Shown one piece after another: positions 1 to 64,000 of a DNA stretch of 64,000 nucleotides. Every line of letters begins with the position of its first letter. The stretch's first letter is position 1. Under the pieces are notes generated by a model. It worked only from the letters and a program-made list of their open reading frames with translations, searched no databases and had not been told where the DNA came from. Both the position numbers and the translations under genes were made by a program. Source of the DNA: Phreatobacter aquaticus (lineage in GTDB: Bacteria > Pseudomonadota > Alphaproteobacteria > Rhizobiales > Phreatobacteraceae); contig NZ_CP039865.1 of NCBI RefSeq assembly GCF_005160265.1, forward strand, positions 4,178,828 to 4,242,827, in the 5' to 3' direction.

Positions 1-142
1 ATATGGTCTTCAAGAGCGTCGTCTTGCCGGCGCCGTTCGAGCCGATCAGCGTGACGATCTCGCCCTTGGCAACGGTGAGCGATACGCCGTGCAGCACGGC
101 CTTGCGGCCATAGCGCACGTGGAGGTCAGTGATCTCAAGCAT
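1..142 (-). CDS. livF: Branched-chain-type ABC transporter ATP-binding protein LivF, N-terminal part (runs off window)
   Basis: The first 47 codons of an ABC ATPase are present and the rest lies beyond the window edge. The translation opens [19 protein letters not shown] and contains a Walker A motif, GSNGAGKTT, near residues 37-45. In the Liv family LivF is the second cytoplasmic ATPase of the importer, working with LivG under the LivH/LivM channel. The start ATG (142-140) overlaps the TGA of livG (137-135) by 8 bases, which indicates translational coupling. It is the last visible gene of the leftward operon. The LivF assignment rests on position after livG and on this short N-terminus. Confidence 0.85.
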
Positions 143-914
143 GGGCGGCCTCCCGGCCGAGATAGACCCGGATCACCTCCGGATTGGCCGCAACCTCGGC
201 CGGCGCGCCTTCGGCGATCCTGGTCCCATGGTCGAGCACGACAATGCGGTCGCAGACCCCCATCACCACCCGCATGTGATGCTCCACGAGAAGCACGGTG
301 ACGCCGCTCTGACGCACCTTCTGGATCATCGCGACGAGGCGCTGGCCCTCTTCCGGATTGAGGCCGGCGGCCGGCTCATCGAGCAGCAGGAGGCGCGGCT
401 TGGTGGCGAGCGCGATCGCCACTTCCAGGCGCCGCTGCGCACCATAGGAGAGCGCCTCGCCCTTGACCTCGGCCCTGTCGGCTAGATCGCAGAACGCCAT
501 GATCTCTTCCGCCGAGGCGGCCGCGGAGGCTTCCTCGTCACGCCAGGCCTTGGTGCGGAAGAAGGATCCGAGCCAGCCGGTGCGATAGGCCCGGTAGGTC
601 GCAGCCTCGACATTCTCCCGAACCGTCAGGGCCGGGAAGATACTGGTGATCTGGAAGGTGCGGGCAATGCCGAGGCGCGCCCGGTCGTGCGGTTCCATGC
701 CGGTGACATCGGCGCCGTCGAAGCGGATCGTGCCGCTGGTCGGCTCCATCGAGCCGGCGAGCATGTTGAACACGGTCGTCTTGCCCGCGCCATTCGGCCC
801 GATCAGGCCGACGATCTCGCCCTCGGCGACGCTGAAGGTCACGGAATTGACCGCGACGAGGCCGCCAAAGGCGCGCGTGAGCGCCTGGGCCTCGAGAAGC
901 AGGGGCGCGCTCAT
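135..914 (-). CDS. livG: Branched-chain-type ABC transporter ATP-binding protein LivG
   Basis: A 259-residue ABC ATPase of the Liv (HAAT) importer family. It has Walker [10 protein letters not shown] (about 39-47), signature LSYGAQRR (about 154), Walker [14 protein letters not shown] and the H-loop in VEHHM. The SYGAQRRLE form of the signature, the AGLNP D-loop and the C-terminal RVYLG are typical of LivG. The open frame continues far upstream, but the ATG at 914 is chosen because it forms an ATGA overlap with the livM stop (911-914) and the text before it is livM in another frame. It would energise the LivH/LivM channel. The substrate cannot be read from the ATPase. Confidence 0.93.
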
Positions 915-1861
915 GGCTGGGCCTCCCCGCTGGGTTTGGTTCGCACCCGTTGCCAGAGCGAGACGATGCCGTCGGGCAGGAAGATCACCGAGAAGGTGAG
1001 CAGGCCCGCGAAGATGACGAGGCGCAGCGTCCCGAAGCTGCGCAGCAGTTCGAGCAGCACCACATAGATCAGTGCGCCGAGGATCGGCCCCACGATTGTG
1101 CCGCGCCCGCCGACGATAACCATGATAATGAGGGCCGCCACATAGTGCAGGCTCATCAGTTCCGGCGTGATGACGCGCAGATAATGGGCGTAGAAGCCGC
1201 CGGCGATGCCGGCAACCGCGGTCGCCACCACGAAGCCGAGCAGCTTCATCATGAACACGTTGATGCCGATGGAGGCGGCCAGCGGCGCGTTCTCGCGCGC
1301 GGCGAGGAATGCGCGGCCGGTGCGGCTCGCCATCAGCGCGTGGCAGGCATAGCAGAGCGCCGCCACCACGATGAGCATGAGGTAGAAGACCTCGCGCGCC
1401 TCGGTGAGCTCGCCATAGCCCGGCACATGGATGCGCGGGATGTTGGCGATCCCCATCGGGCCGCGGGTGAGATCCACCCAGTAATTGGTCACCGTGTAGA
1501 TGATCGAGCCGAAGCCGAGCGTCAGGATGGCAAACTGCGGCCCGACGATCCTGAGCGACACATAGCCGATGGCAAAGCCGAGCAGGCCCGCGATCAGAGC
1601 CGCCACCACGAGCCCGATCAGGATCGGCGCGCCGGCCTGCATGGTGATCAGCGTGGACGCATAGGCGCCCACCCCGAAGAAGGCGGCATGGGCGAAGCTG
1701 AGCTCGCCGAGATAGCCGATGATGATGTTGAGGCTCAGCGCCAGCAGCGAGAACATCAGCCACATCACCATGACATGGTGGAAATAGGTGTTGCTGGTCA
1801 GAAGCGGCAGGACCGCGAGGCCGCCCGCGGCGACCGCAATGATGACAGGACGGGAGTTCAT
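911..1861 (-). CDS. livM: Branched-chain-type ABC transporter permease LivM
   Basis: A 316-residue inner-membrane permease with repeated hydrophobic segments and the LivM hallmark stretch SLNIIIGYLGELSFAHAAFFGVGAYAS (about residues 43-69, split here only for reading). A longer frame exists upstream, but its first 60 residues are arginine-rich shadow coding of livH. The ATG at 1861 is preferred because it overlaps the stop of the restored livH frame (TGA at 1860-1858) as ATGA. It should pair with LivH to form the translocation pore and is followed directly by livG and livF. Confidence 0.92.
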   Translation of the reverse strand: MNSRPVIIAVAAGGLAVLPLLTSNTYFHHVMVMWLMFSLLALSLNIIIGYLGELSFAHAAFFGVGAYASTLITMQAGAPILIGLVVAALIAGLLGFAIGYVSLRIVGPQFAILTLGFGSIIYTVTNYWVDLTRGPMGIANIPRIHVPGYGELTEAREVFYLMLIVVAALCYACHALMASRTGRAFLAARENAPLAASIGINVFMMKLLGFVVATAVAGIAGGFYAHYLRVITPELMSLHYVAALIIMVIVGGRGTIVGPILGALIYVVLLELLRSFGTLRLVIFAGLLTFSVIFLPDGIVSLWQRVRTKPSGEAQP

Positions 1862-2738
1862 CGACCCACTCCCTGAGCCTGGCCGAACAACCCCTGTGGC
1901 CGCCACAGCAGCACCAGGATGATGGTCGCGTAGCCCACCGCCTCCATGAAGCCGAGCGAGATGTAGCCGCCAGCCAGCGCCTCGACGACGCCGAGCGCCA
2001 GGCCACCGATCAGGGCCCCTGCACGCTGCCGAGCCCGCCAAGGATGACGACCGTGAAGCCCTTCAGCACGGCCCAACTGCCGACGGTCGGAAAGATCATG
2101 GCGAGCGGACCAACGACCGCACCCGACAGGCCGGCGAGGCCGCAGGCGAGCACGAATGTCAGCGTATGGACGAAGCGGATGTTGATGCCGGTCAGCGCCG
2201 CGCCTTCCGGGTTCTGCGCGGTGGCGCGCATCATCTTGCCGAAGATCGTATAGCGGATCGCCGCATAGGTGAAGGCGAGCGCCACGATCGCGACACCGAA
2301 GACCAGCGCGCGCTGCTGGGTGATGACGATCGGGCCGAATTCCAGGATCTCGTCGGCGAAGGGGCTGTTCAGATACTTCGGATCATGGCCGAAACCGAGC
2401 TCGGACATGTTGGTGATCAGGAGCGAAATACCGAGGCTGGACAACAGGATGGTGAACTCGTGCGTTTTGCGCAGCGGCCAGAACACCAGATTGTTGACGA
2501 TGATGCCTGAGGCGCCGACCAGGATCGTCGCGACCAATACGGCCGGAATGTAGCTGAGCCCCATCAGGGTCATGGCGTAATAGGTCAGGAAGGCGCCGAG
2601 CATGTAGAACTCGCCATGGGCGAAATTGATCACCCGGAGAACGCCGAACACCAGCGTCAGGCCTGTCGAGATGACGACATAGTTCATCCCGTTGACGAGG
2701 CCGTTGACGATCTGCTGGGCGAGAAGGGACAGGTCCAT
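1858..2738 (-). pseudogene. livH: Branched-chain-type ABC transporter permease LivH, interrupted by a one-base frameshift
   Basis: The frame from ATG 2738 encodes 242 residues of a typical LivH (VNGMNYVVISTGLTLVFGVLRVINFAHGEFYMLGAF near the start) and stops at 2010, just after VILGGLGSVQGP. The missing C-terminus, ALIGGLALGVVEALAGGYISLGF...YATIILVLLWRPQGLFGQ, continues in another frame from about 2020 to 1858. On the coding strand the junction reads GTGCAGGGGCCCTGATC. One extra G in the G4 run restores ...GSVQGALIGG... and gives a normal protein of 293 residues ending in an ATGA overlap with livM. It is either a true inactivating deletion or a homopolymer sequencing error; intact flanking genes favour an error. 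If real, the importer lacks the last part of one permease. Confidence 0.88.
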
Positions 2739-2767
2739 GGCGGGCCTTTCAGGAGTGGCATGCGGGG

Positions 2768-2792
2768 GCCTTCCGCCCTGGAGGCGGAAGGC
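2768..2792. terminator. Inverted repeat in livK-livH spacer (10-bp stem, 5-nt loop)
   Basis: GCCTTCCGCC at 2768-2777 is a perfect inverted repeat of GGCGGAAGGC at 2783-2792, with loop CTGGA. It lies in the 109-bp spacer between livK and livH, immediately upstream of livH. No T tract follows on the minus strand, so it is more likely an mRNA-stabilising or processing hairpin than a strong terminator. Confidence 0.5.
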
Positions 2793-2814
2793 TGCAGTGT
2801 GGGATGGGGGAAAG

Positions 2815-2842
2815 GACGAGGCCGGACCGAGCCGGCCTCGTC
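2815..2842 (-). terminator. Hairpin just after livK (11-bp stem, 6-nt loop)
   Basis: GACGAGGCCGG (2815-2825) and CCGGCCTCGTC (2832-2842) form a perfect 11-bp GC-rich stem. It begins 5 bases after the livK stop on the coding strand and is followed by CCTTTCCCC, a very short T run. Such hairpins behind a binding-protein gene often protect its mRNA or give partial termination, raising binding-protein dosage over the membrane subunits. That role is inferred here. Confidence 0.55.
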
Positions 2843-2847
2843 ACCGA

Positions 2848-3981
2848 TCACTGGCGGACGGTCGTGATGTCGCCGTTCTGCACGCGCACCAGATAAAGGT
2901 TCTGCTGGGCCTGCCCGTTGTCGTCGAACTTGATGTCGCCGAGGAGCGTCGGCAGCGTCGGCCCCCGAAGTGCTGCGGCGATCTTGTCGTAGTCGCGTGA
3001 CGAGCCAGCCGCCTGCACGGCGGTCGCCAGAACGCGCACGGCCTGTCCGCCCAGAGTGCCGATGAAAGCCGGCTGGTTCTGGAAGGTCGAGCGATACTGG
3101 CGGGTCCATGCGTCGAGCATCGGATTGCCGCTGTCAGGCGCATAGAGCGAGATCGAATAGACCCCGTCCAGCGCACGACCCGAGAGCTCGACCAGCTTCG
3201 GGTTCATGTTGCCGGCGGACGCCACCAGCGTGCCGCGGAAACCGGCCTGGCGAGCCTGGCGGTAGATGGTCGCGCCCTGCGAGGTGTTGATCGCCGAGAC
3301 GTAGATCGCGTCCGCATTGAGCGCACGCAGCTTGGTCAGCGCCACGTTGAAGTCGGTGTCGTTGCGGTTGTAGAACTCATTGCCCTTCACCTCGATGCCG
3401 CAGGCGGTCAAGAGACGGGTGTAGTTCTCCACCTCGAGACGACCGAAATCGTCATTGATGGTGATGAAGGCGATCGATTTCGGCCGGATCCGCGTGCAGA
3501 TCTCCTGCGAATAGCGGGTCGACATCATCGACGAGGTCGCGTTCAGGCGGAACAGGTAGCGATGGCCCTTGGCGGTGACATCGGGATGCTGGGCCGAGGT
3601 CATGATCGTGATGATCTTGTCGCGGGTGACTTCCTTCATCGCCAGCGCGACGGCCGAGAACCAGCCGCCGACGATGAGGTCGACCTTGTCCTGCTCGATC
3701 GCGCGCTGGGCTGCAGCAACACCCTCTTCCGGCGTGCCCTTGTCGTCATAGACGACCAGTTCGATCTGCCGGCCGATCACGCCGCCGCTGGCATTGATCA
3801 GCGCGACCTCGGCCTTCATGCCTTCCAGCGCCAGCTGTCCATCAAAGGCGCCGGCGCCCGACAACGGCACGATCGCGGCAATCTTGATCGGCGGCTGTCC
3901 CTGCGCACGGGCGTCATTCGCCGCAACGAGGCCAAGCGCGAGCGCGCCCGCCAGAAGTCCGGCCTTCATCCATTTCAACAT
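2848..3981 (-). CDS. livK: Periplasmic amino-acid/branched-chain-type substrate-binding protein (LivK family)
   Basis: A 377-residue secreted solute-binding protein. A signal peptide (MLKWMKAGLLAGALALGLVA..NDARAQ, cleavage near residue 27) is followed by IKIAAIVPLSGAGAFDGQLALEGMKAEVALINASGG, the opening of type I periplasmic binding proteins (Peripla_BP_6). It ends in the QNLYLVRVQNGDITTVRQ type of C-terminus. It is the binding subunit of the adjacent Liv importer. This family also takes up amides, aromatic acids and short dicarboxylates, so an amino acid should not be assumed. Here it sits behind LeuCD-like and lyase genes, which suggests an organic acid. It precedes livH by a 109-bp spacer with two hairpins. 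Confidence 0.9.
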   Translation of the reverse strand: MLKWMKAGLLAGALALGLVAANDARAQGQPPIKIAAIVPLSGAGAFDGQLALEGMKAEVALINASGGVIGRQIELVVYDDKGTPEEGVAAAQRAIEQDKVDLIVGGWFSAVALAMKEVTRDKIITIMTSAQHPDVTAKGHRYLFRLNATSSMMSTRYSQEICTRIRPKSIAFITINDDFGRLEVENYTRLLTACGIEVKGNEFYNRNDTDFNVALTKLRALNADAIYVSAINTSQGATIYRQARQAGFRGTLVASAGNMNPKLVELSGRALDGVYSISLYAPDSGNPMLDAWTRQYRSTFQNQPAFIGTLGGQAVRVLATAVQAAGSSRDYDKIAAALRGPTLPTLLGDIKFDDNGQAQQNLYLVRVQNGDITTVRQ

Positions 3982-4019
3982 GGTGTCCTCCCTGGTTTTT
4001 TCGTTGGCTGGTCAACCGT

Positions 4020-4883
4020 TCAGCGGTTGATCAGATACTTCTTCTGCATTTCCTCGACTTCACCGAAGCCGATGAACTCGATGAACGGTTCGTGGCCCAT
4101 GGTCGGGCGCGGCAGGCCCTTGGAGCTCTTGGTCTGGGCCAGCACCTTGAGGTTCTCGGTCAGCGCCTGCGCCACCGTCATCAGCGGCACGAGGGCGAAG
4201 GTCGCCATGCCGGCAACGCTCTCGATCTCGGCCGGCGACAGGTCGCGCTCGAGCCAGCCCAGCACCTGCAGCGACAGCGGCACGCCGCAGCCCTGGCGCA
4301 TGGCGCGCAGGCCCTCGATCGACTTGAAGCACTTGGAGATCGGCTGGATGATGTCCGCGCCTGCGGCGACATAAGCCTTGCCGCGCTCGATGGCAGCAGC
4401 CTCATCCACCACGTCGGTACGCGCGATGATCAGCATGTTGGGGTCGCGCCGGGCAGCGGCAGCAGCCTGGATCTTGGCGACCGCCTCGTCCATCGGGATC
4501 ACTTCGACACCGCCGACGCAGATCGGGCAGCGCTTGGGCGCGACCTGATCCTCGAGGATGACGGCCGAGACGCCGGCCGCCTCGAATTCGCGGACCGTGC
4601 GCATCACGTTGATGGCGTTGCCATAGCCTGTGTCGATATCGGCGATGACCGGGATCGTCACGGAGCTCGTGACATTGCGCACCACCGAGAGGTTTTCCGA
4701 CATCGTGTAGAGCTCGGCATCCGGCTGCCCCAGGAAGGAGGCCGAGACGCCGAAGCCCGAGGTCATCACCGCATCGAAACCGGCGGCCTGGATGAACTTG
4801 GCGGACAAGGCGTCATAGGCGCCCGCCGACCAGACCGTCTTCTGGTTGACGACGCGGGCGCGGAAATTGGGAGTAAGGGCCAT
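4020..4883 (-). CDS. Isocitrate lyase/PEP mutase superfamily lyase (methylisocitrate/dimethylmalate lyase-like)
   Basis: A 287-residue cytosolic TIM-barrel protein. The start resembles carboxyphosphonoenolpyruvate mutase and 2-methylisocitrate lyase (VWSAGAYDALSAKFIQAAGFDAVMTSGFG). The metal site DIDTGYGN (about 93-100) and VILEDQ are present. The active loop reads APKRCPIC, so the cysteine used by true lyases is kept, whereas PEP mutases lack it. Retro-aldol cleavage of a 2-hydroxy diacid to pyruvate plus a second acid is therefore expected. The two genes upstream encode an aconitase-family hydro-lyase, the same pairing as 2,3-dimethylmalate dehydratase and lyase of nicotinate fermentation, or the methylcitrate route. 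The exact substrate is unknown. Confidence 0.85.
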   Translation of the reverse strand: MALTPNFRARVVNQKTVWSAGAYDALSAKFIQAAGFDAVMTSGFGVSASFLGQPDAELYTMSENLSVVRNVTSSVTIPVIADIDTGYGNAINVMRTVREFEAAGVSAVILEDQVAPKRCPICVGGVEVIPMDEAVAKIQAAAAARRDPNMLIIARTDVVDEAAAIERGKAYVAAGADIIQPISKCFKSIEGLRAMRQGCGVPLSLQVLGWLERDLSPAEIESVAGMATFALVPLMTVAQALTENLKVLAQTKSSKGLPRPTMGHEPFIEFIGFGEVEEMQKKYLINR

Positions 4884-4909
4884 GGTGTCAGCTCCGGTGA
4901 TGGTCGGGT

Positions 4910-5425
4910 TCAGGAATAGGTCTTGAGGTAGGGCACGAGGCCGCCTGCCTCGAGCATGCGCTGGTCGGCAAGGGCGAGCGGCTCGATCGGCAGTTCGGTG
5001 CCGCGCGTGAGATTGCGGATGACGCCCGCCTGCCAGTCGAGCTCGATCTCGTCCCAGCGCTGCACCAGGCCGAGGATCCCGGGGCAGCTTGCCTGCGGGA
5101 AGCCCATGCTGATCTCGCCGCGCCAGTAGCCGGGCGAGAAGCTCTCGGCGACCATGCCGGTGATGCCGAGATGGCGCATGGCGCGCATCGGCGGATAATG
5201 CGGGTGGCCGTAACCAAAATTGTGGTTGCCGACGAGGATGTCGCCCGGCTTCACTTTTGCGCGGAAATCCGGGTCGTAGGACTGCATGGCGGCATCCGCC
5301 AGCTCGTTGATGTCGGTGATCTTGATGTTCTTGACGCCGACGATCTGGTCGACGTCGAAATCAAGTTCCTCGAAGATGAAGGCGACGCGTCCGCGGAGGT
5401 TCTTGAGCGACATGGCGGGCCTCAC
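4910..5425 (-). CDS. LeuD-like small subunit of an aconitase-family hydro-lyase
   Basis: A 171-residue swivel-domain protein of the LeuD/aconitase C-terminal family. It opens SLKNLRGRVAFIFEELDFDVDQIVGVKNIKI and has VKPGDILVGNHNFGYGHPHYPPMRAMRHLGI (about 58-88), the counterpart of the GxNFGxGSSRE substrate loop; GYGHPH replaces GCGSSRE. That loop normally binds the substrate carboxylate, so the substitution argues against authentic isopropylmalate isomerase. Its ATG overlaps the stop of the LeuC-like gene (5422-5425, ATGA), so the two subunits are made together. I give no gene symbol because leucine biosynthesis is not indicated by the neighbours. Confidence 0.87.
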   Translation of the reverse strand: MRPAMSLKNLRGRVAFIFEELDFDVDQIVGVKNIKITDINELADAAMQSYDPDFRAKVKPGDILVGNHNFGYGHPHYPPMRAMRHLGITGMVAESFSPGYWRGEISMGFPQASCPGILGLVQRWDEIELDWQAGVIRNLTRGTELPIEPLALADQRMLEAGGLVPYLKTYS

Positions 5426-6678
5426 AGATACTTGCGGGGATCGGCGATCGCGCCTTCGATGGCGGAGGCTGCCACCGACGCGGCGCTGCAGAGGTAGATT
5501 TCCGAGTCAGGACTGCCCATGCGCCCGCGCACGTTGAGCGTGCCGGTGGAGACCGCCCGCTGTCCCGCGGTCATGGTGGCGATGCGGCCGAAGCAGAAAT
5601 CGCAGCTCGACGAGGAGATGAAGGCGCCCGCCTCCACCAGGATCTCGATCAGCCCCTCGCGCGCGGCAGCCGCCATGATCTCCTGGCTGGTCGGCACGAT
5701 GTTGAGCTGGAAGCCGGGCTTCACCTGGCGTCCGCGCAGCACCTGCGCCGCGATCCTGAGATCCTCGACCCGGCCCGAGGCGCATGAGCCAAGATAGCCG
5801 GTCTGCACTTCGAGGCCGGCATAATCGACGAGGTTGCGGGTGTTAGACGGCGTCGGCGGAATGACCACCACCGGCTCCAGCCCGTCGAGATCGATGTCAT
5901 AGACGGCCGAATAGGTGGCATCCTCGTCGCTGTAGACCGGATCGAGCTTGATGCGGGCCCGCGGCAGGGCGTAGTCGAGCCGCGCCTTGTCGGGATTGAC
6001 GATGGCTGTCAGCGCGCCGGTGAACATGGCAAGGCCGGTGATCACTTGGAGGCCCTCGGTGGTGAGGGAATCGACACCCGGGCCGCCGAGTTCCAGCACC
6101 TGGAAGCGGCACGAGGCCGAACCCATCTCGCGCACCAGATGGTGGAACACGTCGCGCGCCATCACGCCCGGCGACAGCTTGCCGCGCAGGTTGACGCGCA
6201 CCGTCTGCGGCACCTTGATCGAGATGCGCTCACGGACGAAGGCTTCCAGAATGTTGCGGCGGATGCCCATGGCGAGCGTGCCGAATGTGCCGAGCTGGCT
6301 GACATGGCCGTCGAAATGGACGACAAAGGCGCCGGGCGTCGCATAGCCGACTTCCGCCGCCACCTGATGGCCGATGCCCTTGCGCTCGAACAGCGGCACC
6401 TTGTTCTCCGCGCACCAGTTGCGCGTGATGATGTGCAGCTCTTCTTCCTTGGGGCTGGTCGCCGGAATCATGTGGTCGATGAAGATCGCGTAGCGCTCGG
6501 GATCCGGCACCCGCTCGATGCCGAAATCCTCTTTCATCGACTTGAAATAGACGTCCGTGTAGCCCGGAAAGTCATAGGCGATGACGAAGTCGGGCTTCGC
6601 CATGACCTCGTCGCCGGCCTTCACATGCGGCAGCCCTGCGGCGCGGGCCAGGATCTTTTCGGCGATCGTATATCCCAT
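5422..6678 (-). CDS. LeuC-like large subunit of an aconitase-family hydro-lyase
   Basis: A 418-residue [4Fe-4S] hydro-lyase large subunit, the length of archaeal/bacterial LeuC-type and homoaconitase-type enzymes. It begins MGYTIAEKILARAAG. Cluster cysteines are in YLGSCASGRVEDL and in SSSSCDFCFGR (CxxC). Other family features are IDHMIP and FVVHFDGHVSQLGTFGTLAMGI. It should carry out dehydration/rehydration of a hydroxy-diacid together with the small subunit encoded next. Context of an MBL-fold hydrolase, an FAD-linked oxidase and a C-C lyase supports a catabolic role such as alkylmalate or alkylcitrate breakdown rather than leucine synthesis. The start ATG at 6678 lies 28 bases after the oxidase gene. 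Confidence 0.87.
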   Translation of the reverse strand: MGYTIAEKILARAAGLPHVKAGDEVMAKPDFVIAYDFPGYTDVYFKSMKEDFGIERVPDPERYAIFIDHMIPATSPKEEELHIITRNWCAENKVPLFERKGIGHQVAAEVGYATPGAFVVHFDGHVSQLGTFGTLAMGIRRNILEAFVRERISIKVPQTVRVNLRGKLSPGVMARDVFHHLVREMGSASCRFQVLELGGPGVDSLTTEGLQVITGLAMFTGALTAIVNPDKARLDYALPRARIKLDPVYSDEDATYSAVYDIDLDGLEPVVVIPPTPSNTRNLVDYAGLEVQTGYLGSCASGRVEDLRIAAQVLRGRQVKPGFQLNIVPTSQEIMAAAAREGLIEILVEAGAFISSSSCDFCFGRIATMTAGQRAVSTGTLNVRGRMGSPDSEIYLCSAASVAASAIEGAIADPRKYL

Positions 6679-6706
6679 GGTGCGGGCCTCGATATGATCA
6701 GGGATG

Positions 6707-8311
6707 TCAGGAAAGGCCGAGCGAACCGGGGTTCATCAGCCCCTGCGGATCGACGGCACGTTTGACGGCGGAGAGAAGCGCGAAGGTCTCGGGCTTCAGC
6801 ACGTCACGGAACGGATAGTCGCGGGCGACCTGCCAGCTGACGCCGCCGAGGCCCGCATAGAGTTCCTGGGTCCCGCGCCGAAGGTCGGCGACCGCTGCGC
6901 GGGCAACCGGATTGCCGGGACGATCGGCCCAGGGCCGCACCACGTCGTCGCCGAGGGTGCGGGCATGGAGCGGCGTGATCTCGTCGAGCCAGTAGAAGGC
7001 GGGCTCGAGGAAGAACTCGTTGCCGACCGTCATGCTCATCACGGAATAGAGGATGCCGTGCTCGGCCATGAAGGCGGCGCGCCCGGCGAAATAGGCGTCG
7101 TTGGCGGCGCAGACCTCGGCCGCGGCCGACAGCGGGAACACGCCGTGGATCGGAACCCAGCGCTCGCCGTCCTTGCCCAGCATGCCGCGCGGCAGGCCGA
7201 AGGGCTTGGAGCGCATGACCTTCGGCACCGTGTTCTCGATCTCGGTGCCGAAGCGCTTTCCGACCGCCCTCACCTCGGCCATGGCATGATCGAATTCGGG
7301 CTTGCTGTGCCCCTCGACGACGAGGTGCAGCGTGAAGGCATGCTCTTTCAGGAAAGCCGTGCCAGCTGTGGCGACCTTGGCCGCTTCCTTCAGACCCGCC
7401 ATGAGCGAGGAGCCGGCGCGCGCCACATTGCCGAGCGTCTTCACTCCATCCATCAGCTTGTTGACGCTCGCGGAGTGCTCAACCTTGGTGCGGTCGATGC
7501 CGAAGCCTTCCGAGACGGCGCGGAGCGGCACCATCGCGACCTGGGCCGCCGCCATGTCCTGCAGCGATTTGAAGCCGAAGGACAGATGGCCGACCTCGGC
7601 TGGACGAGGATAGAGCCGGAGCGTCGCAGACACTTTCACGCCGAGCGCGCCATTGTCGCCGAGGAACAGGCCGGTGAGGTCCGGGCCCCCTTCCCGCGTG
7701 AACGGCTTCGTGCCTTTGCGGCCGCCCGATCCCGTCGTGACCAGAGACCCATCAGCCAGCACGACAGTGACGCCCAGCACGGCTTCCGCCACCGTGCCGT
7801 GGCGTGCCGAGCCGAAGAAGGCGCTGTTCTGCGATAGCGCCCCACCGACGGTCGCCTTCATGCCCGAGAGCGGACCCCAATAGCCCGTGCGCAGCCCAGT
7901 CCCTTCGATCGCCTCGTTGACCTCGGCCCAGGTGCAACCGGCTTCCACCGTCACATACATGTCGGCGGCGTTGACCTCGACAATGCGGTTGAGCTTGCGG
8001 GCATCGATGACGACCGATCCGGCGCGCTCCGGCAGATAGCCCTTGGTGTAGGACATGCCGCCACCGCGCGGCACGATGGCAATGCCGGCACGCGAAGCGA
8101 GACCAACCGTCGCCGCGACATCCTCGGCCGAATTGGCCAGCGCGATCGCCAGCGGCTCGATGCCCGGCTGCCAGAAGATGTCATTGGCGTAATAGGTGCG
8201 GCTCGCGGCGTCCGACAGGACGTTTTCGGCACCGATCTGCTGGGCGAGCGCCGCCAGGAACTGGGCGGCCGCATCGGGCTGGAGGCGTTCGGCTGTTGCG
8301 GCCATGGTCAT
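6707..8311 (-). CDS. FAD-linked oxidase, D-2-hydroxyacid dehydrogenase/glycolate oxidase (GlcD/vanillyl-alcohol oxidase) type
   Basis: A 534-residue flavoprotein of the FAD-binding type 4 (PCMH) fold. The FAD domain is seen in PLAIALANSAEDVAATVGLASRAGIAIVPRGGGMSYTKGY (about 55-95), in ADMYVTVEAGCTWAEVNEAIEG and in TVGGALSQNSAFFGSARHG. The C-terminus ends VKRAVDPQGLMNPGSLG, typical of lactate/glycolate oxidases. It likely oxidises a 2-hydroxyacid or alcohol. The frame is open further upstream, but the ATG at 8311 is chosen because it makes an ATGA overlap with the MBL gene stop (8308-8311) and the upstream translation is shadow. It follows the MBL-fold hydrolase, suggesting oxidation of a hydroxy acid released by it. 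Confidence 0.87.
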   Translation of the reverse strand: MTMAATAERLQPDAAAQFLAALAQQIGAENVLSDAASRTYYANDIFWQPGIEPLAIALANSAEDVAATVGLASRAGIAIVPRGGGMSYTKGYLPERAGSVVIDARKLNRIVEVNAADMYVTVEAGCTWAEVNEAIEGTGLRTGYWGPLSGMKATVGGALSQNSAFFGSARHGTVAEAVLGVTVVLADGSLVTTGSGGRKGTKPFTREGGPDLTGLFLGDNGALGVKVSATLRLYPRPAEVGHLSFGFKSLQDMAAAQVAMVPLRAVSEGFGIDRTKVEHSASVNKLMDGVKTLGNVARAGSSLMAGLKEAAKVATAGTAFLKEHAFTLHLVVEGHSKPEFDHAMAEVRAVGKRFGTEIENTVPKVMRSKPFGLPRGMLGKDGERWVPIHGVFPLSAAAEVCAANDAYFAGRAAFMAEHGILYSVMSMTVGNEFFLEPAFYWLDEITPLHARTLGDDVVRPWADRPGNPVARAAVADLRRGTQELYAGLGGVSWQVARDYPFRDVLKPETFALLSAVKRAVDPQGLMNPGSLGLS

Positions 8312-9207
8312 GCAGCCTCGGTCAAGGGGATGAAACGGTAGCCGCCCGGACGCAGGCCGATCCGGCCGGCATGGGGTGCCCCGAAATGCGAGGGAAACAG
8401 CACCGCGTCCCGCTCGGCCGCGACCTTCAAGAGCACGTCGCGCGTCGCGATGGCCCCGTCGGGGTCCTCGCAGAAGCAGGTGCTCCATTCCGGGCGGTAG
8501 ACCTGAATCGGCTGGTGCAGGCAGTCGGCGGTGAAGATGCCGGTCTGCCCCTTGGATTCGAGCCAGACCTGCATCTGGCCGATCGTGTGGCCGGGAGCCG
8601 CCCTGAACGACACACCCGGCAGGATCTCGTCGCCATCATCGACAAGGTCGACGAGCCCCGCGTCGCGAATGGGCCTCACCGAATCCGCAACAGTCTCGAA
8701 GGCTTCCGGCTGGGCTTTCAGGCCATCGGGAAGATCCAGCCAATGGGCGGTCTCCACCCGGCCCCAGACATAGCGGGCATTCGGGAAGGTCGGCACCCAG
8801 TTTCCCTTGGCGTCGAGGGTGGTGTTCCAGCCGACATGGTCGACATGGAGATGGGTGTTGATCACCATCGTCACCTGCTCGGGCGTGACGCCGGCACGGG
8901 CCAGATTGTCGAGATAGGGCAGATCGAGCTGATGGAAGCGCTTGAAGGCCGGCGCCGAGCGCGTCTTGCCGTTGCCGCAGCCGGTATCGATCAGGATCAC
9001 GTCGTCGCCGCGCCGCACCAGCCAGGACTGCATGCTCGACATCAGGCGACCGGAGGCGCGGTCGAAGAAGCGTGGATCGGTCAACTCGGTGTGATCCGTG
9101 AGCACGGCGGCGTCAAAGCGCGGAAACAGGAACGCGGGATCGAAGCCCGGCGTCAGCATTTCCTCGACACGGGACACGGCGAAATCGCCGATGGCCACCT
9201 TGGTCAC
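8308..9207 (-). CDS. MBL-fold metallo-hydrolase (lactonase-like)
   Basis: A 299-residue cytosolic metallo-beta-lactamase-fold enzyme. Metal ligands are visible in INTHLHVDHVGWN (HxHxDH, about 114-126), AAPGHTIGQM, TADCLHQPI and PSHFGAPHAGRI. The HxHxDH motif and overall length fit the AttM/AiiA-like lactonase group, so opening of a lactone or hydrolysis of another ester is plausible. The start codon is GTG at 9207, supported by GGGAGG 6 bases upstream. It is the first gene of the leftward operon and is preceded by the IclR-type operator at 9286-9302. Substrate specificity cannot be read from the sequence. Confidence 0.88.
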   Translation of the reverse strand: MTKVAIGDFAVSRVEEMLTPGFDPAFLFPRFDAAVLTDHTELTDPRFFDRASGRLMSSMQSWLVRRGDDVILIDTGCGNGKTRSAPAFKRFHQLDLPYLDNLARAGVTPEQVTMVINTHLHVDHVGWNTTLDAKGNWVPTFPNARYVWGRVETAHWLDLPDGLKAQPEAFETVADSVRPIRDAGLVDLVDDGDEILPGVSFRAAPGHTIGQMQVWLESKGQTGIFTADCLHQPIQVYRPEWSTCFCEDPDGAIATRDVLLKVAAERDAVLFPSHFGAPHAGRIGLRPGGYRFIPLTEAA

Positions 9208-9264
9208 GCACTGCCTCCCATATGATCTTTTTTACTTGCTCCAAACAAACATCAAACGCGCCCT

Positions 9265-9305
9265 TTATGTCAACACGCAATCTGCGTGTCACCTATTGAC
9301 ACGAT
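9265..9305. promoter_or_regulatory. IclR-type operator/promoter block, copy 1 (divergent MBL operon / iclR)
   Basis: This 41-bp block is 34/41 identical to 18376-18416. It holds the palindrome GTGTCACCTATTGACAC (9286-9302; half-sites GTGTCA/TGACAC) and, reading leftward, a TTGACA box (9273-9268) as a candidate -35. The palindrome starts 78 bases before the MBL GTG, the same distance as in copy 2. Centred upstream of the leftward -35, it fits an activator site. It overlaps a TTGACA (9296-9301) that may serve the rightward iclR gene, which would give autoregulation. Confidence 0.72.
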
Positions 9306-9349
9306 TGACCATTGTGGCATCTGCTGTCAGGACGAGCGGAGGGCTCAGC

Positions 9350-10165
9350 GTGGCGATCCAGGCAGGCATGAAAGATCAGGACGACAATGACCGGGACGGC
9401 AGCGTGCCGCTGGTCCGCTCGGTGCAGCGCGCCATGGCGATCCTCAAGTGTTTCGAGGGCCACGGTCTGCAGACGCTGGCCGAGATCACCAAGGCGACCG
9501 GGCTCGACAAGGGCACCACCCGCCGCCTGCTCATGACGCTGATGACCGATGGCTTCATCGTGCAGGACCCGATCACCCAGCGCTATGGCCTGGGGCGCGC
9601 GATCCGGACGCTGGCCGCCGGCGTCGTGGTGGAATTCGATCTGCGCAGCATCGTCGTGCCGGAGCTCTCCGAGCTTGCGGCCGAACTCCAGATCACCGCC
9701 TTCCTGTCGGTCTATCGCGACCATCAGGCTGTCTGTCTCGAACGCGTCCACGACATGAACGGCATGGAAGTGCGGTGGTGGTCGGTTGGCGGCACCCTGC
9801 CCTTGAACTGCGGCGGCGCGCCGAAGGTGCTGCTGTCCTGGCAGAGCGAGGCCGAAATCGACCATGCGCTTGCCCATCAGCCGCCGAGCCCGATGACGCC
9901 GAAAAGCCGGCTCGATATCGCCGGCCTCAAGCAATATCTGGCCCTGGTCAAGCAGCGCGGCTGGGACCTCGCCGTCGACGACGTGATGGTCGGGCTGACA
10001 GCCTTGGCGGTGCCGATCCTCGACGCCAAGGGCCAGTTGATCTGCGCCATATCGATCGCCGGCCTGACACCGCAGATGGTGCGCCGGGGAAAGCCCGCCC
10101 ATCTCGACCGTCTCAAGGCGGCGGCCCACCAGATCCAGACCGTGCTCCACGCCGCGCAAAGCTGA
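9350..10165 (+). CDS. IclR-family transcriptional regulator
   Basis: A 271-residue regulator. An N-terminal winged helix (VPLVRSVQRAMAILKCFEGHGLQTLAEITKATGLDKGTTRRLLMTLMTDGFIVQD, about 20-75) is followed by the IclR effector-binding domain, including GLTALAVPILDAKGQLICAISIAGL near the end. A GTG start at 9350 is chosen because GGAGGG lies 6 bases upstream; ATG 9368 is the alternative (265 residues). It is divergent from the MBL-to-Liv operon and converges on the thioesterase gene with only 6 bases between stops. It probably binds the GTGTCA-N5-TGACAC palindrome found upstream of both flanking operons. The effector is unknown. Confidence 0.92.
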   Translation: MAIQAGMKDQDDNDRDGSVPLVRSVQRAMAILKCFEGHGLQTLAEITKATGLDKGTTRRLLMTLMTDGFIVQDPITQRYGLGRAIRTLAAGVVVEFDLRSIVVPELSELAAELQITAFLSVYRDHQAVCLERVHDMNGMEVRWWSVGGTLPLNCGGAPKVLLSWQSEAEIDHALAHQPPSPMTPKSRLDIAGLKQYLALVKQRGWDLAVDDVMVGLTALAVPILDAKGQLICAISIAGLTPQMVRRGKPAHLDRLKAAAHQIQTVLHAAQS

Positions 10166-10171
10166 GAACGA

Positions 10172-11371
10172 TCAGGCTGCAGTCAACCGTTTCAGCGTGT
10201 CCGCCACATCCGTTGGAATCGTGGTGGACTGATGCGTCGCCAGGTCCAGCATGACGCCGACGATCTCGACGGTGCCGAACACCGCTCCGGTATCGGCATC
10301 GAGAATGTAGTGGCAGAAACGCATGGATTTTGCCGAGAACCCGAGCGGCACCGTGCGCAGAACCACGTTCTGGCCGAGCCTGGGGCGGATTGGCAGGCTG
10401 ACAAGGTAGTCGACGGCCGCGACCGTGATCTTCTCCCGGGCAAAGCGTAGCCCGTCGAGCCCGATGGCCCCCAGGAACTGGCGCGCGCCCGTGGAACAGA
10501 GCTGGATGATGCCGCGCATGCTGGCGTTGTCGTCCGGGTCGACATCCCAGGCATCGATCGTAGCACGGCAGCTTTCGATGGCGTTTGAAGACGGCGCCCC
10601 CGGTGGGCGTGGATCGGCCGGCGGGCGGGCCGCGGGCAGCACGGCCCAGGCCTCGGAGAGTGCACCCAAGGCAGCAAGATCGGCAGCACTGGCCACACCA
10701 CATCGCGTCTCGACCACCGCGGCCAGCCGGCCGCTCGCCAGATGAAACAGGCCATGGACGATGTCGGCACTCTCGCTCGATACCTGCCGGACGCCGGAAC
10801 GCACCACGACGGCATCGCCGCAGAACAGTTCCGACTTGAACTGCACGCGGGCCTCGATGACCTTCAGCGCAGCCCACAGCCCGGATCGGCCGGCGAGAGC
10901 CGCAATGGCATCATCGACCAATTCCAGAAACACCTGGACATTGACGTGGCCCGCCTGGTCGCAATGGTCCATGCGCATGGTGCGGGTGGCGGCGATCGGA
11001 GGAAGCGCCGGATCGACAGCCATTTGCGGCGCTGAGGCGCCCTCCCCGGTCACGCTCCACGAGACGTCGGCCGCATAGGCGGCTCCCGCCTGACCGCCGA
11101 CCAGAAGCCTCAGGCGCGCGCCCTCAGCGCTCTCAAGGCTGCACGCCACGACGTCGCCGGTCTTCGGCAGCGCCGCCTGCTGGCGAGCAACCGACACGCC
11201 GGTCACGGAGAAGCGCTGTCCCGCGAGATGAACCGCCAGCGCATCCACCGCGAGGCTCGCAGCGGCTTCCGCCGTCAGCCGATGATCCGCGCCGGCCTGG
11301 GCGCGGCGCACGATGGTCTGGATCAGATGGTGGTCGCTCACGATCCCCTCCCCCTTGTTGGATGTTGTCAT
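10172..11371 (-). CDS. Tandem-hotdog acyl-CoA thioesterase-like protein
   Basis: A protein of 399 residues with at least two hotdog-like modules. The first (about 125-230) has MRMDHCDQAGHVNVQVFLELVDDA, the D-x3-D/GHVN helix of 4HBT-type thioesterases. The second (about 270-395) has LGAIGLDGLRFAREKITVAAVDYLVSLPIRPRLGQNVVLRT and DTGAVFGTVEIVGVMLDLATHQ. The N-terminal 120 residues may be a further degenerate copy. It probably hydrolyses or binds acyl-CoA thioesters, fitting the acyl-CoA ligase in the same operon. The ATG at 11371 forms an ATGA overlap with the permease stop; a GTG at about 11341, preceded by GGGGGAGGGG, is an alternative start. It is the last gene of the operon. Confidence 0.78.
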   Translation of the reverse strand: MTTSNKGEGIVSDHHLIQTIVRRAQAGADHRLTAEAAASLAVDALAVHLAGQRFSVTGVSVARQQAALPKTGDVVACSLESAEGARLRLLVGGQAGAAYAADVSWSVTGEGASAPQMAVDPALPPIAATRTMRMDHCDQAGHVNVQVFLELVDDAIAALAGRSGLWAALKVIEARVQFKSELFCGDAVVVRSGVRQVSSESADIVHGLFHLASGRLAAVVETRCGVASAADLAALGALSEAWAVLPAARPPADPRPPGAPSSNAIESCRATIDAWDVDPDDNASMRGIIQLCSTGARQFLGAIGLDGLRFAREKITVAAVDYLVSLPIRPRLGQNVVLRTVPLGFSAKSMRFCHYILDADTGAVFGTVEIVGVMLDLATHQSTTIPTDVADTLKRLTAA

Positions 11372-12192
11372 CGCCGCCTGAGCGCCGGGTCGAGCGCAAC
11401 CCGCATGGTCTCGCCAAGCGCGTTGAAAGCGAGCGCGGTCAGGAGGATCGCGAGACCCGCCGGATACATCTGGATCGGTGCGATCTCCATGTACTGGTAG
11501 GCGCGGGCCAGCATCGCCCCCCAGCTCGGATCGGGCGCCTGGACGCCGAGCCCGAGAAAGCTCAGCGAGGCCTCCGCCAGCAGCGCACCGGCCAGCAGCA
11601 GCGACACCTGCACGATGACGGGCTGGATGGCATTGGGCAGGATATGCCGCCGGATGATGTGCAGAGGTCCTGCCCCAAAGCACAGGGCGGCATCGACATA
11701 GAGCTCGTGCTTCACCACCAGCGTCTGCGCCCGCACGAGGCGCGCCAGCAGTGGCGAGAACACGATACCAACAGCAATCATGCCATTGGTGAGGCCGACG
11801 CCGAGCGCGCCCGTGATCGCCACGGCCAGCATGATAGCCGGGAACGACAGAACCGTGTCGATCAGCCGCCCCAGTGCGTCGTCCACCCAGCCGCCGATGA
11901 AGCCGGCGATCAGCCCGACCGGGACACCGATCACGCAGGCAATGGCCACCGCCAGCACGCTGCCATAGATCGACGGCCACGCCCCATAAATCAGGCGGCT
12001 CAGCACGTCGCGGCCGAGATCGTCGGTCCCCAGGGGATGGGCGAGCGAGGGCTCTGCCAGCATCTGGGAGAAATCCTGCGCGATCGGCGAATAGGGCGCG
12101 ATCAGCGGCGCCAGGACCGACAGGGCAAGGATGAAGCCGAGATAGCCAAGGCTCAGCACGGTGCGGAGATCGCGGAACAGGCTGCGGGTCAT
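11368..12192 (-). CDS. Dipeptide/oligopeptide-type ABC transporter permease (DppC family)
   Basis: A 274-residue inner-membrane permease with about six hydrophobic segments. HPLGTDDLGRDVLSRLIYGAWPS (about 52-74) is the DppC/OppC signature, and SLSFLGLGVQAPDPSWGAML (about 208-227) is the conserved end motif. It pairs with the DppB-type permease encoded upstream, with which it overlaps by ATGA (12189-12192). The Dpp/Opp family carries peptides, nickel, opines and modified sugars. The acyl-CoA ligase and thioesterase neighbours suggest a carboxylic acid or acyl compound here, which is inference. Confidence 0.92.
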   Translation of the reverse strand: MTRSLFRDLRTVLSLGYLGFILALSVLAPLIAPYSPIAQDFSQMLAEPSLAHPLGTDDLGRDVLSRLIYGAWPSIYGSVLAVAIACVIGVPVGLIAGFIGGWVDDALGRLIDTVLSFPAIMLAVAITGALGVGLTNGMIAVGIVFSPLLARLVRAQTLVVKHELYVDAALCFGAGPLHIIRRHILPNAIQPVIVQVSLLLAGALLAEASLSFLGLGVQAPDPSWGAMLARAYQYMEIAPIQMYPAGLAILLTALAFNALGETMRVALDPALRRR

Positions 12193-13151
12193 GGCTTACG
12201 CCCCAGCCGCGGATCGACGAAGGTGTAGGCGATGTCGATAGCGAGGTTCACCGCGATCACCAGGACGACTAGCATCAGGGTGAGCCCCTGGACTACGGGG
12301 AAGTCCTTGTTCACGGCCGCATTGACCATCAGGCTGCCGATGCCGGGAATGGCGAAGACGGCCTCGATGACAACGGTTGCGCCCAGCGTGCGGTTGATCA
12401 GCAGGCCGGTGACGGTCAGGAGATTGACCGCAACGTTCTTCAGCCCGTGAACCCAGACGATCCGCGTCGGCGACAGGCCCTTCGCCCGCAGCGTCCGCAT
12501 GAACTGGGATGACCGGATGGCGATGAGCGACGAGCGCAGTTGGCGCGTCACTTCGGCGATGCCGCCAGCCGCCAGGGCCAGCGCCGGCAGGATGGCATGG
12601 CGAAGCGCACCCAGTGGATCCTCGCTGAAGGCGCGCGAGCCGGTTGCCGGGAACCATTGCCAGTCGAGCGCGAGCCAGGCGACCAGGATCATGGCGAGCC
12701 AGAAGCTCGGCAGTGCGATGCCGACCGAGGTGAGCGTGGTGATCGCGATATCGGTCCTCGAGCCCTCGCGCGTCGCCGCCGCGATGCCCAGCGGAATGCC
12801 GATGGCGAGCGAGATCAGCACAGCCAGCACGACGATCAGCAGCGTGCTCGGAAAGCGCTGGGCGATCAGCGTGGAGACCTTCTCGCTCGACAGAAGCGAG
12901 TTGGACAGGTCGCCGCGCACCACCTTGCCGACCCATTGCACATATTGCATCGGCAGCGGCTGATCGAGACCGTACATCTGTCGGATCTCGGCGATGCGAG
13001 CGGGGCTCGCGCTCTCGCCGGCCAGCGTGATCGCGGGATCGCCGGGCACAAGTTGCAACAGACTGAACACAACGAGTGTCGACAGGATCAGCACCGGCAC
13101 GAATTGCAGCGTGCGGCGCCCGATCATCCGGAAGCGATCGCGCGCCGTCAT
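12189..13151 (-). CDS. Dipeptide/oligopeptide-type ABC transporter permease (DppB family)
   Basis: A 320-residue permease with an N-terminal transmembrane segment (RTLQFVPVLILSTLVVFSLLQLVPGDPA, the DppB opening) and the family motif MRTLRAKGLSPTRIVWVHGLKNVAVNLLTVTG (about 218-249), followed by VIEAVFAIPGIGSLMV. The ATG at 13151 is chosen over a far longer upstream frame because it overlaps the stop of the upstream ATPase as ATGA (13148-13151). Together with the next gene it would form the translocation channel of the importer served by the binding protein at 16765-18318. Confidence 0.92.
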   Translation of the reverse strand: MTARDRFRMIGRRTLQFVPVLILSTLVVFSLLQLVPGDPAITLAGESASPARIAEIRQMYGLDQPLPMQYVQWVGKVVRGDLSNSLLSSEKVSTLIAQRFPSTLLIVVLAVLISLAIGIPLGIAAATREGSRTDIAITTLTSVGIALPSFWLAMILVAWLALDWQWFPATGSRAFSEDPLGALRHAILPALALAAGGIAEVTRQLRSSLIAIRSSQFMRTLRAKGLSPTRIVWVHGLKNVAVNLLTVTGLLINRTLGATVVIEAVFAIPGIGSLMVNAAVNKDFPVVQGLTLMLVVLVIAVNLAIDIAYTFVDPRLGRKP

Positions 13152-14128
13152 GAGGCCTCCGCGAAATGGCAGGCGACAAACTGGCCGGGCCGGAGTTCGC
13201 GCAAGGCAGGCACCGTCTCGGCGCACGTGGCCTGGGCAATCGGACAGCGCGTCCGGAAGCGGCAGCCGGACGGTGGGGCAAGCGGGCTCGGGATCTCGCC
13301 GACCAGCGGCGCTGCTGCGGGCCGGCGCAGATGGGCCGGCAGCGGCTCCGGCGCGGATTCGGTCAGCGCCCTGGTGTAGGGATGAAGCGGCCGGCCGGTC
13401 ACATCGTCGGACGTGCCGATCTCGACGAAGACGCCGAGATACATGACGGCGATCCGGTCGCTGACATAGGCAGCGATCGACAGATCGTGGGTGATGAACA
13501 CATAGGTCAGGGCGAAATCCTGCTGCATGTCCACCAGCAGGTTGATGATGTCGGCCTGGATCGACACATCCAGCGCCGCCGTCACCTCGTCGCAGACCAG
13601 CAGGTCCGGCCTGAGCGTCAGCGCACGGGCGATGTTGGCGCGCTGCTTCTGTCCGCCCGACAGTTCGTGCGGGTAGCGCTCGGCCTGCGCTGGGGACAGG
13701 CCAACTTTCTCCATGAGCGCCACCGCGCGGTCGCGGCATTCGGCCCGCGAAAGCCCACCGCGGATCTCCAGCGGCTCGGTGATCGAATCGAGGATCGTGA
13801 AGCGTGGGTCGAGCGCGGCATTCGGGTCCTGGAAGACGATCTGGAACCTGGACCGGAAGGCGCGGAGCTGGCGCGGACGCATCGCCCAGGGATCTTCACC
13901 CGCCAGGGTCAGCCGGCCTGCCGCCGGCTTCTGAAGGCAGACAAGGCTGCGCGCGACCGTCGACTTGCCGGAGCCGGATTCACCGATGATGCCCAGCGTC
14001 TCGCCCCGGCGGATGGTGAAGCTGACACCATCGACCGCGCGCAATACCTGCTGGCTCTCGCCGATGCGAAACTCCACTGCGAGGGCATCGACCGCGACCA
14101 GTTCGGCGCTGGGAGAGGCTGTCATCAC
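13148..14128 (-). CDS. Dipeptide/oligopeptide-type ABC transporter ATP-binding protein (DppF/OppF family)
   Basis: A 326-residue ATPase. Walker A is GESGSGKST (about 48-56), the Q-loop is in [14 protein letters not shown], the signature is [16 protein letters not shown] and Walker B is [16 protein letters not shown]. The C-terminal oligopeptide extension has [24 protein letters not shown], with the cysteine set of the OppF/DppF tail. It acts in the cytoplasm as one half of the nucleotide-binding dimer with the DppD-type protein upstream. The start overlaps the upstream stop by 4 bases (14125-14128). A second ATG directly follows the first. Confidence 0.92.
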
Positions 14129-15111
14129 GCCACCGCCCCGGCCAGCGCAAGCTCAGAAGCCCGGCAGCAGCGCACACGGTGATCGCCAATCGTCTCGAGC
14201 TGTTGCGGGGCCTGGCAGGAGGCGATCGCATGGGCGCAGCGGGGCGCGAAACGGCATCCCCCAGGCATGTCGGCTGCGGCCGGCACCCGTCCCGGAATCG
14301 ACGTCAGGCGGCCATGCGCCTTGCCATGCCGGGGGATCGAGCCGAGCAATGCCGAGGTATAGGGATGCATCGGATGTTCGAGCAGTGCATCGACCGGCGC
14401 ATCCTCGACGATCTCGCCGGCATACATGACGATCACCCGGTCGCAGCATTCGGCCACCACGCCGAGATCGTGGGTGATGAACACCATCGCAGTGCCGGTC
14501 CGGGCGCTGAGATCGCGCAAGAGAGCGAGAATCTGTGCCTGGATCGTCACGTCTAGAGCCGTCGTCGGCTCGTCGGCGATGATGATTTCGGGCTCGGCGG
14601 CGAGCGCGATGGCGATCATCGCGCGCTGGCGCAAGCCGCCCGACAATTCATGCGGATATTGATCGACGCGCTTCTCCGGCAAGGGAATGCCGACCGAGCG
14701 CAGCACCTCGATCGCGCGCGTTCGCGCCTCGGTCTTCGGCACCCCGAAATGGGCAACAATGCACTCGATGATCTGCTCGCCGACGGTGAAGACCGGATCG
14801 AGCGCGCTCATCGGCTCCTGGAAGATCATGCCGATCCGCCGCCCGCGCACATTGCGCATCCGGCTTTCCGGCAGCGCCAGGATGTCGTCATCCCCGAGGA
14901 TCGCGGAGCCTGCGATGCGGCAGAGGCGGTCGGGCAGCAGGCGGGTCAGCGCGAGGCCCGTCACCGTCTTGCCGCAGCCGCTTTCGCCAACCAGGCCAAC
15001 CCGCTCGCCGCGCGCAATGTCGAAGCCGATGTCGCGGGTGATCTGCAGTTCGTTGCGGCCTTCGCCGAAGAACACGCCGAGCCCCCTGACCGACAGAAGC
15101 GGGTCTGCCAT
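14125..15111 (-). CDS. Dipeptide/oligopeptide-type ABC transporter ATP-binding protein (DppD/OppD family)
   Basis: A 328-residue ATPase opening [48 protein letters not shown] (Walker A about 43-51). Further motifs are [39 protein letters not shown] (signature with GGLRQR, typical of OppD/DppD) and [20 protein letters not shown]. The C-terminal [17 protein letters not shown] is the cysteine-containing extension of the subfamily. It is the DppF partner and lies 3 bases after the ligase gene. Confidence 0.92.
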
Positions 15112-15114
15112 GGC

Positions 15115-16737
15115 TCAGGACTCCCGCGTGATCTTGATGCCGGCCGCCTCGCGGTCCCACACGCCGCTTGCCGCCAGCCCCTCCTTGCGCAGGAGATGCT
15201 TCTCCACCTTGAGCGTCGGGGTCTTCGGCAATTCGGAGACGATACGGATGAAGCGCGGCACCATGAAATGGGCCATGCGCGGCCGCAGGAACGCGATCAG
15301 ATCGGCAGGATCGAGCTGATGGCCCGGCCGGAGCGCGATGGTTGCCAGCACCTCATGCTCGCCGACGTCGCTCGGCACGGCGACCACGGCGGCTTCCTGG
15401 ATCGCGGGATGGGCGAGGATATCGGCCTCGACCTCGAAGGAGGAGATGTTCTCGCCGCGCCGGCGGATCGTGTCCTTCAGCCGGTCGACGAAGTAGAAAT
15501 TGCCGTCGCCGTCGCGCCGGAACCCGTCGCCGGTATGGAACCAGCCGTTGCGCCAGGCCTCCGCGGTCGCTTCCGGGTTCTTGTAATAGCCATGGCTAAA
15601 CGCCCAGGGCCGATCCGAGCGCAGAATCAGCTCGCCCACCTCGCCCATGCCGACCTCGCAATCGTAGGCGTCGACGATGCGCGCCTCGAAGCCCGGTCGC
15701 AGCCGCCCGCAGGAGCCGAGCGCCGTCGGATTGGGCGCCGACATGATAGGGCAGCAGATTTCCGTCATATTGAAGGACGTGTGGACGTTCACCCCGAAGC
15801 GCTGACGGATCGGCGTCGTATCGGTGTCGAACGGCAGGAGGATGATCGTCCTCAGGCAATTGTCGCGCTCGGCCGGAGTCACCGGCCGCGACATGAGGAA
15901 GCTCGCCATGGCGCCGAGCAGGATGACGAAGGTCGTCTCGGTCTCGTTGATCTGTTCCCAGAACCGGTCGGTGCGGAACCGCTCGACGATGGAGACGGAA
16001 CCGCCGAGCGACAGCATGAGGACGCAGGGCAGCACGCCGGACACATGGGCGAGCGGCAGATTGACCATGTAGCGGTCGTCGCGGCCGAGAAAATAGACGT
16101 TCTGACCGGCGGTCCAGACATGGAGATAGGAACAGAGCACGCCCTTGGAGGGACCGGTCGTTCCCGACGTATAGAGGATGACCTGCAGGTCGTAGGGCTG
16201 GATCGGACGCTCCAGCGGCGGCGGCTCATCGCCGGCTTCGTCCAGGACCTGTTCGCGAACGATGCGCAGTCCGGAGCACGGACCCGCCTCCCCGACCGAC
16301 ACGACATCGGTCACCTGCGCCCGATCGATATCGGCCAAACGCCCGACCAGATCGCCCTGCGCCACCATCAAACGCGCATCGGAATTGTCGATCACGCGCT
16401 CCAGCAGGCTGCCCTTGTAGGCGAGGTTGATCGGCACCGCGACCGCGCCGAGGTAGTTGATCGCAAACCAGACGCGCAGCGCCATCGGCCCGTGCGGCAG
16501 CCAGATCAGCACCTTGTCGTCCTGGCGAACGCCGAGCGCAGCCAGGCCCGCCGCGGTGCGGCGAACCTCTCTGAGGGTATCGGCATAGGACCAGTTGAGA
16601 CCGCCATCGAACACTGCATAGACGCGGTCGGCATTCTCCCGAGCCTGCGCTTCCAGAAGGTAGCGCAGGACGCAGGTTTCTGAGGGGGGTATCCGCGGAT
16701 CGGCGTGGGGGCTCGTCATTCCGTCGATCGCCATCAC
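15115..16737 (-). CDS. Acyl-CoA ligase, AMP-forming (CaiC/FadD-like)
   Basis: A 540-residue ANL-superfamily enzyme that would activate a carboxylic acid to its acyl-AMP and then acyl-CoA. Motifs in order are the P-loop VILYTSGTTGPSKGV (about 186-200), the A5-type region HTSFNMTEICCPI, WFHTGDGFRRDGDGNFYFVDRLKDTIRRRGENISSFEVE (the hinge aspartate and arginine), and the catalytic lysine in PKTPTLKVEKHLLRK. The GENISSFEVE form is typical of CaiC-like carnitine-CoA ligases. It sits second in a transporter operon, so an imported acid may be CoA-activated straight after uptake. The substrate is unknown. Several start ATGs are possible within the first seven codons. Confidence 0.88.
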   Translation of the reverse strand: MMAIDGMTSPHADPRIPPSETCVLRYLLEAQARENADRVYAVFDGGLNWSYADTLREVRRTAAGLAALGVRQDDKVLIWLPHGPMALRVWFAINYLGAVAVPINLAYKGSLLERVIDNSDARLMVAQGDLVGRLADIDRAQVTDVVSVGEAGPCSGLRIVREQVLDEAGDEPPPLERPIQPYDLQVILYTSGTTGPSKGVLCSYLHVWTAGQNVYFLGRDDRYMVNLPLAHVSGVLPCVLMLSLGGSVSIVERFRTDRFWEQINETETTFVILLGAMASFLMSRPVTPAERDNCLRTIILLPFDTDTTPIRQRFGVNVHTSFNMTEICCPIMSAPNPTALGSCGRLRPGFEARIVDAYDCEVGMGEVGELILRSDRPWAFSHGYYKNPEATAEAWRNGWFHTGDGFRRDGDGNFYFVDRLKDTIRRRGENISSFEVEADILAHPAIQEAAVVAVPSDVGEHEVLATIALRPGHQLDPADLIAFLRPRMAHFMVPRFIRIVSELPKTPTLKVEKHLLRKEGLAASGVWDREAAGIKITRES

Positions 16738-16764
16738 ATCCGCGAGCCCCGCCAGTGCCGGTCG

Positions 16765-18318
16765 TCAGGCACTGAGCGATACGCCTTCGAATTTGGGCTT
16801 GCCGATCAGGTTCGGGCGGTAGCCATTCACCTTCTGGGCATGCACCACGAGCTGCACGTCGAACATGATCGGGCAGTAGAGCGCCGCCTCGGTGACGATG
16901 CGCTGCACCTTGACGAAGGACGCCTTGCGCGCCTCGATCGTGGCACCGGCCTTGGCTTCAGCGAGCGCGTCGGCGAGGCCCGGCGTCGCGCCGCGACCGG
17001 CATTGAAGAAGGAACCCTCGGCGAACATCAGCCCGTAGGTCAGCGACGGATCGGGGCGGCCGGTCCAGAACGACAGGTGCATGTCGCCTTCCTGCTTGCC
17101 GAAGAACTGGCCGGCCGTATCGACGCCCGACCCGGTGCTCAGCTTGATGCGGATATTGGCCTTGCGGAACATTTCGAGGAGCACTTCAGTCCGCTGGCGC
17201 GACACCTGGTCGTTCCAGGCGATCAGGTGGAGCTCGATGCCGTCAGGATGGCCGGCCTCCTTCAGGAGTGCCTTGGCCTTCTCGGGATCATGCTTGTAGT
17301 GACCGGCAAGCTCGGGGGCATAGGCCCAGTGCGCCTTCGGCAGCGCCATGTCGGCGACTTCGCCGAGGCCCGCGGCGGTCGCGCGGATGTAAGTTGCACG
17401 ATCCACGGCATGATTGACGGCCTGGCGCACCCGCAGGTCTGTCAGCGGGCCGCGCCCATAGTTGAAGTAGAGCATGCCGACCTGCAGCGACGGGCCGACA
17501 TTGGTGACGATGTTGCGGGCGCGCTCGGCCACCACCTTCTGCTGCGGCGGGACGTAATAAGTGAAATCGTTCTCGCCCGCGATCACCGAGCGAAGCGCTG
17601 TCTGCGGCTCGCTGATGATCTTGAGCTCGATGCCATCAGGACCGGGCTCGCCCTGCTTCCAGTAATCGGCATTGCGCACCAGCACGACACGGTCATTGTC
17701 GGCCCAACTGACGAACTTGTAGGCGCCGCTGCCGACAGGCGAGCGATCGTGGCCCTGCCCCTTCTCGGCGACCGCCTTCGGCGAGCGCATCATGCCGGCA
17801 CGGTCGGAGAGCGTCAGCGGCAGCGACGTGTCGGCAACCTTCAGCAGCAGCGCGACTTCAAGCGGTCCGCGCACCTCGATGGAGGCGATCGACGCGAGAT
17901 CCACCTTCACGGCCGACCGCTGGTCCGTCAGGCCCCATTCGAGGTTCTGTTTCACCGCCGCGGCGTCGAGCGCCGAGCCGTCATGGAATTTCACGCCCGA
18001 CCGCAGTTTCAGGACCAGCGTCTTCGGGTCCGGATAGGCCCAGGACTCGGCAAGGCCAGGCTTCGGCGTCAGCGACACGAAGTCCCATTCGATCAGGCTG
18101 TCGAACAACGCGTAGAGATAGGCATGGTCGGGACCGGATCGGCCGGTCATCGGATCGAGCGTCGATGGATTATGCGGTGCCGCGATCTTGAGCGTTCCGC
18201 CCTTCCGCGCGGCCTGCGCGAAGACCTGCGAAGGCGTGAGGAGCGCAGTACCAGCCGTCAGCAGCAGATTGCGGCGATTGAGCGCGAAAGAGTCGAGATT
18301 GCCTGATGCCAAGCTCAT
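16765..18318 (-). CDS. ABC transporter substrate-binding protein, family 5 (peptide/nickel type)
   Basis: A 517-residue exported binding protein. Near the N-terminus, NRRNLLLTAGTALLTPSQVFAQ resembles a Tat or long Sec signal, with cleavage after AQA. The mature part has GGTLKIAAPHNPSTLDPMTGRSGPDHAYLYALFDSLIEWD and WAYPDPKTLVLKLRSGVKFHDGSALDAAAVKQNLEW, hallmarks of SBP_bac_5. The ATG at 18318 has GGGAGG 6 bases upstream. It is first in its operon (binding protein, acyl-CoA ligase, DppD, DppF, DppB, DppC, thioesterase). Its promoter carries the same operator as the MBL operon, at the same distance. Confidence 0.92.
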   Translation of the reverse strand: MSLASGNLDSFALNRRNLLLTAGTALLTPSQVFAQAARKGGTLKIAAPHNPSTLDPMTGRSGPDHAYLYALFDSLIEWDFVSLTPKPGLAESWAYPDPKTLVLKLRSGVKFHDGSALDAAAVKQNLEWGLTDQRSAVKVDLASIASIEVRGPLEVALLLKVADTSLPLTLSDRAGMMRSPKAVAEKGQGHDRSPVGSGAYKFVSWADNDRVVLVRNADYWKQGEPGPDGIELKIISEPQTALRSVIAGENDFTYYVPPQQKVVAERARNIVTNVGPSLQVGMLYFNYGRGPLTDLRVRQAVNHAVDRATYIRATAAGLGEVADMALPKAHWAYAPELAGHYKHDPEKAKALLKEAGHPDGIELHLIAWNDQVSRQRTEVLLEMFRKANIRIKLSTGSGVDTAGQFFGKQEGDMHLSFWTGRPDPSLTYGLMFAEGSFFNAGRGATPGLADALAEAKAGATIEARKASFVKVQRIVTEAALYCPIMFDVQLVVHAQKVNGYRPNLIGKPKFEGVSLSA

Positions 18319-18658
18319 GTCATTCCTCCCGTAATTCTTGATTTATTGGAGGGAAGGAAACAGCAGCAGGTGCAATTATGTCAACAGACAATCTTTGTGT
18401 CATCTGATGACACGATCATGTGGACCCTCTGCGCGCGGTGAGGCTCACGTGCAGGACAAGCGGTCAAAGCCGGAATGAGGGCACGATCCGGCGCCATTCG
18501 AACCGTTTGAGCGCAGATTGCTGATCATCTGATCGATCACTTGTTCGGCTTGACCCGCTTCCCACTCCGCCCTATCGGCCGAAAGACCGGTGTCGGAGCG
18601 ACAGGGCTGCAACGATCCGTCGCAGCCCCCTCGCCGTGGCTTGCCCGCCGGTGGGACC
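18319..18658. other. Intergenic region with operator copy 2, otherwise featureless
   Basis: These 340 bases separate two leftward genes. The left third holds the ribosome-binding site, promoter and operator of the binding-protein operon. From about 18420 to 18658 I see no convincing gene, T-tract terminator or repeat. Confidence 0.6.
18376..18416. promoter_or_regulatory. IclR-type operator/promoter block, copy 2 (binding-protein operon)
   Basis: The block contains GTGTCATCTGATGACAC (18397-18413), a perfect 8-bp inverted repeat around one base, and a leftward TTGACA box (18384-18379). It is 34/41 identical to copy 1 at 9265-9305. The palindrome begins 78 bases before the ATG at 18318, exactly as in copy 1, and 12 bases upstream of the candidate -35, a position typical of an activator. 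Confidence 0.75.
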
Positions 18659-19942
18659 TCAGGCGATGCGGCGTGCGCCTGCCTGATCGACCAGCACTTC
18701 GGCCGGTGCAGGATGGCTCAGGAAGCCGGCTGGGCTCGCGCTGAGGCCATAGGCACCTGACTGAAGCACGGCAATCAGGTCGTCGGCGACCATCGCAGGC
18801 AACATCGCCTTGCGCGCCAACGTATCCAGCGGCGTGCAGAGGGGGCCCACGACGACAGCCGGCTCGAAGGCCCCTTCACCCATCCGGTTCGCTGCGACGA
18901 TGGGGTAGTCGCGCTTGACGATCTGCCCGAGATTGCCGGAGGCCGCGAGATGGTGGTGCATCCCGCCATCCATGATCAGGAAGCGCTGTCCGCGCGACAT
19001 CTTCGCCGCGTTGACGGCCATCAGGTAGACACCGGCCGGACCGACCAGATAGCGGCCGGGCTCAATCAGTGTCCGGGCGTCGCGGATGAGCGGTTCGGCC
19101 TGCTTGAAGGCGGTCAGCGCCGCCACCTCGCTCTTGAGGTGGGCGAGATCCAGCGCCATCTCGCCGGTGAAATAGGGAATGCCCAGCCCACCGCCGAGAT
19201 CGATGGCGCGGAGCGGCCGTCCGGCATGGCGTGCAACGCTGGCCGCGACCTCAAGACCGTGGCGCCATTGCGTGGCGAGAACGCCTGCATCGAGGATCTG
19301 CGTGCCGGCGAACATGTGCACGCCCTGCAGATCGAGATCCGGCAGAGCCATGATCCGGTCGACGACCGGACCGATCGCCTCTTCGTCGAAACCGAAGGGT
19401 GCGGGCTTGCCGCCCATGCGCATGGCACCGCCCTGGGCTTCGGCAACCGGGTTGACCCGGATCGAGACCGCGACACGACGGCCATGCCGTGCACCAGCAG
19501 CCGCAACGCGCCCGATCTCTTCCTCGGTCTCCAGATGGATCTCGCCGATCCCCGCCGCGACAACCGCATCAATCTCGTCAGCGCGCTTGCCCGGACCGGC
19601 GAACAGGATGCGCGCAGGATCGGCGCCTGCGGCAAGGGCCGCCCGGAACTCGCCGAGCGAGGCGATCTCGAGGCCCGCTCCCTCCTCCAACAGCACAGCG
19701 ATAACCGCCGGATTCGGATTGGCCTTGATGGAAAAATGGATCTCGGCAAAGCCATCGAGCGCCGCGGCCAAGTCCCGACAGGTCCGGCGGATCAGGCCCG
19801 CATCATAGACATAGAGCGGCGTCCCGAACTGGTCGGCGAGATCACGCGCGGCGACACCGCCGATCATCAGGTCCGCACCGCGCACAGAGAACTGGCTGGC
19901 GATCAGCTGCTCGGCGAGCGGAATTGGCTGGCCGGAGCTCAT
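18659..19942 (-). CDS. PLP-dependent decarboxylase, diaminopimelate/ornithine decarboxylase (fold III) type
   Basis: A 427-residue alanine-racemase-fold decarboxylase. The PLP lysine is in EIHFSIKANPNPAV (Lys about 73). HLETEEEIGRV, DLGGGLGIPYF, LIEPGRYLVGPAGVY and the catalytic cysteine in VVGPLCTPLD (about 369) are all present. It is closest in character to the decarboxylases that accompany an AMP ligase and an acyl carrier protein (the group first named from exosortase A loci). No exosortase or PEP-CTERM gene is visible here. ATG 19942 lies one base after the ligase stop (TGACATG), so it is coupled. The likely substrate is an amino acid, possibly carrier-bound. Confidence 0.85.
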   Translation of the reverse strand: MSSGQPIPLAEQLIASQFSVRGADLMIGGVAARDLADQFGTPLYVYDAGLIRRTCRDLAAALDGFAEIHFSIKANPNPAVIAVLLEEGAGLEIASLGEFRAALAAGADPARILFAGPGKRADEIDAVVAAGIGEIHLETEEEIGRVAAAGARHGRRVAVSIRVNPVAEAQGGAMRMGGKPAPFGFDEEAIGPVVDRIMALPDLDLQGVHMFAGTQILDAGVLATQWRHGLEVAASVARHAGRPLRAIDLGGGLGIPYFTGEMALDLAHLKSEVAALTAFKQAEPLIRDARTLIEPGRYLVGPAGVYLMAVNAAKMSRGQRFLIMDGGMHHHLAASGNLGQIVKRDYPIVAANRMGEGAFEPAVVVGPLCTPLDTLARKAMLPAMVADDLIAVLQSGAYGLSASPAGFLSHPAPAEVLVDQAGARRIA

Positions 19943-19943
19943 G

Positions 19944-21476
19944 TCAGGCCCCACCCGGCTGGATGCGCTCAGCGACCAGGCCGACATAATCGACCTTGCC
20001 ATTCGGCGTCACGGGCAGGCTCGCGACCAGCTCGATTGCGCGCGGCACCATGTAGGGCGGCAGATGGTCGGCCGCGCGACCGAGTACCACGGCGGGGTCC
20101 ACCGGTTCAGAGGCCACCGCCACCGCATGAACCTTCTGCCCGGCGAACGGGTCGGGCAGTCCGATCACGGCCACCTGCTGGAACGGCGCGAGGCCCATCA
20201 GGCATTCCTCGACCTCGGTCGAACTGATCCTGTGGCCCGACGACTTGATCATCGTGTCGTTGCGCGCGACGAAATAGAAGTAGCCATCCCCGTCCTGCGT
20301 CACCAGGTCGCCGGAATAACAGACCATATCGCCGCCCCTGTCGGCGGGAATGAAGGGATGCGGCTTCAGCACCTCGGCGGTTGCCTCCGGCTTGCCCCAA
20401 TAGCCCAGCGATACGGTCGGCCCGCGATGCACCAGAATGCCCGCCTCGCCGGGCTTGACCGGGCGGCCTTCGGCGGTGACGGCGAAGACCTCGCATTCGG
20501 GGATGGCCTTGCCGATGGAGCCCGGACGCCGGTCGATCTCATCCGGTGGCAGATAGGTCGAGCGAAAGGCCTCCGTCAGCCCATACATCAGGAAGATCCG
20601 GGTATCGGGCAGCCGCTCGCGCAGCCGCCGCACGGTGTCGGTCGGCACGGCGCCGCCCGAATTGGTGATGTAGCGCAGGCTCGGCAAGGCGGTGCGCGCC
20701 AGCGACGGCGTGGCGCGGGTGAGGATCGCCCAGATGGTCGGCACGCCGGCCAACCCGGTAATGCCGTGGTCCCGGATGGCGCGGACGATCTGGTCGCCGA
20801 ATTGGAAGGTCAGCAGAACCACCAGTCCGCCCTGCTCCACCGCCGTCAGCAGCTGGTTCAGCCCGTAATCGAAACTGAACGGCAGCAACGAGAGTATCCG
20901 GTCCTCGGCATTGATGCCGAGATAGGTGCGCACGATGCGCGTGCCGGCGACGAGGTTGCGATGGCTGAGCATCACGCCCTTCGGCCGTCCCGTCGATCCG
21001 GACGTGTAGAGAATGGCGGCAAGGTCCTCGCCGATTCCGTCGGCGGGCAGCGACGCCACCGGCGCGGCCTGCCAGTCAGCGCCATCGACGGTCATGATGA
21101 CGATGTCGAGCCCCGCCAGGCCCGGGCCAAGAGACGCTGCAAGCGCCTCGCTGGTGAGCAGGATCCGGGCGCCGCAATCGGCAAGGATGTGGCGGACCTG
21201 TTGCGGTTTCAACAGCACGTTGACCGGCACGAACACGCCACCGGCGAGACTGGTTCCGAAGATCGCCCAGCATTCCTCGAGGCTTTTCGGCAGTGCGATC
21301 GCCACGCGGTCGCCGCGCTCGAGGCCGGCACCGGCGAGGCGCCCGGCGCATATGGCTGCGGCACCCTGCAGCTCTTCGCGGGTCATCGTCCGGTCGCCGT
21401 CGATCAGCGCCGGTCGGCCGGCGCCGCCTGTCTCACGCGCCAGCAGATGATGGACCAGGACCGGCTCGCCGCTCAC
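19944..21476 (-). CDS. AMP-forming acyl/aminoacyl ligase of an acyl-carrier-protein system
   Basis: A 510-residue ANL enzyme. ILYTSGSTGRPKGVMLSHRN is the P-loop (about 156-175); LMYGLTEAFRSTYLPPDEI, SGDLVTQDGDGYFYFVARNDTMIKSSGHRISSTEVE and the catalytic lysine in TPNGKVDYVGL follow in order. It resembles adenylation enzymes that load a dedicated carrier protein. This is supported by the ATGA overlap with the acyl carrier protein gene immediately upstream (21473-21476). It would adenylate a carboxylate, probably an amino acid given the downstream PLP decarboxylase, and pass it to the carrier's phosphopantetheine arm. Confidence 0.85.
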   Translation of the reverse strand: MSGEPVLVHHLLARETGGAGRPALIDGDRTMTREELQGAAAICAGRLAGAGLERGDRVAIALPKSLEECWAIFGTSLAGGVFVPVNVLLKPQQVRHILADCGARILLTSEALAASLGPGLAGLDIVIMTVDGADWQAAPVASLPADGIGEDLAAILYTSGSTGRPKGVMLSHRNLVAGTRIVRTYLGINAEDRILSLLPFSFDYGLNQLLTAVEQGGLVVLLTFQFGDQIVRAIRDHGITGLAGVPTIWAILTRATPSLARTALPSLRYITNSGGAVPTDTVRRLRERLPDTRIFLMYGLTEAFRSTYLPPDEIDRRPGSIGKAIPECEVFAVTAEGRPVKPGEAGILVHRGPTVSLGYWGKPEATAEVLKPHPFIPADRGGDMVCYSGDLVTQDGDGYFYFVARNDTMIKSSGHRISSTEVEECLMGLAPFQQVAVIGLPDPFAGQKVHAVAVASEPVDPAVVLGRAADHLPPYMVPRAIELVASLPVTPNGKVDYVGLVAERIQPGGA

Positions 21477-21727
21477 TTGCGCGCCCGCTCCACGAAGCGC
21501 GCCAGATGGCCCAGGCTGTCAAAATTGGCGGGATCGAAATGCTCGTCGGTCAGTTCGATGCCGAACCGCTCGTCGAGAAAGGTCATCAGTTCCAGAATAC
21601 CGAGGGAATCGATCGCGCCGCTGGTCAGCAAGGGCGTCTCATCGGTCAGCACCTGTCCCGCAAAAACCGGAAACCGGCTGCGCAGGAAGTCCTCGATTGC
21701 GGCTTGGGGATCGCCGGCGGATGGCAT
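21473..21727 (-). CDS. Acyl carrier protein
   Basis: An 84-residue stand-alone carrier protein. The phosphopantetheine site is Ser41 in TSGAIDSLGILELM (the DSL motif). The sequence has the acidic four-helix ACP character (ERFGIELTDEHFDPANFDSLGHLARFVERARK). It differs from a fatty-acid AcpP and is probably dedicated to the ligase with which it is coupled by a 4-base overlap. It is cytosolic and needs a 4'-phosphopantetheinyl transferase encoded elsewhere. It starts 22 bases after the upstream acyltransferase-like gene. Confidence 0.92.
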   Translation of the reverse strand: MPSAGDPQAAIEDFLRSRFPVFAGQVLTDETPLLTSGAIDSLGILELMTFLDERFGIELTDEHFDPANFDSLGHLARFVERARK

Positions 21728-21749
21728 TGTTCAATCCTCGTCAGTCAGG

Positions 21750-22598
21750 CTAGAGGCGCAGGAACACGAATTCCGACCATGCGTGGTCGACGCAGTCCCC
21801 TCCCATGTCACCCTTATAGAACGTAGGTGGTGCACCAGTCGTGAACCAGCCGCCTGGCACCAGGTCTCCTGCTCTGGCTGGCACGTCCACGCAAACCATG
21901 CCCTGGCTGAGAAGAAACCGGGCTACCGCGCCAAACTGGCCGAAAAGCTCGCTTTTGCGCTCGGCATAGATCAGGCGCGCGGTCGGCAGCCCGCGGCGGC
22001 GTTTTGGTTGAAACACGATCGGCGACACCCGCTCGCCCTGCACCAGCCCGGCAGTGATGCAGCCCATTGCGGCATGATCAGCGACAATCAGCCGCTGTCC
22101 GGGCGTGAGCGCCGAAGATGCCAGTGCGTCTCCGGTGATGAGCGCCTCCGACCATCCGCCGAACAATGCAGCCCACGGAAGCACCGCGCGGGTGCTCCCG
22201 CTGTTCCATGGCTGGAAGCCAAGATTACCGATCAGCCTGCGTACGGATGGGCTTGGCGTGAGATCGGTGAAGGTTGCGCCCGCCTCGGCCGTCAGGTGCT
22301 TGAGCATCATGGGTGCAAGCCAGCGCGCCTGCTCTTCGACATACCAGCTCGACAGATTGACGACCCGGCGACGCTGGCCATCCGGCTCCATGCGCTCACT
22401 CACCATGGTCAATGCCACTCCGGTCCGGCTACCGGGTTTCCCCATCAGATAGCCGACAGGGCCGAAGCCGTTGGTCTCATGGTGGCGGGTCAGACGCTCC
22501 AAGCCGTCGCGCCAGAAGCTCTCGTCATGGACCGGAAACCCTTTCCGAAACAGGGCAATCGCTTCGTCCACACTCGTGTCGTCGATGGCGTGAAGCAT
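21750..22598 (-). CDS. GNAT-like acyltransferase of the ACP operon (function uncertain)
   Basis: A 282-residue cytosolic protein that I do not recognise firmly. The N-terminal half has a weak GNAT look: DEAIALFRKGFPVHDESFWRDGLERL, then VALTMVSERMEPDGQRRRVVNLSSWYVEEQARWLAPMMLKHL, then TPSPSVRRLIGNLGFQPW, reminiscent of the GNAT strand-helix end (LYxxxGF). The second half (about 150-282) has no motif I can name. It is first in the operon with ACP, ligase and decarboxylase, so a transfer of the carrier-bound product to an acceptor is the simplest role. The assignment is tentative. Confidence 0.6.
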   Translation of the reverse strand: MLHAIDDTSVDEAIALFRKGFPVHDESFWRDGLERLTRHHETNGFGPVGYLMGKPGSRTGVALTMVSERMEPDGQRRRVVNLSSWYVEEQARWLAPMMLKHLTAEAGATFTDLTPSPSVRRLIGNLGFQPWNSGSTRAVLPWAALFGGWSEALITGDALASSALTPGQRLIVADHAAMGCITAGLVQGERVSPIVFQPKRRRGLPTARLIYAERKSELFGQFGAVARFLLSQGMVCVDVPARAGDLVPGGWFTTGAPPTFYKGDMGGDCVDHAWSEFVFLRL

Positions 22599-23031
22599 GG
22601 TCCGAAATGCTGCCGTCGGTTATGCGGTCTGTGCGGTCAGCGCACGCCCGCAAGGCAATGCCAAACCATCGTGCGCAGACGTCGCAACAACGGCATGATG
22701 ATGTCAATGACATTTCGCTGACGATGGTGAAGATCGGACCTGCACCACGATCTCAGGCCGCCACTCGAACCCGTTTGATCTTTGAGTCTTCACCCGCTGC
22801 GCCCGAAAGCATTTTAGAGGTCTGAAAGGCGGAACAGCCGCCGGTGACAATGTTCCGCGGTGCAAACGGACTAACCTGAACTCCGGATACCTGGGAGAGC
22901 ATTGCGACCAGTCTGGCACGGCCAGAGCTGGGCTATGCCGGAAGCTCAGCCAAGGCCATTGGTAACCGCCGGAATCAGTCGCCAAGGTTTCACTTGCCTG
23001 TCATCAAGAGCGACCCAACAGTGCGTGTACG
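22599..23031. promoter_or_regulatory. Divergent intergenic region between ACP operon and GntR gene
   Basis: These 433 bases lie between a leftward operon (start 22598) and a rightward GntR gene (start 23032). ATGTCAATGACAT at 22701-22713 is a perfect 6-bp inverted repeat around one base, 102 bases upstream of the acyltransferase-like ATG, and is a candidate operator. I see no convincing gene or RNA in the remainder. Confidence 0.5.
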
Positions 23032-23748
23032 ATGGCCAAGAACCGTTTTCCCGTCTGGCGGCTGATTCAGAGCGAACTGGAGGCCGAGATTCGTTCTGGC
23101 CTGATCGGTCCTGGCGACCAATTGCCGTCCGAGAACGAACTCGCCGAGCGATTTGGCGTCAATCGCCATACCGTCCGCACCGCCCTCGCCAATCTCGCCA
23201 TGCTCGGACTGGTTCGAGCACGGCGCGGGCGCGGCGTCTTTGTCGAGGATCGCCCGCCGGAGTACCGGATCACCCGAGACTCCAAGTGGAGCGAAATCGA
23301 GCGCCAGATGAACACCGGGCCATCGGGCCAGCTGCTCGGCTCGAGCGAAAGGCTGGCCACCTCGGCAATTGCCGGCCTGCTGGCTGTTCCGGTGGCAACT
23401 CCCATTGTGATGGTCGAAACATTGCGGGGCGCCAGCCCCTCTCTGCTGATCTACAGCTACCATGTCTTCGAGCGGGACAGGTTCGTCGGCATCGATGCTG
23501 CGGTCTCGCGCACAGGCAGCTTTACCGATGCCTTGGCTGAATTCGGGGTCGAGGCATTCTTTCGAGCCTCGACCTGGATCGACTGCCGGATGCCCCGACC
23601 GCGCGAAGCTGAAGCCCTATCGATACCGCTCGATGCTCCCGTCCTGGTGATGATGTATGTCGACAGCGACACCGCTGGCCGGCCCTTGCTCTATGGCAAT
23701 GCGGTGATCCCCAGCGGAAGCCTCGTGGTGCGCATCGATACCCTGTAG
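23032..23748 (+). CDS. phnF: GntR-family regulator, HutC/PhnF subfamily
   Basis: A 238-residue regulator with an N-terminal winged helix (FPVWRLIQSELEAEIRSGLIGPGDQLPSENELAERFGVNRHTVRTALANLAMLGLVRARRGRGVFV, about 6-72) and a C-terminal UTRA effector domain ending LLYGNAVIPSGSLVVRIDTL. The end resembles PhnF, in which the effector is a phosphonate. It stands first in a rightward cluster with PhnD/E/C-type and Ugp-type transporters and a phosphoesterase, so it probably controls that cluster in response to a phosphorus compound. The candidate operator at 23800-23824 lies between it and the next gene. The PhnF name is by subfamily and context. Confidence 0.8.
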   Translation: MAKNRFPVWRLIQSELEAEIRSGLIGPGDQLPSENELAERFGVNRHTVRTALANLAMLGLVRARRGRGVFVEDRPPEYRITRDSKWSEIERQMNTGPSGQLLGSSERLATSAIAGLLAVPVATPIVMVETLRGASPSLLIYSYHVFERDRFVGIDAAVSRTGSFTDALAEFGVEAFFRASTWIDCRMPRPREAEALSIPLDAPVLVMMYVDSDTAGRPLLYGNAVIPSGSLVVRIDTL

Positions 23749-23799
23749 CCGAAGCGGCTGAGGCCGGCCGCAGCCCTTTCGATCGTCACATGCCCGTTA

Positions 23800-23824
23800 A
23801 CTTGTCGAGTTAAATGCGACAAGT
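23800..23824. promoter_or_regulatory. Inverted repeat upstream of the Ugp-type operon, candidate GntR operator
   Basis: ACTTGTCG (23800-23807) and CGACAAGT (23817-23824) form a perfect 8-bp inverted repeat with a 9-base centre. A nested repeat TTAACT/AGTTAA (from 23798) overlaps its left half. It lies 34 bases upstream of the ATG at 23859 and 51 bases after the GntR stop, in the right place for repression by that regulator. No T tract follows, so it is unlikely to be a terminator. Confidence 0.6.
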
Positions 23825-23858
23825 GAAGCCGCAATGGCGGTACAGACGGGCAGGATCC

Positions 23859-25046
23859 ATGGCCGGCATCTCTTTGCGAGACATCCGCAAGACCTTCCGG
23901 GACACGCCCGTTCTCCACGGAGTGTCGCTCGACATTGCCGATGGCGAGTTCCTGACGCTGGTTGGCCCATCGGGCTGCGGAAAGACAACTCTGCTGCGGA
24001 TCATCGCCGGCCTGGAGACCCAGGACGCGGGTGACGTGTTCATCGGACAGACCATGGTCGACGACCTGCCGCCCAAGGCGCGCGATGTCGCCATGGTGTT
24101 CCAGTCCTACGCGCTCTATCCCTACATGACCGTTGCCCAGAATATCGGCCTGCCGCTGGAAATGCGGCGCCTCTCGATGCTGCAGCGCCTGCCTGGCGTT
24201 GGAAGACTTGTTCCCGGCACGCGCACAGCCCGCGCTGCCATCGACACCGACGTCAAGGTCGTGGCCGAGGGGCTCGGCATCGGTCATCTCCTCGCCCGCC
24301 GGCCAGCCCAACTCTCCGGCGGCCAGCGCCAGCGCGTGGCGCTCGCCCGCGCCATGGTCCGACGGCCCAAGGCCTTCCTCATGGACGAGCCCTTGTCGAA
24401 CCTCGACGCCAAAATGCGCGTGCAGGCGCGCACCGAGATCTCCGAGCTTCACCGCAGCCTTGGCTCCACCTTCGTCTATGTCACCCATGACCAGGCCGAG
24501 GCGATGACCATGTCGGACCGCGTGGCGGTCATGATGGGGGGCCATCTGCTGCAGATCGCGCCGCCCCAGGTCATCTACGACGATCCCCAGGACCTCGCGG
24601 TCGCAACATTCATTGGCACGCCCGAGATCAACACGCTGCCGGGTCGCGTCGGCAATGATGGTCGCGTCGAGGTGGCCGGCCAGTCGTCGCCGATCCAGGT
24701 TGCCGCTGCGCCGGGCACCGAGGTGACAGTCGCGATCCGCCCCGAGGCGCTGATGCTTGCGACGCCTGCCAGCGCCAGCGAAATCGCCATCGGAGGCACC
24801 ATTCGCCATGTCGAGATGCTGGGAGCAGAGACACTCCTCCACGTCATAGCGGGATCGGTGACCAAGCCGCTCGTGGCACGGGTCGAGCCGTCCGTCGGTG
24901 CGCGTCTGAAGATGGGCGGGCCCATCACGCTGGTGGCGCAGGCAGACCGCCTCCTGGTCTTCGGCAAGGACGGCAAGCGCATTGCGCAACGCTCCCCATC
25001 GGCCATCACCCAGCGCCCCGTGCGCGGTGAGGCGGTCCATGTCTGA
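23859..25046 (+). CDS. ABC transporter ATP-binding protein, MalK/UgpC (CUT1) type
   Basis: A 395-residue ATPase. It has Walker A GPSGCGKTT (about 37-45), a Q-loop in MVFQSYALYPYMTVAQNI, signature QLSGGQRQRVALARAMV, Walker B FLMDEPLSNLDAKMR and H-loop VTHDQAEAM, followed by a C-terminal TOBE regulatory domain (VTVAIRPEALML and after). An insertion of about 25 residues (RRLSMLQRLPGVGRLVPGTRTARAAI) lies in the helical domain. The ATG at 23859 is taken because upstream residues fall in the operator region. CUT1 ATPases serve sugar, glycerol-3-phosphate and phosphodiester importers. The two permeases follow with an 8-base overlap. Confidence 0.88.
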   Translation: MAGISLRDIRKTFRDTPVLHGVSLDIADGEFLTLVGPSGCGKTTLLRIIAGLETQDAGDVFIGQTMVDDLPPKARDVAMVFQSYALYPYMTVAQNIGLPLEMRRLSMLQRLPGVGRLVPGTRTARAAIDTDVKVVAEGLGIGHLLARRPAQLSGGQRQRVALARAMVRRPKAFLMDEPLSNLDAKMRVQARTEISELHRSLGSTFVYVTHDQAEAMTMSDRVAVMMGGHLLQIAPPQVIYDDPQDLAVATFIGTPEINTLPGRVGNDGRVEVAGQSSPIQVAAAPGTEVTVAIRPEALMLATPASASEIAIGGTIRHVEMLGAETLLHVIAGSVTKPLVARVEPSVGARLKMGGPITLVAQADRLLVFGKDGKRIAQRSPSAITQRPVRGEAVHV

Positions 25047-25974
25047 CCTCGCGCTCTCCAGCCCCTTAACCCTGCCGATCACCCGCAAGGCGCGCGCCGG
25101 CGAGGTCGCCGAGCAACTCGCCGCCTGGGTGCTGGCCGGCCCCGCTTTCGCGCTGATCTGGATCATGCTGCTCGGGCCGACGGTCGCCGTGTTCCTGTTG
25201 TCCTTCACCGACTGGACCTTCGGCATGCCGGAGATCGGCTGGGCCGGTCTCGACAATTACCGAGAGATGATCGGCGACGAGGTGTTCTGGAAGACGCTGC
25301 GCAACACCCTGACCTATGTGGCCTTCGTCGTCCCGCTGTCGGTCTTTCTGGGCCTTGCAGCAGCCATCCTGATCGAAGCGGGTGAGGGCCTGCGCGGGTT
25401 CTACCGCGCGGCGTTCTTCCTTCCGGTTGTCTCGACACTGCTGGCCATGGCGCTCGTCTTCCAGTTCGCTTTCCACCCGACGGTCGGCGCCATCAACCAG
25501 ACGCTATCCCTGTTCGGCATCCCGACCACCGACTGGCTGAAAAATCCCGACACCGCGCTGTTTGCCCTCGGCGTCATCGGCATCTGGCAAGCCATCGGCC
25601 TGTCGATGGTGCTTTTCATCGCCGGACTGAAGGCGATCCCGAAGGATCTCTACGAGGCCGCCGCAGTGGATGGTGCCGATGGTGCCTTCGAGCGCTTCCG
25701 GCGGGTGACCTGGCCGATGCTCGGGCCAGCCATGCTGTTTGTCGTCACGATCACGGCCATCCGCGCTTTTCAGGTCTTCGATACGGTTCAGGTGCTGACG
25801 GATGGCGGTCCGAACAAGGCCACCAATGTCCTCCTGTTCCAGATGTATCAGGAAGGCTTCTCGTTCCTGCGCTCCGCCTATGCTGCGGCCCTGACTGTCG
25901 TCTTCCTCGGCTTTGTCCTGCTGGTCACCGTCATCCAGGTGCGGCTGCAGGACAAGAACACCCATTACGGTTGA
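25039..25974 (+). CDS. ABC transporter permease, UgpA/MalF-like (CUT1)
   Basis: A 311-residue permease with about six transmembrane segments. The EAA-type loop is AIPKDLYEAAAVDGADGAFERFRRVTWPMLGPAM (about 205-237), followed by VFDTVQVLTDGGPNKATNVLLFQMYQEGFSF, a signature of UgpA-like permeases. The ATG at 25039 overlaps the end of the ATPase gene, so the two are translationally coupled. It pairs with the next gene as the importer channel. Confidence 0.9.
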   Translation: MSDLALSSPLTLPITRKARAGEVAEQLAAWVLAGPAFALIWIMLLGPTVAVFLLSFTDWTFGMPEIGWAGLDNYREMIGDEVFWKTLRNTLTYVAFVVPLSVFLGLAAAILIEAGEGLRGFYRAAFFLPVVSTLLAMALVFQFAFHPTVGAINQTLSLFGIPTTDWLKNPDTALFALGVIGIWQAIGLSMVLFIAGLKAIPKDLYEAAAVDGADGAFERFRRVTWPMLGPAMLFVVTITAIRAFQVFDTVQVLTDGGPNKATNVLLFQMYQEGFSFLRSAYAAALTVVFLGFVLLVTVIQVRLQDKNTHYG

Positions 25975-25982
25975 GGCAGGCC

Positions 25983-26828
25983 ATGCGCACCCGCTCCATC
26001 GCCTCAACCGGCCTCGGCTTCCAGCTGTTTCGCCATGCCATGCTCGGTCTTGGTGCGGTCCTGATGCTGGCACCCTTCGTGATCATGGTGTCGGTGAGCC
26101 TGAAGCCGTCAGGGGAGATCTTCTCGCCTGAATTCACATTGCTGCCGAAACAATGGCACGCCTGGCAGAACTATTCCGACGCCTTCACCAAGCAGCCGCT
26201 GGCTCGCTACATCCTCAACGGCTTCATCGTCACCGGCGCCATCTTCCTCTGCCAGTTGCTGACCGCCCTGCCCTGCGCCTATGCGCTGGCCAAGCTACGC
26301 TGGCGCGGTCGTGAGACCATGTTCCTGCTGGTCCTGCTCGGCCTGCTGATCCCGCCGCAGGTGACGGCCATCCCGCTCTACATCCTGCTGTGGCAGGTCG
26401 GGCTCCTCGACACCTATGCGGCGATCATCCTGCCCTCGACCATCTCGGTCTTCGGCATCTTCCTGATGCGGCAATTCTTCCTGACGGTGCCGGACGACCT
26501 TGTCAACGCCGCCCGCCTCGATGGCCTTGGCGAATTCGCCATCGTCTGGCGCATCATGATGCCAACCGCGATGCCGGCCGTGATCGCGTTCGGCGTGCTC
26601 TCCCTGGTGTGGAACTGGAACGAGTTCTTCTGGCCGCTCATCGTCGTCCAGTCCGAACACCTCGCCACACCGCCTCTAGGTGTCGTCTATTTCGCCAATG
26701 CCGAGGCCGGCACCAATTACGGCCCGCTCATGGCGGCAGCGACCGCCATCACCGCTCCCCTCGTCATCGCCTTCCTCGCTGCCCAGCGCTGGTTCATCGA
26801 CGGCGTCACCATGACGGCCGTCAAGTGA
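25983..26828 (+). CDS. ABC transporter permease, UgpE/MalG-like (CUT1)
   Basis: A 281-residue permease with PFVIMVSVSLKPSGEIFSPEFTLLPKQWHAWQNYSDAF near the N-terminus, typical of MalG/UgpE. LIPPQVTAIPLYILLWQVGLLDTYAAIILPSTISVFGIFLMRQFF and the EAA loop TVPDDLVNAARLDGLGEFAIVWRIMMPTAMPA follow. The ATG at 25983 is chosen, with GAGG 6 bases upstream; an in-frame TTG 12 bases earlier is less likely. It forms the channel with the UgpA-like protein. The matching binding protein is not next to it but at 29376-30659, beyond an inserted PhnDEC unit. Confidence 0.88.
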   Translation: MRTRSIASTGLGFQLFRHAMLGLGAVLMLAPFVIMVSVSLKPSGEIFSPEFTLLPKQWHAWQNYSDAFTKQPLARYILNGFIVTGAIFLCQLLTALPCAYALAKLRWRGRETMFLLVLLGLLIPPQVTAIPLYILLWQVGLLDTYAAIILPSTISVFGIFLMRQFFLTVPDDLVNAARLDGLGEFAIVWRIMMPTAMPAVIAFGVLSLVWNWNEFFWPLIVVQSEHLATPPLGVVYFANAEAGTNYGPLMAAATAITAPLVIAFLAAQRWFIDGVTMTAVK

Positions 26829-26851
26829 TCACGTCCCAACGGAGACCGACT

Positions 26852-27715
26852 ATGACCCGTATCGACCGCCGCATCCTTCTCGCCGCTGCCGGCACCGCCC
26901 TCTGCGCGCCGGCTCTCGCCCAGACCCGCCCGACGCTGAAGATCGGCCTCGGCCCCCAGCAGCCGACGCAGGCCGACACGCGCCGCGTCTGGGAGCCGGT
27001 CTACAAGGCCGTTGCCGACAAGGTCGGTGCCAATCTCGAACTGCAGGTGGCGAATGACTGGGCCGGCATCGCCACGGCGCTGGCCAACGAGCAGATCGAC
27101 GTCGCCCAGATGGGCCCCTGGGGCTACATTCTCGCCAAGGTGCGGGGCGAGGCCCGCATCATCAACACGATGCTGGTCAATGGCATCCCGACCTACAAGG
27201 CCATCATTGTCGCCCGCCCGGGCCTGACGGTTGCCAACTTCCCCGAGGATGCGCGCGGCAAGTCGATGCAGATGCTCGATGTCGGCTCGACCTCGGGCTG
27301 GCTGGTGCCGACCCATTTCCTGCGGTCCAAGGGCCTCGAGCCGAAGACCTATTTCGGTCGCTATGCCGAAGGCGCCTCTGCCGCCGCCGCGCAGATGGCG
27401 ACGATCAACGGTCAGGTCGACCTGGCGACCGGTTGGGACACCCACCGCAACACGATGATCCGCAACGGCACGATCCAGCCGACGTCGAACACGGTCGTGT
27501 GGGAATCCGACCCGCTGCCGAACGAATGCGTGGTGGTCTCCAAGAGCTTCTCCCAGGACCGTGCCGCAGCCCTTGGCGCAGCCCTTGCCGGCCTGTCGGA
27601 CGACGAGAAGAAGCTGCTTCCCTGGCCCTATACCGGTTTCGTTCCGGCCACCCACCAGCCCTATGAGGGCCTTGAGAAGATGGGCCGCGACCTCGGCGCC
27701 ATCCGTACGTCCTGA
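26852..27715 (+). CDS. phnD: Phosphonate/phosphite-type ABC transporter substrate-binding protein (PhnD family)
   Basis: A 287-residue exported binding protein. A Tat-like signal MTRIDRRILLAAAGTALCAPALAQ ends near residue 24. The mature chain has LKIGLGPQQPTQADTRRVWEPVYKAVADKVGANLEL, then ANEQIDVAQMGPWGYILA and MLDVGSTSGWLVPTHFLRSKG, the PhnD/PtxB-like order of motifs. The large open frame extends upstream over the permease gene, but ATG 26852 with GGAG 8 bases upstream precedes the signal peptide. It delivers an organophosphonate, phosphite or related oxyanion to PhnE and PhnC, encoded next. The exact ligand is not readable. Confidence 0.85.
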   Translation: MTRIDRRILLAAAGTALCAPALAQTRPTLKIGLGPQQPTQADTRRVWEPVYKAVADKVGANLELQVANDWAGIATALANEQIDVAQMGPWGYILAKVRGEARIINTMLVNGIPTYKAIIVARPGLTVANFPEDARGKSMQMLDVGSTSGWLVPTHFLRSKGLEPKTYFGRYAEGASAAAAQMATINGQVDLATGWDTHRNTMIRNGTIQPTSNTVVWESDPLPNECVVVSKSFSQDRAAALGAALAGLSDDEKKLLPWPYTGFVPATHQPYEGLEKMGRDLGAIRTS

Positions 27716-27720
27716 GCCGC

Positions 27721-28545
27721 ATGGACACGGCCGCTCCCATCCGACGCGCCGACGGGTCCTATCAGGAACCGCGGCTCAGTCCCCTGGCACCCGCGTTCCT
27801 GACGCGGGTGGCGGTGGCGGCGGCCGTGCTTGCCTTCATCGTCCTCTCGGTGCGAGTTGCCGAGGTCGATCCGGCCAAACTTGTCGCCGGCTTGCCGAGG
27901 CTCTGGGCCTGGGCGTCCACCGCCTGGCCCCCCTATACCGGCGACTTCGACGCCTTCCTGTATCGGGCGTTGGAGACGATCTCGATTGCAACGGTCGGAA
28001 CCACGGCGGCGACCCTGCTGGCCTTTCCGCTCTCCATCTTCATTGCCCGCAACGTCACGCCGTCGCCGCTCCTGTCGATCCCGGTGCGCGCTGTCGTCAA
28101 CGCGTTCCGCGGCATCGACACCGTGGTGTTCGCGATCCTTTTCGTTGCGGCGGTTGGTCTTGGCCCATTCGCCGGTGTGCTCGGCATGATTGTCCACTCG
28201 CTCGGCGTGATCGCCAAGCTGAATGCCGAAGCCATCGAAACGATCCCTCCGGCGCCGCTTGAAGCGGCGGCCCTGTCGGGTGCCAACCGCACCAAGATCG
28301 TGACCTACGCGATGCTGCCGTCGGTTCTGCCAAGCCTGGCGTCAGTCTCCCTCTATGTCTGGGAGGCCAATGTCCGCACCTCGACAATCCTCGGCATCGT
28401 CGGCGCCGGCGGCATCGGCATTGAGATCAAGGCGGCCATCGACCTGCTCGATTTCCAGAAGCTGCTGACCCTGTCGGTCATCGTGCTCGTCATGGTCACC
28501 GCCATCGACCAGTTCTCGGCCTGGTTGCGCCGGAGGCTGGTCTGA
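27721..28545 (+). CDS. phnE: Phosphonate-type ABC transporter permease (PhnE family)
   Basis: A 274-residue permease, close to the usual PhnE length. It has FLYRALETISIATVGTTAATLLAFPLSIFIARNV (about 78-111), RAVVNAFRGIDTVVFAILFVAAVGLGPFAGVLGMIVHSLGVIAKLNAEAIETI, and near the end EANVRTSTILGIVGAGGIGIEIKAAIDLLDF, all PhnE signatures. About six membrane segments are present. It starts 5 bases after phnD, and its TGA overlaps the phnC ATG by one base. The order D-E-C differs from the common C-D-E. Confidence 0.9.
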   Translation: MDTAAPIRRADGSYQEPRLSPLAPAFLTRVAVAAAVLAFIVLSVRVAEVDPAKLVAGLPRLWAWASTAWPPYTGDFDAFLYRALETISIATVGTTAATLLAFPLSIFIARNVTPSPLLSIPVRAVVNAFRGIDTVVFAILFVAAVGLGPFAGVLGMIVHSLGVIAKLNAEAIETIPPAPLEAAALSGANRTKIVTYAMLPSVLPSLASVSLYVWEANVRTSTILGIVGAGGIGIEIKAAIDLLDFQKLLTLSVIVLVMVTAIDQFSAWLRRRLV

Positions 28546-29348
28546 TGACCGATGTGCTGTCCCTTCACGGCGTGACGAAGCGATACGGCGCAACAGCCGC
28601 GCTCGCCGATGTGTCCTTTGCCCTGAAGCCGGGCGAGGTCGTTGCCCTGGTCGGGCCGTCCGGCGCGGGCAAGTCGACGGTGTTCCGCTGCGTGACGCGG
28701 CTTGTCGCGCCCGACGCCGGAACCGTATCGGTTCTGGGCCAAGATCTCGCGAGCCTCAGCGGGGGTGAACTGCGCCGCGCCCGCCGCGATGTCGGCCTGA
28801 TCTTCCAGCAGTTCAACCTGATCAACCGCATGTCGGCGCTCGACAATGTCCTCGCCGGCCGGATGGGACATGTCGCCACCTGGCGGGTCGTCGCCCGCCA
28901 GTTTCCGAGAGACGATCGACAGCTGGCCCTGGCCTGTCTCGACCGGGTCGGCCTGCTCGACAAGGCTTACCAGCGCTCGGATTCGCTCTCCGGAGGCCAG
29001 CAGCAGCGCGTCGCGATCGCGCGCGTTCTCGCCCAACGATCGCGGATCCTGCTCGCTGACGAGCCTGTCTCCAGCCTCGACCCCCAATCGGCCGACAATG
29101 TCCTGACCGTCCTACGCCAGGTGGCGCAGGAGAGCGGCATTGCCGTGCTCTGTGCGCTCCACCAGGTCGATCTCGCCCGCCGCTTTGCCGATCGCGTCAT
29201 CGCCCTGAAGGCGGGCCGCATCGTGCTCGACGGCCCCGCCAGCGCGTTCAACGCCGCCGCCTTCACCGACATCTACGGGACAGCCGAGCAATCGGCGGGA
29301 CCCGTGCCCTCGACCTGCGACGCAGTCCCCCGCATCGCAGCCGCCTGA
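28545..29348 (+). CDS. phnC: Phosphonate-type ABC transporter ATP-binding protein (PhnC family)
   Basis: A 267-residue ATPase with Walker A GPSGAGKST (about 38-46), FQQFNLINRMSALDNVLAGRMGH (PhnC signature after the Q-loop), LSGGQQQRVAIARVLAQ, Walker B ILLADEPVSSLDPQSA and H-loop ALHQVDLARRFADRVIAL. These fit PhnC of phosphonate/phosphite importers. It energises the PhnD/PhnE system encoded directly upstream. The C-terminal tail (PVPSTCDAVPRIAAA) is not conserved in type. Confidence 0.9.
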   Translation: MTDVLSLHGVTKRYGATAALADVSFALKPGEVVALVGPSGAGKSTVFRCVTRLVAPDAGTVSVLGQDLASLSGGELRRARRDVGLIFQQFNLINRMSALDNVLAGRMGHVATWRVVARQFPRDDRQLALACLDRVGLLDKAYQRSDSLSGGQQQRVAIARVLAQRSRILLADEPVSSLDPQSADNVLTVLRQVAQESGIAVLCALHQVDLARRFADRVIALKAGRIVLDGPASAFNAAAFTDIYGTAEQSAGPVPSTCDAVPRIAAA

Positions 29349-29375
29349 CGCATGCCTCTGAACCCTGGAGCGACC

Positions 29376-30659
29376 ATGACCACGACCCGCCGGACATTCC
29401 TTGCCAGCGCCGCCGCTACGGTGGCCATTCCCGCCTATCTGCGCGCCCAAGGCGCGACAGTCGAGCTGAACGTGCAATATTCGATCCCGGTCCTCTTCAA
29501 GGACCTGATGGAGAAGCTGGCCGCCGATTTCCAGAAGGCCAATCCGACAATCGCGATCAAGCTTCGCGCCCCGGAAGTGGGCTATGAGGAAATCCTCCAG
29601 CGCAACCTGCGCGACGTCGTCACCAACTCGCTGCCGGATGTCGCCTTCCACGGCCTCAACCGCCAGCGCACCCTCGACGAGCGCCGGATCCCCGTCGACC
29701 TCAAGCCCTTCATGGATGCCGATCCGGAAACCGCCTCGCTCGGCTTCTCGCCGTCGCTTCTGTCGCTCGGCCAGACCGGCACCAAGCAGACCGGCATCGG
29801 CTTCGCGATGTCCACCCCGATCATGTACTACAATGCCGACCTCCTGAAGGCCGCAGGCGGCGATCCCGACAAGCTGCCGACCACGTGGGACGAGGTGATC
29901 CGTCTCGCCGCCGCCATTTCCGCCCCGGCGCAGAACCGCACCGGCCTGTTCTACGACTGGACCATCACCGGCAACTGGGCCTGGCAGGCCCTCGTGATGT
30001 CGCATGGTGGCACCATGCTGAACGCCGACGAGACCCGCGTCGCCTTCGCCGACGAGCCCGGTCAGAAAGCCATGCGCGTGCTGCGCAAGATGGTCGACGA
30101 CGGCAAGATGCCGGATATCCGGCCCGATACCGCCTTCCAGGACTTCTTCTCGGGCCGCCTCGGCATGTCCATGCAGTCGACAGCCCAGCTTGGCCGCTAC
30201 AACCGCGAAATCGGCGGACGCTTCAAGCTCGTCTGCGGACGTTTCCCATTGTCGGCGGCCAATCCGCGCCTGCCGGCCGGCGGCAATGTCGCCATGATGT
30301 TCGCCAAGGACCGCGTCAAGCAGGAAGCGGCCTGGAAGTTCATCAAATATGCGACCGGCCCGATCGGTGCGACCGCCATGGTCAATGCCACCGGCTACAT
30401 GCCCGGCACGACCATTCCGGCGGCCCGCGAAGAGCTGCTCGGCAAGTTCTACCGCGACAACCCCAACCACATGGTCGCCATCCGCCAGCAGGACGTGATC
30501 AACGGCTGGTACGCATTCCCCGGCCAGAATGCGCTGCGCATCACCGACGTGATCAACGATCACCTCCAGTCGGTGGTGAACAAGTCCAAGCCGGCCGATG
30601 AGGCGCTGACGGCCATGGCGGCGGCCGTCCAGCCGTTGCTGCCGCGCCGCGCCAGCTAA
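29376..30659 (+). CDS. ABC transporter substrate-binding protein, family 1 (UgpB-like)
   Basis: A 427-residue exported binding protein. The signal MTTTRRTFLASAAATVAIPAYLRAQ has a Tat-like RRTFL. The mature part, VELNVQYSIPVLFKDLMEKLAADFQKANPTIAIKL...PEVGYEEILQRNLRDVV, then KQTGIGFAMSTPIMYYNADLLKAAGGDPDKLPTTWDEVI, is typical of SBP_bac_1 and close in style to UgpB. ATG 29376 has GGAG 6 bases upstream and is preferred to the ATG at 29352. It is the natural partner of the CUT1 ATPase and permeases at 23859-26828, from which it is separated by phnDEC. A phosphate-containing ligand such as a glycerophosphodiester is plausible from context. Confidence 0.87.
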   Translation: MTTTRRTFLASAAATVAIPAYLRAQGATVELNVQYSIPVLFKDLMEKLAADFQKANPTIAIKLRAPEVGYEEILQRNLRDVVTNSLPDVAFHGLNRQRTLDERRIPVDLKPFMDADPETASLGFSPSLLSLGQTGTKQTGIGFAMSTPIMYYNADLLKAAGGDPDKLPTTWDEVIRLAAAISAPAQNRTGLFYDWTITGNWAWQALVMSHGGTMLNADETRVAFADEPGQKAMRVLRKMVDDGKMPDIRPDTAFQDFFSGRLGMSMQSTAQLGRYNREIGGRFKLVCGRFPLSAANPRLPAGGNVAMMFAKDRVKQEAAWKFIKYATGPIGATAMVNATGYMPGTTIPAAREELLGKFYRDNPNHMVAIRQQDVINGWYAFPGQNALRITDVINDHLQSVVNKSKPADEALTAMAAAVQPLLPRRAS

Positions 30660-30680
30660 GGCCTCCCCAAACCCCACTGG

Positions 30681-30710
30681 CCCGCCCCGTCATCCGACGG
30701 GGCGGGTTTC
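30681..30710 (+). terminator. Intercistronic hairpin, terminator-like
   Basis: CCCGCCCCGTC (30681-30691) and GACGGGGCGGG (30696-30706) form a perfect 11-bp stem with loop ATCC, followed by TTTC. It lies 22 bases after the binding-protein stop and 37 bases before the phosphoesterase. The short T run suggests partial termination or 3' stabilisation. Confidence 0.7.
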
Positions 30711-30742
30711 GCACCTGCCATCAACGCCACGAGTTTGCCCCG

Positions 30743-31612
30743 ATGTCCCGCTCTGCCCGGATCTGCCTTGTCACCGATATCCATCACGGCAAGCCGTCGT
30801 TCTCGAAAGCTGGACCGGCCGCTCTCGGCCTGATGGAGGAGTTTCGCCGCTTCGTCGACGACACCAGACCCGACCTGGTTCTTGATCTCGGCGACCGCAT
30901 TTCCGACGAAGCCCGCGATGCTGACCTCGTGCTGGAGCGCGAAGTGGCCGAGGCTTTTGCGCCCATCGCCATTCCCCGCTTTCACCTCGACGGCAATCAC
31001 GACCGTGATCATCTCGATGTCGCCGACAATGATGCGATCCTCGGGCGAAGCGCTGGGCACGAGATTGTCGATGTGGGCGACTGGCGTCTCGTTATCTGGC
31101 GCGCCGACGCCAAGTTGCACCGCCCTTCGGGTTTCTCGCTCCAGGAGGCCGATCTCGCCTGGCTCGCTGCAACGATCGCCGCAGCAGACCGGCCGCTCGC
31201 CATTGTCAGCCATGTACCGGTTTCCGGCCATTCGCAGACCGGCAACCACTGGTTCGAGAACAATGCCCGGTTTTCCACCTACCCGACGGCCGATCGCGTT
31301 CGTGCCGTCTTGCGCAAGGCGAAGGTTCCGGTGCTGTGGATCTCGGGTCACGTCCACTGGAACACGCTGACAATGGTCGACGGGATCGCCAATATCACGC
31401 TCCAGTCTCTCACCGAGACCTTCACCACGGCGGGGGAGCCGGCCGGCGCCTTCGCGCTGCTCGAGCTTTCGGACGAGGTGCTCTGGCGCGTCCATGGGCG
31501 CGATGCTTTCACCTGGGGCACCCGCGCCGAGACGCTGGCCAGGCGCTGGCTGGCGCCGCTGCCCGATTTCCGCGAGCTCTCCGGGAGCAAACTGCATCAG
31601 GCCGCGGAATAA
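30743..31612 (+). CDS. Calcineurin-type metallophosphoesterase
   Basis: A 289-residue protein with the five-block metallophosphoesterase order: VTDIHHG (Asp12, His14), LDLGDRIS, HLDGNHDRDH (GNHD), IVSHVPVSG and SGHVHWN (GHxH). These residues bind two metal ions for hydrolysis of phosphomono- or phosphodiesters. No signal peptide is seen, so it acts in the cytosol. It closes the phosphorus-related cluster. A family-1 (UgpB-like) importer next to a phosphoesterase suggests uptake followed by intracellular hydrolysis of a phosphodiester or phosphonate ester. The substrate is unknown. Confidence 0.87.
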   Translation: MSRSARICLVTDIHHGKPSFSKAGPAALGLMEEFRRFVDDTRPDLVLDLGDRISDEARDADLVLEREVAEAFAPIAIPRFHLDGNHDRDHLDVADNDAILGRSAGHEIVDVGDWRLVIWRADAKLHRPSGFSLQEADLAWLAATIAAADRPLAIVSHVPVSGHSQTGNHWFENNARFSTYPTADRVRAVLRKAKVPVLWISGHVHWNTLTMVDGIANITLQSLTETFTTAGEPAGAFALLELSDEVLWRVHGRDAFTWGTRAETLARRWLAPLPDFRELSGSKLHQAAE

Positions 31613-31855
31613 TCGCGAGGACTGTCAGACAAACCAGGACCGTTCGACCGGGCTGGCCGCTCCCGCGGCCGCCACACCGCTTGTCCTTCCCGATCTCACG
31701 CCGAACTCGCGCCCTGCCCCGCTGCCGGCATCACAATGGTCCCTGACCGTGCCGGCAGGGATGCAACATGCGCCGCAGACGGTGGATTCTGCCGAGGCAA
31801 TACGATACTCCCGCCGAATCTGCGTTGCCCGCCTTGCTAGCGTCGGGCTCCCGAC
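31613..31855. promoter_or_regulatory. Intergenic region with copies of the amine-cluster motif
   Basis: A 6-bp hairpin (31655-31670) without a T run follows the phosphoesterase. Further right, GCAGACGGTGGATTCTGC (31775-31792) and a GCAATAC (31797-31803) with TCTGCGTTGC (31819-31828) resemble motifs found upstream of the Lrp, HAD and oxidase genes of the next cluster. These probably form the control region of the acetyltransferase gene at 31856. Confidence 0.45.
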
Positions 31856-32740
31856 ATGCGAGAAGACAGGATCGTGGAAGCCAGTCCGATCAAGCAGCTG
31901 GACAGCTATCGGCTCGAGGTCAAGCCCATGACCGAGGCCGATATCCCGAAACTCCACGAACTGACGATCTCGGTCGGCTGGCCGCACCGGCCTGAGGATT
32001 GGGCGCTTGCCATCGACCTCGGTCGCGGCATCTTCGCCGCCGACGAGATCGGCCGTGTCGTCGGCTCCGCCATGTGGTTCAGGGCCGAGCCCAACCTCGC
32101 GGTCATCGGCATGATGATCATCACGCCGCGGCTGCAGGAGCATGGCGCAGGCCGCTGGATGATGGACCATCTTGTCGCCGATATCGGCCAGCGCGACATG
32201 GTGCTCAATTCCACCAAGGCGGCTTTCCGGCTCTATCGCGCTGTCGGCTTCCAGCCGGGCCTGACCGTCTGGCAGCATCAGGGCATCGTCGTGGATAGCC
32301 CCGTCGTGCCGCCCGGCGCGCGCACCATGCGCCCCGGCGACGAGGCCGCCATCCGCAGTCTCGACATCGCGGCCTTTTCCGCCGAGCGGAGGGCGCTGTT
32401 CGACCGCCTCATGACGATGTCGGAGGGGACCGTGATCGAACGGAACGGCGAGATCACAGGCTATGGGCTGTGTCGCCGGTTCGGTCGGGGTCATGTCATC
32501 GGCCCGGTGGTGGCCTCAAGCCAGGACGATGCGGTCGCCCTCATCGCGCCCCATGTCGCCGCCCACGCCGGAACCTTCGTGCGCCTGGATACCCGCGAAA
32601 CAGAAGGTCCGCTGCGCGACTATCTGGTGGCATCTGGCATCGGCTATTTCGACACCGTCACGTCGATGTGGAAGGGCAACGAGCGCATCCGCTCTGGCCC
32701 CGCTCACACCTTCGCGCTGGCGAGCCATTCCTTCGGCTGA
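31856..32740 (+). CDS. GNAT-family N-acetyltransferase, paralogue 1
   Basis: A 294-residue protein with a GNAT domain in the first 150 residues (VKPMTEADIPKLHELTISVGWPHRPEDWALAIDLGRGIFAADEIGRVVGSAMWF, then MMIITPRLQEHGAGRWMMDHL as the acetyl-CoA loop, then AFRLYRAVGFQPG). The C-terminal half ends in PVVASSQDDAVALIAPHVAAHAGTFVRLDTRETEGPLRDYLVASGI. It shares WPHRxEDWAL and overall layout with the protein at 42361-43203. No signal peptide is present. Both copies flank an amine/amino-acid cluster, so acetylation of an amine or amino acid is plausible but unproven. The ribosome-binding site before the ATG is weak. Confidence 0.85.
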   Translation: MREDRIVEASPIKQLDSYRLEVKPMTEADIPKLHELTISVGWPHRPEDWALAIDLGRGIFAADEIGRVVGSAMWFRAEPNLAVIGMMIITPRLQEHGAGRWMMDHLVADIGQRDMVLNSTKAAFRLYRAVGFQPGLTVWQHQGIVVDSPVVPPGARTMRPGDEAAIRSLDIAAFSAERRALFDRLMTMSEGTVIERNGEITGYGLCRRFGRGHVIGPVVASSQDDAVALIAPHVAAHAGTFVRLDTRETEGPLRDYLVASGIGYFDTVTSMWKGNERIRSGPAHTFALASHSFG

Positions 32741-32757
32741 GGCGCGACAAGCTCCGA

Positions 32758-34077
32758 TCAGAAATCCGAGACCCGGCCCCATGCCGACCGGTCGAGGCGC
32801 TGCGGCCTGTAGGGGGACGGATCGACAATCGGCGGAGCGCCCGTGACGATATCGGCGATCAGATGCCCCGCCCCCGGCCCGATGCCGAAGCCATGGCCAC
32901 TGAACCCGGCAGCCAGAATGAAGCCGGGGATGTTGGTCTCGCCGATGGCCGGCACGCCGTCGGGCGTGGAATCGATATAGCCCGCCCATTGCGCCGTCAC
33001 GGGGACCTGAGCCAGCGACGGCAGTAGCCGGCGGGCGCGGGCCAGCGTCTCCGCAACCATCTTGGAATCGGGCTTGGGATCGAGAATGCGCATGCCCTCC
33101 ATGGGCGTCGGTTGATCAAGCGACCAGCGCGCGAGTGCCTCATGGCCGGACCGCCAACCTTCCAGGCCGCCCGGTGCCAGCACGCGGAAGCGTTTGGCGA
33201 ACATGGGCAGGAAATAGCGAGCGAAGCGGAGCTGCTGGGGGGTCGGATCGACGCGCGCATTGCCCGAGACCGCCAGCGTGTAGCCACCGTCCCCGCGCCG
33301 GGTGACGGAGACATTGGCGGTATGCAGGGCGTCGGGCCCCTCGCCGCCCGGAGCGACCGCCAGGATCGACGACCGGACGGAGGCCTGCGGAAAGCGGATG
33401 CCGAGTTGATGACAGAACGAGGAGGCCCAGGCCCCGCCAGCCAGGACCACTATCGACGTCTTGATCGTACCGGCTTCGGTGACCACACCAGCGACACGCC
33501 CGCCCGCAAGCTCCAGTCCGCGCGCCGCACAAAATTGGTGAACCGTGCCGCCGAACTTGGCGATGCCGCGCGCAATGATCGGGGCAGCCCGTTCGGGGTC
33601 GGCGATGCCGTCCGTCGGCGAGAAGACCCCGCCCTTCCACGGCTTGCCCGTCGCCCGACCCCGATCCGCCGCTTCCGCAGCCGAGAGCATGTGGGTCGTG
33701 ACGCCCTGCGTGGCGGCGAAATCGCGCCAGCGTGCCCAGCCGGCAATCTCGGCCTCATCGTTCGAGAGATAGAGAAGCCCGGTCCGCCGGAAGCCCGCAT
33801 CCTCGCCGATCTCACCAGCAAGGGAATCCCAGAGCGCCAGGCTCCGCGTTGCCATCGGCAATTCGCGTGCATCCCGGTTCTGCTGCCGGCACCAGCCCCA
33901 ATTGCGGCTCGATTGCTCGGCTCCGATGCGGCCCTTCTCGACAAGGGTGACCGACAGGCCGCGGCGGGCCAGATAATAGGCCGTCGAAACGCCGACAATG
34001 CCGCCGCCAATCACCACCGCATCGGCAGTAGCCGGCACGTCACGGGCGGTTTCGATCTGCATCAAGGGCGCTGGCAT
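32758..34077 (-). CDS. FAD-dependent oxidoreductase, DAO family (amine/D-amino acid oxidase-like), paralogue 1
   Basis: A 439-residue flavoprotein. The Rossmann dinucleotide site is DAVVIGGGIVGVSTAYYLARRGLSVTLVEKG (about 20-50), followed by IGAEQSSRNWGWCRQQNRD. The C-terminal FAD-contact region is STPDGVPAIGETNIPGFILAAGFSGHGFGIGPGAGHLIADIV. This is the glycine oxidase/D-amino acid dehydrogenase/amine oxidase group. ATG 34077 is chosen; a longer frame begins with TTG. It is divergent from the Lrp gene, with about 215 bases between, so it may be under Lrp control. The substrate is probably an amine or amino acid. Confidence 0.88.
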   Translation of the reverse strand: MPAPLMQIETARDVPATADAVVIGGGIVGVSTAYYLARRGLSVTLVEKGRIGAEQSSRNWGWCRQQNRDARELPMATRSLALWDSLAGEIGEDAGFRRTGLLYLSNDEAEIAGWARWRDFAATQGVTTHMLSAAEAADRGRATGKPWKGGVFSPTDGIADPERAAPIIARGIAKFGGTVHQFCAARGLELAGGRVAGVVTEAGTIKTSIVVLAGGAWASSFCHQLGIRFPQASVRSSILAVAPGGEGPDALHTANVSVTRRGDGGYTLAVSGNARVDPTPQQLRFARYFLPMFAKRFRVLAPGGLEGWRSGHEALARWSLDQPTPMEGMRILDPKPDSKMVAETLARARRLLPSLAQVPVTAQWAGYIDSTPDGVPAIGETNIPGFILAAGFSGHGFGIGPGAGHLIADIVTGAPPIVDPSPYRPQRLDRSAWGRVSDF

Positions 34078-34146
34078 CCGGAGGCCTTTCCAATCCGCCC
34101 ACAATAGCGGAGCACCGGCAAGGATTGTGCCGGTACCGGCACCCAG

Positions 34147-34164
34147 ACGGTATTTCCTGCTGTC
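34147..34164. promoter_or_regulatory. Amine-cluster motif, copy in oxidase/Lrp divergent region
   Basis: ACGGTATTTCCTGCTGTC lies between the leftward oxidase (ATG 34077) and the rightward Lrp gene (GTG 34293). It matches the core ACGGTAGTTTCTGCTTTG upstream of the HAD gene at 43528. Nearby GCACTATGTGC (about 34249-34259) is a small palindrome. The motif is a candidate Lrp binding site and was found by eye. Confidence 0.45.
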
Positions 34165-34292
34165 GTCGCTGTCGGTTTCAGAGGCTTATACCAGCGGCCT
34201 TTTCCGCCGCTCCGGCGGTCAGATGCGACAGTCTCGTTGAGCTTTGCAGCACTATGTGCCTATCGTGACACGGTTCGCGAGGGGCGCCGTCC

Positions 34293-34769
34293 GTGAAGCT
34301 CGACCGTATCGATATCCGTATCCTGCATGAACTGCAAAAGAACGGCCGCATCACCAATGTCGAGCTGGCCGAACTCGTGCATCTGTCGCCCAGCCCCTGC
34401 CTGATGCGCGTCAAGAAGCTGCAGAAGGCCGGCTATATCACTGGGTATTCGGCGCAGATCGACATGGCCAAGCTCGGTCAGACGCTGACCGTGTTCACCG
34501 AGGTCACACTCAAGAACCACCAGCAAGCCGACTTTGCCCGCTTCCTGAAGGCCGTCGAGAAGATCGACGAGATCGTTGAATGCCACCTCATTTCGGGTGG
34601 CTACGACTATCTTCTCAAATTCATCACCCGCGGCATCTCGGACTACCAGACGATCATGGAACGGCTGACCGATGGCGAGGCCGGTATCGACAAATATTTC
34701 AGCTTCGTCGTGATCAAATCGCCCTTCATCAAGGCGCATCTGCCGTTGAAGAGCATGTTCCCGCTCTGA
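34293..34769 (+). CDS. Lrp/AsnC-family transcriptional regulator
   Basis: A 158-residue Lrp-type regulator. The N-terminal helix-turn-helix (LDRIDIRILHELQKNGRITNVELAELVHLSPSPCLMRVKKLQKAGYITGYSAQID, about 3-58) is followed by the RAM/AsnC ligand domain (FTEVTLKNHQQADFARFLKAVEKIDEIVECHLISGGYDYLLKF). The start is GTG at 34293 with GAGGGG 8 bases upstream. It lies in the middle of an amino-acid/amine cluster and is divergent from an FAD oxidase. It probably senses an amino acid and controls the flanking oxidase, transporter and aminotransferase genes. Its stop faces the ATPase gene stop across 12 bases. Confidence 0.93.
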   Translation: MKLDRIDIRILHELQKNGRITNVELAELVHLSPSPCLMRVKKLQKAGYITGYSAQIDMAKLGQTLTVFTEVTLKNHQQADFARFLKAVEKIDEIVECHLISGGYDYLLKFITRGISDYQTIMERLTDGEAGIDKYFSFVVIKSPFIKAHLPLKSMFPL

Positions 34770-34781
34770 ACTCGCCCCGCC

Positions 34782-36440
34782 TTATCGTCCAAGAAGCGCG
34801 CGGCTCAGTTCCGGATCCGAGGTCACCCCGTCCAGCCAGCCAGTATCGAGCTTGGGCACCGAGGCGAAGAGAAGCTTGGAATAGGGCTTTGTCGCACCGT
34901 GAGGCAGCTTGTCGGCGGGCAAGGTCTCGACCACTTCGCCATTCTGCATGACCATCACATCGTCGCAGATCGCCTGGACGGTGGAGAGGTCGTGACTGAT
35001 GAACACATAGGAGAGGCCAAGCTCCCGCTGCAATTCCTTGAGAAGCTCGATGACGGCAGCCGCGACCACCGTGTCGAGCGCCGACGTGACCTCATCGCAG
35101 AGTACGATCTCCGGATCGGCGGCAAGCGCTCGGGCAAGGTTGACCCGCTGCTTCTGGCCACCTGACAATTCGCCCGGCAGGCGAAACCGCATGGCGGCCG
35201 GCAACCGGACCATGTCCATGATGGCAATGACCCGCGCCTCGAGAGCGGCCCCCTTCATGCCGTTGTAGAAGGTGAGAGGCCGCCCGATGATGTCGCCAAC
35301 CGGACGGGCCGGATTGAGGGCCGTATCGGCCAGCTGAAAGACGATCTGCATGCGCCGCAACTCGTCCTTGCTGCGCTCGTGCAAGGCATTGGGCAAGGGC
35401 TTGCCGTCCAGCCGCATGTGGCCGGACACAGGCGGCAGGAGACCTGCCATGGCGCGCGCGAGCGTCGACTTGCCGGAACCGGATTCGCCGATCACCCCGA
35501 GGTTGCGGCCCTTGTGCAGGATGCAGCTGACATGCTTCAGCGCGACTTTCCATGGCAGGCCATCCGGCCCGACCGGGCCATAGCCAGCGACCACATCGAC
35601 GACCTCGAGCACGGGCCTTGGTCCAGCCTCGATGGTATGGCTCGCCGCAAACGGCACCGGCTGGAACGCGGCGAGCAACTCCTGCGTATAGGGATGCGTG
35701 CCGCGATGGATGATGGCCTCGGTCTCGCCCGTCTCCTGGATCTCGCCGCCCTTCAGCACGACGATCCGGTCGGCGATCTGCGCCACGACGGCAAGATCAT
35801 GGGAGACATAGACCCCCGTCATGCCGCGCTCCTTCATGACCGACTTGAAGGCCCGCAGCACCTCGATCTGCGTCGTCACGTCCAGAGCCGTCGTCGGCTC
35901 GTCGAAGATCATCAGCTTGGGGTCGCCGATCAGCGCCATGGCGGCGGCGAGCCGCTGGAGCTGGCCGCCCGAGACCTGGTGCGGATAGCGCTCCCCGATC
36001 GTCTCGGGGTTCGGCAGGGCGAGCGCGCGAAACAGGTCAATGGCCTTGGCGCGCGCGGCCTCCGGCGGCATGAGGTCGTGGATGGCGGCAACCTCTATCA
36101 CCTGCTCGATCAGACGGCGGGCGGGATTGAAGGCGGCGGCGGCACTCTGCGGGACATAGGCGACATCGGTCCCGCGAATGTGCGCGCGCTCGCGCTCGCT
36201 CGCCTTGGCGAGATCGAAGCCCGCCAGCCGCACCGAACCCGAGGTGATGCTGCAGCCGGGCCGCGCATATCCCATCAGCGTCAGCGCAATGGTGGTCTTG
36301 CCCGAACCGCTCTCACCGATCAGCGCCACGATCTCGCCCTCGGCGATATCGAGGTTCACCCCCTTGATGATCTCTATTCTGCGCCCGGAATCGGTGACAG
36401 CGCCAACCCGGAGATCCCTGACTTCCACCAGGTTCGCCAT
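34782..36440 (-). CDS. Fused double ATP-binding protein of a dipeptide-type ABC importer
   Basis: A 552-residue protein containing two ABC ATPase domains, equivalent to DppD joined to DppF (GsiA-like layout). Domain 1 (about 1-265) has Walker A GESGSGKTT, VSGGQLQRLAAAMAL and [16 protein letters not shown]. Domain 2 (about 275-552) has [24 protein letters not shown] and IVLCDEVTSALDTVVA. The ATG at 36440 shares one base with the permease stop; the longer upstream frame is shadow coding. It energises the DppB/DppC pair encoded before it. It is last in a leftward HAD, binding protein, DppB, DppC, ATPase series. Confidence 0.92.
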   Translation of the reverse strand: MANLVEVRDLRVGAVTDSGRRIEIIKGVNLDIAEGEIVALIGESGSGKTTIALTLMGYARPGCSITSGSVRLAGFDLAKASERERAHIRGTDVAYVPQSAAAAFNPARRLIEQVIEVAAIHDLMPPEAARAKAIDLFRALALPNPETIGERYPHQVSGGQLQRLAAAMALIGDPKLMIFDEPTTALDVTTQIEVLRAFKSVMKERGMTGVYVSHDLAVVAQIADRIVVLKGGEIQETGETEAIIHRGTHPYTQELLAAFQPVPFAASHTIEAGPRPVLEVVDVVAGYGPVGPDGLPWKVALKHVSCILHKGRNLGVIGESGSGKSTLARAMAGLLPPVSGHMRLDGKPLPNALHERSKDELRRMQIVFQLADTALNPARPVGDIIGRPLTFYNGMKGAALEARVIAIMDMVRLPAAMRFRLPGELSGGQKQRVNLARALAADPEIVLCDEVTSALDTVVAAAVIELLKELQRELGLSYVFISHDLSTVQAICDDVMVMQNGEVVETLPADKLPHGATKPYSKLLFASVPKLDTGWLDGVTSDPELSRALLGR

Positions 36441-37285
36441 CACGCGCTCCTGTCCCGGATGCGAACCGGCAGATTGTCGATCAGGAGATTGACGCTGATG
36501 GTCAGGCTGGCGATCGCCAGCGATGGCATGAGCACAGCCGGCGCCGCGAACGGCAGACCGCCGATATTCTCGCGCACCAGGCTGCCCCAATCGGCATCGG
36601 GCGGCTGAACGCCGAGCCCCAGGAACGACAATCCGGACAGCAGCAGGACGACGAAGACAAACCGCAGCCCAAGATCGGCCAGCACTGGACCGAGGATATT
36701 CGGCAGGATTTCCCGGGTGATGAGATAGGCGGTGCCCTCGCCGCGCGCACGGGCGACCGTCACGTAATCCATCGTGTTGATGTTGACGGCGAGCGCCCGG
36801 GCGAACCGATAGGCGCCTGGCGTGTAGATTACCCCGAGGAGGGCGATCAGGACCGGAATCGACGAGCCAAGTCCGGCCACAACCACCAGGCCGAACAGTT
36901 TGGAAGGAATGGAGTTCAGTGCATCGAGGACGCGGCTGAGAACGGAATCGAACCAGCCGCCCATCACAGCGGCGGTCATGCCGAGCACGACCCCCGAAAT
37001 GCAGGCGGCACACACCGACACGAACGATATCCCCACGGTGTAGCGCGTCCCGACGAGAATGCGGGAGAAGATGTCCCGTCCCAGATAATCTGTGCCGAAC
37101 CAGAAACTGGTGCTCATCGGCCCGAAATAGTCGAGATCGACGATCTCACCGGATGGATAGGGCGTCAGGAAGCCGCCGAACACGGCCACGAGCGCCCAGA
37201 ACAGGATCACAATGAACGCCGCGATCCCGACCGCATTGATGCGGTAACCCGATGTCGGCAACGTCTCGACGCCAGGGGCCATCAT
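36440..37285 (-). CDS. Dipeptide-type ABC transporter permease (DppC family)
   Basis: A 281-residue permease with FGTDYLGRDIFSRILVGTRYTVGISF (about 63-88), the DppC signature, and SGLSFLGLGVQPPDADWGSLVRENI near the C-terminus. About six membrane segments are present. The start ATG at 37285 forms an ATGA overlap with the DppB stop (37282-37285); a second ATG follows directly. It forms the membrane channel with the next-upstream gene product. Confidence 0.92.
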   Translation of the reverse strand: MMAPGVETLPTSGYRINAVGIAAFIVILFWALVAVFGGFLTPYPSGEIVDLDYFGPMSTSFWFGTDYLGRDIFSRILVGTRYTVGISFVSVCAACISGVVLGMTAAVMGGWFDSVLSRVLDALNSIPSKLFGLVVVAGLGSSIPVLIALLGVIYTPGAYRFARALAVNINTMDYVTVARARGEGTAYLITREILPNILGPVLADLGLRFVFVVLLLSGLSFLGLGVQPPDADWGSLVRENIGGLPFAAPAVLMPSLAIASLTISVNLLIDNLPVRIRDRSA

Positions 37286-38235
37286 TTGCGCAGCCTCGGA
37301 TTGGAGACGATGGCCACGATGTCGGCGATCGTAATCAAGGTGAGGTAACCCAGGCAGAAGATCATCGCGCAGCTCTGGATCAGCGGCAGGTCGCGGGTCG
37401 ACACCGCATCGACCATCAGCTTCGCGATGCCCGGATAGTTGAACACCGTCTCGACGATGATCACGCCCCCGAGAAGGTAGGACAGTGACAGGGCTACCGC
37501 ATTGATGATCGGCCCGACCGCATTCGGCAGAGCGTGGTGCAGCACAATGTGGTTCCAGGACGCCCCCTTGAGCAGCGCCATCTCCACATAGGGTGTCTTC
37601 AGCGTGTCGATGACGGCGGCGCGCGTCATCCGGATCATCTGCGCCGAGATCACGCAGCTCTGTGTGATCACAGGCATGGCGAAGGCGCGGACAATGCCCC
37701 ACAGGCTCGACAGGTCGGTGGCGAAGGACACGGCCGGAAGCCAGCGCAGCCACACCGCGAACACCAGCACCGCGAGGGTCGCGATCATGAACTCCGGCAC
37801 CGAGATAACGCCAACCACGAGCATGTTGACCGTCCGGTCATAGGCGCTGCCGCGATACATGGCGGTGGTGATGCCCAGCAGCAGCGCAATCGGAACCGCG
37901 ACAACGGTGGTGACCAGAGCCAGCTTCAGCGTGTTGAGCAATCGGCCGCCGACGAGGTCGGCCACCGCGATATTGTTGGCATAGGAACGGCCGAGATCGC
38001 CGCTGAGCAGACCGAGCATCCAGCGCAGGAATCGGACAAAGGCCGGATCATCGAGCTTCATCGACTGGCGCAGGCCCGCGACCGCCTCGGGCGTTGCCGC
38101 CTGCCCCAGCAGAATCTGCGCGACATCGCCCGGCAGCATCTCTGTTGCCGCGAAGACGACGAAGCTCACGACGATCAGGGTGACGATGGCCACGCCGATC
38201 CGGCTGAGCACAAGATAGGCCACCTGCTGGTCCAT
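37282..38235 (-). CDS. Dipeptide-type ABC transporter permease (DppB family)
   Basis: A 317-residue permease. VLSRIGVAIVTLIVVSFVVFAATEMLPGDVAQILLG is the DppB N-terminal membrane segment and loop, TPYVEMALLKGASWNHIVLHHALPNAVGPI (about 213-242) is the EAA-type loop, and GVIIVETVFNYPGIAKLMVDAV follows. It belongs with the binding protein 60 bases upstream; the spacer between them contains a hairpin. Substrate cannot be deduced from the permease alone. Confidence 0.92.
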   Translation of the reverse strand: MDQQVAYLVLSRIGVAIVTLIVVSFVVFAATEMLPGDVAQILLGQAATPEAVAGLRQSMKLDDPAFVRFLRWMLGLLSGDLGRSYANNIAVADLVGGRLLNTLKLALVTTVVAVPIALLLGITTAMYRGSAYDRTVNMLVVGVISVPEFMIATLAVLVFAVWLRWLPAVSFATDLSSLWGIVRAFAMPVITQSCVISAQMIRMTRAAVIDTLKTPYVEMALLKGASWNHIVLHHALPNAVGPIINAVALSLSYLLGGVIIVETVFNYPGIAKLMVDAVSTRDLPLIQSCAMIFCLGYLTLITIADIVAIVSNPRLRK

Positions 38236-38261
38236 GCCGCGCTCCCTGCCCTTGGCGGGGC

Positions 38262-38277
38262 CGGGCGTTGCCGCCCG
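38262..38277. other. Small hairpin in the binding protein-DppB spacer
   Basis: CGGGCG and CGCCCG (6-bp stem, loop TTGC) lie in the 60-bp spacer within a very GC-rich stretch. Like the hairpins after livK and dctP, it follows a binding-protein gene and may set its mRNA level relative to the permeases. Confidence 0.4.
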
Positions 38278-38295
38278 ACCCGGTTTGTTTGCCGG

Positions 38296-39909
38296 TCAGC
38301 GCTGCAGCCAGACGTACTCGGCGAAGGCATAGCCCATCTGGCCGCCGAGCGGATTGGCCCGAAGCCCCTTCACCTTGTCGGATATGGCATCGACATTGGA
38401 GATGAACACCGGGATCGCAGTGCCGGCCTCATTGGCCACCATCACCTGCATCTCGTTGTAGATCGCCTTGCGCTTCGCAAAGTCGAGCTGACCGCGTGCC
38501 TCGAGCAGCATCCGGTCGAACTTGGCCGACTTGAACTGGCTTTCGTTCCACGGCGCGTCCGACGCATAGAGCAGCGAGAACAGGATGTCAGGGGTCGGGC
38601 GCGGATTGATATTGCCGAAATGGACCGGCGCCTTGAGCCAGTATTTCGACCAATAGCCGTCGGACGGCACGCGCTGGATGTCGAATTTCATGCCGATGCC
38701 GGCGCCGGCCTGCTGAACGATCATGGCCATGTCGATTGAGGAGGAGGCAGCCTCGGAGGCGACAATCGGAATGGTCTGATTCAGCACGCCAGCCTTCTGG
38801 AACAGGGCCTTGGCCTTGTCGGGATCGAAAGCGCGCGGCTTCAGATCGGCGTTGAAATAGGGGTTGGTCGGCGGGATCGGCTGGTCGTTGGCGATCTCGG
38901 CGAGGCCGCGCAGCGCCGAACGCTGGATCGCCTGCCGGTTGAGCAGGAACTTCAGGCCTTCGACAAAATCGCTCTTGTCGCCAGGCGTCATGTCGAGACG
39001 CGCGTTGAGATTGGTGTAATTGCCAGAGGTCGTCTTGGACAGCACGATGCCCGGGCGGCTCTCGGCCAGGCGGATCGATTGCGGCTTGATTGACGAGGCG
39101 ATCTGGATATCGCCGGAGAGCAGCGCATTGACCCGCGCCGAGTCGTCGGGAATGGCAAAATACTCGAACGAGTCGAGATTGGCCTTCTGCGGCTTGAAAT
39201 AGTTCTCGTTGCGCTCGCCGATCGAGCGGACGCCCGGCTCGAACACCTTGGAGCGGAAGGCGCCGGTGCCATTGGCATTGGAGAAGTCCGTCGTCCCCTC
39301 GGCAATGATCATGAAGTGATGCATGGCGAGGATGGTCGGCAGGTCGGCATTGGCGGCCGCAAGCCTGATCTCCGCGGTCAGCGCATCCACGGCCTTCACG
39401 CCGACGATCTGCTTGGCAATCGAGTTCACCTTCGAGCCGACCGCCGGATCGAGATGGCGCATCAGCGAGAAGACGACGTCGGCCGAGGTGAACGTCTTGC
39501 CATTGTGGAACGTCACGCCACTCTTCAGCTTGACGGTCCAGACGGTGGCATCGCGGCTCTCGATGCTCTCGGCCAGCTCCATCTTGATGGAACCGTCCTC
39601 CTCCATGAAGGTCAGGCGGTTGTAGTAGGCGCAGCAGCGCACATAGTCGGTCGACAGCGAGGCCTTGGCCGGATCCAGCGTGTCGGCGGTCGACGACGAC
39701 CAGCCTGCAGCCTTCATGTGGCCGCCCTTGGTCGGGGTCTGGGCGAGCGCCTCGCCCGCCCCACCGAGAAGGATATTTCCGGCTGCCAGGCTGACGCCAC
39801 CGGCGACCAGCATCCGCATGAGGTCACGGCGGCTGGCGCCACGGCGCAGCGCGTCTTCAAGGGCAGTCTGGTCTGTCCATGTCCAATTGGTCACGTCGCG
39901 ATTGCTCAT
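38296..39909 (-). CDS. ABC transporter substrate-binding protein, family 5 (peptide/nickel type)
   Basis: A 537-residue exported binding protein. It has a long N-terminus with RRGASRRDLMRMLVAGGVSLAAGNILLGG (Tat motif SRRDLM, about 27-32) and a cleavage region near GEALAQT. The mature part has GGHMKAAGWSSSTADTLDPAKASLSTDYVRCCAYYNRLTFMEEDGSIKMELAESIE and WTVKLKSGVTFHNGKTFTSADVVFSLMRHLDP, the SBP_bac_5 hallmarks. It is the ligand receptor for the DppBC and double-ATPase importer. The oxidases and aminotransferase around it suggest an amine, amino acid or opine-like ligand (inference). Confidence 0.91.
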   Translation of the reverse strand: MSNRDVTNWTWTDQTALEDALRRGASRRDLMRMLVAGGVSLAAGNILLGGAGEALAQTPTKGGHMKAAGWSSSTADTLDPAKASLSTDYVRCCAYYNRLTFMEEDGSIKMELAESIESRDATVWTVKLKSGVTFHNGKTFTSADVVFSLMRHLDPAVGSKVNSIAKQIVGVKAVDALTAEIRLAAANADLPTILAMHHFMIIAEGTTDFSNANGTGAFRSKVFEPGVRSIGERNENYFKPQKANLDSFEYFAIPDDSARVNALLSGDIQIASSIKPQSIRLAESRPGIVLSKTTSGNYTNLNARLDMTPGDKSDFVEGLKFLLNRQAIQRSALRGLAEIANDQPIPPTNPYFNADLKPRAFDPDKAKALFQKAGVLNQTIPIVASEAASSSIDMAMIVQQAGAGIGMKFDIQRVPSDGYWSKYWLKAPVHFGNINPRPTPDILFSLLYASDAPWNESQFKSAKFDRMLLEARGQLDFAKRKAIYNEMQVMVANEAGTAIPVFISNVDAISDKVKGLRANPLGGQMGYAFAEYVWLQR

Positions 39910-39981
39910 CTGGATTCCCCTCTGTTGCCGTTTTCGGCGATTGTGGAATGCAAGTCGGTCGTCGCGTCCGAGACCGGTCTT

Positions 39982-40698
39982 TCAGCTGCGGGCAGTCGTC
40001 ACGGCAGCGGCGAGACCCGCCATGGACGTGAAGTGGTAGTCAGGCACGGTGAAAGAGGCAGGCTCGATGGTTCCGCCATAGCCTGTCTGGCCGTGGCGCC
40101 GCTCGATCCAGCAATTGGTCATGCCGAGACGGCGCGACACGCCAATGTCGTGGTACTGGCTCTGCGCTGTGTGCAGGATATCGTCCTTGGTCGCCCCCTC
40201 GCCCTCGACGAAAGCGAAGACCTGCTCGAAGAAGGCCGGATCGGGCTTCTCGGTGCCGGTATCGTCGACCGTGAAGGAGGCGTGAAACGGCTGGCCCAGT
40301 GCCGCGTTGAAATGGTCGAAGGCCCAGCGCTGGGCATTCGTCATGGCGATCAGGCGGTAAGTCTGCTTGAGCGAGGCCAAGGCCTCGGCCGCATCGGGAA
40401 AAGCCTTCCATGCCGGCACCGCATCCCGGAACCGGGCGGCATTGGCGGCATCGGCCGGGAGCCCAAGCTTCGGAGCGATCACGCCATAGACGCGCACGAG
40501 ATCGTCCGGGAACAGCTGGACATCCGGCATGTAGCGGGCTGCACGGTAATGGCCGAGTGCCTCCTCGCCGTCGAGCGCGACGCCGTTCTCCTGCGCGATG
40601 GCGTGGAGCGCATCGGTCAGGCCAGCTTCGAAGTCGATCAGCGTGCCGACGACGTCGAAGGAGATATAGCGAAACGCGGACAGCGGCTTCTTCGACAT
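39982..40698 (-). CDS. HAD-superfamily hydrolase, 2-haloacid dehalogenase type II-like, copy 1
   Basis: A 238-residue HAD protein. The nucleophile aspartate is in YISFDVVGTLIDFE, where a second motif-I aspartate is absent, as in the dehalogenase branch. MTNAQRWAFDHF supplies motif II, and the motif III/IV region contains DTGTEKPDPAFFEQVFAF and HTAQSQYHDIGVSRRLGM. Type II haloacid dehalogenases use an ester intermediate to remove halide, but many family members have other or unknown substrates. It is first in the leftward transporter series, and a second HAD of this class is found at 43528. Its role in an amine cluster is unclear. Confidence 0.83.
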   Translation of the reverse strand: MSKKPLSAFRYISFDVVGTLIDFEAGLTDALHAIAQENGVALDGEEALGHYRAARYMPDVQLFPDDLVRVYGVIAPKLGLPADAANAARFRDAVPAWKAFPDAAEALASLKQTYRLIAMTNAQRWAFDHFNAALGQPFHASFTVDDTGTEKPDPAFFEQVFAFVEGEGATKDDILHTAQSQYHDIGVSRRLGMTNCWIERRHGQTGYGGTIEPASFTVPDYHFTSMAGLAAAVTTARS

Positions 40699-40963
40699 CG
40701 AGATGGCTTTCCTGCGGCCTTCACAGCCATGCGCGGCGAACGGGGTGTCCTTGAACCTGGCGCTTGCCGGGCTGGGAAACGGAACGGCGTCCCGGCAAGG
40801 CTGTCACTCTCATTGAAGTCCAGTGTCCCGCGTGCTCGCGTGCCAGAAACGCCAAAAACGGCCGCTGCACAGCAGATTGTGCTGTATTGCGCCTCCCCCA
40901 CGACATTCCGTCATACAGGCGGTCACCGCGCCCGTCTTCGGAGCCGCAACGGCCACGCCCTGC
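40699..40963. promoter_or_regulatory. Control region of the HAD-transporter operon, with motif at 40867-40890
   Basis: These 265 bases separate two leftward genes. CAGCAGATTGTGCTG at 40870-40884 pairs CAGCA with TGCTG over a 5-base centre, the size and shape of Lrp-family sites. Read on the minus strand, the 24-base block 40867-40890 begins GCAATAC and ends TCTGCTGTGC, and matches the block at 43407-43430 in 18 of 24 positions. It lies about 170 bases before the HAD start. Confidence 0.5.
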
Positions 40964-42340
40964 TCAGCGGAGAGCATGGCGCACATCCGGGTCCTCAAGG
41001 GTCTGGTCGAGCGTCTTGCGCGTACGCTCGATAATCGCGTCGATATCATCGGCCGTGCAGCAAAGCGGCGGCGCATAGCCGAGCACGCCGGTGGGGAACG
41101 CACGGATGACCAGGCCGTTGTCCCAGGCGCGCTCGAAAATGCGCTGGGCCGGCGCGGCAGCGGCCGGCAGCGGAGTCCTGGCGATTTTGTCTGTGACAAG
41201 CTCGATCGCCGCCAGCATGCCACGGCCACGCACATCGCCGACGAGTGGATGATCGGCGAGCCCCCGAAGCCCAGTCAGCAGCCGTTCGCCCATCAACCGG
41301 CCATTGTCGAGAAGGCCGCCCTCATAGAGATCCAGCACGGCCATGGCGACGGCCGCGCTCACCGGATGGGCCGAATAGGTATAGCCATGCCCTACCGCCG
41401 CGCGGCCGGCACCATCGGCAATCACCTGGTAGACCCTGTCCGACATCAGGACCGCGCCCATCGGCACATAGCCGGAGGTCAGCCCCTTCGCGACGGTCAT
41501 CAGATCGGGAACGATGCCCTCGTCGGCGCAGGCGAACATCGGCCCCGTCCGCCCGAACCCGGTGATCACCTCGTCGGCGACGAACAGGATGTCGAGATCG
41601 GCGCAAAGCTGCCGCATCGACGCCATCCAGCCGGCCGGCGGAACCAGCACGCCGCCGGATCCCTGGATGGGCTCGACATAGAACGCGGCGACCCGATCAG
41701 CGCCGCCGACTTCGCCGATCTTGGCCAGGAACTGGTCCCGGGATGCTGCGATGATCGCGCTCGCATCCTGACCCACGGGGTTGCGATAGACGTCATGAGA
41801 CGGAATTTTATGCTGCCAATCGAGCGGCACGCCGAACCCGGCATGGAAAGCCGGCAATGCGGTCAGTCCGGCACCCACCGTCGAGGACCCATGATAGCCC
41901 TGCGCGACCGAGATGAACTGATCCTTCTCCGGCTTGCCCCGTGCCTGCTGGTAAAAGCGGACGAAGCGCACAGTGCTGTCGACGGCGTCCGAACCGCCCA
42001 GCGTGAAATAGACGTGGTCGAGATCGCCCGGGGCAAGCTCGGCGAGGCGCGCCGCCAGCCGGATTGCAGGCTCCGAGCCGAGGCTGAAATAGCCGGTGGC
42101 ATAGGGAAGCTGGCGCATCTGGCGCGCTGCCGCCTCGACGATCGTTTCCTGACCATAGCCGGCATTGACACACCAGAGGCCGGCAAAGCCATCGACGAGC
42201 GTGCGGCCCGTCGCATCCGTCACTGTCGCGCCCTTGCCCGAGGCAAGGACACGGACACCCGCCGCCTCGTGGCCCCGCCAGCTCGCCACAGGGTGGATGA
42301 GGTGCGCCCGATCGAGCTCGACCAGTGAATTCGCCAGCAT
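40964..42340 (-). CDS. Class III (omega) aminotransferase, PLP-dependent
   Basis: A 458-residue fold-I aminotransferase. It has DGFAGLWCVNAGYGQETIVEAAARQM near the N-terminus, YFTLGGSDAVDSTVRFVRFYQQARGKPEKDQFISVAQGYHGSSTVG for the cofactor site, ILFVADEVITGFGRTGPMFAC, and the PLP lysine in LMTVAKGLTSGYVPMGAVL. This resembles the putrescine/beta-alanine/taurine:pyruvate aminotransferase group. ATG 42340 has AGGAG 7 bases upstream; the open frame upstream overlaps the acetyltransferase gene and is not needed. It probably transfers the omega-amino group of an amine or amino acid to pyruvate or 2-oxoglutarate. It is co-transcribed with the GNAT gene, 20 bases away. Confidence 0.9.
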   Translation of the reverse strand: MLANSLVELDRAHLIHPVASWRGHEAAGVRVLASGKGATVTDATGRTLVDGFAGLWCVNAGYGQETIVEAAARQMRQLPYATGYFSLGSEPAIRLAARLAELAPGDLDHVYFTLGGSDAVDSTVRFVRFYQQARGKPEKDQFISVAQGYHGSSTVGAGLTALPAFHAGFGVPLDWQHKIPSHDVYRNPVGQDASAIIAASRDQFLAKIGEVGGADRVAAFYVEPIQGSGGVLVPPAGWMASMRQLCADLDILFVADEVITGFGRTGPMFACADEGIVPDLMTVAKGLTSGYVPMGAVLMSDRVYQVIADGAGRAAVGHGYTYSAHPVSAAVAMAVLDLYEGGLLDNGRLMGERLLTGLRGLADHPLVGDVRGRGMLAAIELVTDKIARTPLPAAAAPAQRIFERAWDNGLVIRAFPTGVLGYAPPLCCTADDIDAIIERTRKTLDQTLEDPDVRHALR

Positions 42341-42360
42341 GGAATGACTCCTGATCGATG

Positions 42361-43203
42361 TCAGCCGAAGGCCTGGGCGGCCAGAGCGAAACTGCGCCAT
42401 TGCGGATCGGGCGGGACGCGCCCGCCCCGCACCATGGATGTCCCGCCGCCGACCGGGGCCAATCCCTTGTCGGTGAGCCAATCCGCAAGGCCGCTATCGG
42501 CTTGCGTATCGACACGCAGGAAGCGGCCGTCGCACTCGGCCAGCGCGAACGACAGGAGGCGTCGGGCATCGTCCGGGTGGCGTGCGATGACGGGGCCTGC
42601 GACCTGCCCGCGGCCAAACGGGCGCAATGCGACAAAGCCGGCCAGACGCCCGTTCTCCTTGATCGCAGCAATCCGCCCGTCCGCCGCGACCGCGCCGATC
42701 AGGGCGGCCCGGTCCATGCCGGTCGCCGCCTGATCGAGTGCGGCAAGCTGGTCTATCTCACAGGCATCCAGCCAGGCGATGCCCTCTGGCCGCCCCCCGC
42801 CGGAAGCCAGCCCCTGATGCTGGTGAATCGCGACGCCATCGACAAAACCGAGCTTTCGATAGAGCGGCAGCCCGTCGCTGGTCGCGACAAGGCGCCATTC
42901 GTCTGCTCTGACGCGAGCCATCGCGCGCTCGACCAGCAGGCGGCCAAGCCCCTGGCCACGCATTTCCGGGGCAACGATGATCATGTTGAGCATGGCCACC
43001 GGGCCGAATGGCGTCGCAAAGGCAGTGCCGACGAGGCGTCCATCGACCATTGCGACGACCCCTTTGCTGAGGCTGAGGCCAAGGGCCCAATCTTCGCGGC
43101 GATGTGGCCAGCTTTCGGCCCGGGAGAGTGCGACAGCAGCATCGAGATGGGCCACCTTGAACGGCTCGAACGCGATCACCGGGGCATCAGGTATGGCGGA
43201 CAT
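42361..43203 (-). CDS. GNAT-family N-acetyltransferase, paralogue 2
   Basis: A 280-residue GNAT protein. The catalytic domain has FEPFKVAHLDAAVALSRAESWPHRREDWALGLSLSKGVVAMVDGRLVGTAFA, then MLNMIIVAPEMRGQGLGRLLVERAM with the acetyl-CoA binding loop RGQGLG (about 82-87), and LPLYRKLGFVDG. The C-terminal half (about 145-280) parallels that of the protein at 31856-32740, and both share WPHRxEDWAL. It is followed within 20 bases by the aminotransferase, so acetylation may act on a substrate or product of that enzyme. The start ATG is at 43203. Confidence 0.87.
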   Translation of the reverse strand: MSAIPDAPVIAFEPFKVAHLDAAVALSRAESWPHRREDWALGLSLSKGVVAMVDGRLVGTAFATPFGPVAMLNMIIVAPEMRGQGLGRLLVERAMARVRADEWRLVATSDGLPLYRKLGFVDGVAIHQHQGLASGGGRPEGIAWLDACEIDQLAALDQAATGMDRAALIGAVAADGRIAAIKENGRLAGFVALRPFGRGQVAGPVIARHPDDARRLLSFALAECDGRFLRVDTQADSGLADWLTDKGLAPVGGGTSMVRGGRVPPDPQWRSFALAAQAFG

Positions 43204-43527
43204 GAGCGATCATCCCGTCGCATGCAGATTGTGGGGGCATCATCGCGACAGGCGCGGCGCATGTGCTGTCCGGTTCAGCCAGCCCACCGCAATCTTCGAC
43301 CGTTCGCATTGCTGCGCGCCGCAGAAAATGCCGCAGGCTTAGCTCCAGCCCAGGAAGATTCGTCAGTCCAGCGACGGGGACCGCAACATGGTGCCGTGGC
43401 ATCGCTGCAATACGGTAGTTTCTGCTTTGCCCGACGCCCAATGCGGCGGCCTTGCGCGAGCAGGCGGCCCTAGGATCAGCTTATCACTCGCCTCTCCCGA
43501 GGCATGCGGCCTGACGACAGGTACTCG
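43204..43527. promoter_or_regulatory. Divergent intergenic region with amine-cluster motif at 43407-43430
   Basis: These 324 bases lie between the leftward acetyltransferase and the rightward HAD gene. GCAATACGGTAGTTTCTGCT starts at 43407, about 97 bases before the HAD ATG. It resembles blocks at 40867-40890 (opposite strand) and 34147-34164. I see no gene in the interval. Confidence 0.5.
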
Positions 43528-44196
43528 ATGATGACGTTTCGACCGAAATTCGTGACCTTCGACTGCCATGGCACTCTGATCAATTTTGACATGGCCGGTG
43601 CTGCCCGCCGCATCTATGGCGAGGTGCTACCCGAACCCGCCATGGCGAACTTCATCCGCGACTTCTCCGCCTTCAGGCTGGATGAGATCCTCGGCGCCTG
43701 GAAGCCTTATGCCGATGTCGTCCATCGCTCGCTCGAGCGAACTTGCCGCCGCAACAATGTGCCGTTCAGGCCTGAAGATGCTCTCCGCATCTACGAGGAG
43801 GTTCCGACCTGGGGTCCTCACCCCGATGTGCCAGCCGGACTGGCGCGCGTTGCGCAGCATATTCCGCTGGTCATCCTGTCGAACGCCATGAACGACCAGA
43901 TCATGTCGAACGTCGCCAAGCTTGGCGCGCCGTTCCACATGGTCATCACCGCCGAGGAGACCGGCAGCTACAAGCCGCAGATGAACGGCTTCGAATATAT
44001 GCTCGACAAGCTCGGCTGCGGACCGGACGACATCACCCATGTCTCGTCCTCGTTCCGCTACGACCTGATGACCGCCCACGATCTCGGCATCCGCTCGAAG
44101 GTCTGGGTCAACCGCGGGCACGAGCCGGCCAACCCCTATTACGGCTATACCGAGATCCCCGATATTTCCGGCCTTCCCGGCGTCTTCGGGCTCTAA
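43528..44196 (+). CDS. HAD-superfamily hydrolase, 2-haloacid dehalogenase type II-like, copy 2
   Basis: A 222-residue HAD protein (230 if an upstream ATG at 43504 is used). Motif I is FVTFDCHGTLINFD, motif II LVILSNAMNDQIM, and the lysine region ITAEETGSYKPQMNGFEYMLDKLG is followed by HVSSSFRYDLMTAHDLGIRSKVWVNRG. The class is the same as at 39982-40698, but the sequences are clearly divergent. It is directly followed by an FAD oxidoreductase, a pairing that suggests a shared pathway. The substrate is not readable and true dehalogenation is not assured. Confidence 0.83.
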   Translation: MMTFRPKFVTFDCHGTLINFDMAGAARRIYGEVLPEPAMANFIRDFSAFRLDEILGAWKPYADVVHRSLERTCRRNNVPFRPEDALRIYEEVPTWGPHPDVPAGLARVAQHIPLVILSNAMNDQIMSNVAKLGAPFHMVITAEETGSYKPQMNGFEYMLDKLGCGPDDITHVSSSFRYDLMTAHDLGIRSKVWVNRGHEPANPYYGYTEIPDISGLPGVFGL

Positions 44197-44230
44197 CGCC
44201 CTGCCCGTCACCGACAGGGAACCTTGCTCG

Positions 44231-45507
44231 ATGCAGCTCAAGTCCTACTGGCACGATACCGCCCCCCCTTCGCATCCGCCGCCAAGGGACCGGTCTCCGG
44301 ACATTACGACGTGGCGGTCATCGGTGCCGGCTTCACCGGGCTGGGCGCCGCCCGCAAGCTGGCGATGGAGGGCCGCAGCGTCATCGTGTTCGAGGCCGAG
44401 ACGGTCGGCTACGGCGCCTCCGGGCGCAATGGCGGCCATCTCAACAATGGCATCGCCCACAGCTATCTCGCCGCCGAAGCCGAATTCGGCCCGGACAAGG
44501 CCCTCGCGATCTACCGCGCCTTCGACGACGGCATCGCCACCATCGAGCGGATCATCGCGGAAGAAGGAATAGACTGCGCGTTCCGTCGCTCGGGCAAGCT
44601 GAAGCTCGCCTCGAAGCCGCAGCACTATGAGAGCCTGGCCCGGAACTTCGAAGTGCTCCATCGCGCCGCCGATCCCGACACAGCCATGCTCGCCAAGGCC
44701 GATCTGCTGAACGAGGTGCGTTCCGACGCCTTCCATGGCGGCATGCTGCAGACGAAGAGCGCGATGATGCATGTTGGGCGCTTTGTGTGCGGGCTCGGCG
44801 AGGCCGCAGTGCGCCGCGGCGCTGTCATTCACGAACAGGCACAGGTCACCAGTTGCGAACCCTCCGGCAAGGGCTGGGCGCTGGCAACGCCGAACGGCAT
44901 TGCAACGGCCGGGTCGGTGCTCCTCGCGACTGGCGCCTACACGACCAAGGCCTTCCCTTATTTTCGCAGGCGCATCGTGCCGGTCGGCAGCTTCGTCATC
45001 GTCACCCGGCCGCTGAGCGAGGACGAGGTGGCAGCCACCGTTCCAGGTGACCGGACCTATGTGAACTCGCTCAATGTGGGAAACTATTTCCGGTTGACCC
45101 CCGATCGCCGCCTGGTCTGGGGCGGGCGGGCCCGCTTCTCCGCCTTTTCGGACCAAAGGTCCGATGCCAAGAGTGGCGCCATCCTGCGGCAGAGCCTCCT
45201 GAAGATCTTCCCGCAGCTCGGCGACATCGCCATCGACTATTGCTGGGGCGGCCTGGTCGACATGACGCAGGACCGCTTTCCGCGGGCCGGCAAAGCCGAG
45301 GGACTCTATTTCTCGATGGGTTATTCCGGCCATGGAGCCCAGATCGCCACCCATATGGGGGAGATCATGGCCGGCCTGATGACCGGCCAGATCGACCGCA
45401 ATCCATGGGCAGACCTGCCCTGGGCGGCGGTCCCCGGACATTTCGGCACGCCGTGGTTCCTGCCGCTCGTCGGGCTCTACTACAAGTCCCTCGATCTGAT
45501 CCGGTGA
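44231..45507 (+). CDS. FAD-dependent oxidoreductase, DAO family (PuuB-like), with a frameshift near the start
   Basis: About 425 residues. The body (Rossmann site DVAVIGAGFTGLGAARKLAMEGRSVIVFEAE, GYGASGRNGGHLNNGI, and end motif LYFSMGYSGHGAQIATHMGEIMAGLM) resembles gamma-glutamylputrescine oxidase-type enzymes. The natural start MQLKSYWHDTAPP (ATG 44231) is in a different frame from the body. The shift falls in the C7 run at 44262-44268; one more C would join ...WHDTAPP to FASAAKGPVSGHYDV exactly. Otherwise only a TTG at 44224 opens the body frame. It follows the HAD gene by 27 bases. An amine or amino acid substrate is likely. Confidence 0.83.
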
Positions 45508-45806
45508 GCCGACCGTGCCGGCACAACCGGCGGCGCTGGCGGCCTGGACATGGCTTTGTCGTCGAGCCTCGACGCGCTGTCGCTTGACGGGACGCACGAC
45601 CTGATCGAGCGCTGGCACATCAAGGAGCGCGCGGTCGACCCGGTCCAGTCGGCCCCCACGATCCGACGCGTTCAATGCCGCCAGGTCTCGAACCGGTCGC
45701 GCGAACTCGCAACCCTCTGATGATGCCGATCCAGGCTCTGCCTAAGCAGCACCGACATCGGACCGCCGTGCCCCCACGCCCCTGGACCACGACGGTATGC
45801 CGGCCG
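45508..45806. other. Intergenic stretch without a recognisable gene
   Basis: These 299 bases lie between the convergent oxidase and AraC-type genes. Short frames on both strands show no family resemblance. I see no repeat or clear terminator. Confidence 0.5.
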
Positions 45807-46766
45807 CTAGCAGTCCTCGAGCCTGCATGCGCGAACTTCCGACGGCGTTGCATTGAACTCCCGCCGAAATGCCCGATTGAAATGCGAGATATTGCCAAAG
45901 CCGGCATCGAGAGCGATCTCGCCGATGCTTTTCTGCCGGTCCGTGGGCGCGAGCAGCATGGCGTAGGCTGCTGCCAGACGCGCGGTCCGGAGATATTCGG
46001 AGAAATGGGTCCCTGCTTGCGCGAACAGCATCTGAACATAGCGCGGCGTGACCTGGTGGCGCGCTGCGATCCAGGCGATCTGCAGGTCGGGCTCCAGTGC
46101 ATTCAACGCGATATCCCGCTTGATCGCGTGCAGGCGGGCGGCGGCCAATCCGGTGCGAGTGGCCGATGATCGCACCGCGCCCGGCGCCTCGACGGCCATG
46201 GCGATCAGATGGTGGATATGGATGACGACCCGTTCCTGCTGTTCGGGTGTGGCGAGCGCTTTCGTGTCGCGCAGGATTCCGAGATAGCTGCCCAGCAGGC
46301 GAAGTGCCTCGTTGTCGGGGCCGACTGTGCGCAGGACGGCATCGTCAGCGGCCGGCACTGCCGAACGTGGCAGCCGAAGTGTGGTGAACCTGGACAATCC
46401 GGCATTCGTGGTGCCGCCGACGCGATCTGTAGCAAAGAGGACAGCGTGCCCCGGAAGCAGTTCCTGCTCGCGCCCGCTCATCCGCGCCAGGTCGCATCCC
46501 GCATGATTGATGACGAAGACAAGGTCGTCGCTGTTGATCCGGTGGTTCGGCCGCCAATAGTGCGCACCGGAAGATTGGCCCGTCGCAACGCCGAGGCCTG
46601 GCAGGACTCGCAGAGATGCCTCGGACACGAAGGGCCGCTCGCCCCGCGGCTCAATCTCCAGCCCGCAGATTGTATGGCCGAACAGGCTCCGCCAGGCTTC
46701 GACCGAGTCCCGTTCCGGAAAATCCGCCGTCGAGAACCGCAGCATGGCGGCTGAAGGAACCAGCAT
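45807..46766 (-). CDS. AraC-family transcriptional regulator
   Basis: A 319-residue regulator with an N-terminal AraC-binding-like domain (FVSEASLRVLPGLGVATGQSSGAHYWRPNHRINSDDLVFVINHAGCDL) and a C-terminal double helix-turn-helix (IAWIAARHQVTPRYVQMLFAQAGTHFSEYLRTARLAAAYAMLLAP...KSIGEIALDAGFGNISHFNRAFRREFNATPSEVRA). ATG 46766 is preferred to an upstream TTG at 46814; ATG 46745 is also possible. It is divergent from the patatin-like gene, with about 200 bases between, and could control the patatin-receptor-channel genes. The effector is unknown. Confidence 0.88.
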   Translation of the reverse strand: MLVPSAAMLRFSTADFPERDSVEAWRSLFGHTICGLEIEPRGERPFVSEASLRVLPGLGVATGQSSGAHYWRPNHRINSDDLVFVINHAGCDLARMSGREQELLPGHAVLFATDRVGGTTNAGLSRFTTLRLPRSAVPAADDAVLRTVGPDNEALRLLGSYLGILRDTKALATPEQQERVVIHIHHLIAMAVEAPGAVRSSATRTGLAAARLHAIKRDIALNALEPDLQIAWIAARHQVTPRYVQMLFAQAGTHFSEYLRTARLAAAYAMLLAPTDRQKSIGEIALDAGFGNISHFNRAFRREFNATPSEVRACRLEDC

Positions 46767-46965
46767 CGACACGCGGAAGGCGCTCCCCTGAGCCGACGAA
46801 CGAGAACGATACAAATATGTCCTGCGTTCTTCGCTTTAGGTCAAGACAATCCAGCGGCGGCCCTGCTCTTTGAGAGCCATAGGATATGTGGCCCAAAGCG
46901 CCTCGCGGCGCGTTGAGCCCGCATGCCTTCCTTTGGGTGAAGTGCCGTTTCTGTTGCCGGTGACC

Positions 46966-48144
46966 ATGTTCAGATTTCTTGCTCGCGTCGGCGTTCTGCT
47001 GGCCATTCTCGGTACCGGGGTCGCCTGCACCACGCATGAGCGGCTTCCGGCCGTCCCGCGGAACCAGGCGCTTACGGTTCAGTTCCTTGGCATTGCCGAC
47101 GCCAGATTTCATCTGACGACCGAGCCGGAGCGCTTCAGCCGGGTCTGGCTCGCGGCGGAGCGGCGCCTCGCCGCCACCCGGGGGCGACGGCTCGAGACCG
47201 AACACATGCTCGCGCTGTCCGGCGGCGGCGACAACGGCGCCTTCGGGGCTGGGATCCTCTATGGCTGGACCCAGCGAGGCAACCGTCCGGACTTCTCGCT
47301 CGTCACCGGCGTTTCAACCGGCGCGCTGATCGCGCCGTTCGCCTTTCTGGGCCGCGCCTACGACGAGCAATTGAAGGCGGTCTATACCTCCGTTGACCAG
47401 AACGATATCGCGATCCAGCGCCCGGCTATCTCTGTCCTCACCAGCGACTCGCTCGCCGACACCGCTCCCCTCGCCCGGCTCATCGCCCGTTATGTCACCG
47501 ATGAGATGATCGACCAGATCGGTCAGGAATATGGTCGGGGGCGGCTGCTGCTCATCGGCACCACTGACCTTGACCTCGGCCAGCCCGTGATCTGGAACAT
47601 CGGCGCGATCGCAGCCAGCGGCCATCCCGCGGCGGGGGAGACGATCCGCAAGGTGCTGCTGGCCTCGGCCTCCATCCCTGGTTTCTTCCCGCCGGTTCCC
47701 ATGGATGTCGACGTCAGCGGTCAGCGCCGTCAGGAAATGCATGTCGACGGCGGCGCCACCACGCAGGTTTTTCTCTATCCGGCCAACGTGCCGCTGCGCG
47801 ATCTGCCCCAGGACGTCGGCGCCCGTCGTCGCGTCGCCTGGATCATCCGGAACGGCCGCACGCTGGAGCGCCCCGTGCAGGTCGAACGCGGCCTGGTTCC
47901 GGTAGCCCAGCGCTCGATCTCAACCATGATCGCCGCCAATTCCATGGGTGACATCTACCGGATGTATCTCGTCAATCGGCGCGACAACGTCGATTTCAAC
48001 CTCGCCCACGTCACCAGCCGCTTCACGCTGGAGAACGACAAGCCCTTCGACCGCACCTACATGAACGCGCTGTTCGAATATGGGCGCTCCGAAATCACCC
48101 GTGACGCGCCTTGGGCCAAGAAGCCCCCCGGTTTCGAGCCGTGA
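46966..48144 (+). CDS. Patatin-like phospholipase, predicted lipoprotein
   Basis: A 392-residue enzyme of the patatin fold. The oxyanion-hole loop is GGGDNGAFGAG (about 86-96), the nucleophile is Ser117 in GVSTG, and the dyad aspartate is in VDGG (about 261). The N-terminus MFRFLARVGVLLAILGTGVAC ends in a cysteine at residue 21 that fits a lipoprotein box only loosely, so a membrane-anchored periplasmic location is likely but not certain. A patatin enzyme hydrolyses acyl esters of phospholipids. ATG 46966 begins the signal peptide; the frame extends upstream without sense. It lies 52 bases before a Cache receptor gene and a ligand-gated channel gene. Confidence 0.87.
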   Translation: MFRFLARVGVLLAILGTGVACTTHERLPAVPRNQALTVQFLGIADARFHLTTEPERFSRVWLAAERRLAATRGRRLETEHMLALSGGGDNGAFGAGILYGWTQRGNRPDFSLVTGVSTGALIAPFAFLGRAYDEQLKAVYTSVDQNDIAIQRPAISVLTSDSLADTAPLARLIARYVTDEMIDQIGQEYGRGRLLLIGTTDLDLGQPVIWNIGAIAASGHPAAGETIRKVLLASASIPGFFPPVPMDVDVSGQRRQEMHVDGGATTQVFLYPANVPLRDLPQDVGARRRVAWIIRNGRTLERPVQVERGLVPVAQRSISTMIAANSMGDIYRMYLVNRRDNVDFNLAHVTSRFTLENDKPFDRTYMNALFEYGRSEITRDAPWAKKPPGFEP

Positions 48145-48196
48145 GAATCCCCCAATTCGACGGGCCGCCCAGCGCCATCACCGAAGATCGCCCCGC

Positions 48197-49324
48197 ATGA
48201 CCTTCGCCACGCGCCTGTCACTGATCCTCGCCGGCCTTCTCGCCCTGGTGCTCGGCACCTTGAGCACACTGGCCCTGATGTCGGCCAAGCGGGACCTCAT
48301 CGCCCGCCAGCGCAGTGAGCTCAACACCGTCAGCGTCCTCCTGCGCAATGCGCTTGATCGCACCAGCGCCTATGCGCTGACGGAGGTGGAGGCCATGGCC
48401 CGCCAGCCGGAACTGCGCGCCGCCATGGCCGGATCGAACGCCAAAGCCATTCTCGACCGCTTCGGGGAGACCTTCGCATTTCTGCGCGCGGAGGCAGGAC
48501 TGGAGATCATGCAGTTCCAGAGCGCGGGCCTCCGGACACTGGCGCGCCTGCACGATCCGGGGAGGTCCAACGACGATGTCTCCTCGATCCGGCCGATCGT
48601 CGTCGCCGCCAACCGCGCACGCCGCGGGCAGCGCGGTATCGAGATTGGCCCGACGGGCATACTTGCGCTGCGCGGCGTCGCGCCCGTCGTCAACGACGGG
48701 CAGTTCGTCGGCACAGCGGAGATCGGCTTCGATCTGCGCCCGGTGCTGCAGACGGTGAAGATCGGCAGTGGCGCGGAAGTCGCCATCTTCATCTCGACCA
48801 CCATGACCCAGGCGCCCAGCCGCGGCGACGGAGCCGACGAGGTACAGCTCAAGGACTCCACGGATTCGAGGGTCTTCGCTGCGATCGCCCGCACACCCGC
48901 CTTCCGCCTCGGCCGAGATACCGTCCAGTTGGAGGCGGTGATCGGCGACGAGCGCTGGGGCATCGTCGTGGAGCCGCTGCTCGACTTCAGCGGCCGGATG
49001 ATCGGCGGCATGGTCGGCGCCAAGGATGCCACCGCTCTGCATGCGGCCTATCGGCGCGACGCCCTGATTTTCGGCTTTGTCGCGTTCGTCGGCGCCATCG
49101 TCGCCTTCTCCGTGGTGCTCGTGACGCTTCGGTCGTTCATCCTCGGGCCGCTGCAGGCCATCGAGGATTATGCCGGGAAGGTCGAGACGTCGGACAAGCT
49201 CCCAGAACCGCCGAAGGTCGGGGGCGGCCGGGAGGTGACGCGCACCATGGCCGCCTTCGCGGCGCTGGCGAAGCGGCGCGCCGAACCCGCCGATCTCGCC
49301 GGCAAACCCGGAGGCTCGGCATGA
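48197..49324 (+). CDS. Membrane Cache-type receptor with HAMP-like tail and no output domain
   Basis: A 375-residue membrane protein. TM1 is at about 8-29, a periplasmic region of about 255 residues follows, and TM2 is at about 289-309. The periplasmic part (ARQRSELNTVSVLLRNALDRTSAYALTEVEAMARQPELRAAM...FQSAGLRTLARLHDPG...GIEIGPTGILALRGVAPVVNDGQFVGTAEIGFDLRPVL) resembles the dCache/double-Cache sensor of chemoreceptors. After TM2, FILGPLQAIEDYAGKVETSDKLPEPPKVGGGREVTRTMAAFAALAKR looks like one HAMP domain, then the protein ends. No kinase, methyl-accepting or cyclase domain exists. Its stop overlaps the ion-channel start (ATGA, 49321-49324), suggesting a functional partnership. Confidence 0.8.
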   Translation: MTFATRLSLILAGLLALVLGTLSTLALMSAKRDLIARQRSELNTVSVLLRNALDRTSAYALTEVEAMARQPELRAAMAGSNAKAILDRFGETFAFLRAEAGLEIMQFQSAGLRTLARLHDPGRSNDDVSSIRPIVVAANRARRGQRGIEIGPTGILALRGVAPVVNDGQFVGTAEIGFDLRPVLQTVKIGSGAEVAIFISTTMTQAPSRGDGADEVQLKDSTDSRVFAAIARTPAFRLGRDTVQLEAVIGDERWGIVVEPLLDFSGRMIGGMVGAKDATALHAAYRRDALIFGFVAFVGAIVAFSVVLVTLRSFILGPLQAIEDYAGKVETSDKLPEPPKVGGGREVTRTMAAFAALAKRRAEPADLAGKPGGSA

Positions 49325-50382
49325 GGAGGCTCGTGCGGGCCATCCTTGCTGCCCTCGTCGCGCTTGCCTGCCTTGGGCCGTCGGCCATCCCGTCCCTCGC
49401 CCAGGTCAGCCTGCCGGAGGGCGTTGAATTGCCGATCCAGGTGCGCCTCGCCGTGCGCGTCCTCAATATCGTGCGGCTCCACGAGGTGCTCGGCGAGGTC
49501 GGCGCTTCCGTCGATTTTACCCAGCGCTGGTCCGATCCGGCGGTCGCCTTCGACCGGATCGAGCGGGGCAGCGAGCGCATCGATCTGGTCGGTCCGGAGG
49601 CCGAGGCGCGCCTGAAGCAGATGTGGTCGCCAGACCTGATGATCGAGAGCATGATTGGCACGCCGCGGGCCCAGACGGTTTCGCTCTCGCTCTTCCACGA
49701 TGGCCGCGTGGTGCTCGTACGCCGGTTCGATGCCGACTTCCGCGTTCAGGTCTCCATGGGCGCCTTTCCCTTCGACCGCCAGGCTCTCGCCCTCTCCTTC
49801 GTGCCGCCGCGCCATCCCGCAAGCGAGGTGGTGCTGACGACCACGGAGTTCGACCGACACTATTCCAGCATCGCCCCGGCGCTCTCGGCGGTGAACTGGA
49901 TCCCCGCCAAGCTGGGCTTCCGGCAGGACACGTTCTACGGCTGGAACGCCCGTCCCTATTCCCGACTGACTGCGGTGGCCGAAATCGACCGCAACTGGCA
50001 TCGCTATGTACTGCGGGTCTTCGTTCCCTATTTTGCGATCATGTCGCTGTCGCTTTTCCTGCTCTGGGCTCCCGAGCGCGTCATCTCGAATACCCAGCGT
50101 GCGCCCATGGTCTTCTCATCACTGCTTGCGCTGGCTGCGCTCAGCTTCACGTTCGAGTCGAGTTTTCCGGGCTCGATCTCGATGAACTCCCCGATCGCGA
50201 CGATGATCTCGATGGGCTATTTCTACCTCATCATCGTGCTGCTCCTGGATGTTCTGCTGAGCCAGCACGGATCGCCCATCGCACAGCGCTATCCGTCTCT
50301 GCTGACCGAAGTCCGGCGCAATATCCGCTTCACCGTTCCGGTGATCTATGTCGGCCTGTGCCTGGTGGTCATGCTCGCCTAG
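49321..50382 (+). CDS. Prokaryotic pentameric ligand-gated ion channel (Cys-loop receptor superfamily)
   Basis: A 353-residue channel subunit related to GLIC, ELIC and eukaryotic nicotinic/GABA receptors. A signal peptide (about 1-28, ending SLAQ) is followed by a beta-rich extracellular domain (about 29-228) with W70-S-D72, MWSPDLMI (W102xPD) and the Cys-loop equivalent GAFPFDRQALAL, where FPFD (149-152) is kept and both cysteines are absent, as in other bacterial members. M1 (about 229-249) has the conserved proline in VFVPYFAI. R260 precedes pore helix M2 (about 261-280). The M2-M3 loop is FPGSISMNSP, M3 is about 289-313 and M4 about 335-352. It starts inside the stop of the Cache receptor gene. 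Ligand and ion selectivity are unknown. Confidence 0.9.
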   Translation: MRRLVRAILAALVALACLGPSAIPSLAQVSLPEGVELPIQVRLAVRVLNIVRLHEVLGEVGASVDFTQRWSDPAVAFDRIERGSERIDLVGPEAEARLKQMWSPDLMIESMIGTPRAQTVSLSLFHDGRVVLVRRFDADFRVQVSMGAFPFDRQALALSFVPPRHPASEVVLTTTEFDRHYSSIAPALSAVNWIPAKLGFRQDTFYGWNARPYSRLTAVAEIDRNWHRYVLRVFVPYFAIMSLSLFLLWAPERVISNTQRAPMVFSSLLALAALSFTFESSFPGSISMNSPIATMISMGYFYLIIVLLLDVLLSQHGSPIAQRYPSLLTEVRRNIRFTVPVIYVGLCLVVMLA

Positions 50383-50495
50383 GTCGGTCGGATGATCTCA
50401 CGCCGGATGCCAGGTCAACAGGCAATGCCGGGTGCAGTTGGCCGGCTCATCCCGATCGGCAGCGTCGGCGCGATCCCGCCTGGATCCGGCAAGCG

Positions 50496-51485
50496 TCACG
50501 CGCTGCCCGGCGATCCCCTGCCGCCCCTGGCGCTCGTCGGCGTTTCGCCAAACCGCGATCGAAAACGGCGGTTGAAATAGGACACATCGGAAAAGCCGAC
50601 CGCGAGGGCCACGTCGATCACCCGCAGCGGATCGCGGGCAGCCCCCGCCGCTGTGAGCAGCCGGTAGGCACGCTCGAGACGCACCTCGAGAAGATAGGAC
50701 GAATAGGATTGGCCCCTCTCCTCGAAAAGCATCTGGATCGAGCGCGACGACAGCCCGCAGGCGCGGGCGACGGCACTGAGCGAAAGCGCCGGATCACTTG
50801 CATTGTCGGCGATCCAATTCTTCACAAGGTCGAAGCGGGCCCCACGCTCCGGCAAGCGATTGGGCCCGGCGGCATCCGACCGAACATCACCGAGCGCCAT
50901 TGCGATCAACGCCGCCAGATGGTCGCCCATCAGTGCCAGCGTTGACGGCAATGCGTCCGCCGCATGGTGTGTGATCAGTCGGCTATAGGCCTGGACGAGG
51001 CGCATCGCTTTCACATTGCGCCGAACGGACTGCATGATCAGGTCGTCGGCGGACGTCACGTGGGCCTCGACCATTCCTCGCGGGATGATCACGCCGACAT
51101 AGCGGCCGCCTCGCGGCGCCGCGAGAGAGCCGAACTCATCGCTCGACAGCAGGATTCCATCACCCGCACCGAGCACCGCTTCTTGGCCGCGCTGGCGGGC
51201 AACCAGGGCACCGCCCTCGGGCCAGGCGAATGTGAACGAGTTCGAGTTCGGATCGACCAGTTCCTGATCGCGAAAGCTCTCCGCCGGACTGGTGACTGAC
51301 CGTGAGAGCGTCACCGCGCCAGCTCTGACGACCGCCATCTGGACGCGAAACGGCTTGTCGTCGAGCGGCCGGAAATCGAGCCCGAGGACGGCACGGGCCA
51401 CGTTCTCGCGCCATGTTCGCATATTGCCGGGATCGCCGATCTGCGCACTGTCGAGATGGATCAGGGCCGGCTGGTCTGCATCCAT
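50496..51485 (-). CDS. AraC-family transcriptional regulator
   Basis: A 329-residue regulator. The N-terminal region (NVARAVLGLDFRPLDDKPFRVQMAVVRAGAVTLSRSVTSPAESFRDQE...GILLSSDEFGSLAAPRG) looks like the AraC-binding-like type 2 domain. The C-terminal helix-turn-helix pair is LSLSAVARACGLSSRSIQMLFEERGQSYSSYLLEVRLERAYRLL...RVIDVALAVGFSDVSYFNRRFRSRFGETPT. ATG 51485 is preferred to an upstream TTG. It converges on the channel gene and is divergent from the beta-barrel gene at 51797, making it a candidate regulator of the envelope-protein set. Confidence 0.88.
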   Translation of the reverse strand: MDADQPALIHLDSAQIGDPGNMRTWRENVARAVLGLDFRPLDDKPFRVQMAVVRAGAVTLSRSVTSPAESFRDQELVDPNSNSFTFAWPEGGALVARQRGQEAVLGAGDGILLSSDEFGSLAAPRGGRYVGVIIPRGMVEAHVTSADDLIMQSVRRNVKAMRLVQAYSRLITHHAADALPSTLALMGDHLAALIAMALGDVRSDAAGPNRLPERGARFDLVKNWIADNASDPALSLSAVARACGLSSRSIQMLFEERGQSYSSYLLEVRLERAYRLLTAAGAARDPLRVIDVALAVGFSDVSYFNRRFRSRFGETPTSARGGRGSPGSA

Positions 51486-51796
51486 GGCCCGCCATGTCCC
51501 CTGCAATCCACTCGCCACGCCCAACTGGCCGCAGCGTCAGCACATGGTATCTGTCGAATTCCCCAGGGTCCATAACGGCTTCTACGCAATCGCAGGGGCT
51601 CTTACGTGCAAGGGAAGCATCGTATCAAGAGCAGCTGATGGTCATCCCGGCCGATGGCATGGACTTTCGCGCACGAAACCATTGAGCTCTCGCACGGCCG
51701 AGTCCAAGACCTGTGTCAGCCAAGCTTTAGCCTTGCATGCATTGAACTTCTGTCCGCCGCACAGCGCCCGGCCAGAAGCGTGGCGGGGGGCAGTTC
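51486..51796. other. Divergent intergenic region before the envelope-protein genes
   Basis: These 311 bases separate the leftward AraC gene from the rightward beta-barrel gene and must hold both promoters. I see no clear -35/-10 pair, repeat or small gene. A GGCGGGGGG ribosome-binding sequence ends just before the GTG at 51797. Confidence 0.45.
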
Positions 51797-53035
51797 GTGC
51801 AGATATGGAATGATTGGCGAGACAAGCGCCGCGCGGCGCTGATCCCGCTGCTTTTGGCGGGAGGCTGCGATTTCGCCTTCGCACAGGCCGCACAGAACAG
51901 CTGGAGCATGACCGCCGACACCGAGGCCCGCTACTATTCGTGGCGCGACTCCCTCGGCAATCGCGGCACACAGGTCTTCGTGCCGGTGGGCTTCCAGCTG
52001 ACCGGCCGGCCCAATTCGGACTGGAAGCTCGAATCGGTCCTGCGCTCCGGCTACATGTGGTCGAGCCAGAGTTCCGGCGGCGTCAGCACCGATGTGTCCC
52101 GGCCCGTCGACCTGACCTTGTCGCAGCGTGTCACCTATTTCGGCATCAACGGCATCCAGCCCTTTGCGGCCATATCCGCGTCGATCCCGACCGTCTCCAG
52201 CTTTGCCGGCGTCAACGTCAACAATTCCAAATCGGCGCTCGATTCCGACATCGTGCCCAATCCGGTCTTTGGCCAGGGCCTGAACATCGGACCGTCGATC
52301 GGCGCCAATTTCGCCGTGAACGAAAATGTCACGGTGGGCTGGGGCCTCGGCTACACGTCCCGCGGATCTTTCCTGCAGAGCCAGGTTCCAAACTTCTTCA
52401 TTCGCTACAACCCGGGCGATGTGACGACCGCCAACCTGTCAGCTGGCTACCGGGGCGACGCGCTCACCATCAAGGCAATGCTGTCCTATTCATGGGAACA
52501 GGTCACCACGCTGACCAACCCGTTCGGCACCACGCCGCAGTTCCGGCCGGGCGATCGCATCATGCTGGGCGTCAAGACCGGCTACACGTTCAATGACCGC
52601 TGGGCGGCATCCTTCAACGCGGACTTCACCAGCATGGGACGCAACCAGGTCTTGTCGGCGGCCCCCCCGCCGCCCCTGGTCACCGAGCCTGCAAACTCCA
52701 ACTCCAACATGGTCCGGCTGACCAGCGGGGTCACCTATTCGGGGGCCAACTACACGCTCGGGCCGACGCTGTCGTTCCTCTATCGCGACCGCAACGGTTA
52801 CGATTCCACGACGTTCCAGTTCCTGCCGGCCAAGACGACCTGGACGTTGGGCTTTGCCGGGGCCTACGACCTGGGCAATGGCGTCAAGTTCAATGCATCC
52901 GTCGCCCATGTCTGGATCAACCAGAACGTCAATCCCGACAAGCTGGTGGGTGGCCTTGTTCAAGCAGGTTCAGGCCAGCCCGCCGTCGCGACCAATGCGT
53001 GGATCGCGAGCTTCGGCACGAGCTTCAGGATGTGA
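51797..53035 (+). CDS. Predicted outer-membrane beta-barrel protein
   Basis: A 412-residue exported protein. The start is GTG 51797 with GGGGGG 6 bases upstream. An unusually charged N-terminus (MQIWNDWRDKRRAALIPLLLAGGCDFAFAQ) precedes cleavage near residue 30. The mature chain is rich in alternating hydrophobic/polar strands ending in aromatic residues, with glycine/asparagine turns (GWGLGYTSRGSFLQ, TTANLSAGYRGDALTIKAMLSYSWEQV, IMLGVKTGYTFNDRWAASFNADFTSMG, ASFGTSFRM at the end). This pattern fits a porin or FadL/phenol-type barrel, but I cannot name the family. It is first of four rightward genes for envelope proteins. Confidence 0.75.
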   Translation: MQIWNDWRDKRRAALIPLLLAGGCDFAFAQAAQNSWSMTADTEARYYSWRDSLGNRGTQVFVPVGFQLTGRPNSDWKLESVLRSGYMWSSQSSGGVSTDVSRPVDLTLSQRVTYFGINGIQPFAAISASIPTVSSFAGVNVNNSKSALDSDIVPNPVFGQGLNIGPSIGANFAVNENVTVGWGLGYTSRGSFLQSQVPNFFIRYNPGDVTTANLSAGYRGDALTIKAMLSYSWEQVTTLTNPFGTTPQFRPGDRIMLGVKTGYTFNDRWAASFNADFTSMGRNQVLSAAPPPPLVTEPANSNSNMVRLTSGVTYSGANYTLGPTLSFLYRDRNGYDSTTFQFLPAKTTWTLGFAGAYDLGNGVKFNASVAHVWINQNVNPDKLVGGLVQAGSGQPAVATNAWIASFGTSFRM

Positions 53036-53039
53036 TGCG

Positions 53040-53384
53040 ATGACCGGAACCCGCTCGAAACCCATGCTCATGTCCCGTTCGCTTGCCGGCTTGTTGCTGC
53101 TTTGCGCAGGATCGACGCTGACAGCGCTGCCCGCCATCGCGCAAACCGCTCCCCCCGCCGCCACGCCCTGCCCCGAGGGCCGGACCTTCTCCGGTGCCTG
53201 TGTCAGGCCCGACCTCTCCTCGGACATGCGCCTGCACATCCTGTCGGCCACGCAGCCGAAGCTCAGCGTGTCGTCGCCGGCCCTGCTGCCGTCCCAGGAC
53301 AGTCAGTTCGCTCAGCCCCGCGACCGGGGCGAGTTGCAGAGGCTCCACGGGGTTGACGTTCCCAACGGCTACCGGGTGCCCTGA
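53040..53384 (+). CDS. Small secreted protein of unknown function
   Basis: A 114-residue protein beginning 5 bases after the beta-barrel stop. A signal peptide (MSRSLAGLLLLCAGSTLTALPAIAQ, about residues 11-35) leaves a mature peptide of about 79 residues. The mature part has two cysteines in PCPEGRTFSGACVRPD, like the CPPGRVPNRAGTACVLD motif that ends the large cysteine-rich protein encoded next. The rest (LHILSATQPKLSVSSPALLPSQDSQFAQPRDRGELQRLHG) is polar with no known motif. ATG 53040 is used, and ATG 53070 would also keep the signal. It probably works with its neighbours at the cell surface or in the periplasm. Confidence 0.65.
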   Translation: MTGTRSKPMLMSRSLAGLLLLCAGSTLTALPAIAQTAPPAATPCPEGRTFSGACVRPDLSSDMRLHILSATQPKLSVSSPALLPSQDSQFAQPRDRGELQRLHGVDVPNGYRVP

Positions 53385-53444
53385 CCGCGCCCGGAAAGAC
53401 CAACTGCCATTCCTTTCGCAACCGCCCCCTTCAAGAGGTAGGCC

Positions 53445-55856
53445 ATGCGCGCCACCGGCTGGTTCAAGTCATCAGGGCTTTCGGCGGTCCTTGGCGCGCT
53501 TGCTATCGCCGGCCTTCTGACCCTTGGGCTAGCGACGGATGCCCGCGCCAACAACGTCACCGACAAGCTGAAGGACTGCATGGGCGTTGTCGGTGCCGTC
53601 GTGCATGGCGTCGATGCTGTGGCGGAAGGTGCGGTGAAAGTTGCCGATGCCCTGGCCGATCCGACCTATGCGCAATGCGTCTCGCAGGCGGCCGCCGGCG
53701 ACCCCTTCACCATCGCAGCCATGGCGGCGATGACCGGCATCTATGTCGCGACCACCGCTGGCGGCAACGAGCCCTTCACTGACCCGGCAAGCTGCAACGC
53801 CGCGATTGGAAGTTTCGTTGCGACGCAGATCGCCGACTTCCTCAGCGGGCTCATCGAGGACCCGGACAGCCTCATCGGCAGCGCTCTGCGCAGCATGCTG
53901 CCTGAGGCCGCCATCGATGTGATCAACGCAGTCGCGCACGAGGCCGCTGGCGATATCGGCAAGGCCCTCGGCGACAAGTTCATGGCCGCGCTCGGACCCA
54001 TCGGCGAATATCTGAAATGCGGCTGCGCAGCCGCCGGCACGGCGGCCATTGTGAAAAACGTCGCCGAGGACATCGTCAATGCCGCAACAGCGGCAGGCAA
54101 GAGCGCCGAGGCCTGCGCCGATCTCGGTGGCATGATCTTGGAGGATCCGCGGGCCGTCGTCGGCGCCCTCTTCGATGATCCCGGCGCCGTCGTGGCCGCC
54201 GTCGTCGATGCCGTGTGCGGCATCAACAAGACCACCAAGGAAATCTGCGGCACGATCGGGGAAATTTACCAGACCGCCAAGGAGGTCTGCGATGCCGTCC
54301 ATGTCTGCCCGGGGCTCGAGGAGATTTGGGGAGGCGTGAAGGATGTCGGCCACAGCATCGGCTGCTTCTTCAGTAACTGCTCCGATGACCCGCCGCCACC
54401 AACCGGCCCGCCTGCAGCCTGCAGTCCGGGTACGACCTATCAGACGCTCTCCGACACGCGCACGTGCAGCTGTACACTCCCGAATGGCTGGAAAACGGTC
54501 TGGACCCCGGTCTACAGCAGTCTCAACGGCGGCTATATCGACACTCAGGTCTATACTTGCGCGGCCTGCTCATCGGCGGAAACCAATGTTGACGGCTGGT
54601 GCCGCGCCTGCCCGCACGGCTTCAACCGCGATGCGGCCACCGGCCAGTGTTCGCGGCCGATCATCTGTTCGCCCGGCTCGTTGATCAACGCCGACAATAC
54701 CGGCTGCTGGACCTGCCCCGCCGGTTTCCAGTTCAATACGGGCGGAACAGGCTGCACGCCGAGCTGCGCGGCGCGCCCGTGGCTCCAATACAATGCCTCC
54801 GCCAATGACAGGCCTGCCGGCTACAATGACGCGATGTTCGCCCCCTATGCGGGCGGCGCCTGTCAGTGCCCGAGCGGTCAATACGACACCGGGTCGAGCT
54901 GCGCGGCGATCCCGGTCTGCGCCAGCGGCAGTTTCGACCAGAAGGCCGGGCGATGCATTCCCAGTTGCGGCAACAGCGCCGTTCCCAGCGGACGCTTCAT
55001 CGACGGCGTCGAGACCTGCGACCAGTGCCCCAACGGCCAGCGCAACATCGACGGAACATGCCGCACGCCCTGCGCCAGCGACCAGATTCGCTCCGGCGAC
55101 TCGTGCATGACCTGCCCGGGAGGCACGCAGATCAGCGGCGGCCGCGGCGGCAATGGCGAATATCTCTCCTGCGCCTCGGTCTGCGGGCCAGGGAGCACGT
55201 TCCAGGCAGCGCCCTTCCAGGCGGTCACGCAGGCCAACGGTTCGATCGGGGCCGGACTACAGGGAACCATGGCCCCCGGCGCCGGCGGCCCGCTGGCACA
55301 GGCCGCCGGCTCGATCGGCGGCAACCATGTTGTGGCGGGCGCCGAAATCGCCATTCAGAGCACCTTGCCCGGTGGCGGCATGGCCGGCTCCGCGGGAACC
55401 GGCGGCGGAGCCGCGCCCGCACCGACCTGCCGGCCCTGCGCCGACAACGAGCGGAGCGTGGCTGTCACCATGGTCACCGCATCGGGCGGATCGATCACCC
55501 AGAACCAGTGCGCCGCCTGCCCTCCCGGCCAGATCAGCAATCGCAAGGGCGACCAGTGCATCGGACGGGTGGCCGGCCTGTTTCCGGCCATCCGTCGCGC
55601 TGTCCCGCGCGATGTCGCGCCGCCCGCGCGGGAAACCCCGCCTCGCGCCGCCCCTGCCCGTCCCGCAACGCCCACCGAACGGGCGGCACCTCAGCCGCAA
55701 CGCCCGGCAACGGCTCAGCCGGCCGCCGCCCGCGAGCCGCTGCGCTGCCCGCCAGGTCGCGTGCCGAACCGGGCCGGAACGGCCTGCGTGCTCGATGTCG
55801 GCGATTTTGACCGCGGTCCCGGTGGCTCCTCAGTCGGAGGCCGCAGTGGGCGCTGA
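53445..55856 (+). CDS. Large secreted cysteine-rich protein with EGF/TNFR-like repeats
   Basis: An 803-residue exported protein. A signal peptide ends near residue 36 (ATDARA). Residues about 37-310 are alanine-rich and helical with scattered cysteines (AGTAAIVKNVAEDIVNAATAAGKSAEACADLGG). A linker with PPPPTGPP follows. About 325-590 is a series of short cysteine repeats of the form CPxGx(5-10)C (CPAGFQFNTGGTGC, CPSGQYDTGSSC, CASGSFDQKAGRC, CPNGQRNIDGTC). Next comes a glycine-rich part, two more repeats, a proline/alanine-rich stretch and a final CPPGRVPNRAGTACVLD. I know no characterised bacterial family with this architecture. SD AGAGG precedes the ATG. Confidence 0.78.
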   Translation: MRATGWFKSSGLSAVLGALAIAGLLTLGLATDARANNVTDKLKDCMGVVGAVVHGVDAVAEGAVKVADALADPTYAQCVSQAAAGDPFTIAAMAAMTGIYVATTAGGNEPFTDPASCNAAIGSFVATQIADFLSGLIEDPDSLIGSALRSMLPEAAIDVINAVAHEAAGDIGKALGDKFMAALGPIGEYLKCGCAAAGTAAIVKNVAEDIVNAATAAGKSAEACADLGGMILEDPRAVVGALFDDPGAVVAAVVDAVCGINKTTKEICGTIGEIYQTAKEVCDAVHVCPGLEEIWGGVKDVGHSIGCFFSNCSDDPPPPTGPPAACSPGTTYQTLSDTRTCSCTLPNGWKTVWTPVYSSLNGGYIDTQVYTCAACSSAETNVDGWCRACPHGFNRDAATGQCSRPIICSPGSLINADNTGCWTCPAGFQFNTGGTGCTPSCAARPWLQYNASANDRPAGYNDAMFAPYAGGACQCPSGQYDTGSSCAAIPVCASGSFDQKAGRCIPSCGNSAVPSGRFIDGVETCDQCPNGQRNIDGTCRTPCASDQIRSGDSCMTCPGGTQISGGRGGNGEYLSCASVCGPGSTFQAAPFQAVTQANGSIGAGLQGTMAPGAGGPLAQAAGSIGGNHVVAGAEIAIQSTLPGGGMAGSAGTGGGAAPAPTCRPCADNERSVAVTMVTASGGSITQNQCAACPPGQISNRKGDQCIGRVAGLFPAIRRAVPRDVAPPARETPPRAAPARPATPTERAAPQPQRPATAQPAAAREPLRCPPGRVPNRAGTACVLDVGDFDRGPGGSSVGGRSGR

Positions 55857-55887
55857 TGCCAGTGACAGTGACAAGGAACCGAAAGCC

Positions 55888-57285
55888 ATGACCGGACAGG
55901 TGCTTTCACGCGGCTGGCGATTGCTGATGGCGCAGGGGCTGGCCCTCGCCGTGGGGCTCGCGGCGTCGCTCCCGCTGCCCGTCCGGGCCCAGTCGGGCGA
56001 AACATTAGCGCTCCGGGACGTCACACTCTCGGGACGCGGATTCCGGCTCGCGGCCGAAGCGATCGACATTGCGGGATCGAGTGCCCCGCGGGCGTCTCTC
56101 GAAGCAGCTGTGCGTTCCGGCGATCCGGATGCCCTGATCGACCGACTCGGCCAGCTCGGCGCATCCAGCGTCAGCTTCACCAATATGCGCGTCGAGCGGA
56201 CAGAGGGCGGCCCTCGCGCGTTCCTCGGCTTCGCCAGGCTTCAATTGACCGGGCTGTCCGCGGGCCGGATTCGCCAGGCCCAGGGCACGGACGGACAATT
56301 CGGCTCGGGCCCCGCCCAGCCGGCGCGATTTGCCACCTTCAGTGCCAACGAACTCGACGCCGCCTTCCTGGTCCGCCTGATCGGCGGCGCGGCTCAGCCC
56401 TCCGATACGGCAAGACCGGTGCTCCGATCCGCGGTTCTTGAGCGCCTTGACGCCTCACCCGGGACCGGAATGCGCGTCTCCGCCCGGCGGGCCAGCCTGT
56501 CCGACCTCCGGCTGATGCCGGGCGCCCGGGCCGGTGACTTTGGGATATTGGGGGCTGTCGAGATCAGTGACATCCGGCTGGCGACGCCGCCACGTACGGG
56601 GCAGACAGAGCCCAACGAGATCCGCGTCAAGGCACTCGTCATTGGCGCCGATCGCCCCTCACCCGACGATGTGCCGACGCGTTATCGCGCGCGACTTGAC
56701 GAAGTGACCGTGCCGCTGCGGGAGACCGACACGACCCCGTCCATCCGCAACATCCGCGCGCTTGGCCTGGACGCGCTTGTGGTGTCGGCAGCATTGGAGG
56801 GTAGTTGGTCGCCTGCTGCCCGCGAACTTAAGCTGGAGCGGCTCGGTGTCGATCTGCCGGGACTAGGCGCCATCGCCATTGCGGGCCTGATCGCCAATGT
56901 CGCGCCCGAAGTCTTCACCGAAATACCCTCGGCGGCCAATGCCAGGTGGAACGAGGCTCAGGTCCGCACCTTGAGCGTGACGATCCGCGACAATGGCCTG
57001 TTCGAGCGGGTGGTCGCCCGCGACGCCCGCGCGACATCAAGACCTGTCCCGGACGTCCGCGCGGCCTTCGCACGTCAGGCCTCCAGTGTCGTGCAGCGCA
57101 TGATGGAAACCGTGCCGAACCGCACCGTTCCGGACGCGCTGATGCGCTTCGTCTCGGACCCGAAGGCGCTGACTATCGCCGTGACGGCGAAGCCTGGAGC
57201 ATCCTTGCCGCTGTCCGCACTGCTGGCGCGTGGCGGCATGGCGACCCTGACCGATCGCTTCGATATCACCGCAACCAATCGCTGA
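55888..57285 (+). CDS. Predicted periplasmic protein of unknown function
   Basis: A 465-residue protein starting 31 bases after the cysteine-rich gene. A signal peptide (about 1-34, ending PLPVRAQ) is followed by repetitive beta-rich text with recurring patterns such as LALRDVTLSGRGFRLAAEAIDIAG, SSVSFTNMRVERTEGGPRAFLGFARLQLTGLSAG and LGAVEISDIRLATPP. This is reminiscent of proteins with stacked beta strands, but no domain can be named. The C-terminus (about 395-465) becomes helical (DVRAAFARQASSVVQRMMETVPNRTVPDALMRFVSDP). It is last in the envelope set. Reading frames upstream of ATG 55888 are shadows of the previous gene. Confidence 0.7.
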   Translation: MTGQVLSRGWRLLMAQGLALAVGLAASLPLPVRAQSGETLALRDVTLSGRGFRLAAEAIDIAGSSAPRASLEAAVRSGDPDALIDRLGQLGASSVSFTNMRVERTEGGPRAFLGFARLQLTGLSAGRIRQAQGTDGQFGSGPAQPARFATFSANELDAAFLVRLIGGAAQPSDTARPVLRSAVLERLDASPGTGMRVSARRASLSDLRLMPGARAGDFGILGAVEISDIRLATPPRTGQTEPNEIRVKALVIGADRPSPDDVPTRYRARLDEVTVPLRETDTTPSIRNIRALGLDALVVSAALEGSWSPAARELKLERLGVDLPGLGAIAIAGLIANVAPEVFTEIPSAANARWNEAQVRTLSVTIRDNGLFERVVARDARATSRPVPDVRAAFARQASSVVQRMMETVPNRTVPDALMRFVSDPKALTIAVTAKPGASLPLSALLARGGMATLTDRFDITATNR

Positions 57286-57299
57286 CGACAGCGTCAGCG
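57280..57299. terminator. Hairpin at the end of the envelope-protein operon
   Basis: CGCTGACG (57280-57287) and CGTCAGCG (57292-57299) form an 8-bp perfect stem with loop ACAG, overlapping the stop codon of the preceding gene. No T run follows, so termination efficiency is doubtful. Confidence 0.45.
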
Positions 57300-57819
57300 G
57301 GGAACGCGAAGGGATGTTCCAGAGAGGGGTTAGCGCACACGGCGGATTGCCATCAGGCGGATGACCCAAGGCGACATCTCGAAGTGGCGAAGAGGACTGG
57401 CGTTCGCCGTGAGCCGCGCCAACGTCTTGCCGCCTGCCGGCAAGCCGATTTTCCAGGGACAGTGCCGGCGCTGCGCCAAACCTCCAACATCACCGCCAGG
57501 CGGATAACGTCGAATGGCATGATCCTCCCGGACATCGCCCTGGAAGCAGCCATCAACGCCAGTGCGAAGCAAACTGCGGCGTACTGAACCGCCATATTTG
57601 GGCGAATTCAACAGACAGCAAATCGTACAATTTGGATTGACGTACAGGCATCGATGAAATCGGCCGGTTGGGGCGCGTACTGCACTGCACAAAGCGCGAC
57701 GCGGACTTGCCAATGTCCATCTTTGACGTCTAGCCTGACTTCAAGAAGCGGATCATTCCTAAAGATCCAGCTCGTCAGGATCGGCCCATGAAGAGGTCGA
57801 GCCACCAGGGAGAACGGCC
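57286..57819. other. 534-bp intergenic region before the TRAP operon, no clear gene
   Basis: Only weak frames are present. One on the minus strand at 57353-57595 (80 codons, opening MAVQYAAVCFALALMAASRAM) has a hydrophobic start but no recognised family, so I leave it unannotated. Local AT content rises around 57590-57640, a plausible place for the TRAP operon promoter. AGGGAGAA lies just before the dctP ATG. Confidence 0.5.
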
Positions 57820-58953
57820 ATGACAGATCAAGCATCGGCACAATCGCGCCGAAAATTCCTCCGCGGCTCGGCCCTTGCCGCCGCTGCGGCCGTCGCAGCC
57901 CCGACCGTCGCCAAGGCGCAGGGCCCCATTTCGATGCGCTGGCAGAGCACCTGGCCGTCGAAGGACATCTTCCACGAATTCGCCGTCGACTTCGCCAAGA
58001 AGGTCAACGACATGACCGGCGGCGACCTGAAGATCGAAGTTCTGCCGGCAGGCGCCGTCGTTCCGGCCTTCGGCCTGCTCGACGCGATCTCGCGCGGTAC
58101 GCTCGACGGCGGCCACGGCGTGCTGGTCTATCATTACGGCAAGCAGACGGCGCTGGCGCTGTGGGGCTCGGGTCCGGGCTACGCCATGGATGCCAACATG
58201 CTGCTCGCCTGGCACAAATATGGCGGCGGGAAGCAGCTGCTCGCCAAGCTCTATGCCTCCATCGGCGCCAATGTCGTGTCCTTCCCCTATGGCCCGATGC
58301 CGACCCAGCCGCTCGGCTGGTTCAAGAAGCCGATCGCCAATCTCGACGATCTGAAGGGGCTGAAATTCCGCACCGTCGGCATTTCCATTGACGTGTTCAC
58401 CGCTATGGGTGCCGCCGTCAATGCGCTGCCCGGCGGCGAAATCGTCTCGGCGATGGATCGCGGTCTGCTCGATGCGGCCGAGTTCAACAACGCCTCCTCC
58501 GACCGCGTGCTCGGCTTTGCCGACGTCTCGAAGATCTGCATGCTGCAGAGCTATCATCAGAATGCCGAGCAGTTCGAGATCTCGTTCAACAAGACCAAGT
58601 TCGATTCCCTGCCGGAACGGATGAAGGCCATCATCGAGAACGCTGTCGAGGCGGCCTCCTCGGACATGTCCTGGAAGGCGATCGACCGCTACTCGCAGGA
58701 CTATATCGAGCTGCAGACCAAGGACCGCGTGCGCTTCTTCAAGACCCCCGACGCGATCCTGCGCCGCCAGCTCCAGGTCTATGACGAGGTGGTCGCCAAG
58801 AAGGCGGCGGAAAACCCGCTGTTCAAGGAGATCCTGGACTCGCAGCTGGCCTTTGCCCGCCGCACCACCCAGTGGGAACAGGACACGGTGGTCAATCGCC
58901 GCATGGCCTACGACCATTATTTCGGCGCCAACGGCGTCGCGCGCCAGCGCTGA
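57820..58953 (+). CDS. TRAP transporter substrate-binding protein (DctP family, TakP-like)
   Basis: A 377-residue exported binding protein with a Tat signal (RRKFLRGSALAAAAAVAAPTVAKAQ, about 10-34). The mature chain has ISMRWQSTWPSKDIFHEFAVDFAKKVNDMTGGDLKIEVLPAGAVVPAFGLLDAISRGTLDGGHG, close in style to the TakP (2-oxoacid) and related TRAP receptors. LKGLKFRTVGISIDVFTAMGAAVNALPGGEI supplies the conserved arginine (in KFRT) that binds a carboxylate. It captures an organic acid for the DctQ/DctM pair downstream. A GC-rich hairpin follows it, and an amidase ends the operon. Confidence 0.9.
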   Translation: MTDQASAQSRRKFLRGSALAAAAAVAAPTVAKAQGPISMRWQSTWPSKDIFHEFAVDFAKKVNDMTGGDLKIEVLPAGAVVPAFGLLDAISRGTLDGGHGVLVYHYGKQTALALWGSGPGYAMDANMLLAWHKYGGGKQLLAKLYASIGANVVSFPYGPMPTQPLGWFKKPIANLDDLKGLKFRTVGISIDVFTAMGAAVNALPGGEIVSAMDRGLLDAAEFNNASSDRVLGFADVSKICMLQSYHQNAEQFEISFNKTKFDSLPERMKAIIENAVEAASSDMSWKAIDRYSQDYIELQTKDRVRFFKTPDAILRRQLQVYDEVVAKKAAENPLFKEILDSQLAFARRTTQWEQDTVVNRRMAYDHYFGANGVARQR

Positions 58954-58967
58954 GCCGCCATCGACGA

Positions 58968-58998
58968 GCCGGCGGAGGCCTCGAACCCCTCCGCCGGC
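58968..58998 (+). terminator. Hairpin between dctP and dctQ (11-bp stem, 9-nt loop)
   Basis: GCCGGCGGAGG (58968-58978) and CCTCCGCCGGC (58988-58998) form a perfect stem 14 bases after the dctP stop. It has no T tract. It probably stabilises dctP mRNA or allows partial read-through, giving more receptor than membrane subunits (inferred). Confidence 0.6.
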
Positions 58999-59069
58999 CG
59001 TCTTCGGATCAGGTCCCGGCGAGCCCATCGGCACGGCCGGCAGAAGCCGTCATCCCAGAGCCCAATGTC

Positions 59070-59738
59070 ATGACCACTCAACGGTTCCTGCACGCGGTCG
59101 ACGGGATCAGCACATGGTTCGGCAAGGCCGCAGCCTGGCTGGTTGTCTTGCTGATGCTGCTGGTCTGCGGCGAGGTGTTCAAGCGCTACGTGCTGAATGC
59201 CCCGACCGCCTGGATCTTCGACGCCTCCAATTTCCTCTACGGGTCGACCTTCATGCTGTGCGGCGCCTATGGGCTGGCGCAGAATGCGCATGTGCGCGGC
59301 GACTTCCTCTACAGCTCGATGAAGCCACGCACCCAGGCCTTCCTCGACCTGATCCTCTATGTGCTGTTCTTCATCCCCGGCATCCTGGCGCTCGTCTATG
59401 CCGGCTATTACTTCGCCGCGGATTCCTGGCGGATCGGCGAGCATTCCAGCGTCACCGCGGATGGTCCGCCGATCTATCCGTTCAAGACCGTCATTCCGAT
59501 CGCCGGCGCGCTCGTTCTGCTCCAGGGCATCGCTGAGATCGTGCGCTGCATCGTCTGCCTGAAGACCGGTGAATGGCCGAGCCGGCTCAAGGACGTCAAC
59601 GAGATCGACGTGGTCGAGCAGCAATTGTCACAGAGCGAGCATGTCGATGCCGAAACCCGGCAGCGCGCCATTGCAAGTGCCCACGAGATTGACGAGGCAG
59701 CCCGCCAGCGCGGTCTCGGCGGAGACAAAAGTCCATGA
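59070..59738 (+). CDS. TRAP transporter small permease (DctQ family)
   Basis: A 222-residue membrane protein with four hydrophobic segments. It has ISTWFGKAAAWLVVLLMLLVCGEVFKRYVLNAPTAWIFDASNFLYGSTFMLCGAYGLAQNAHVRGDFLYSSM (about 13-83), the DctQ pattern in which an aromatic-rich segment precedes the AHVRGD motif. A soluble tail of about 55 residues (RLKDVNEIDVVEQQLSQSEHVDAETRQRAIASAHEIDEAARQRG) is longer than usual and may be helical. ATG 59070 is used; the extended upstream frame is shadow. Its stop overlaps the dctM start (59735-59738). Confidence 0.9.
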   Translation: MTTQRFLHAVDGISTWFGKAAAWLVVLLMLLVCGEVFKRYVLNAPTAWIFDASNFLYGSTFMLCGAYGLAQNAHVRGDFLYSSMKPRTQAFLDLILYVLFFIPGILALVYAGYYFAADSWRIGEHSSVTADGPPIYPFKTVIPIAGALVLLQGIAEIVRCIVCLKTGEWPSRLKDVNEIDVVEQQLSQSEHVDAETRQRAIASAHEIDEAARQRGLGGDKSP

Positions 59739-61492
59739 GCGATCCAGCCCTCGGCCTCCTGATGTTGGGGCTCATCGTCGTCGTCATCATGCTGGGCTTT
59801 CCGACGGCCTTCACGCTGATGGGCCTCGGCATCATCTTCGGCTTCATCGCCTATTTCAAAAGCGGCCAGGCCTGGAGCGACAATCTGATCTTCGATCTGA
59901 TGGTGCAACGCACCTACGGGTCGATGACCAATGACGTGCTGATCTCCATCCCGCTCTTCGTCCTCATGGGCTATGTGATGGAGCGCGGCGCGCTGGTCGA
60001 CAAGATGTTCTATTCGATCCAGCTGGCCTTCCGGAAAGTGCCGGCCTCGCTTGCGGTCGCGACCCTCATCGTGTGCACCTTCTGGGGCATCGCCAGCGGT
60101 CTGGTCGGCGCGGTGGTGGTTCTGATGGGCGTGATCGCCTTCAACCCGATGCTGCGCGCCGGCTATGACGTGAGGCTCGCGGCGGGCGTGATCACCGCCG
60201 GCGGCACGCTCGGCATTCTCATTCCCCCCTCGGTGATGATCATCGTCTATGCGGCGGTCGCCGGTCAGTCGATCGTCAAGCTCTATGCCGCGGCCATGTT
60301 CCCCGGCTTCTTTCTCGCCTTCCTCTATGTCGTCTATGTCATCGGCTCTGCGCTGATCAATCCGAAGATCGCGCCGCCTTTGCCGCCCGAACAGACCAGG
60401 GTGCCGATCCCGGACTGGCTGCCGCGGCTCGAGGAGGCCTATTCGAAGAACATCCCGCTCGCCCTTCTGAAAGCACTGGTCTCGCCGGCCAGGGCCCGGG
60501 CCATCGAGGCCGACGGCAAGCCGATGGGCTATGGCGCACTTCTCCAGAATTTCGGCTATGCGCTTGTGCCCTTCCTGTTGACCGCCACCACCCATGGGCT
60601 GATCTGGTGGTACGTGGTCATCCACCTGCCAGGCACCGCCGTTGAAGCCGCGCCTTCGGGTCTTGAGCAATTGGGGTCTGCGCCGGCGGCCCCCGAGCCG
60701 GCCTCCGGCTCGCAGAGCGGTCCCTCGACCGCCTTCTACGCCTGGTTCTTCGGGCTGGCGTCCGTCTCTGCCTTCCTGCTTGCCCGCTACTATTACCGCA
60801 TGACCTCCGACCGCTTCGAGGTGGTCAAGCTCCTGACCACGTCGATCCTGCCGCTCGGTATCCTCACCGTCATCGTGCTTGTGGTGATCCTGTTCGGCAT
60901 CACCACGGCCACGGAATCGGCGGCGATCGGGGCAGCCGGCGCCTTCCTGCTGGCGCTGCATGCTGGAACGCTCAACTGGTCGCGGACGAAGGAAGCGGTC
61001 TTCCTCACCGCCAAGACCACCTCCATGGTCTGCTGGCTGTTCGTCGGTTCGGCTCTGTTTTCCGGCGTCTTTGCCATTCTCGGCGGACAGGGGCTCTTGG
61101 AGCGCTGGGTCCTCTCGCTCGATCTGTCCCCCACCCAGTTCATGATCCTGTCTCAGGCGATCATCTTCGTGCTGGGCTGGCCGCTCGAATGGACGGAAAT
61201 CATCGTCATCTTCGTGCCGATCTTCCTGCCGCTCCTGAAGCACTTCGGCATCGACCCGATCCTCTGGGGCGTGCTGGTCTTCGTCAATCTGCAGGCTGCC
61301 TTCCTGTCGCCGCCGGTCGCCATGTCCGCCTTCTATCTGAAGGGGGTCGCGCCCAAACACGTGACGATCAACCAGATCTTTGCCGGCATGATGCCCTACA
61401 TGCTCATCGTCATTCTCTGTATGGTGATCATGTACATCTGGCCGGGCCTGACCGTCTGGCTACCGAATTTCCTTTACGGCGGAAGCAGTTGA
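59735..61492 (+). CDS. TRAP transporter large permease (DctM family), enlarged
   Basis: A 585-residue permease, longer than the usual 425-450 residues. The N-terminal half (LGFPTAFTLMGLGIIFGFIAYF, SIPLFVLMGYVMERGALVDKMFYSIQLAFRKVPASLAVATLIVCTFWGIASGLVGAVVVLMG, GGTLGILIPPSVMIIVYAAVAGQSIVKLYAAAMFPGFFLAFLYVVYV) and C-terminal half (TTATESAAIGAAGAFLLALHAG, LGWPLEWTEIIVIFVPIFLPLLKHFGIDPILWGVLVFVNLQAAFLSPPVAMSAFYLKGVAP) are typical. Between them, about 245-375, lies an insertion containing a hydrophilic proline/serine-rich stretch and extra hydrophobic segments. This enlarged form is known from TRAP systems with TakP-like receptors. It uses an ion gradient for uptake. Confidence 0.9.
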   Translation: MSDPALGLLMLGLIVVVIMLGFPTAFTLMGLGIIFGFIAYFKSGQAWSDNLIFDLMVQRTYGSMTNDVLISIPLFVLMGYVMERGALVDKMFYSIQLAFRKVPASLAVATLIVCTFWGIASGLVGAVVVLMGVIAFNPMLRAGYDVRLAAGVITAGGTLGILIPPSVMIIVYAAVAGQSIVKLYAAAMFPGFFLAFLYVVYVIGSALINPKIAPPLPPEQTRVPIPDWLPRLEEAYSKNIPLALLKALVSPARARAIEADGKPMGYGALLQNFGYALVPFLLTATTHGLIWWYVVIHLPGTAVEAAPSGLEQLGSAPAAPEPASGSQSGPSTAFYAWFFGLASVSAFLLARYYYRMTSDRFEVVKLLTTSILPLGILTVIVLVVILFGITTATESAAIGAAGAFLLALHAGTLNWSRTKEAVFLTAKTTSMVCWLFVGSALFSGVFAILGGQGLLERWVLSLDLSPTQFMILSQAIIFVLGWPLEWTEIIVIFVPIFLPLLKHFGIDPILWGVLVFVNLQAAFLSPPVAMSAFYLKGVAPKHVTINQIFAGMMPYMLIVILCMVIMYIWPGLTVWLPNFLYGGSS

Positions 61493-61501
61493 CGGGGATC
61501 C

Positions 61502-62830
61502 ATGGCGCATGACGAGCTGAACCGGCTGACCGCGACCGCGGCGGCTGATGCCATCCGGCGTGGCGACATCACTTCGGAGGCGCTGGTCGGCGCCTGCCTC
61601 GATCGGATCGGCGCCCGCGAGGCGGAAGTCGGCGCCTTCATCCATCTCGATCCCGGGCATGCGCTGTCAGCGGCGCGGGCCGCCGACGAGACCCGGCGGC
61701 AAGGGCTTGCCACAGGCCCCCTTCACGGCGTGCCGGTGGCCATCAAGGACGTCATCGACACCGCCGACTATCCGACCGAACACGGTTCGAAGGCCTTTCC
61801 CGGCAACCAGCCGGAGGCCGATGCGGCCTGTGTTGCGGCCCTGCGGGCGGTCGGCGCCATCATTCTCGGCAAGACCGTCACGACCGAGCTTGCCGCACGC
61901 TGCCCGGGCAAGACCCGCAACCCGCACAATCTCGCCCATACGCCTGGTGGCTCGTCCTCTGGATCGGCGGCAGCGGTTGCCGATGCGATGGTGCCGCTGG
62001 CGCTCGGCACCCAGACCGGCGGATCGGTGATCCGTCCGGCGTCATTCTGCGGCATCTATGGCTTCAAGCCGACCTTCGGTCTGATCCCGCGGCCGGGCGT
62101 ACTGACCCAGTCCCATTCGCTCGACACGGTGGGAGTCATGGCCCGCTCGCTGGAGGATCTGGCGCTCGCCGGCGAAGTTCTGCAGGGCCATGACGGCCGC
62201 GACGCGTCCAGCCTGTCGGTCAGCGCGGGCCGGCTGGTGGAAACCGCCCGGATGGACTGGCCAGTCGAGCCGACCTTCGCTTTCGTCAAGTCGCCGGCCT
62301 GGGCTGGCGCCGACCCGGCCATGCACGAGGCCTTCGGCGAGCTTGCCGAGGTCCTGGGTGCCCGCCTGGTCGAGGTCGACATCAATCTCGCCATCGAGAA
62401 GGGAATCGCAGCGGCCCGCACGGTCCAGATGGTCGAGCTTGCCCATCATTTCGGCCCGCTGTTCGACCGCACCCCTGACCTTGTGTCCACGCAACTGATC
62501 GAGATGATCGAGGAAGGCCGCAGCGCACGCGCCATCGACTATGCGGCGGCGCTGGACGCGCGCCAGGCGCTCTACAGCGTGGTCGAGGAGCTGTTCTATA
62601 CCCATGGACCGATCCTGACGCCGGCCTCGCCAGGCCGCGCGCCGCTGGGGCTCACGACCACCGGCGATCCAGTTTTCAACGCCTTCTGGACCTATCTCGG
62701 CGTCCCCTGCGTGACCCTGCCGCTGCTCGAGGCGGAAGGCCTGCCGATCGGCGTGCAGCTCGTCGGCGCCCGCCGCGACGATGGCCGGCTGTTGCGTACC
62801 GCCCGGCTGCTGGTTGAAGAGCTTGCCTGA
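61502..62830 (+). CDS. Amidase-signature-family hydrolase
   Basis: A 442-residue amidase. The Ser-cisSer-Lys triad is visible: Lys82 in GVPVAIKDVID, the cis-serine in TPGGSSSGSAAAVADAMVPLALGTQTGGSV (GGSSSG at about 149-154), and the nucleophile Ser175 in GTQTGGSVIRP. No signal peptide is seen, so it acts in the cytosol. It starts 9 bases after dctM and is surely co-transcribed, suggesting that an amide, ureide or similar compound brought in by the TRAP system is hydrolysed inside the cell. GatA-like function in tRNA charging is unlikely because GatB and GatC genes are absent. Confidence 0.88.
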   Translation: MAHDELNRLTATAAADAIRRGDITSEALVGACLDRIGAREAEVGAFIHLDPGHALSAARAADETRRQGLATGPLHGVPVAIKDVIDTADYPTEHGSKAFPGNQPEADAACVAALRAVGAIILGKTVTTELAARCPGKTRNPHNLAHTPGGSSSGSAAAVADAMVPLALGTQTGGSVIRPASFCGIYGFKPTFGLIPRPGVLTQSHSLDTVGVMARSLEDLALAGEVLQGHDGRDASSLSVSAGRLVETARMDWPVEPTFAFVKSPAWAGADPAMHEAFGELAEVLGARLVEVDINLAIEKGIAAARTVQMVELAHHFGPLFDRTPDLVSTQLIEMIEEGRSARAIDYAAALDARQALYSVVEELFYTHGPILTPASPGRAPLGLTTTGDPVFNAFWTYLGVPCVTLPLLEAEGLPIGVQLVGARRDDGRLLRTARLLVEELA

Positions 62831-62943
62831 CGGTCACTGACCGGCGAACCGGAATGTTGCCGGCATTCGCCCATCCCCATCGTCACGAAACTCCGCGGCG
62901 AGATGACATCGCCGGTGGCAACAGGACCGCAAGGACCGGTCGT

Positions 62944-63366
62944 TCAGGACACGGGAAGGATGCGGGGGAACGAGACGAGAAGGCCGATGAGAACCACGCA
63001 ATTGGCCGCCATCCCGGCCACGTGAAGCCGCCTCAAGCGCGCGACAGCAGCGGCTTCGCCTGCGTCCCGGCGCGCAATCGCTTCGTCAAATGCGGCGAGA
63101 AATCGTGGTTTCGCGAGCATTGCTGCCAAAGCCACAGCCGCCGGCACGCAGGCCATCGCGGGCCGGCCGGTCGCTAAGAAGGCCAGAGCCGACAGGCCAC
63201 CAGCCCAGGTCAGAAGCTTGCAATGGAGGCTGAACAGCACGCGCAGCAAGACCGTCACGCCAGGTATCGCCAGCGACACAAAGAGAAAGCTTGGCGACGC
63301 AAACAGAAAATAGGCCTGCGGAAGAAGCAGCACAACGATTGCAACGATGGCGACGGGATCTGGCAT
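62944..63366 (-). CDS. Small integral membrane protein of unknown function
   Basis: A 140-residue protein with three to four hydrophobic segments (VAIVAIVVLLLPQAYFLFAS, FLFVSLAIPGVTVLLRVLF, TWAGGLSALAFLATGRPAMACVPAAVALAAML, VAGMAANCVVLIGLLVSF). A charged stretch (KPRFLAAFDEAIARRDAGEAAAVARLRRLH, about 95-124) lies before the last segment. ATG 63366 is chosen; an upstream GTG at 63402 would add 12 residues. I recognise no family. It converges with the amidase gene across 113 bases. Confidence 0.6.
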   Translation of the reverse strand: MPDPVAIVAIVVLLLPQAYFLFASPSFLFVSLAIPGVTVLLRVLFSLHCKLLTWAGGLSALAFLATGRPAMACVPAAVALAAMLAKPRFLAAFDEAIARRDAGEAAAVARLRRLHVAGMAANCVVLIGLLVSFPRILPVS

Positions 63367-63402
63367 GGCAAGACCGAAGCTTGGCGGTGAAGACGTTAGC
63401 AC

Positions 63403-63611
63403 TCGACATCACGGGAACCGGGGCAATGTCAGACGAAACCCCTGAAGGCATTCTTCGCCGTCGTCCTTACGGTCAGACGGCAAGAGAGGCGCCTGATCTG
63501 AGGCAGACGTCCCTCATGAAGTGCCGAGGCGCAGGCAATCGGACGCACGATCTTCATGAACCGGTGGGGCGAATGGCAAGCGCATTCTTTCTCCGACAGA
63601 GCTATCGCCGT
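63403..63611. other. Intergenic region between membrane protein and TctC-type gene
   Basis: About 209 bases with no recognised gene. An 8-bp inverted repeat, TCATGAAG and CTTCATGA, is separated by more than 30 bases and is probably chance. Confidence 0.4.
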
Positions 63612-64000
63612 CTATTCAGCCACGATGCCTGCCTTTTCCATCACTGGCTTCCACCGGGCCTGTTCGGCGATAATGTAGTCGCGGGCTTGCGATGGACTGG
63701 CGGGACGCGCCGCTTCGACGCCGAGCTCCGACATTTTCGCAATGAAGGCGGGATCAGCGACGATCCTGAGCGTTGCGGCATTGAGCCGTTCAACGATCTC
63801 CGGCGGCGTGCCGGCGGGCACCGCGACAACGTTCCAGAGCGCTGCGGCAAACCCGGTCATGCCCATGGCCTCGTCGATCGTCGGGATTTCAGGTGCGAGT
63901 GGCGACCGCTGCTCCGACGCGATGGCGAGGATGCGCACGCTGCCGCTGCGATGCTGCGGCAGTGCTGTCGCAACCGTATCGACCATCAGCGCGATATGGC
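63612..64000 (-). CDS. Tripartite tricarboxylate transporter-type substrate-binding protein (TctC/Bug family), C-terminal part
   Basis: The last 129 or so codons of a binding protein whose start lies beyond the window. The text HIALMVDTVATALPQHRSGSVRILAIASEQRSPLAPEIPTIDEAMGMTGFAAALWNVVAVPAGTPPEIVERLNAATLRIVADPAFIAKMSELGVEA is the characteristic end of Bug proteins (alternative P..P(T/S)..E domain strand, then the WNVVAVPAGTP hinge). Bug proteins are periplasmic receptors for carboxylates and other small metabolites, often as orphans without a TctA/TctB pair. The ligand is unknown. Confidence 0.88.
   Translation of the reverse strand, partial: HIALMVDTVATALPQHRSGSVRILAIASEQRSPLAPEIPTIDEAMGMTGFAAALWNVVAVPAGTPPEIVERLNAATLRIVADPAFIAKMSELGVEAARPASPSQARDYIIAEQARWKPVMEKAGIVAE

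Follow-up and report, generated by a model that had tools for sequence, protein, structure and literature searches.

An output-less Cache receptor and a pentameric ligand-gated ion channel form a conserved two-gene unit in Phreatobacter aquaticus and other bacteria

Introduction

The closest described arrangement is that of Tasneem et al. (2004), whose report, in its available text, describes a predicted operon of Rhodopseudomonas with a simple pentameric ligand-gated ion channel (pLGIC) and a stand-alone Cache gene and suggests that the two products cooperate (PMC549065). The same text describes pLGICs that are fused to PBP-I, MCP-N, or Cache domains. In DeCLIC, an extra periplasmic domain modulates the channel, according to the accessible part of that report (PMC12664993). 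A 2016 inventory stated, in the portion available, that no microbial pLGIC had been studied in vivo (PMC4795631). In a search of the open-licence PMC literature for the pairing, the matches listed contained nothing beyond PMC549065. The Cache-pLGIC operon has been known since 2004 from one case, and the locus described here is a variant of that arrangement.

Results and Discussion

We analyzed a window of 64,000 nucleotides from Phreatobacter aquaticus (contig NZ_CP039865.1), for which an initial annotation had proposed a sensory system of three genes on the forward strand. The coordinates and families of these genes hold: a patatin-like phospholipase at 46966-48144 (PF01734, 1.6e-20), an output-less Cache receptor, the proposed sensor subunit, at 48197-49324 (PF14827, 1.5e-20), and a pLGIC subunit, related to the neurotransmitter-gated channels of animals, at 49321-50382. 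The DNA confirmed that the channel start lies inside the receptor stop, in the four-base overlap ATGA at 49321-49324 on the same strand, and that 52 bases separate the patatin gene from the receptor gene. The patatin-like protein carries GVSTG (GxSxG) at residue 115 and DGG (DG[GA]) at residue 261; the lipobox attributed to it was not recovered with the strict pattern [LVI][ASTVI][GAS]C. A scan of positions 46500-50700 gave no promoter-like sites and two terminator-like sites, not above shuffles, and is neither for nor against a single transcript.

The window channel matched the Neur_chan_LBD profile (PF02931) at 8.3e-12, above the cut-off, and this result supports the channel-family placement that the initial annotation had named as a test of its proposal. 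The transmembrane model PF02932 gave no match at E 1. By sequence, the protein matched ELIC/GLIC in the PDB; the phmmer values were 1.2e-12 for 4yeu (named as a Cys-loop channel plus a proton-gated channel) and about 1e-10 for GLIC. As had been noted from the sequence, the channel has the pLGIC motifs and four membrane helices: W70 and D72 (W-x-D), W102 and P104 (W-x-P), F149 to D152 (the FPFD loop), and R224 (the pre-M1 Arg) are kept in alignments, and the AlphaFold model (pLDDT 91.1) has four C-terminal helices at residues 226-249, 257-281, 291-314, and 325-352. Foldseek aligned this model to GLIC chains with TM scores of 0.74 to 0.77 by query length and 0.83 to 0.86 by target length among the rows listed, and ELIC, GlyR, and GABA-A were also among the matches. 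An arginine at M2 0' cannot be used as a further hallmark; it is carried by 3 of 20 channels of the window's subfamily (the window, L003, and L027).

In the window receptor, hydrophobic segments cover residues 9-27 and 291-309, and 66 residues follow the second. The periplasmic dCache_3 sensor (PF14827) sits between these two transmembrane (TM) helices. The AlphaFold model (pLDDT 87.8) was matched by Foldseek to McpB and McpC models and to the sensor domains of DctB, McpH, PctA, Tlp3, and CitA, and no match was obtained against PDB sequences. The MCP signalling domain was absent from the Pfam families matched by the window receptor and by the 20 paired receptors described below. Of the Cache-TM-HAMP layout originally assigned, the TM-dCache_3-TM part and the lack of an output domain stand. 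The HAMP had no Pfam match, and a short HAMP-like helix-loop-helix remains after TM2 in the predicted structure.

We found 39 pLGIC loci in sampled genomes, based on 1,820 genome searches in total, a number that includes repeats and the Cache searches, with part of the candidates scored in many genomes; one locus was contributed by a scan of genome contigs. In the window's subfamily (252 to 560 bits), a Cache gene lies directly upstream on the same strand in 20 of 20 loci, the window included. Among the other pLGIC loci (35 to 126 bits), a Cache gene was found upstream in 0 of 19, one of which (L064) has just 429 bases upstream of the channel and is not assessable there, and another of which (L066) is a fragment. 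The adjacency is thus not peculiar to one strain and passes the second test named by the initial annotation, and the genome of the window itself has a second Cache-channel pair. At the pair junctions, a start codon gives a 4-base overlap in 16 of 20 loci, and in every pair the start closest to such an overlap falls between -4 and +16 bases; channel starts were chosen as the start codon nearest the 4-base overlap, and for L026, L030, and L033 there is a further ATG at -1. Downstream of the channel, the unpaired, ELIC-like locus L042 carries a sensor gene of another, PDC type that was missed by the Cache profile. In L068, the pLGIC is fused to PBP-I.

The neighbors of the pair were also examined. 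With the pair's shadow frames set aside (assessed from at most four members per group), no other gene family recurred in more than 3 of 20 loci among the 25 largest groups listed (BLAST, 1e-15); in L062, with 388 bases upstream of the pair, the neighbors are seen in part. No ligand hint from neighboring genes recurs around the 20 subfamily loci, and plasmid carriage of the channel gave no match. The initial annotation had called for a survey of all three families and had included the phospholipase in the system. The receptor and channel adjoin in 20 of 20 loci, and the patatin gene stands beside them in 2 of 20, the window and L027, both of one genus; it was therefore rejected as a member and is probably a neighbor outside the unit. 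AraC regulators were rejected as well, the upstream one being beside the pair in the window and L027 only. Weaker AraC matches occur in L028 and L032, farther from the pair. The receptor and the channel form a conserved two-gene unit.

Next, we compared the histories of the two genes. The Cache and channel trees have 15 of 17 splits in common, and their distances correlate at 0.86 (0.93 in clade A), a value reached in 0 of 10,000 permutations. In both trees, the window pair groups with Reyranella (99/98 and 97/95), two same-genus pairs group with another family (100/100 and 100/99), and the second pair of the window's genome stands apart from the window pair. Because these cross-species placements are the same in both trees, the two genes have moved together. 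Adjacent overlapping genes are co-transferred, so the tree agreement comes partly from linkage, which counts against the sensor-subunit mechanism proposed below. Since the pair is conserved in 20 of 20 loci and the trees are congruent, the functional link between the output-less Cache receptor and the pLGIC, as originally suspected, is well founded and in our judgment highly probable.

The receptor is related to chemoreceptors. The Cache search listed 10 paired and 69 other matches, and all 21 of the unpaired relatives examined (20 of the best 22 others, taken without regard to any outcome, plus L025) are MCPs with MCPsignal. Frames of 592 to 808 residues contain 66 of the 69; the other three, in frames of 221 to 288 residues that all reach a contig end, count neither for nor against. 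In an unrooted tree, the paired Cache domains form one side of a branch with a support of 100/100; they probably descend from a full chemoreceptor. Pfam HAMP was matched in 2 of 20 paired receptors (E 0.1; best, 0.0058) versus 19 of 21 related chemoreceptors, and five paired receptors end 8 to 21 residues past TM2. Because the HAMP has decayed and these tails are short, the HAMP is not a general coupler, and the coupling role first given to it was rejected as a general rule.

We propose that the products of the overlapping gene pair are the two components of an ion channel that responds to a ligand. The usual homopentameric pore would be formed by the channel protein, and its partner would correspond to a dCache_3 chemotaxis receptor reduced to its sensor half, in which the periplasmic Cache is membrane-anchored, the signalling hairpin is missing, and several lineages also lack the HAMP. 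This partner may bind a small periplasmic ligand and alter channel opening through periplasmic or intramembrane contacts, and the output would be ion flux, not CheA phosphorylation. The adjacency of the genes in distant bacteria suggests that the sensor helps gate the channel. We estimate at roughly 0.55 the probability that channel opening is changed by a chemoreceptor-derived sensor subunit acting from the periplasm or the membrane. Against this mechanism, the dimers that Cache receptors usually form do not readily match a pentameric channel in stoichiometry, and none of the neighboring genes hints at a ligand.

Among the paired receptors, conservation is highest in the distal Cache. Residues R117, P121, D127, R132, N139, G147, E149, G154, G172, E175, and G177 are conserved at 80% or more in both the paired and the MCP sets, and invariance of K188 is confined to the paired set. 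In contrast, 23 positions conserved in MCPs are not conserved in the paired set; 17 of them are in the distal Cache, where the mean entropy is 1.62 in the paired set versus 1.32 in MCPs. These lost positions and the higher entropy suggest that the pocket may be altered or idle, which argues against the sensor-subunit mechanism, and the lost positions fit a Cache protein that has given up ligand sensing and serves as an assembly or trafficking partner (an auxiliary subunit) for channel folding or stability. The tight gene coupling and strict pairing also fit such a stoichiometric partner, as does the dispensable cytoplasmic tail; however, the core of distal Cache residues kept as in chemoreceptors, within the best conserved region, makes this explanation unlikely.

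The genome of the window contains a gene for at least one dCache_3 chemoreceptor as well, and operon partners often have just regulation in common. Both points are consistent with two independent sensors that are encoded by one operon and serve a common ligand or condition without contact; the Cache protein, lacking an output, may then form mixed assemblies with chemoreceptors. However, the two genes are never apart in the 20 subfamily loci despite the turnover of flanking genes, and the HAMP, the signalling route of chemoreceptors, is lost or decayed. We consider independent sensors quite unlikely.

The agonist site of ELIC consists of Tyr38, Asn103, Glu131, Phe133, Tyr174, and Phe187, according to the available text (PMC3119659). 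At these positions, the window channel has D, V, V, P, Y, and Y, with the loops aligned less reliably than the core, and it does not carry the full set of six residues expected of an ELIC-type primary-amine receptor. In favor of the sensor-subunit mechanism, none of the 20 paired channels has an equivalent of Glu131 or of Phe133, and each of the two is present in 9 of 15 unpaired channels (15 of the 19; L061 and L068 were left out as fused or extended, L063 as long, and L066 as a fragment). An acid occupies the Tyr38 position in all 20 paired channels and F, Y, or H the Phe187 position in 19 of 20, so that the channel may bind an agonist at a modified site of its own. In addition, only L042 among the 15 unpaired channels keeps all six residues, indicating that loss of the ELIC site is common. 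Both observations count against the sensor-subunit mechanism. Regarding the pore, cation-selective pLGICs have an acidic residue at M2 -1' or -2'. With M2 positions that we take to follow GLIC numbering, the window channel has Q at -1', T at -2', and R at 0', and thus no acid at either position; D or E occupies -1' in 16 of 20 paired channels.

A bolder form of the sensor-subunit mechanism is put forward tentatively, as it is possible but doubtful. The channel would be split over two proteins, with the agonist site in the Cache subunit in trans and its own neurotransmitter-type site given up, and chemotaxis sensing, once linked to a kinase cascade, would have been rewired to drive an ion current through periplasmic or membrane contacts. 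Cache sensors usually signal via their helices, which argues against a Cache protein that merely captures and concentrates a ligand acting on the channel's own site. This last explanation, proposed for fused and operonic sensor domains in the available text of Tasneem et al. (PMC549065), is the least probable one: the conserved acid and the aromatic residue or histidine described above could form a changed site, but the ELIC loop B residues are missing in all 20 paired channels.

A strict, old pairing with a recognizable sensor provides a concrete handle on the roles of bacterial pLGICs, via the Cache ligand. If the sensor-subunit mechanism is true, it would show one way in which ion channels acquired chemoreceptor sensors through rewiring, and the auxiliary subunits of channels would have a counterpart in bacteria. 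A further prediction is that subfamily channels expressed without their partner may look silent.

Comparison with known systems

The Rhodopseudomonas pair, matched by its description, also has a separate Cache gene operonic with a simple pLGIC (PMC549065). The available text of that report covers one case, and HAMP, a wider survey, and the chemoreceptor kinship of Cache are absent from it. ELIC and GLIC have the same channel fold and motifs as the window channel, whereas the amine-site residues of ELIC, as given in the accessible text (PMC3119659), are mostly not kept in paired channels, and the ELIC-like L042 is without a Cache gene of the window receptor's family. In DeCLIC and the fused pLGICs, an extra periplasmic domain modulates or may modulate the channel, according to the available texts (PMC12664993, PMC549065). 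There, the channel chain itself carries the domain in cis, whereas the window sensor is a separate two-helix membrane protein. Finally, the dCache_3 MCPs, the nearest sequence relatives found, have the same TM-dCache_3-TM layout. In contrast to these MCPs, receptors of the window type are without the MCP signalling domain, have a decayed or absent HAMP, and are linked to a channel gene.

The receptor-channel gene pair in the window

The three genes placed by the initial annotation were borne out in both coordinates and families: a patatin gene at 46966-48144 (PF01734, 1.6e-20), a dCache_3 membrane receptor gene at 48197-49324 (PF14827, 1.5e-20), and a pLGIC channel gene at 49321-50382, whose membership in the channel family was supported by a profile match (PF02931, 8.3e-12). 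The patatin and receptor genes are separated by 52 bases, and the channel start codon lies within the receptor stop codon (ATGA). Compared with PDB sequences, the channel matched ELIC/GLIC entries (best 1.2e-12). Its AlphaFold model contained four C-terminal helices (mean pLDDT 91.1), and the matches listed by Foldseek for this model included GLIC, ELIC, and glycine and GABA-A receptors. The receptor model (pLDDT 87.8) consists of a double Cache-like region preceded by a long TM1-stalk helix and followed by a long TM2 helix; the Foldseek matches listed for it included McpB and McpC chemoreceptor models as well as sensor domains from DctB, McpH, PctA, Tlp3, and CitA.

Conservation and inheritance of the pair

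Sampled genomes were surveyed at the order, class, phylum, and family levels, together with one Reyranella record, and the 39 pLGIC loci obtained were scored with profiles of both the channel and Cache families. The loci split cleanly into a paired set (n=20: the window, L003, L026-L034, L062, and L083-L090) and an unpaired set (n=19: L035-L043, L058-L061, and L063-L068). In all 20 paired loci, with channel scores of 252-548 bits (560 for the window), a Cache gene was located directly upstream on the same strand, so that the adjacency extends beyond one strain. The profile search found no Cache gene in the 19 loci with channel scores of 35-126 bits, one of which (L064) is cut upstream by a contig end. 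The order survey placed its ten top-ranked Cache matches and its ten top-ranked channel matches at exactly the same ten loci. A start codon permitted a 4-base overlap in 16/20 pairs, and the start nearest to such an overlap lay within -4 to +16 bases in every pair. A second pLGIC in the own genome (one contig; C1:4388077-4389132, minus strand) is likewise preceded by a Cache gene of its own.

The maximum-likelihood trees of channels and receptors (n=20 each) had 15 of 17 splits in common; the two non-shared splits had supports of 90/99 and 73/47 in the channel tree and 86/79 and 78/70 in the receptor tree. Tree distances were correlated (0.86; 0.93 within clade A), a value not reached in 10,000 permutations. 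Both trees depart from kinship: the window and the same-genus locus L027 group with Reyranella, and two other same-genus pairs (L030 and L033) group with another family. Therefore, the pair has been copied or transferred as one unit. Gene linkage alone would favor the same pattern. The second pair of the own genome is placed deep, and its receptor sits on a long branch. The channels form clades A (n=14) and B (n=6), the window channel shares 23-27% identity with clade B members, and genome G1164 carries one pair of each clade; the pairing predates the A/B split. One clade B channel (L034:5170-6537, minus strand) has about 100 extra proline-rich residues between the signal peptide and the ligand-binding domain.

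Flanking genes turn over: with the pair's shadow frames set aside, no flanking family recurred in more than 3 of the 20 loci. The patatin, previously proposed to adjust lipids around the channel, adjoins the pair in just 2/20 loci, the window and L027, which belong to one genus; it is thus a neighbor within one genus, outside the unit, possibly co-transcribed with the pair. Two related AraC-family regulators (45807-46745 and 50496-51464, minus strand), with RhrA and FeaR as nearest models below cut-offs, flank the three genes. Close upstream, 40967-45504 encodes a class III aminotransferase (PRK05965, over cut-off), a GNAT acetyltransferase, a type II haloacid dehalogenase, and a DAO-type oxidase, which we infer to be an amine-catabolism-like cluster. 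An outer-membrane beta-barrel protein (OMP_b-brl, 6.6e-9) is encoded at 51797-53035, and 53445-55856 encodes a protein of 803 residues that by eye contains many CxxC-type repeats and that lacks any Pfam match at 0.001.

Origin of the receptor

Of the 69 further Cache matches listed by the order survey, 66 have reading frames of 592-808 residues, and the remaining three have shorter frames that are cut by contig ends. Among 21 of the 69 examined (20 of the best 22, plus L025, an unpaired Cache chemoreceptor of the own genome), dCache_3 and MCPsignal were present in all and HAMP in 19. In a joint tree with these relatives, a branch supported at 100/100 separated the 20 paired receptors from the rest. 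Together, the domain content and this branch indicate by sequence that the paired receptor is a chemoreceptor-type sensor without the signaling hairpin. The joint tree is unrooted, but the output-less form is more simply read as a derivative of a full receptor.

The distal Cache module was the best conserved region of the paired receptors (mean entropy 1.62 versus 2.07-2.27 elsewhere) and holds a residue core common to paired receptors and chemoreceptors. Among the features specific to the paired set were K188 (20/20) and E65, A137, D179, and P133 (80-90%). Of the 23 positions that are conserved in MCPs only, 17 fall within this module, which speaks against a fully retained sensor; the module has therefore probably changed in its ligand or use. 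HAMP, earlier proposed as the coupling element, is not retained in that role: a Pfam match (E 0.1) occurred in only 2/20 paired receptors, and the tail after TM2, 51-66 residues in 15 receptors, is just 8-21 residues in five (L029, L030, L031, L033, and L085). If the coupling is direct, it has to be mediated by the membrane helices or the periplasmic part.

Agonist site and pore of the channel

ELIC agonist-site residues were taken from the portion of PMC3119659 describing them and mapped onto the channels through L042, an unpaired ELIC-like channel locus. The Glu131 and Phe133 equivalents were replaced in 20/20 paired channels, and the Tyr38 position was acidic in all of them (13 Glu, 7 Asp). 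Among 15 unpaired channels aligned, the Glu was kept in 9 and Phe133 in 9, none had an acid at position 38, and only L042 kept all six residues. The Phe187 position was F, Y, or H in 19/20 paired channels. Paired channels have therefore not kept the classical amine site; a changed agonist site is possible. At M2 -1', D or E, a mark of cation channels, was found in 16/20 paired channels. In contrast, the channels of the window, L003, and L027 carry Q(-1') together with R(0'), and the own-genome paralogue carries P(-1'); the ion selectivity of the window channel cannot be assumed.

Proposed mechanism and comparison with known systems

We favor a model in which the Cache protein is a sensor subunit: it would bind a ligand and, acting from the periplasm or the membrane, would alter how the channel gates. 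The contact, ligand, ion, and output in this model are inferred, whereas the pairing, how old it is, and the relationship of the sensor to chemoreceptors are shown. Rival explanations cast the Cache protein as an assembly factor, as an operon partner unconnected with the channel, or as a protein that captures ligand for the channel's own site.

In a term search, "Cache" and "operon" were absent from the main text of a 2016 inventory (PMC4795631), and an open-licence literature search gave, among the matches listed, no report on the pairing besides PMC549065. Passages of that paper (Tasneem et al. 2004) describe one predicted operon of a pLGIC and a stand-alone Cache gene in Rhodopseudomonas, as well as pLGICs fused with PBP-I, MCP-N, and Cache domains. 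Cooperation as such is an old idea; added here are the size and age of the pairing, the chemoreceptor kinship, the HAMP loss, and the agonist-site change. At L042:3012-8036 (minus strand), a glutamate decarboxylase gene (TIGR01788, over cut-off) shares 4 bases with the ELIC-like channel gene, an arrangement of decarboxylase beside ELIC already described for Erwinia in part of PMC3119659. The channel is followed by a PDC/Cache-type membrane protein with a histidine-kinase-like C-terminus (by eye) and an MFS gene; this sensor gene marks a second pLGIC-Cache neighborhood, separate from the paired type. At L068:4221-6359 (minus strand), an unpaired pLGIC carries a fused N-terminal periplasmic binding protein domain (Peripla_BP_6, 1.3e-32), a cis counterpart of the separate sensor.
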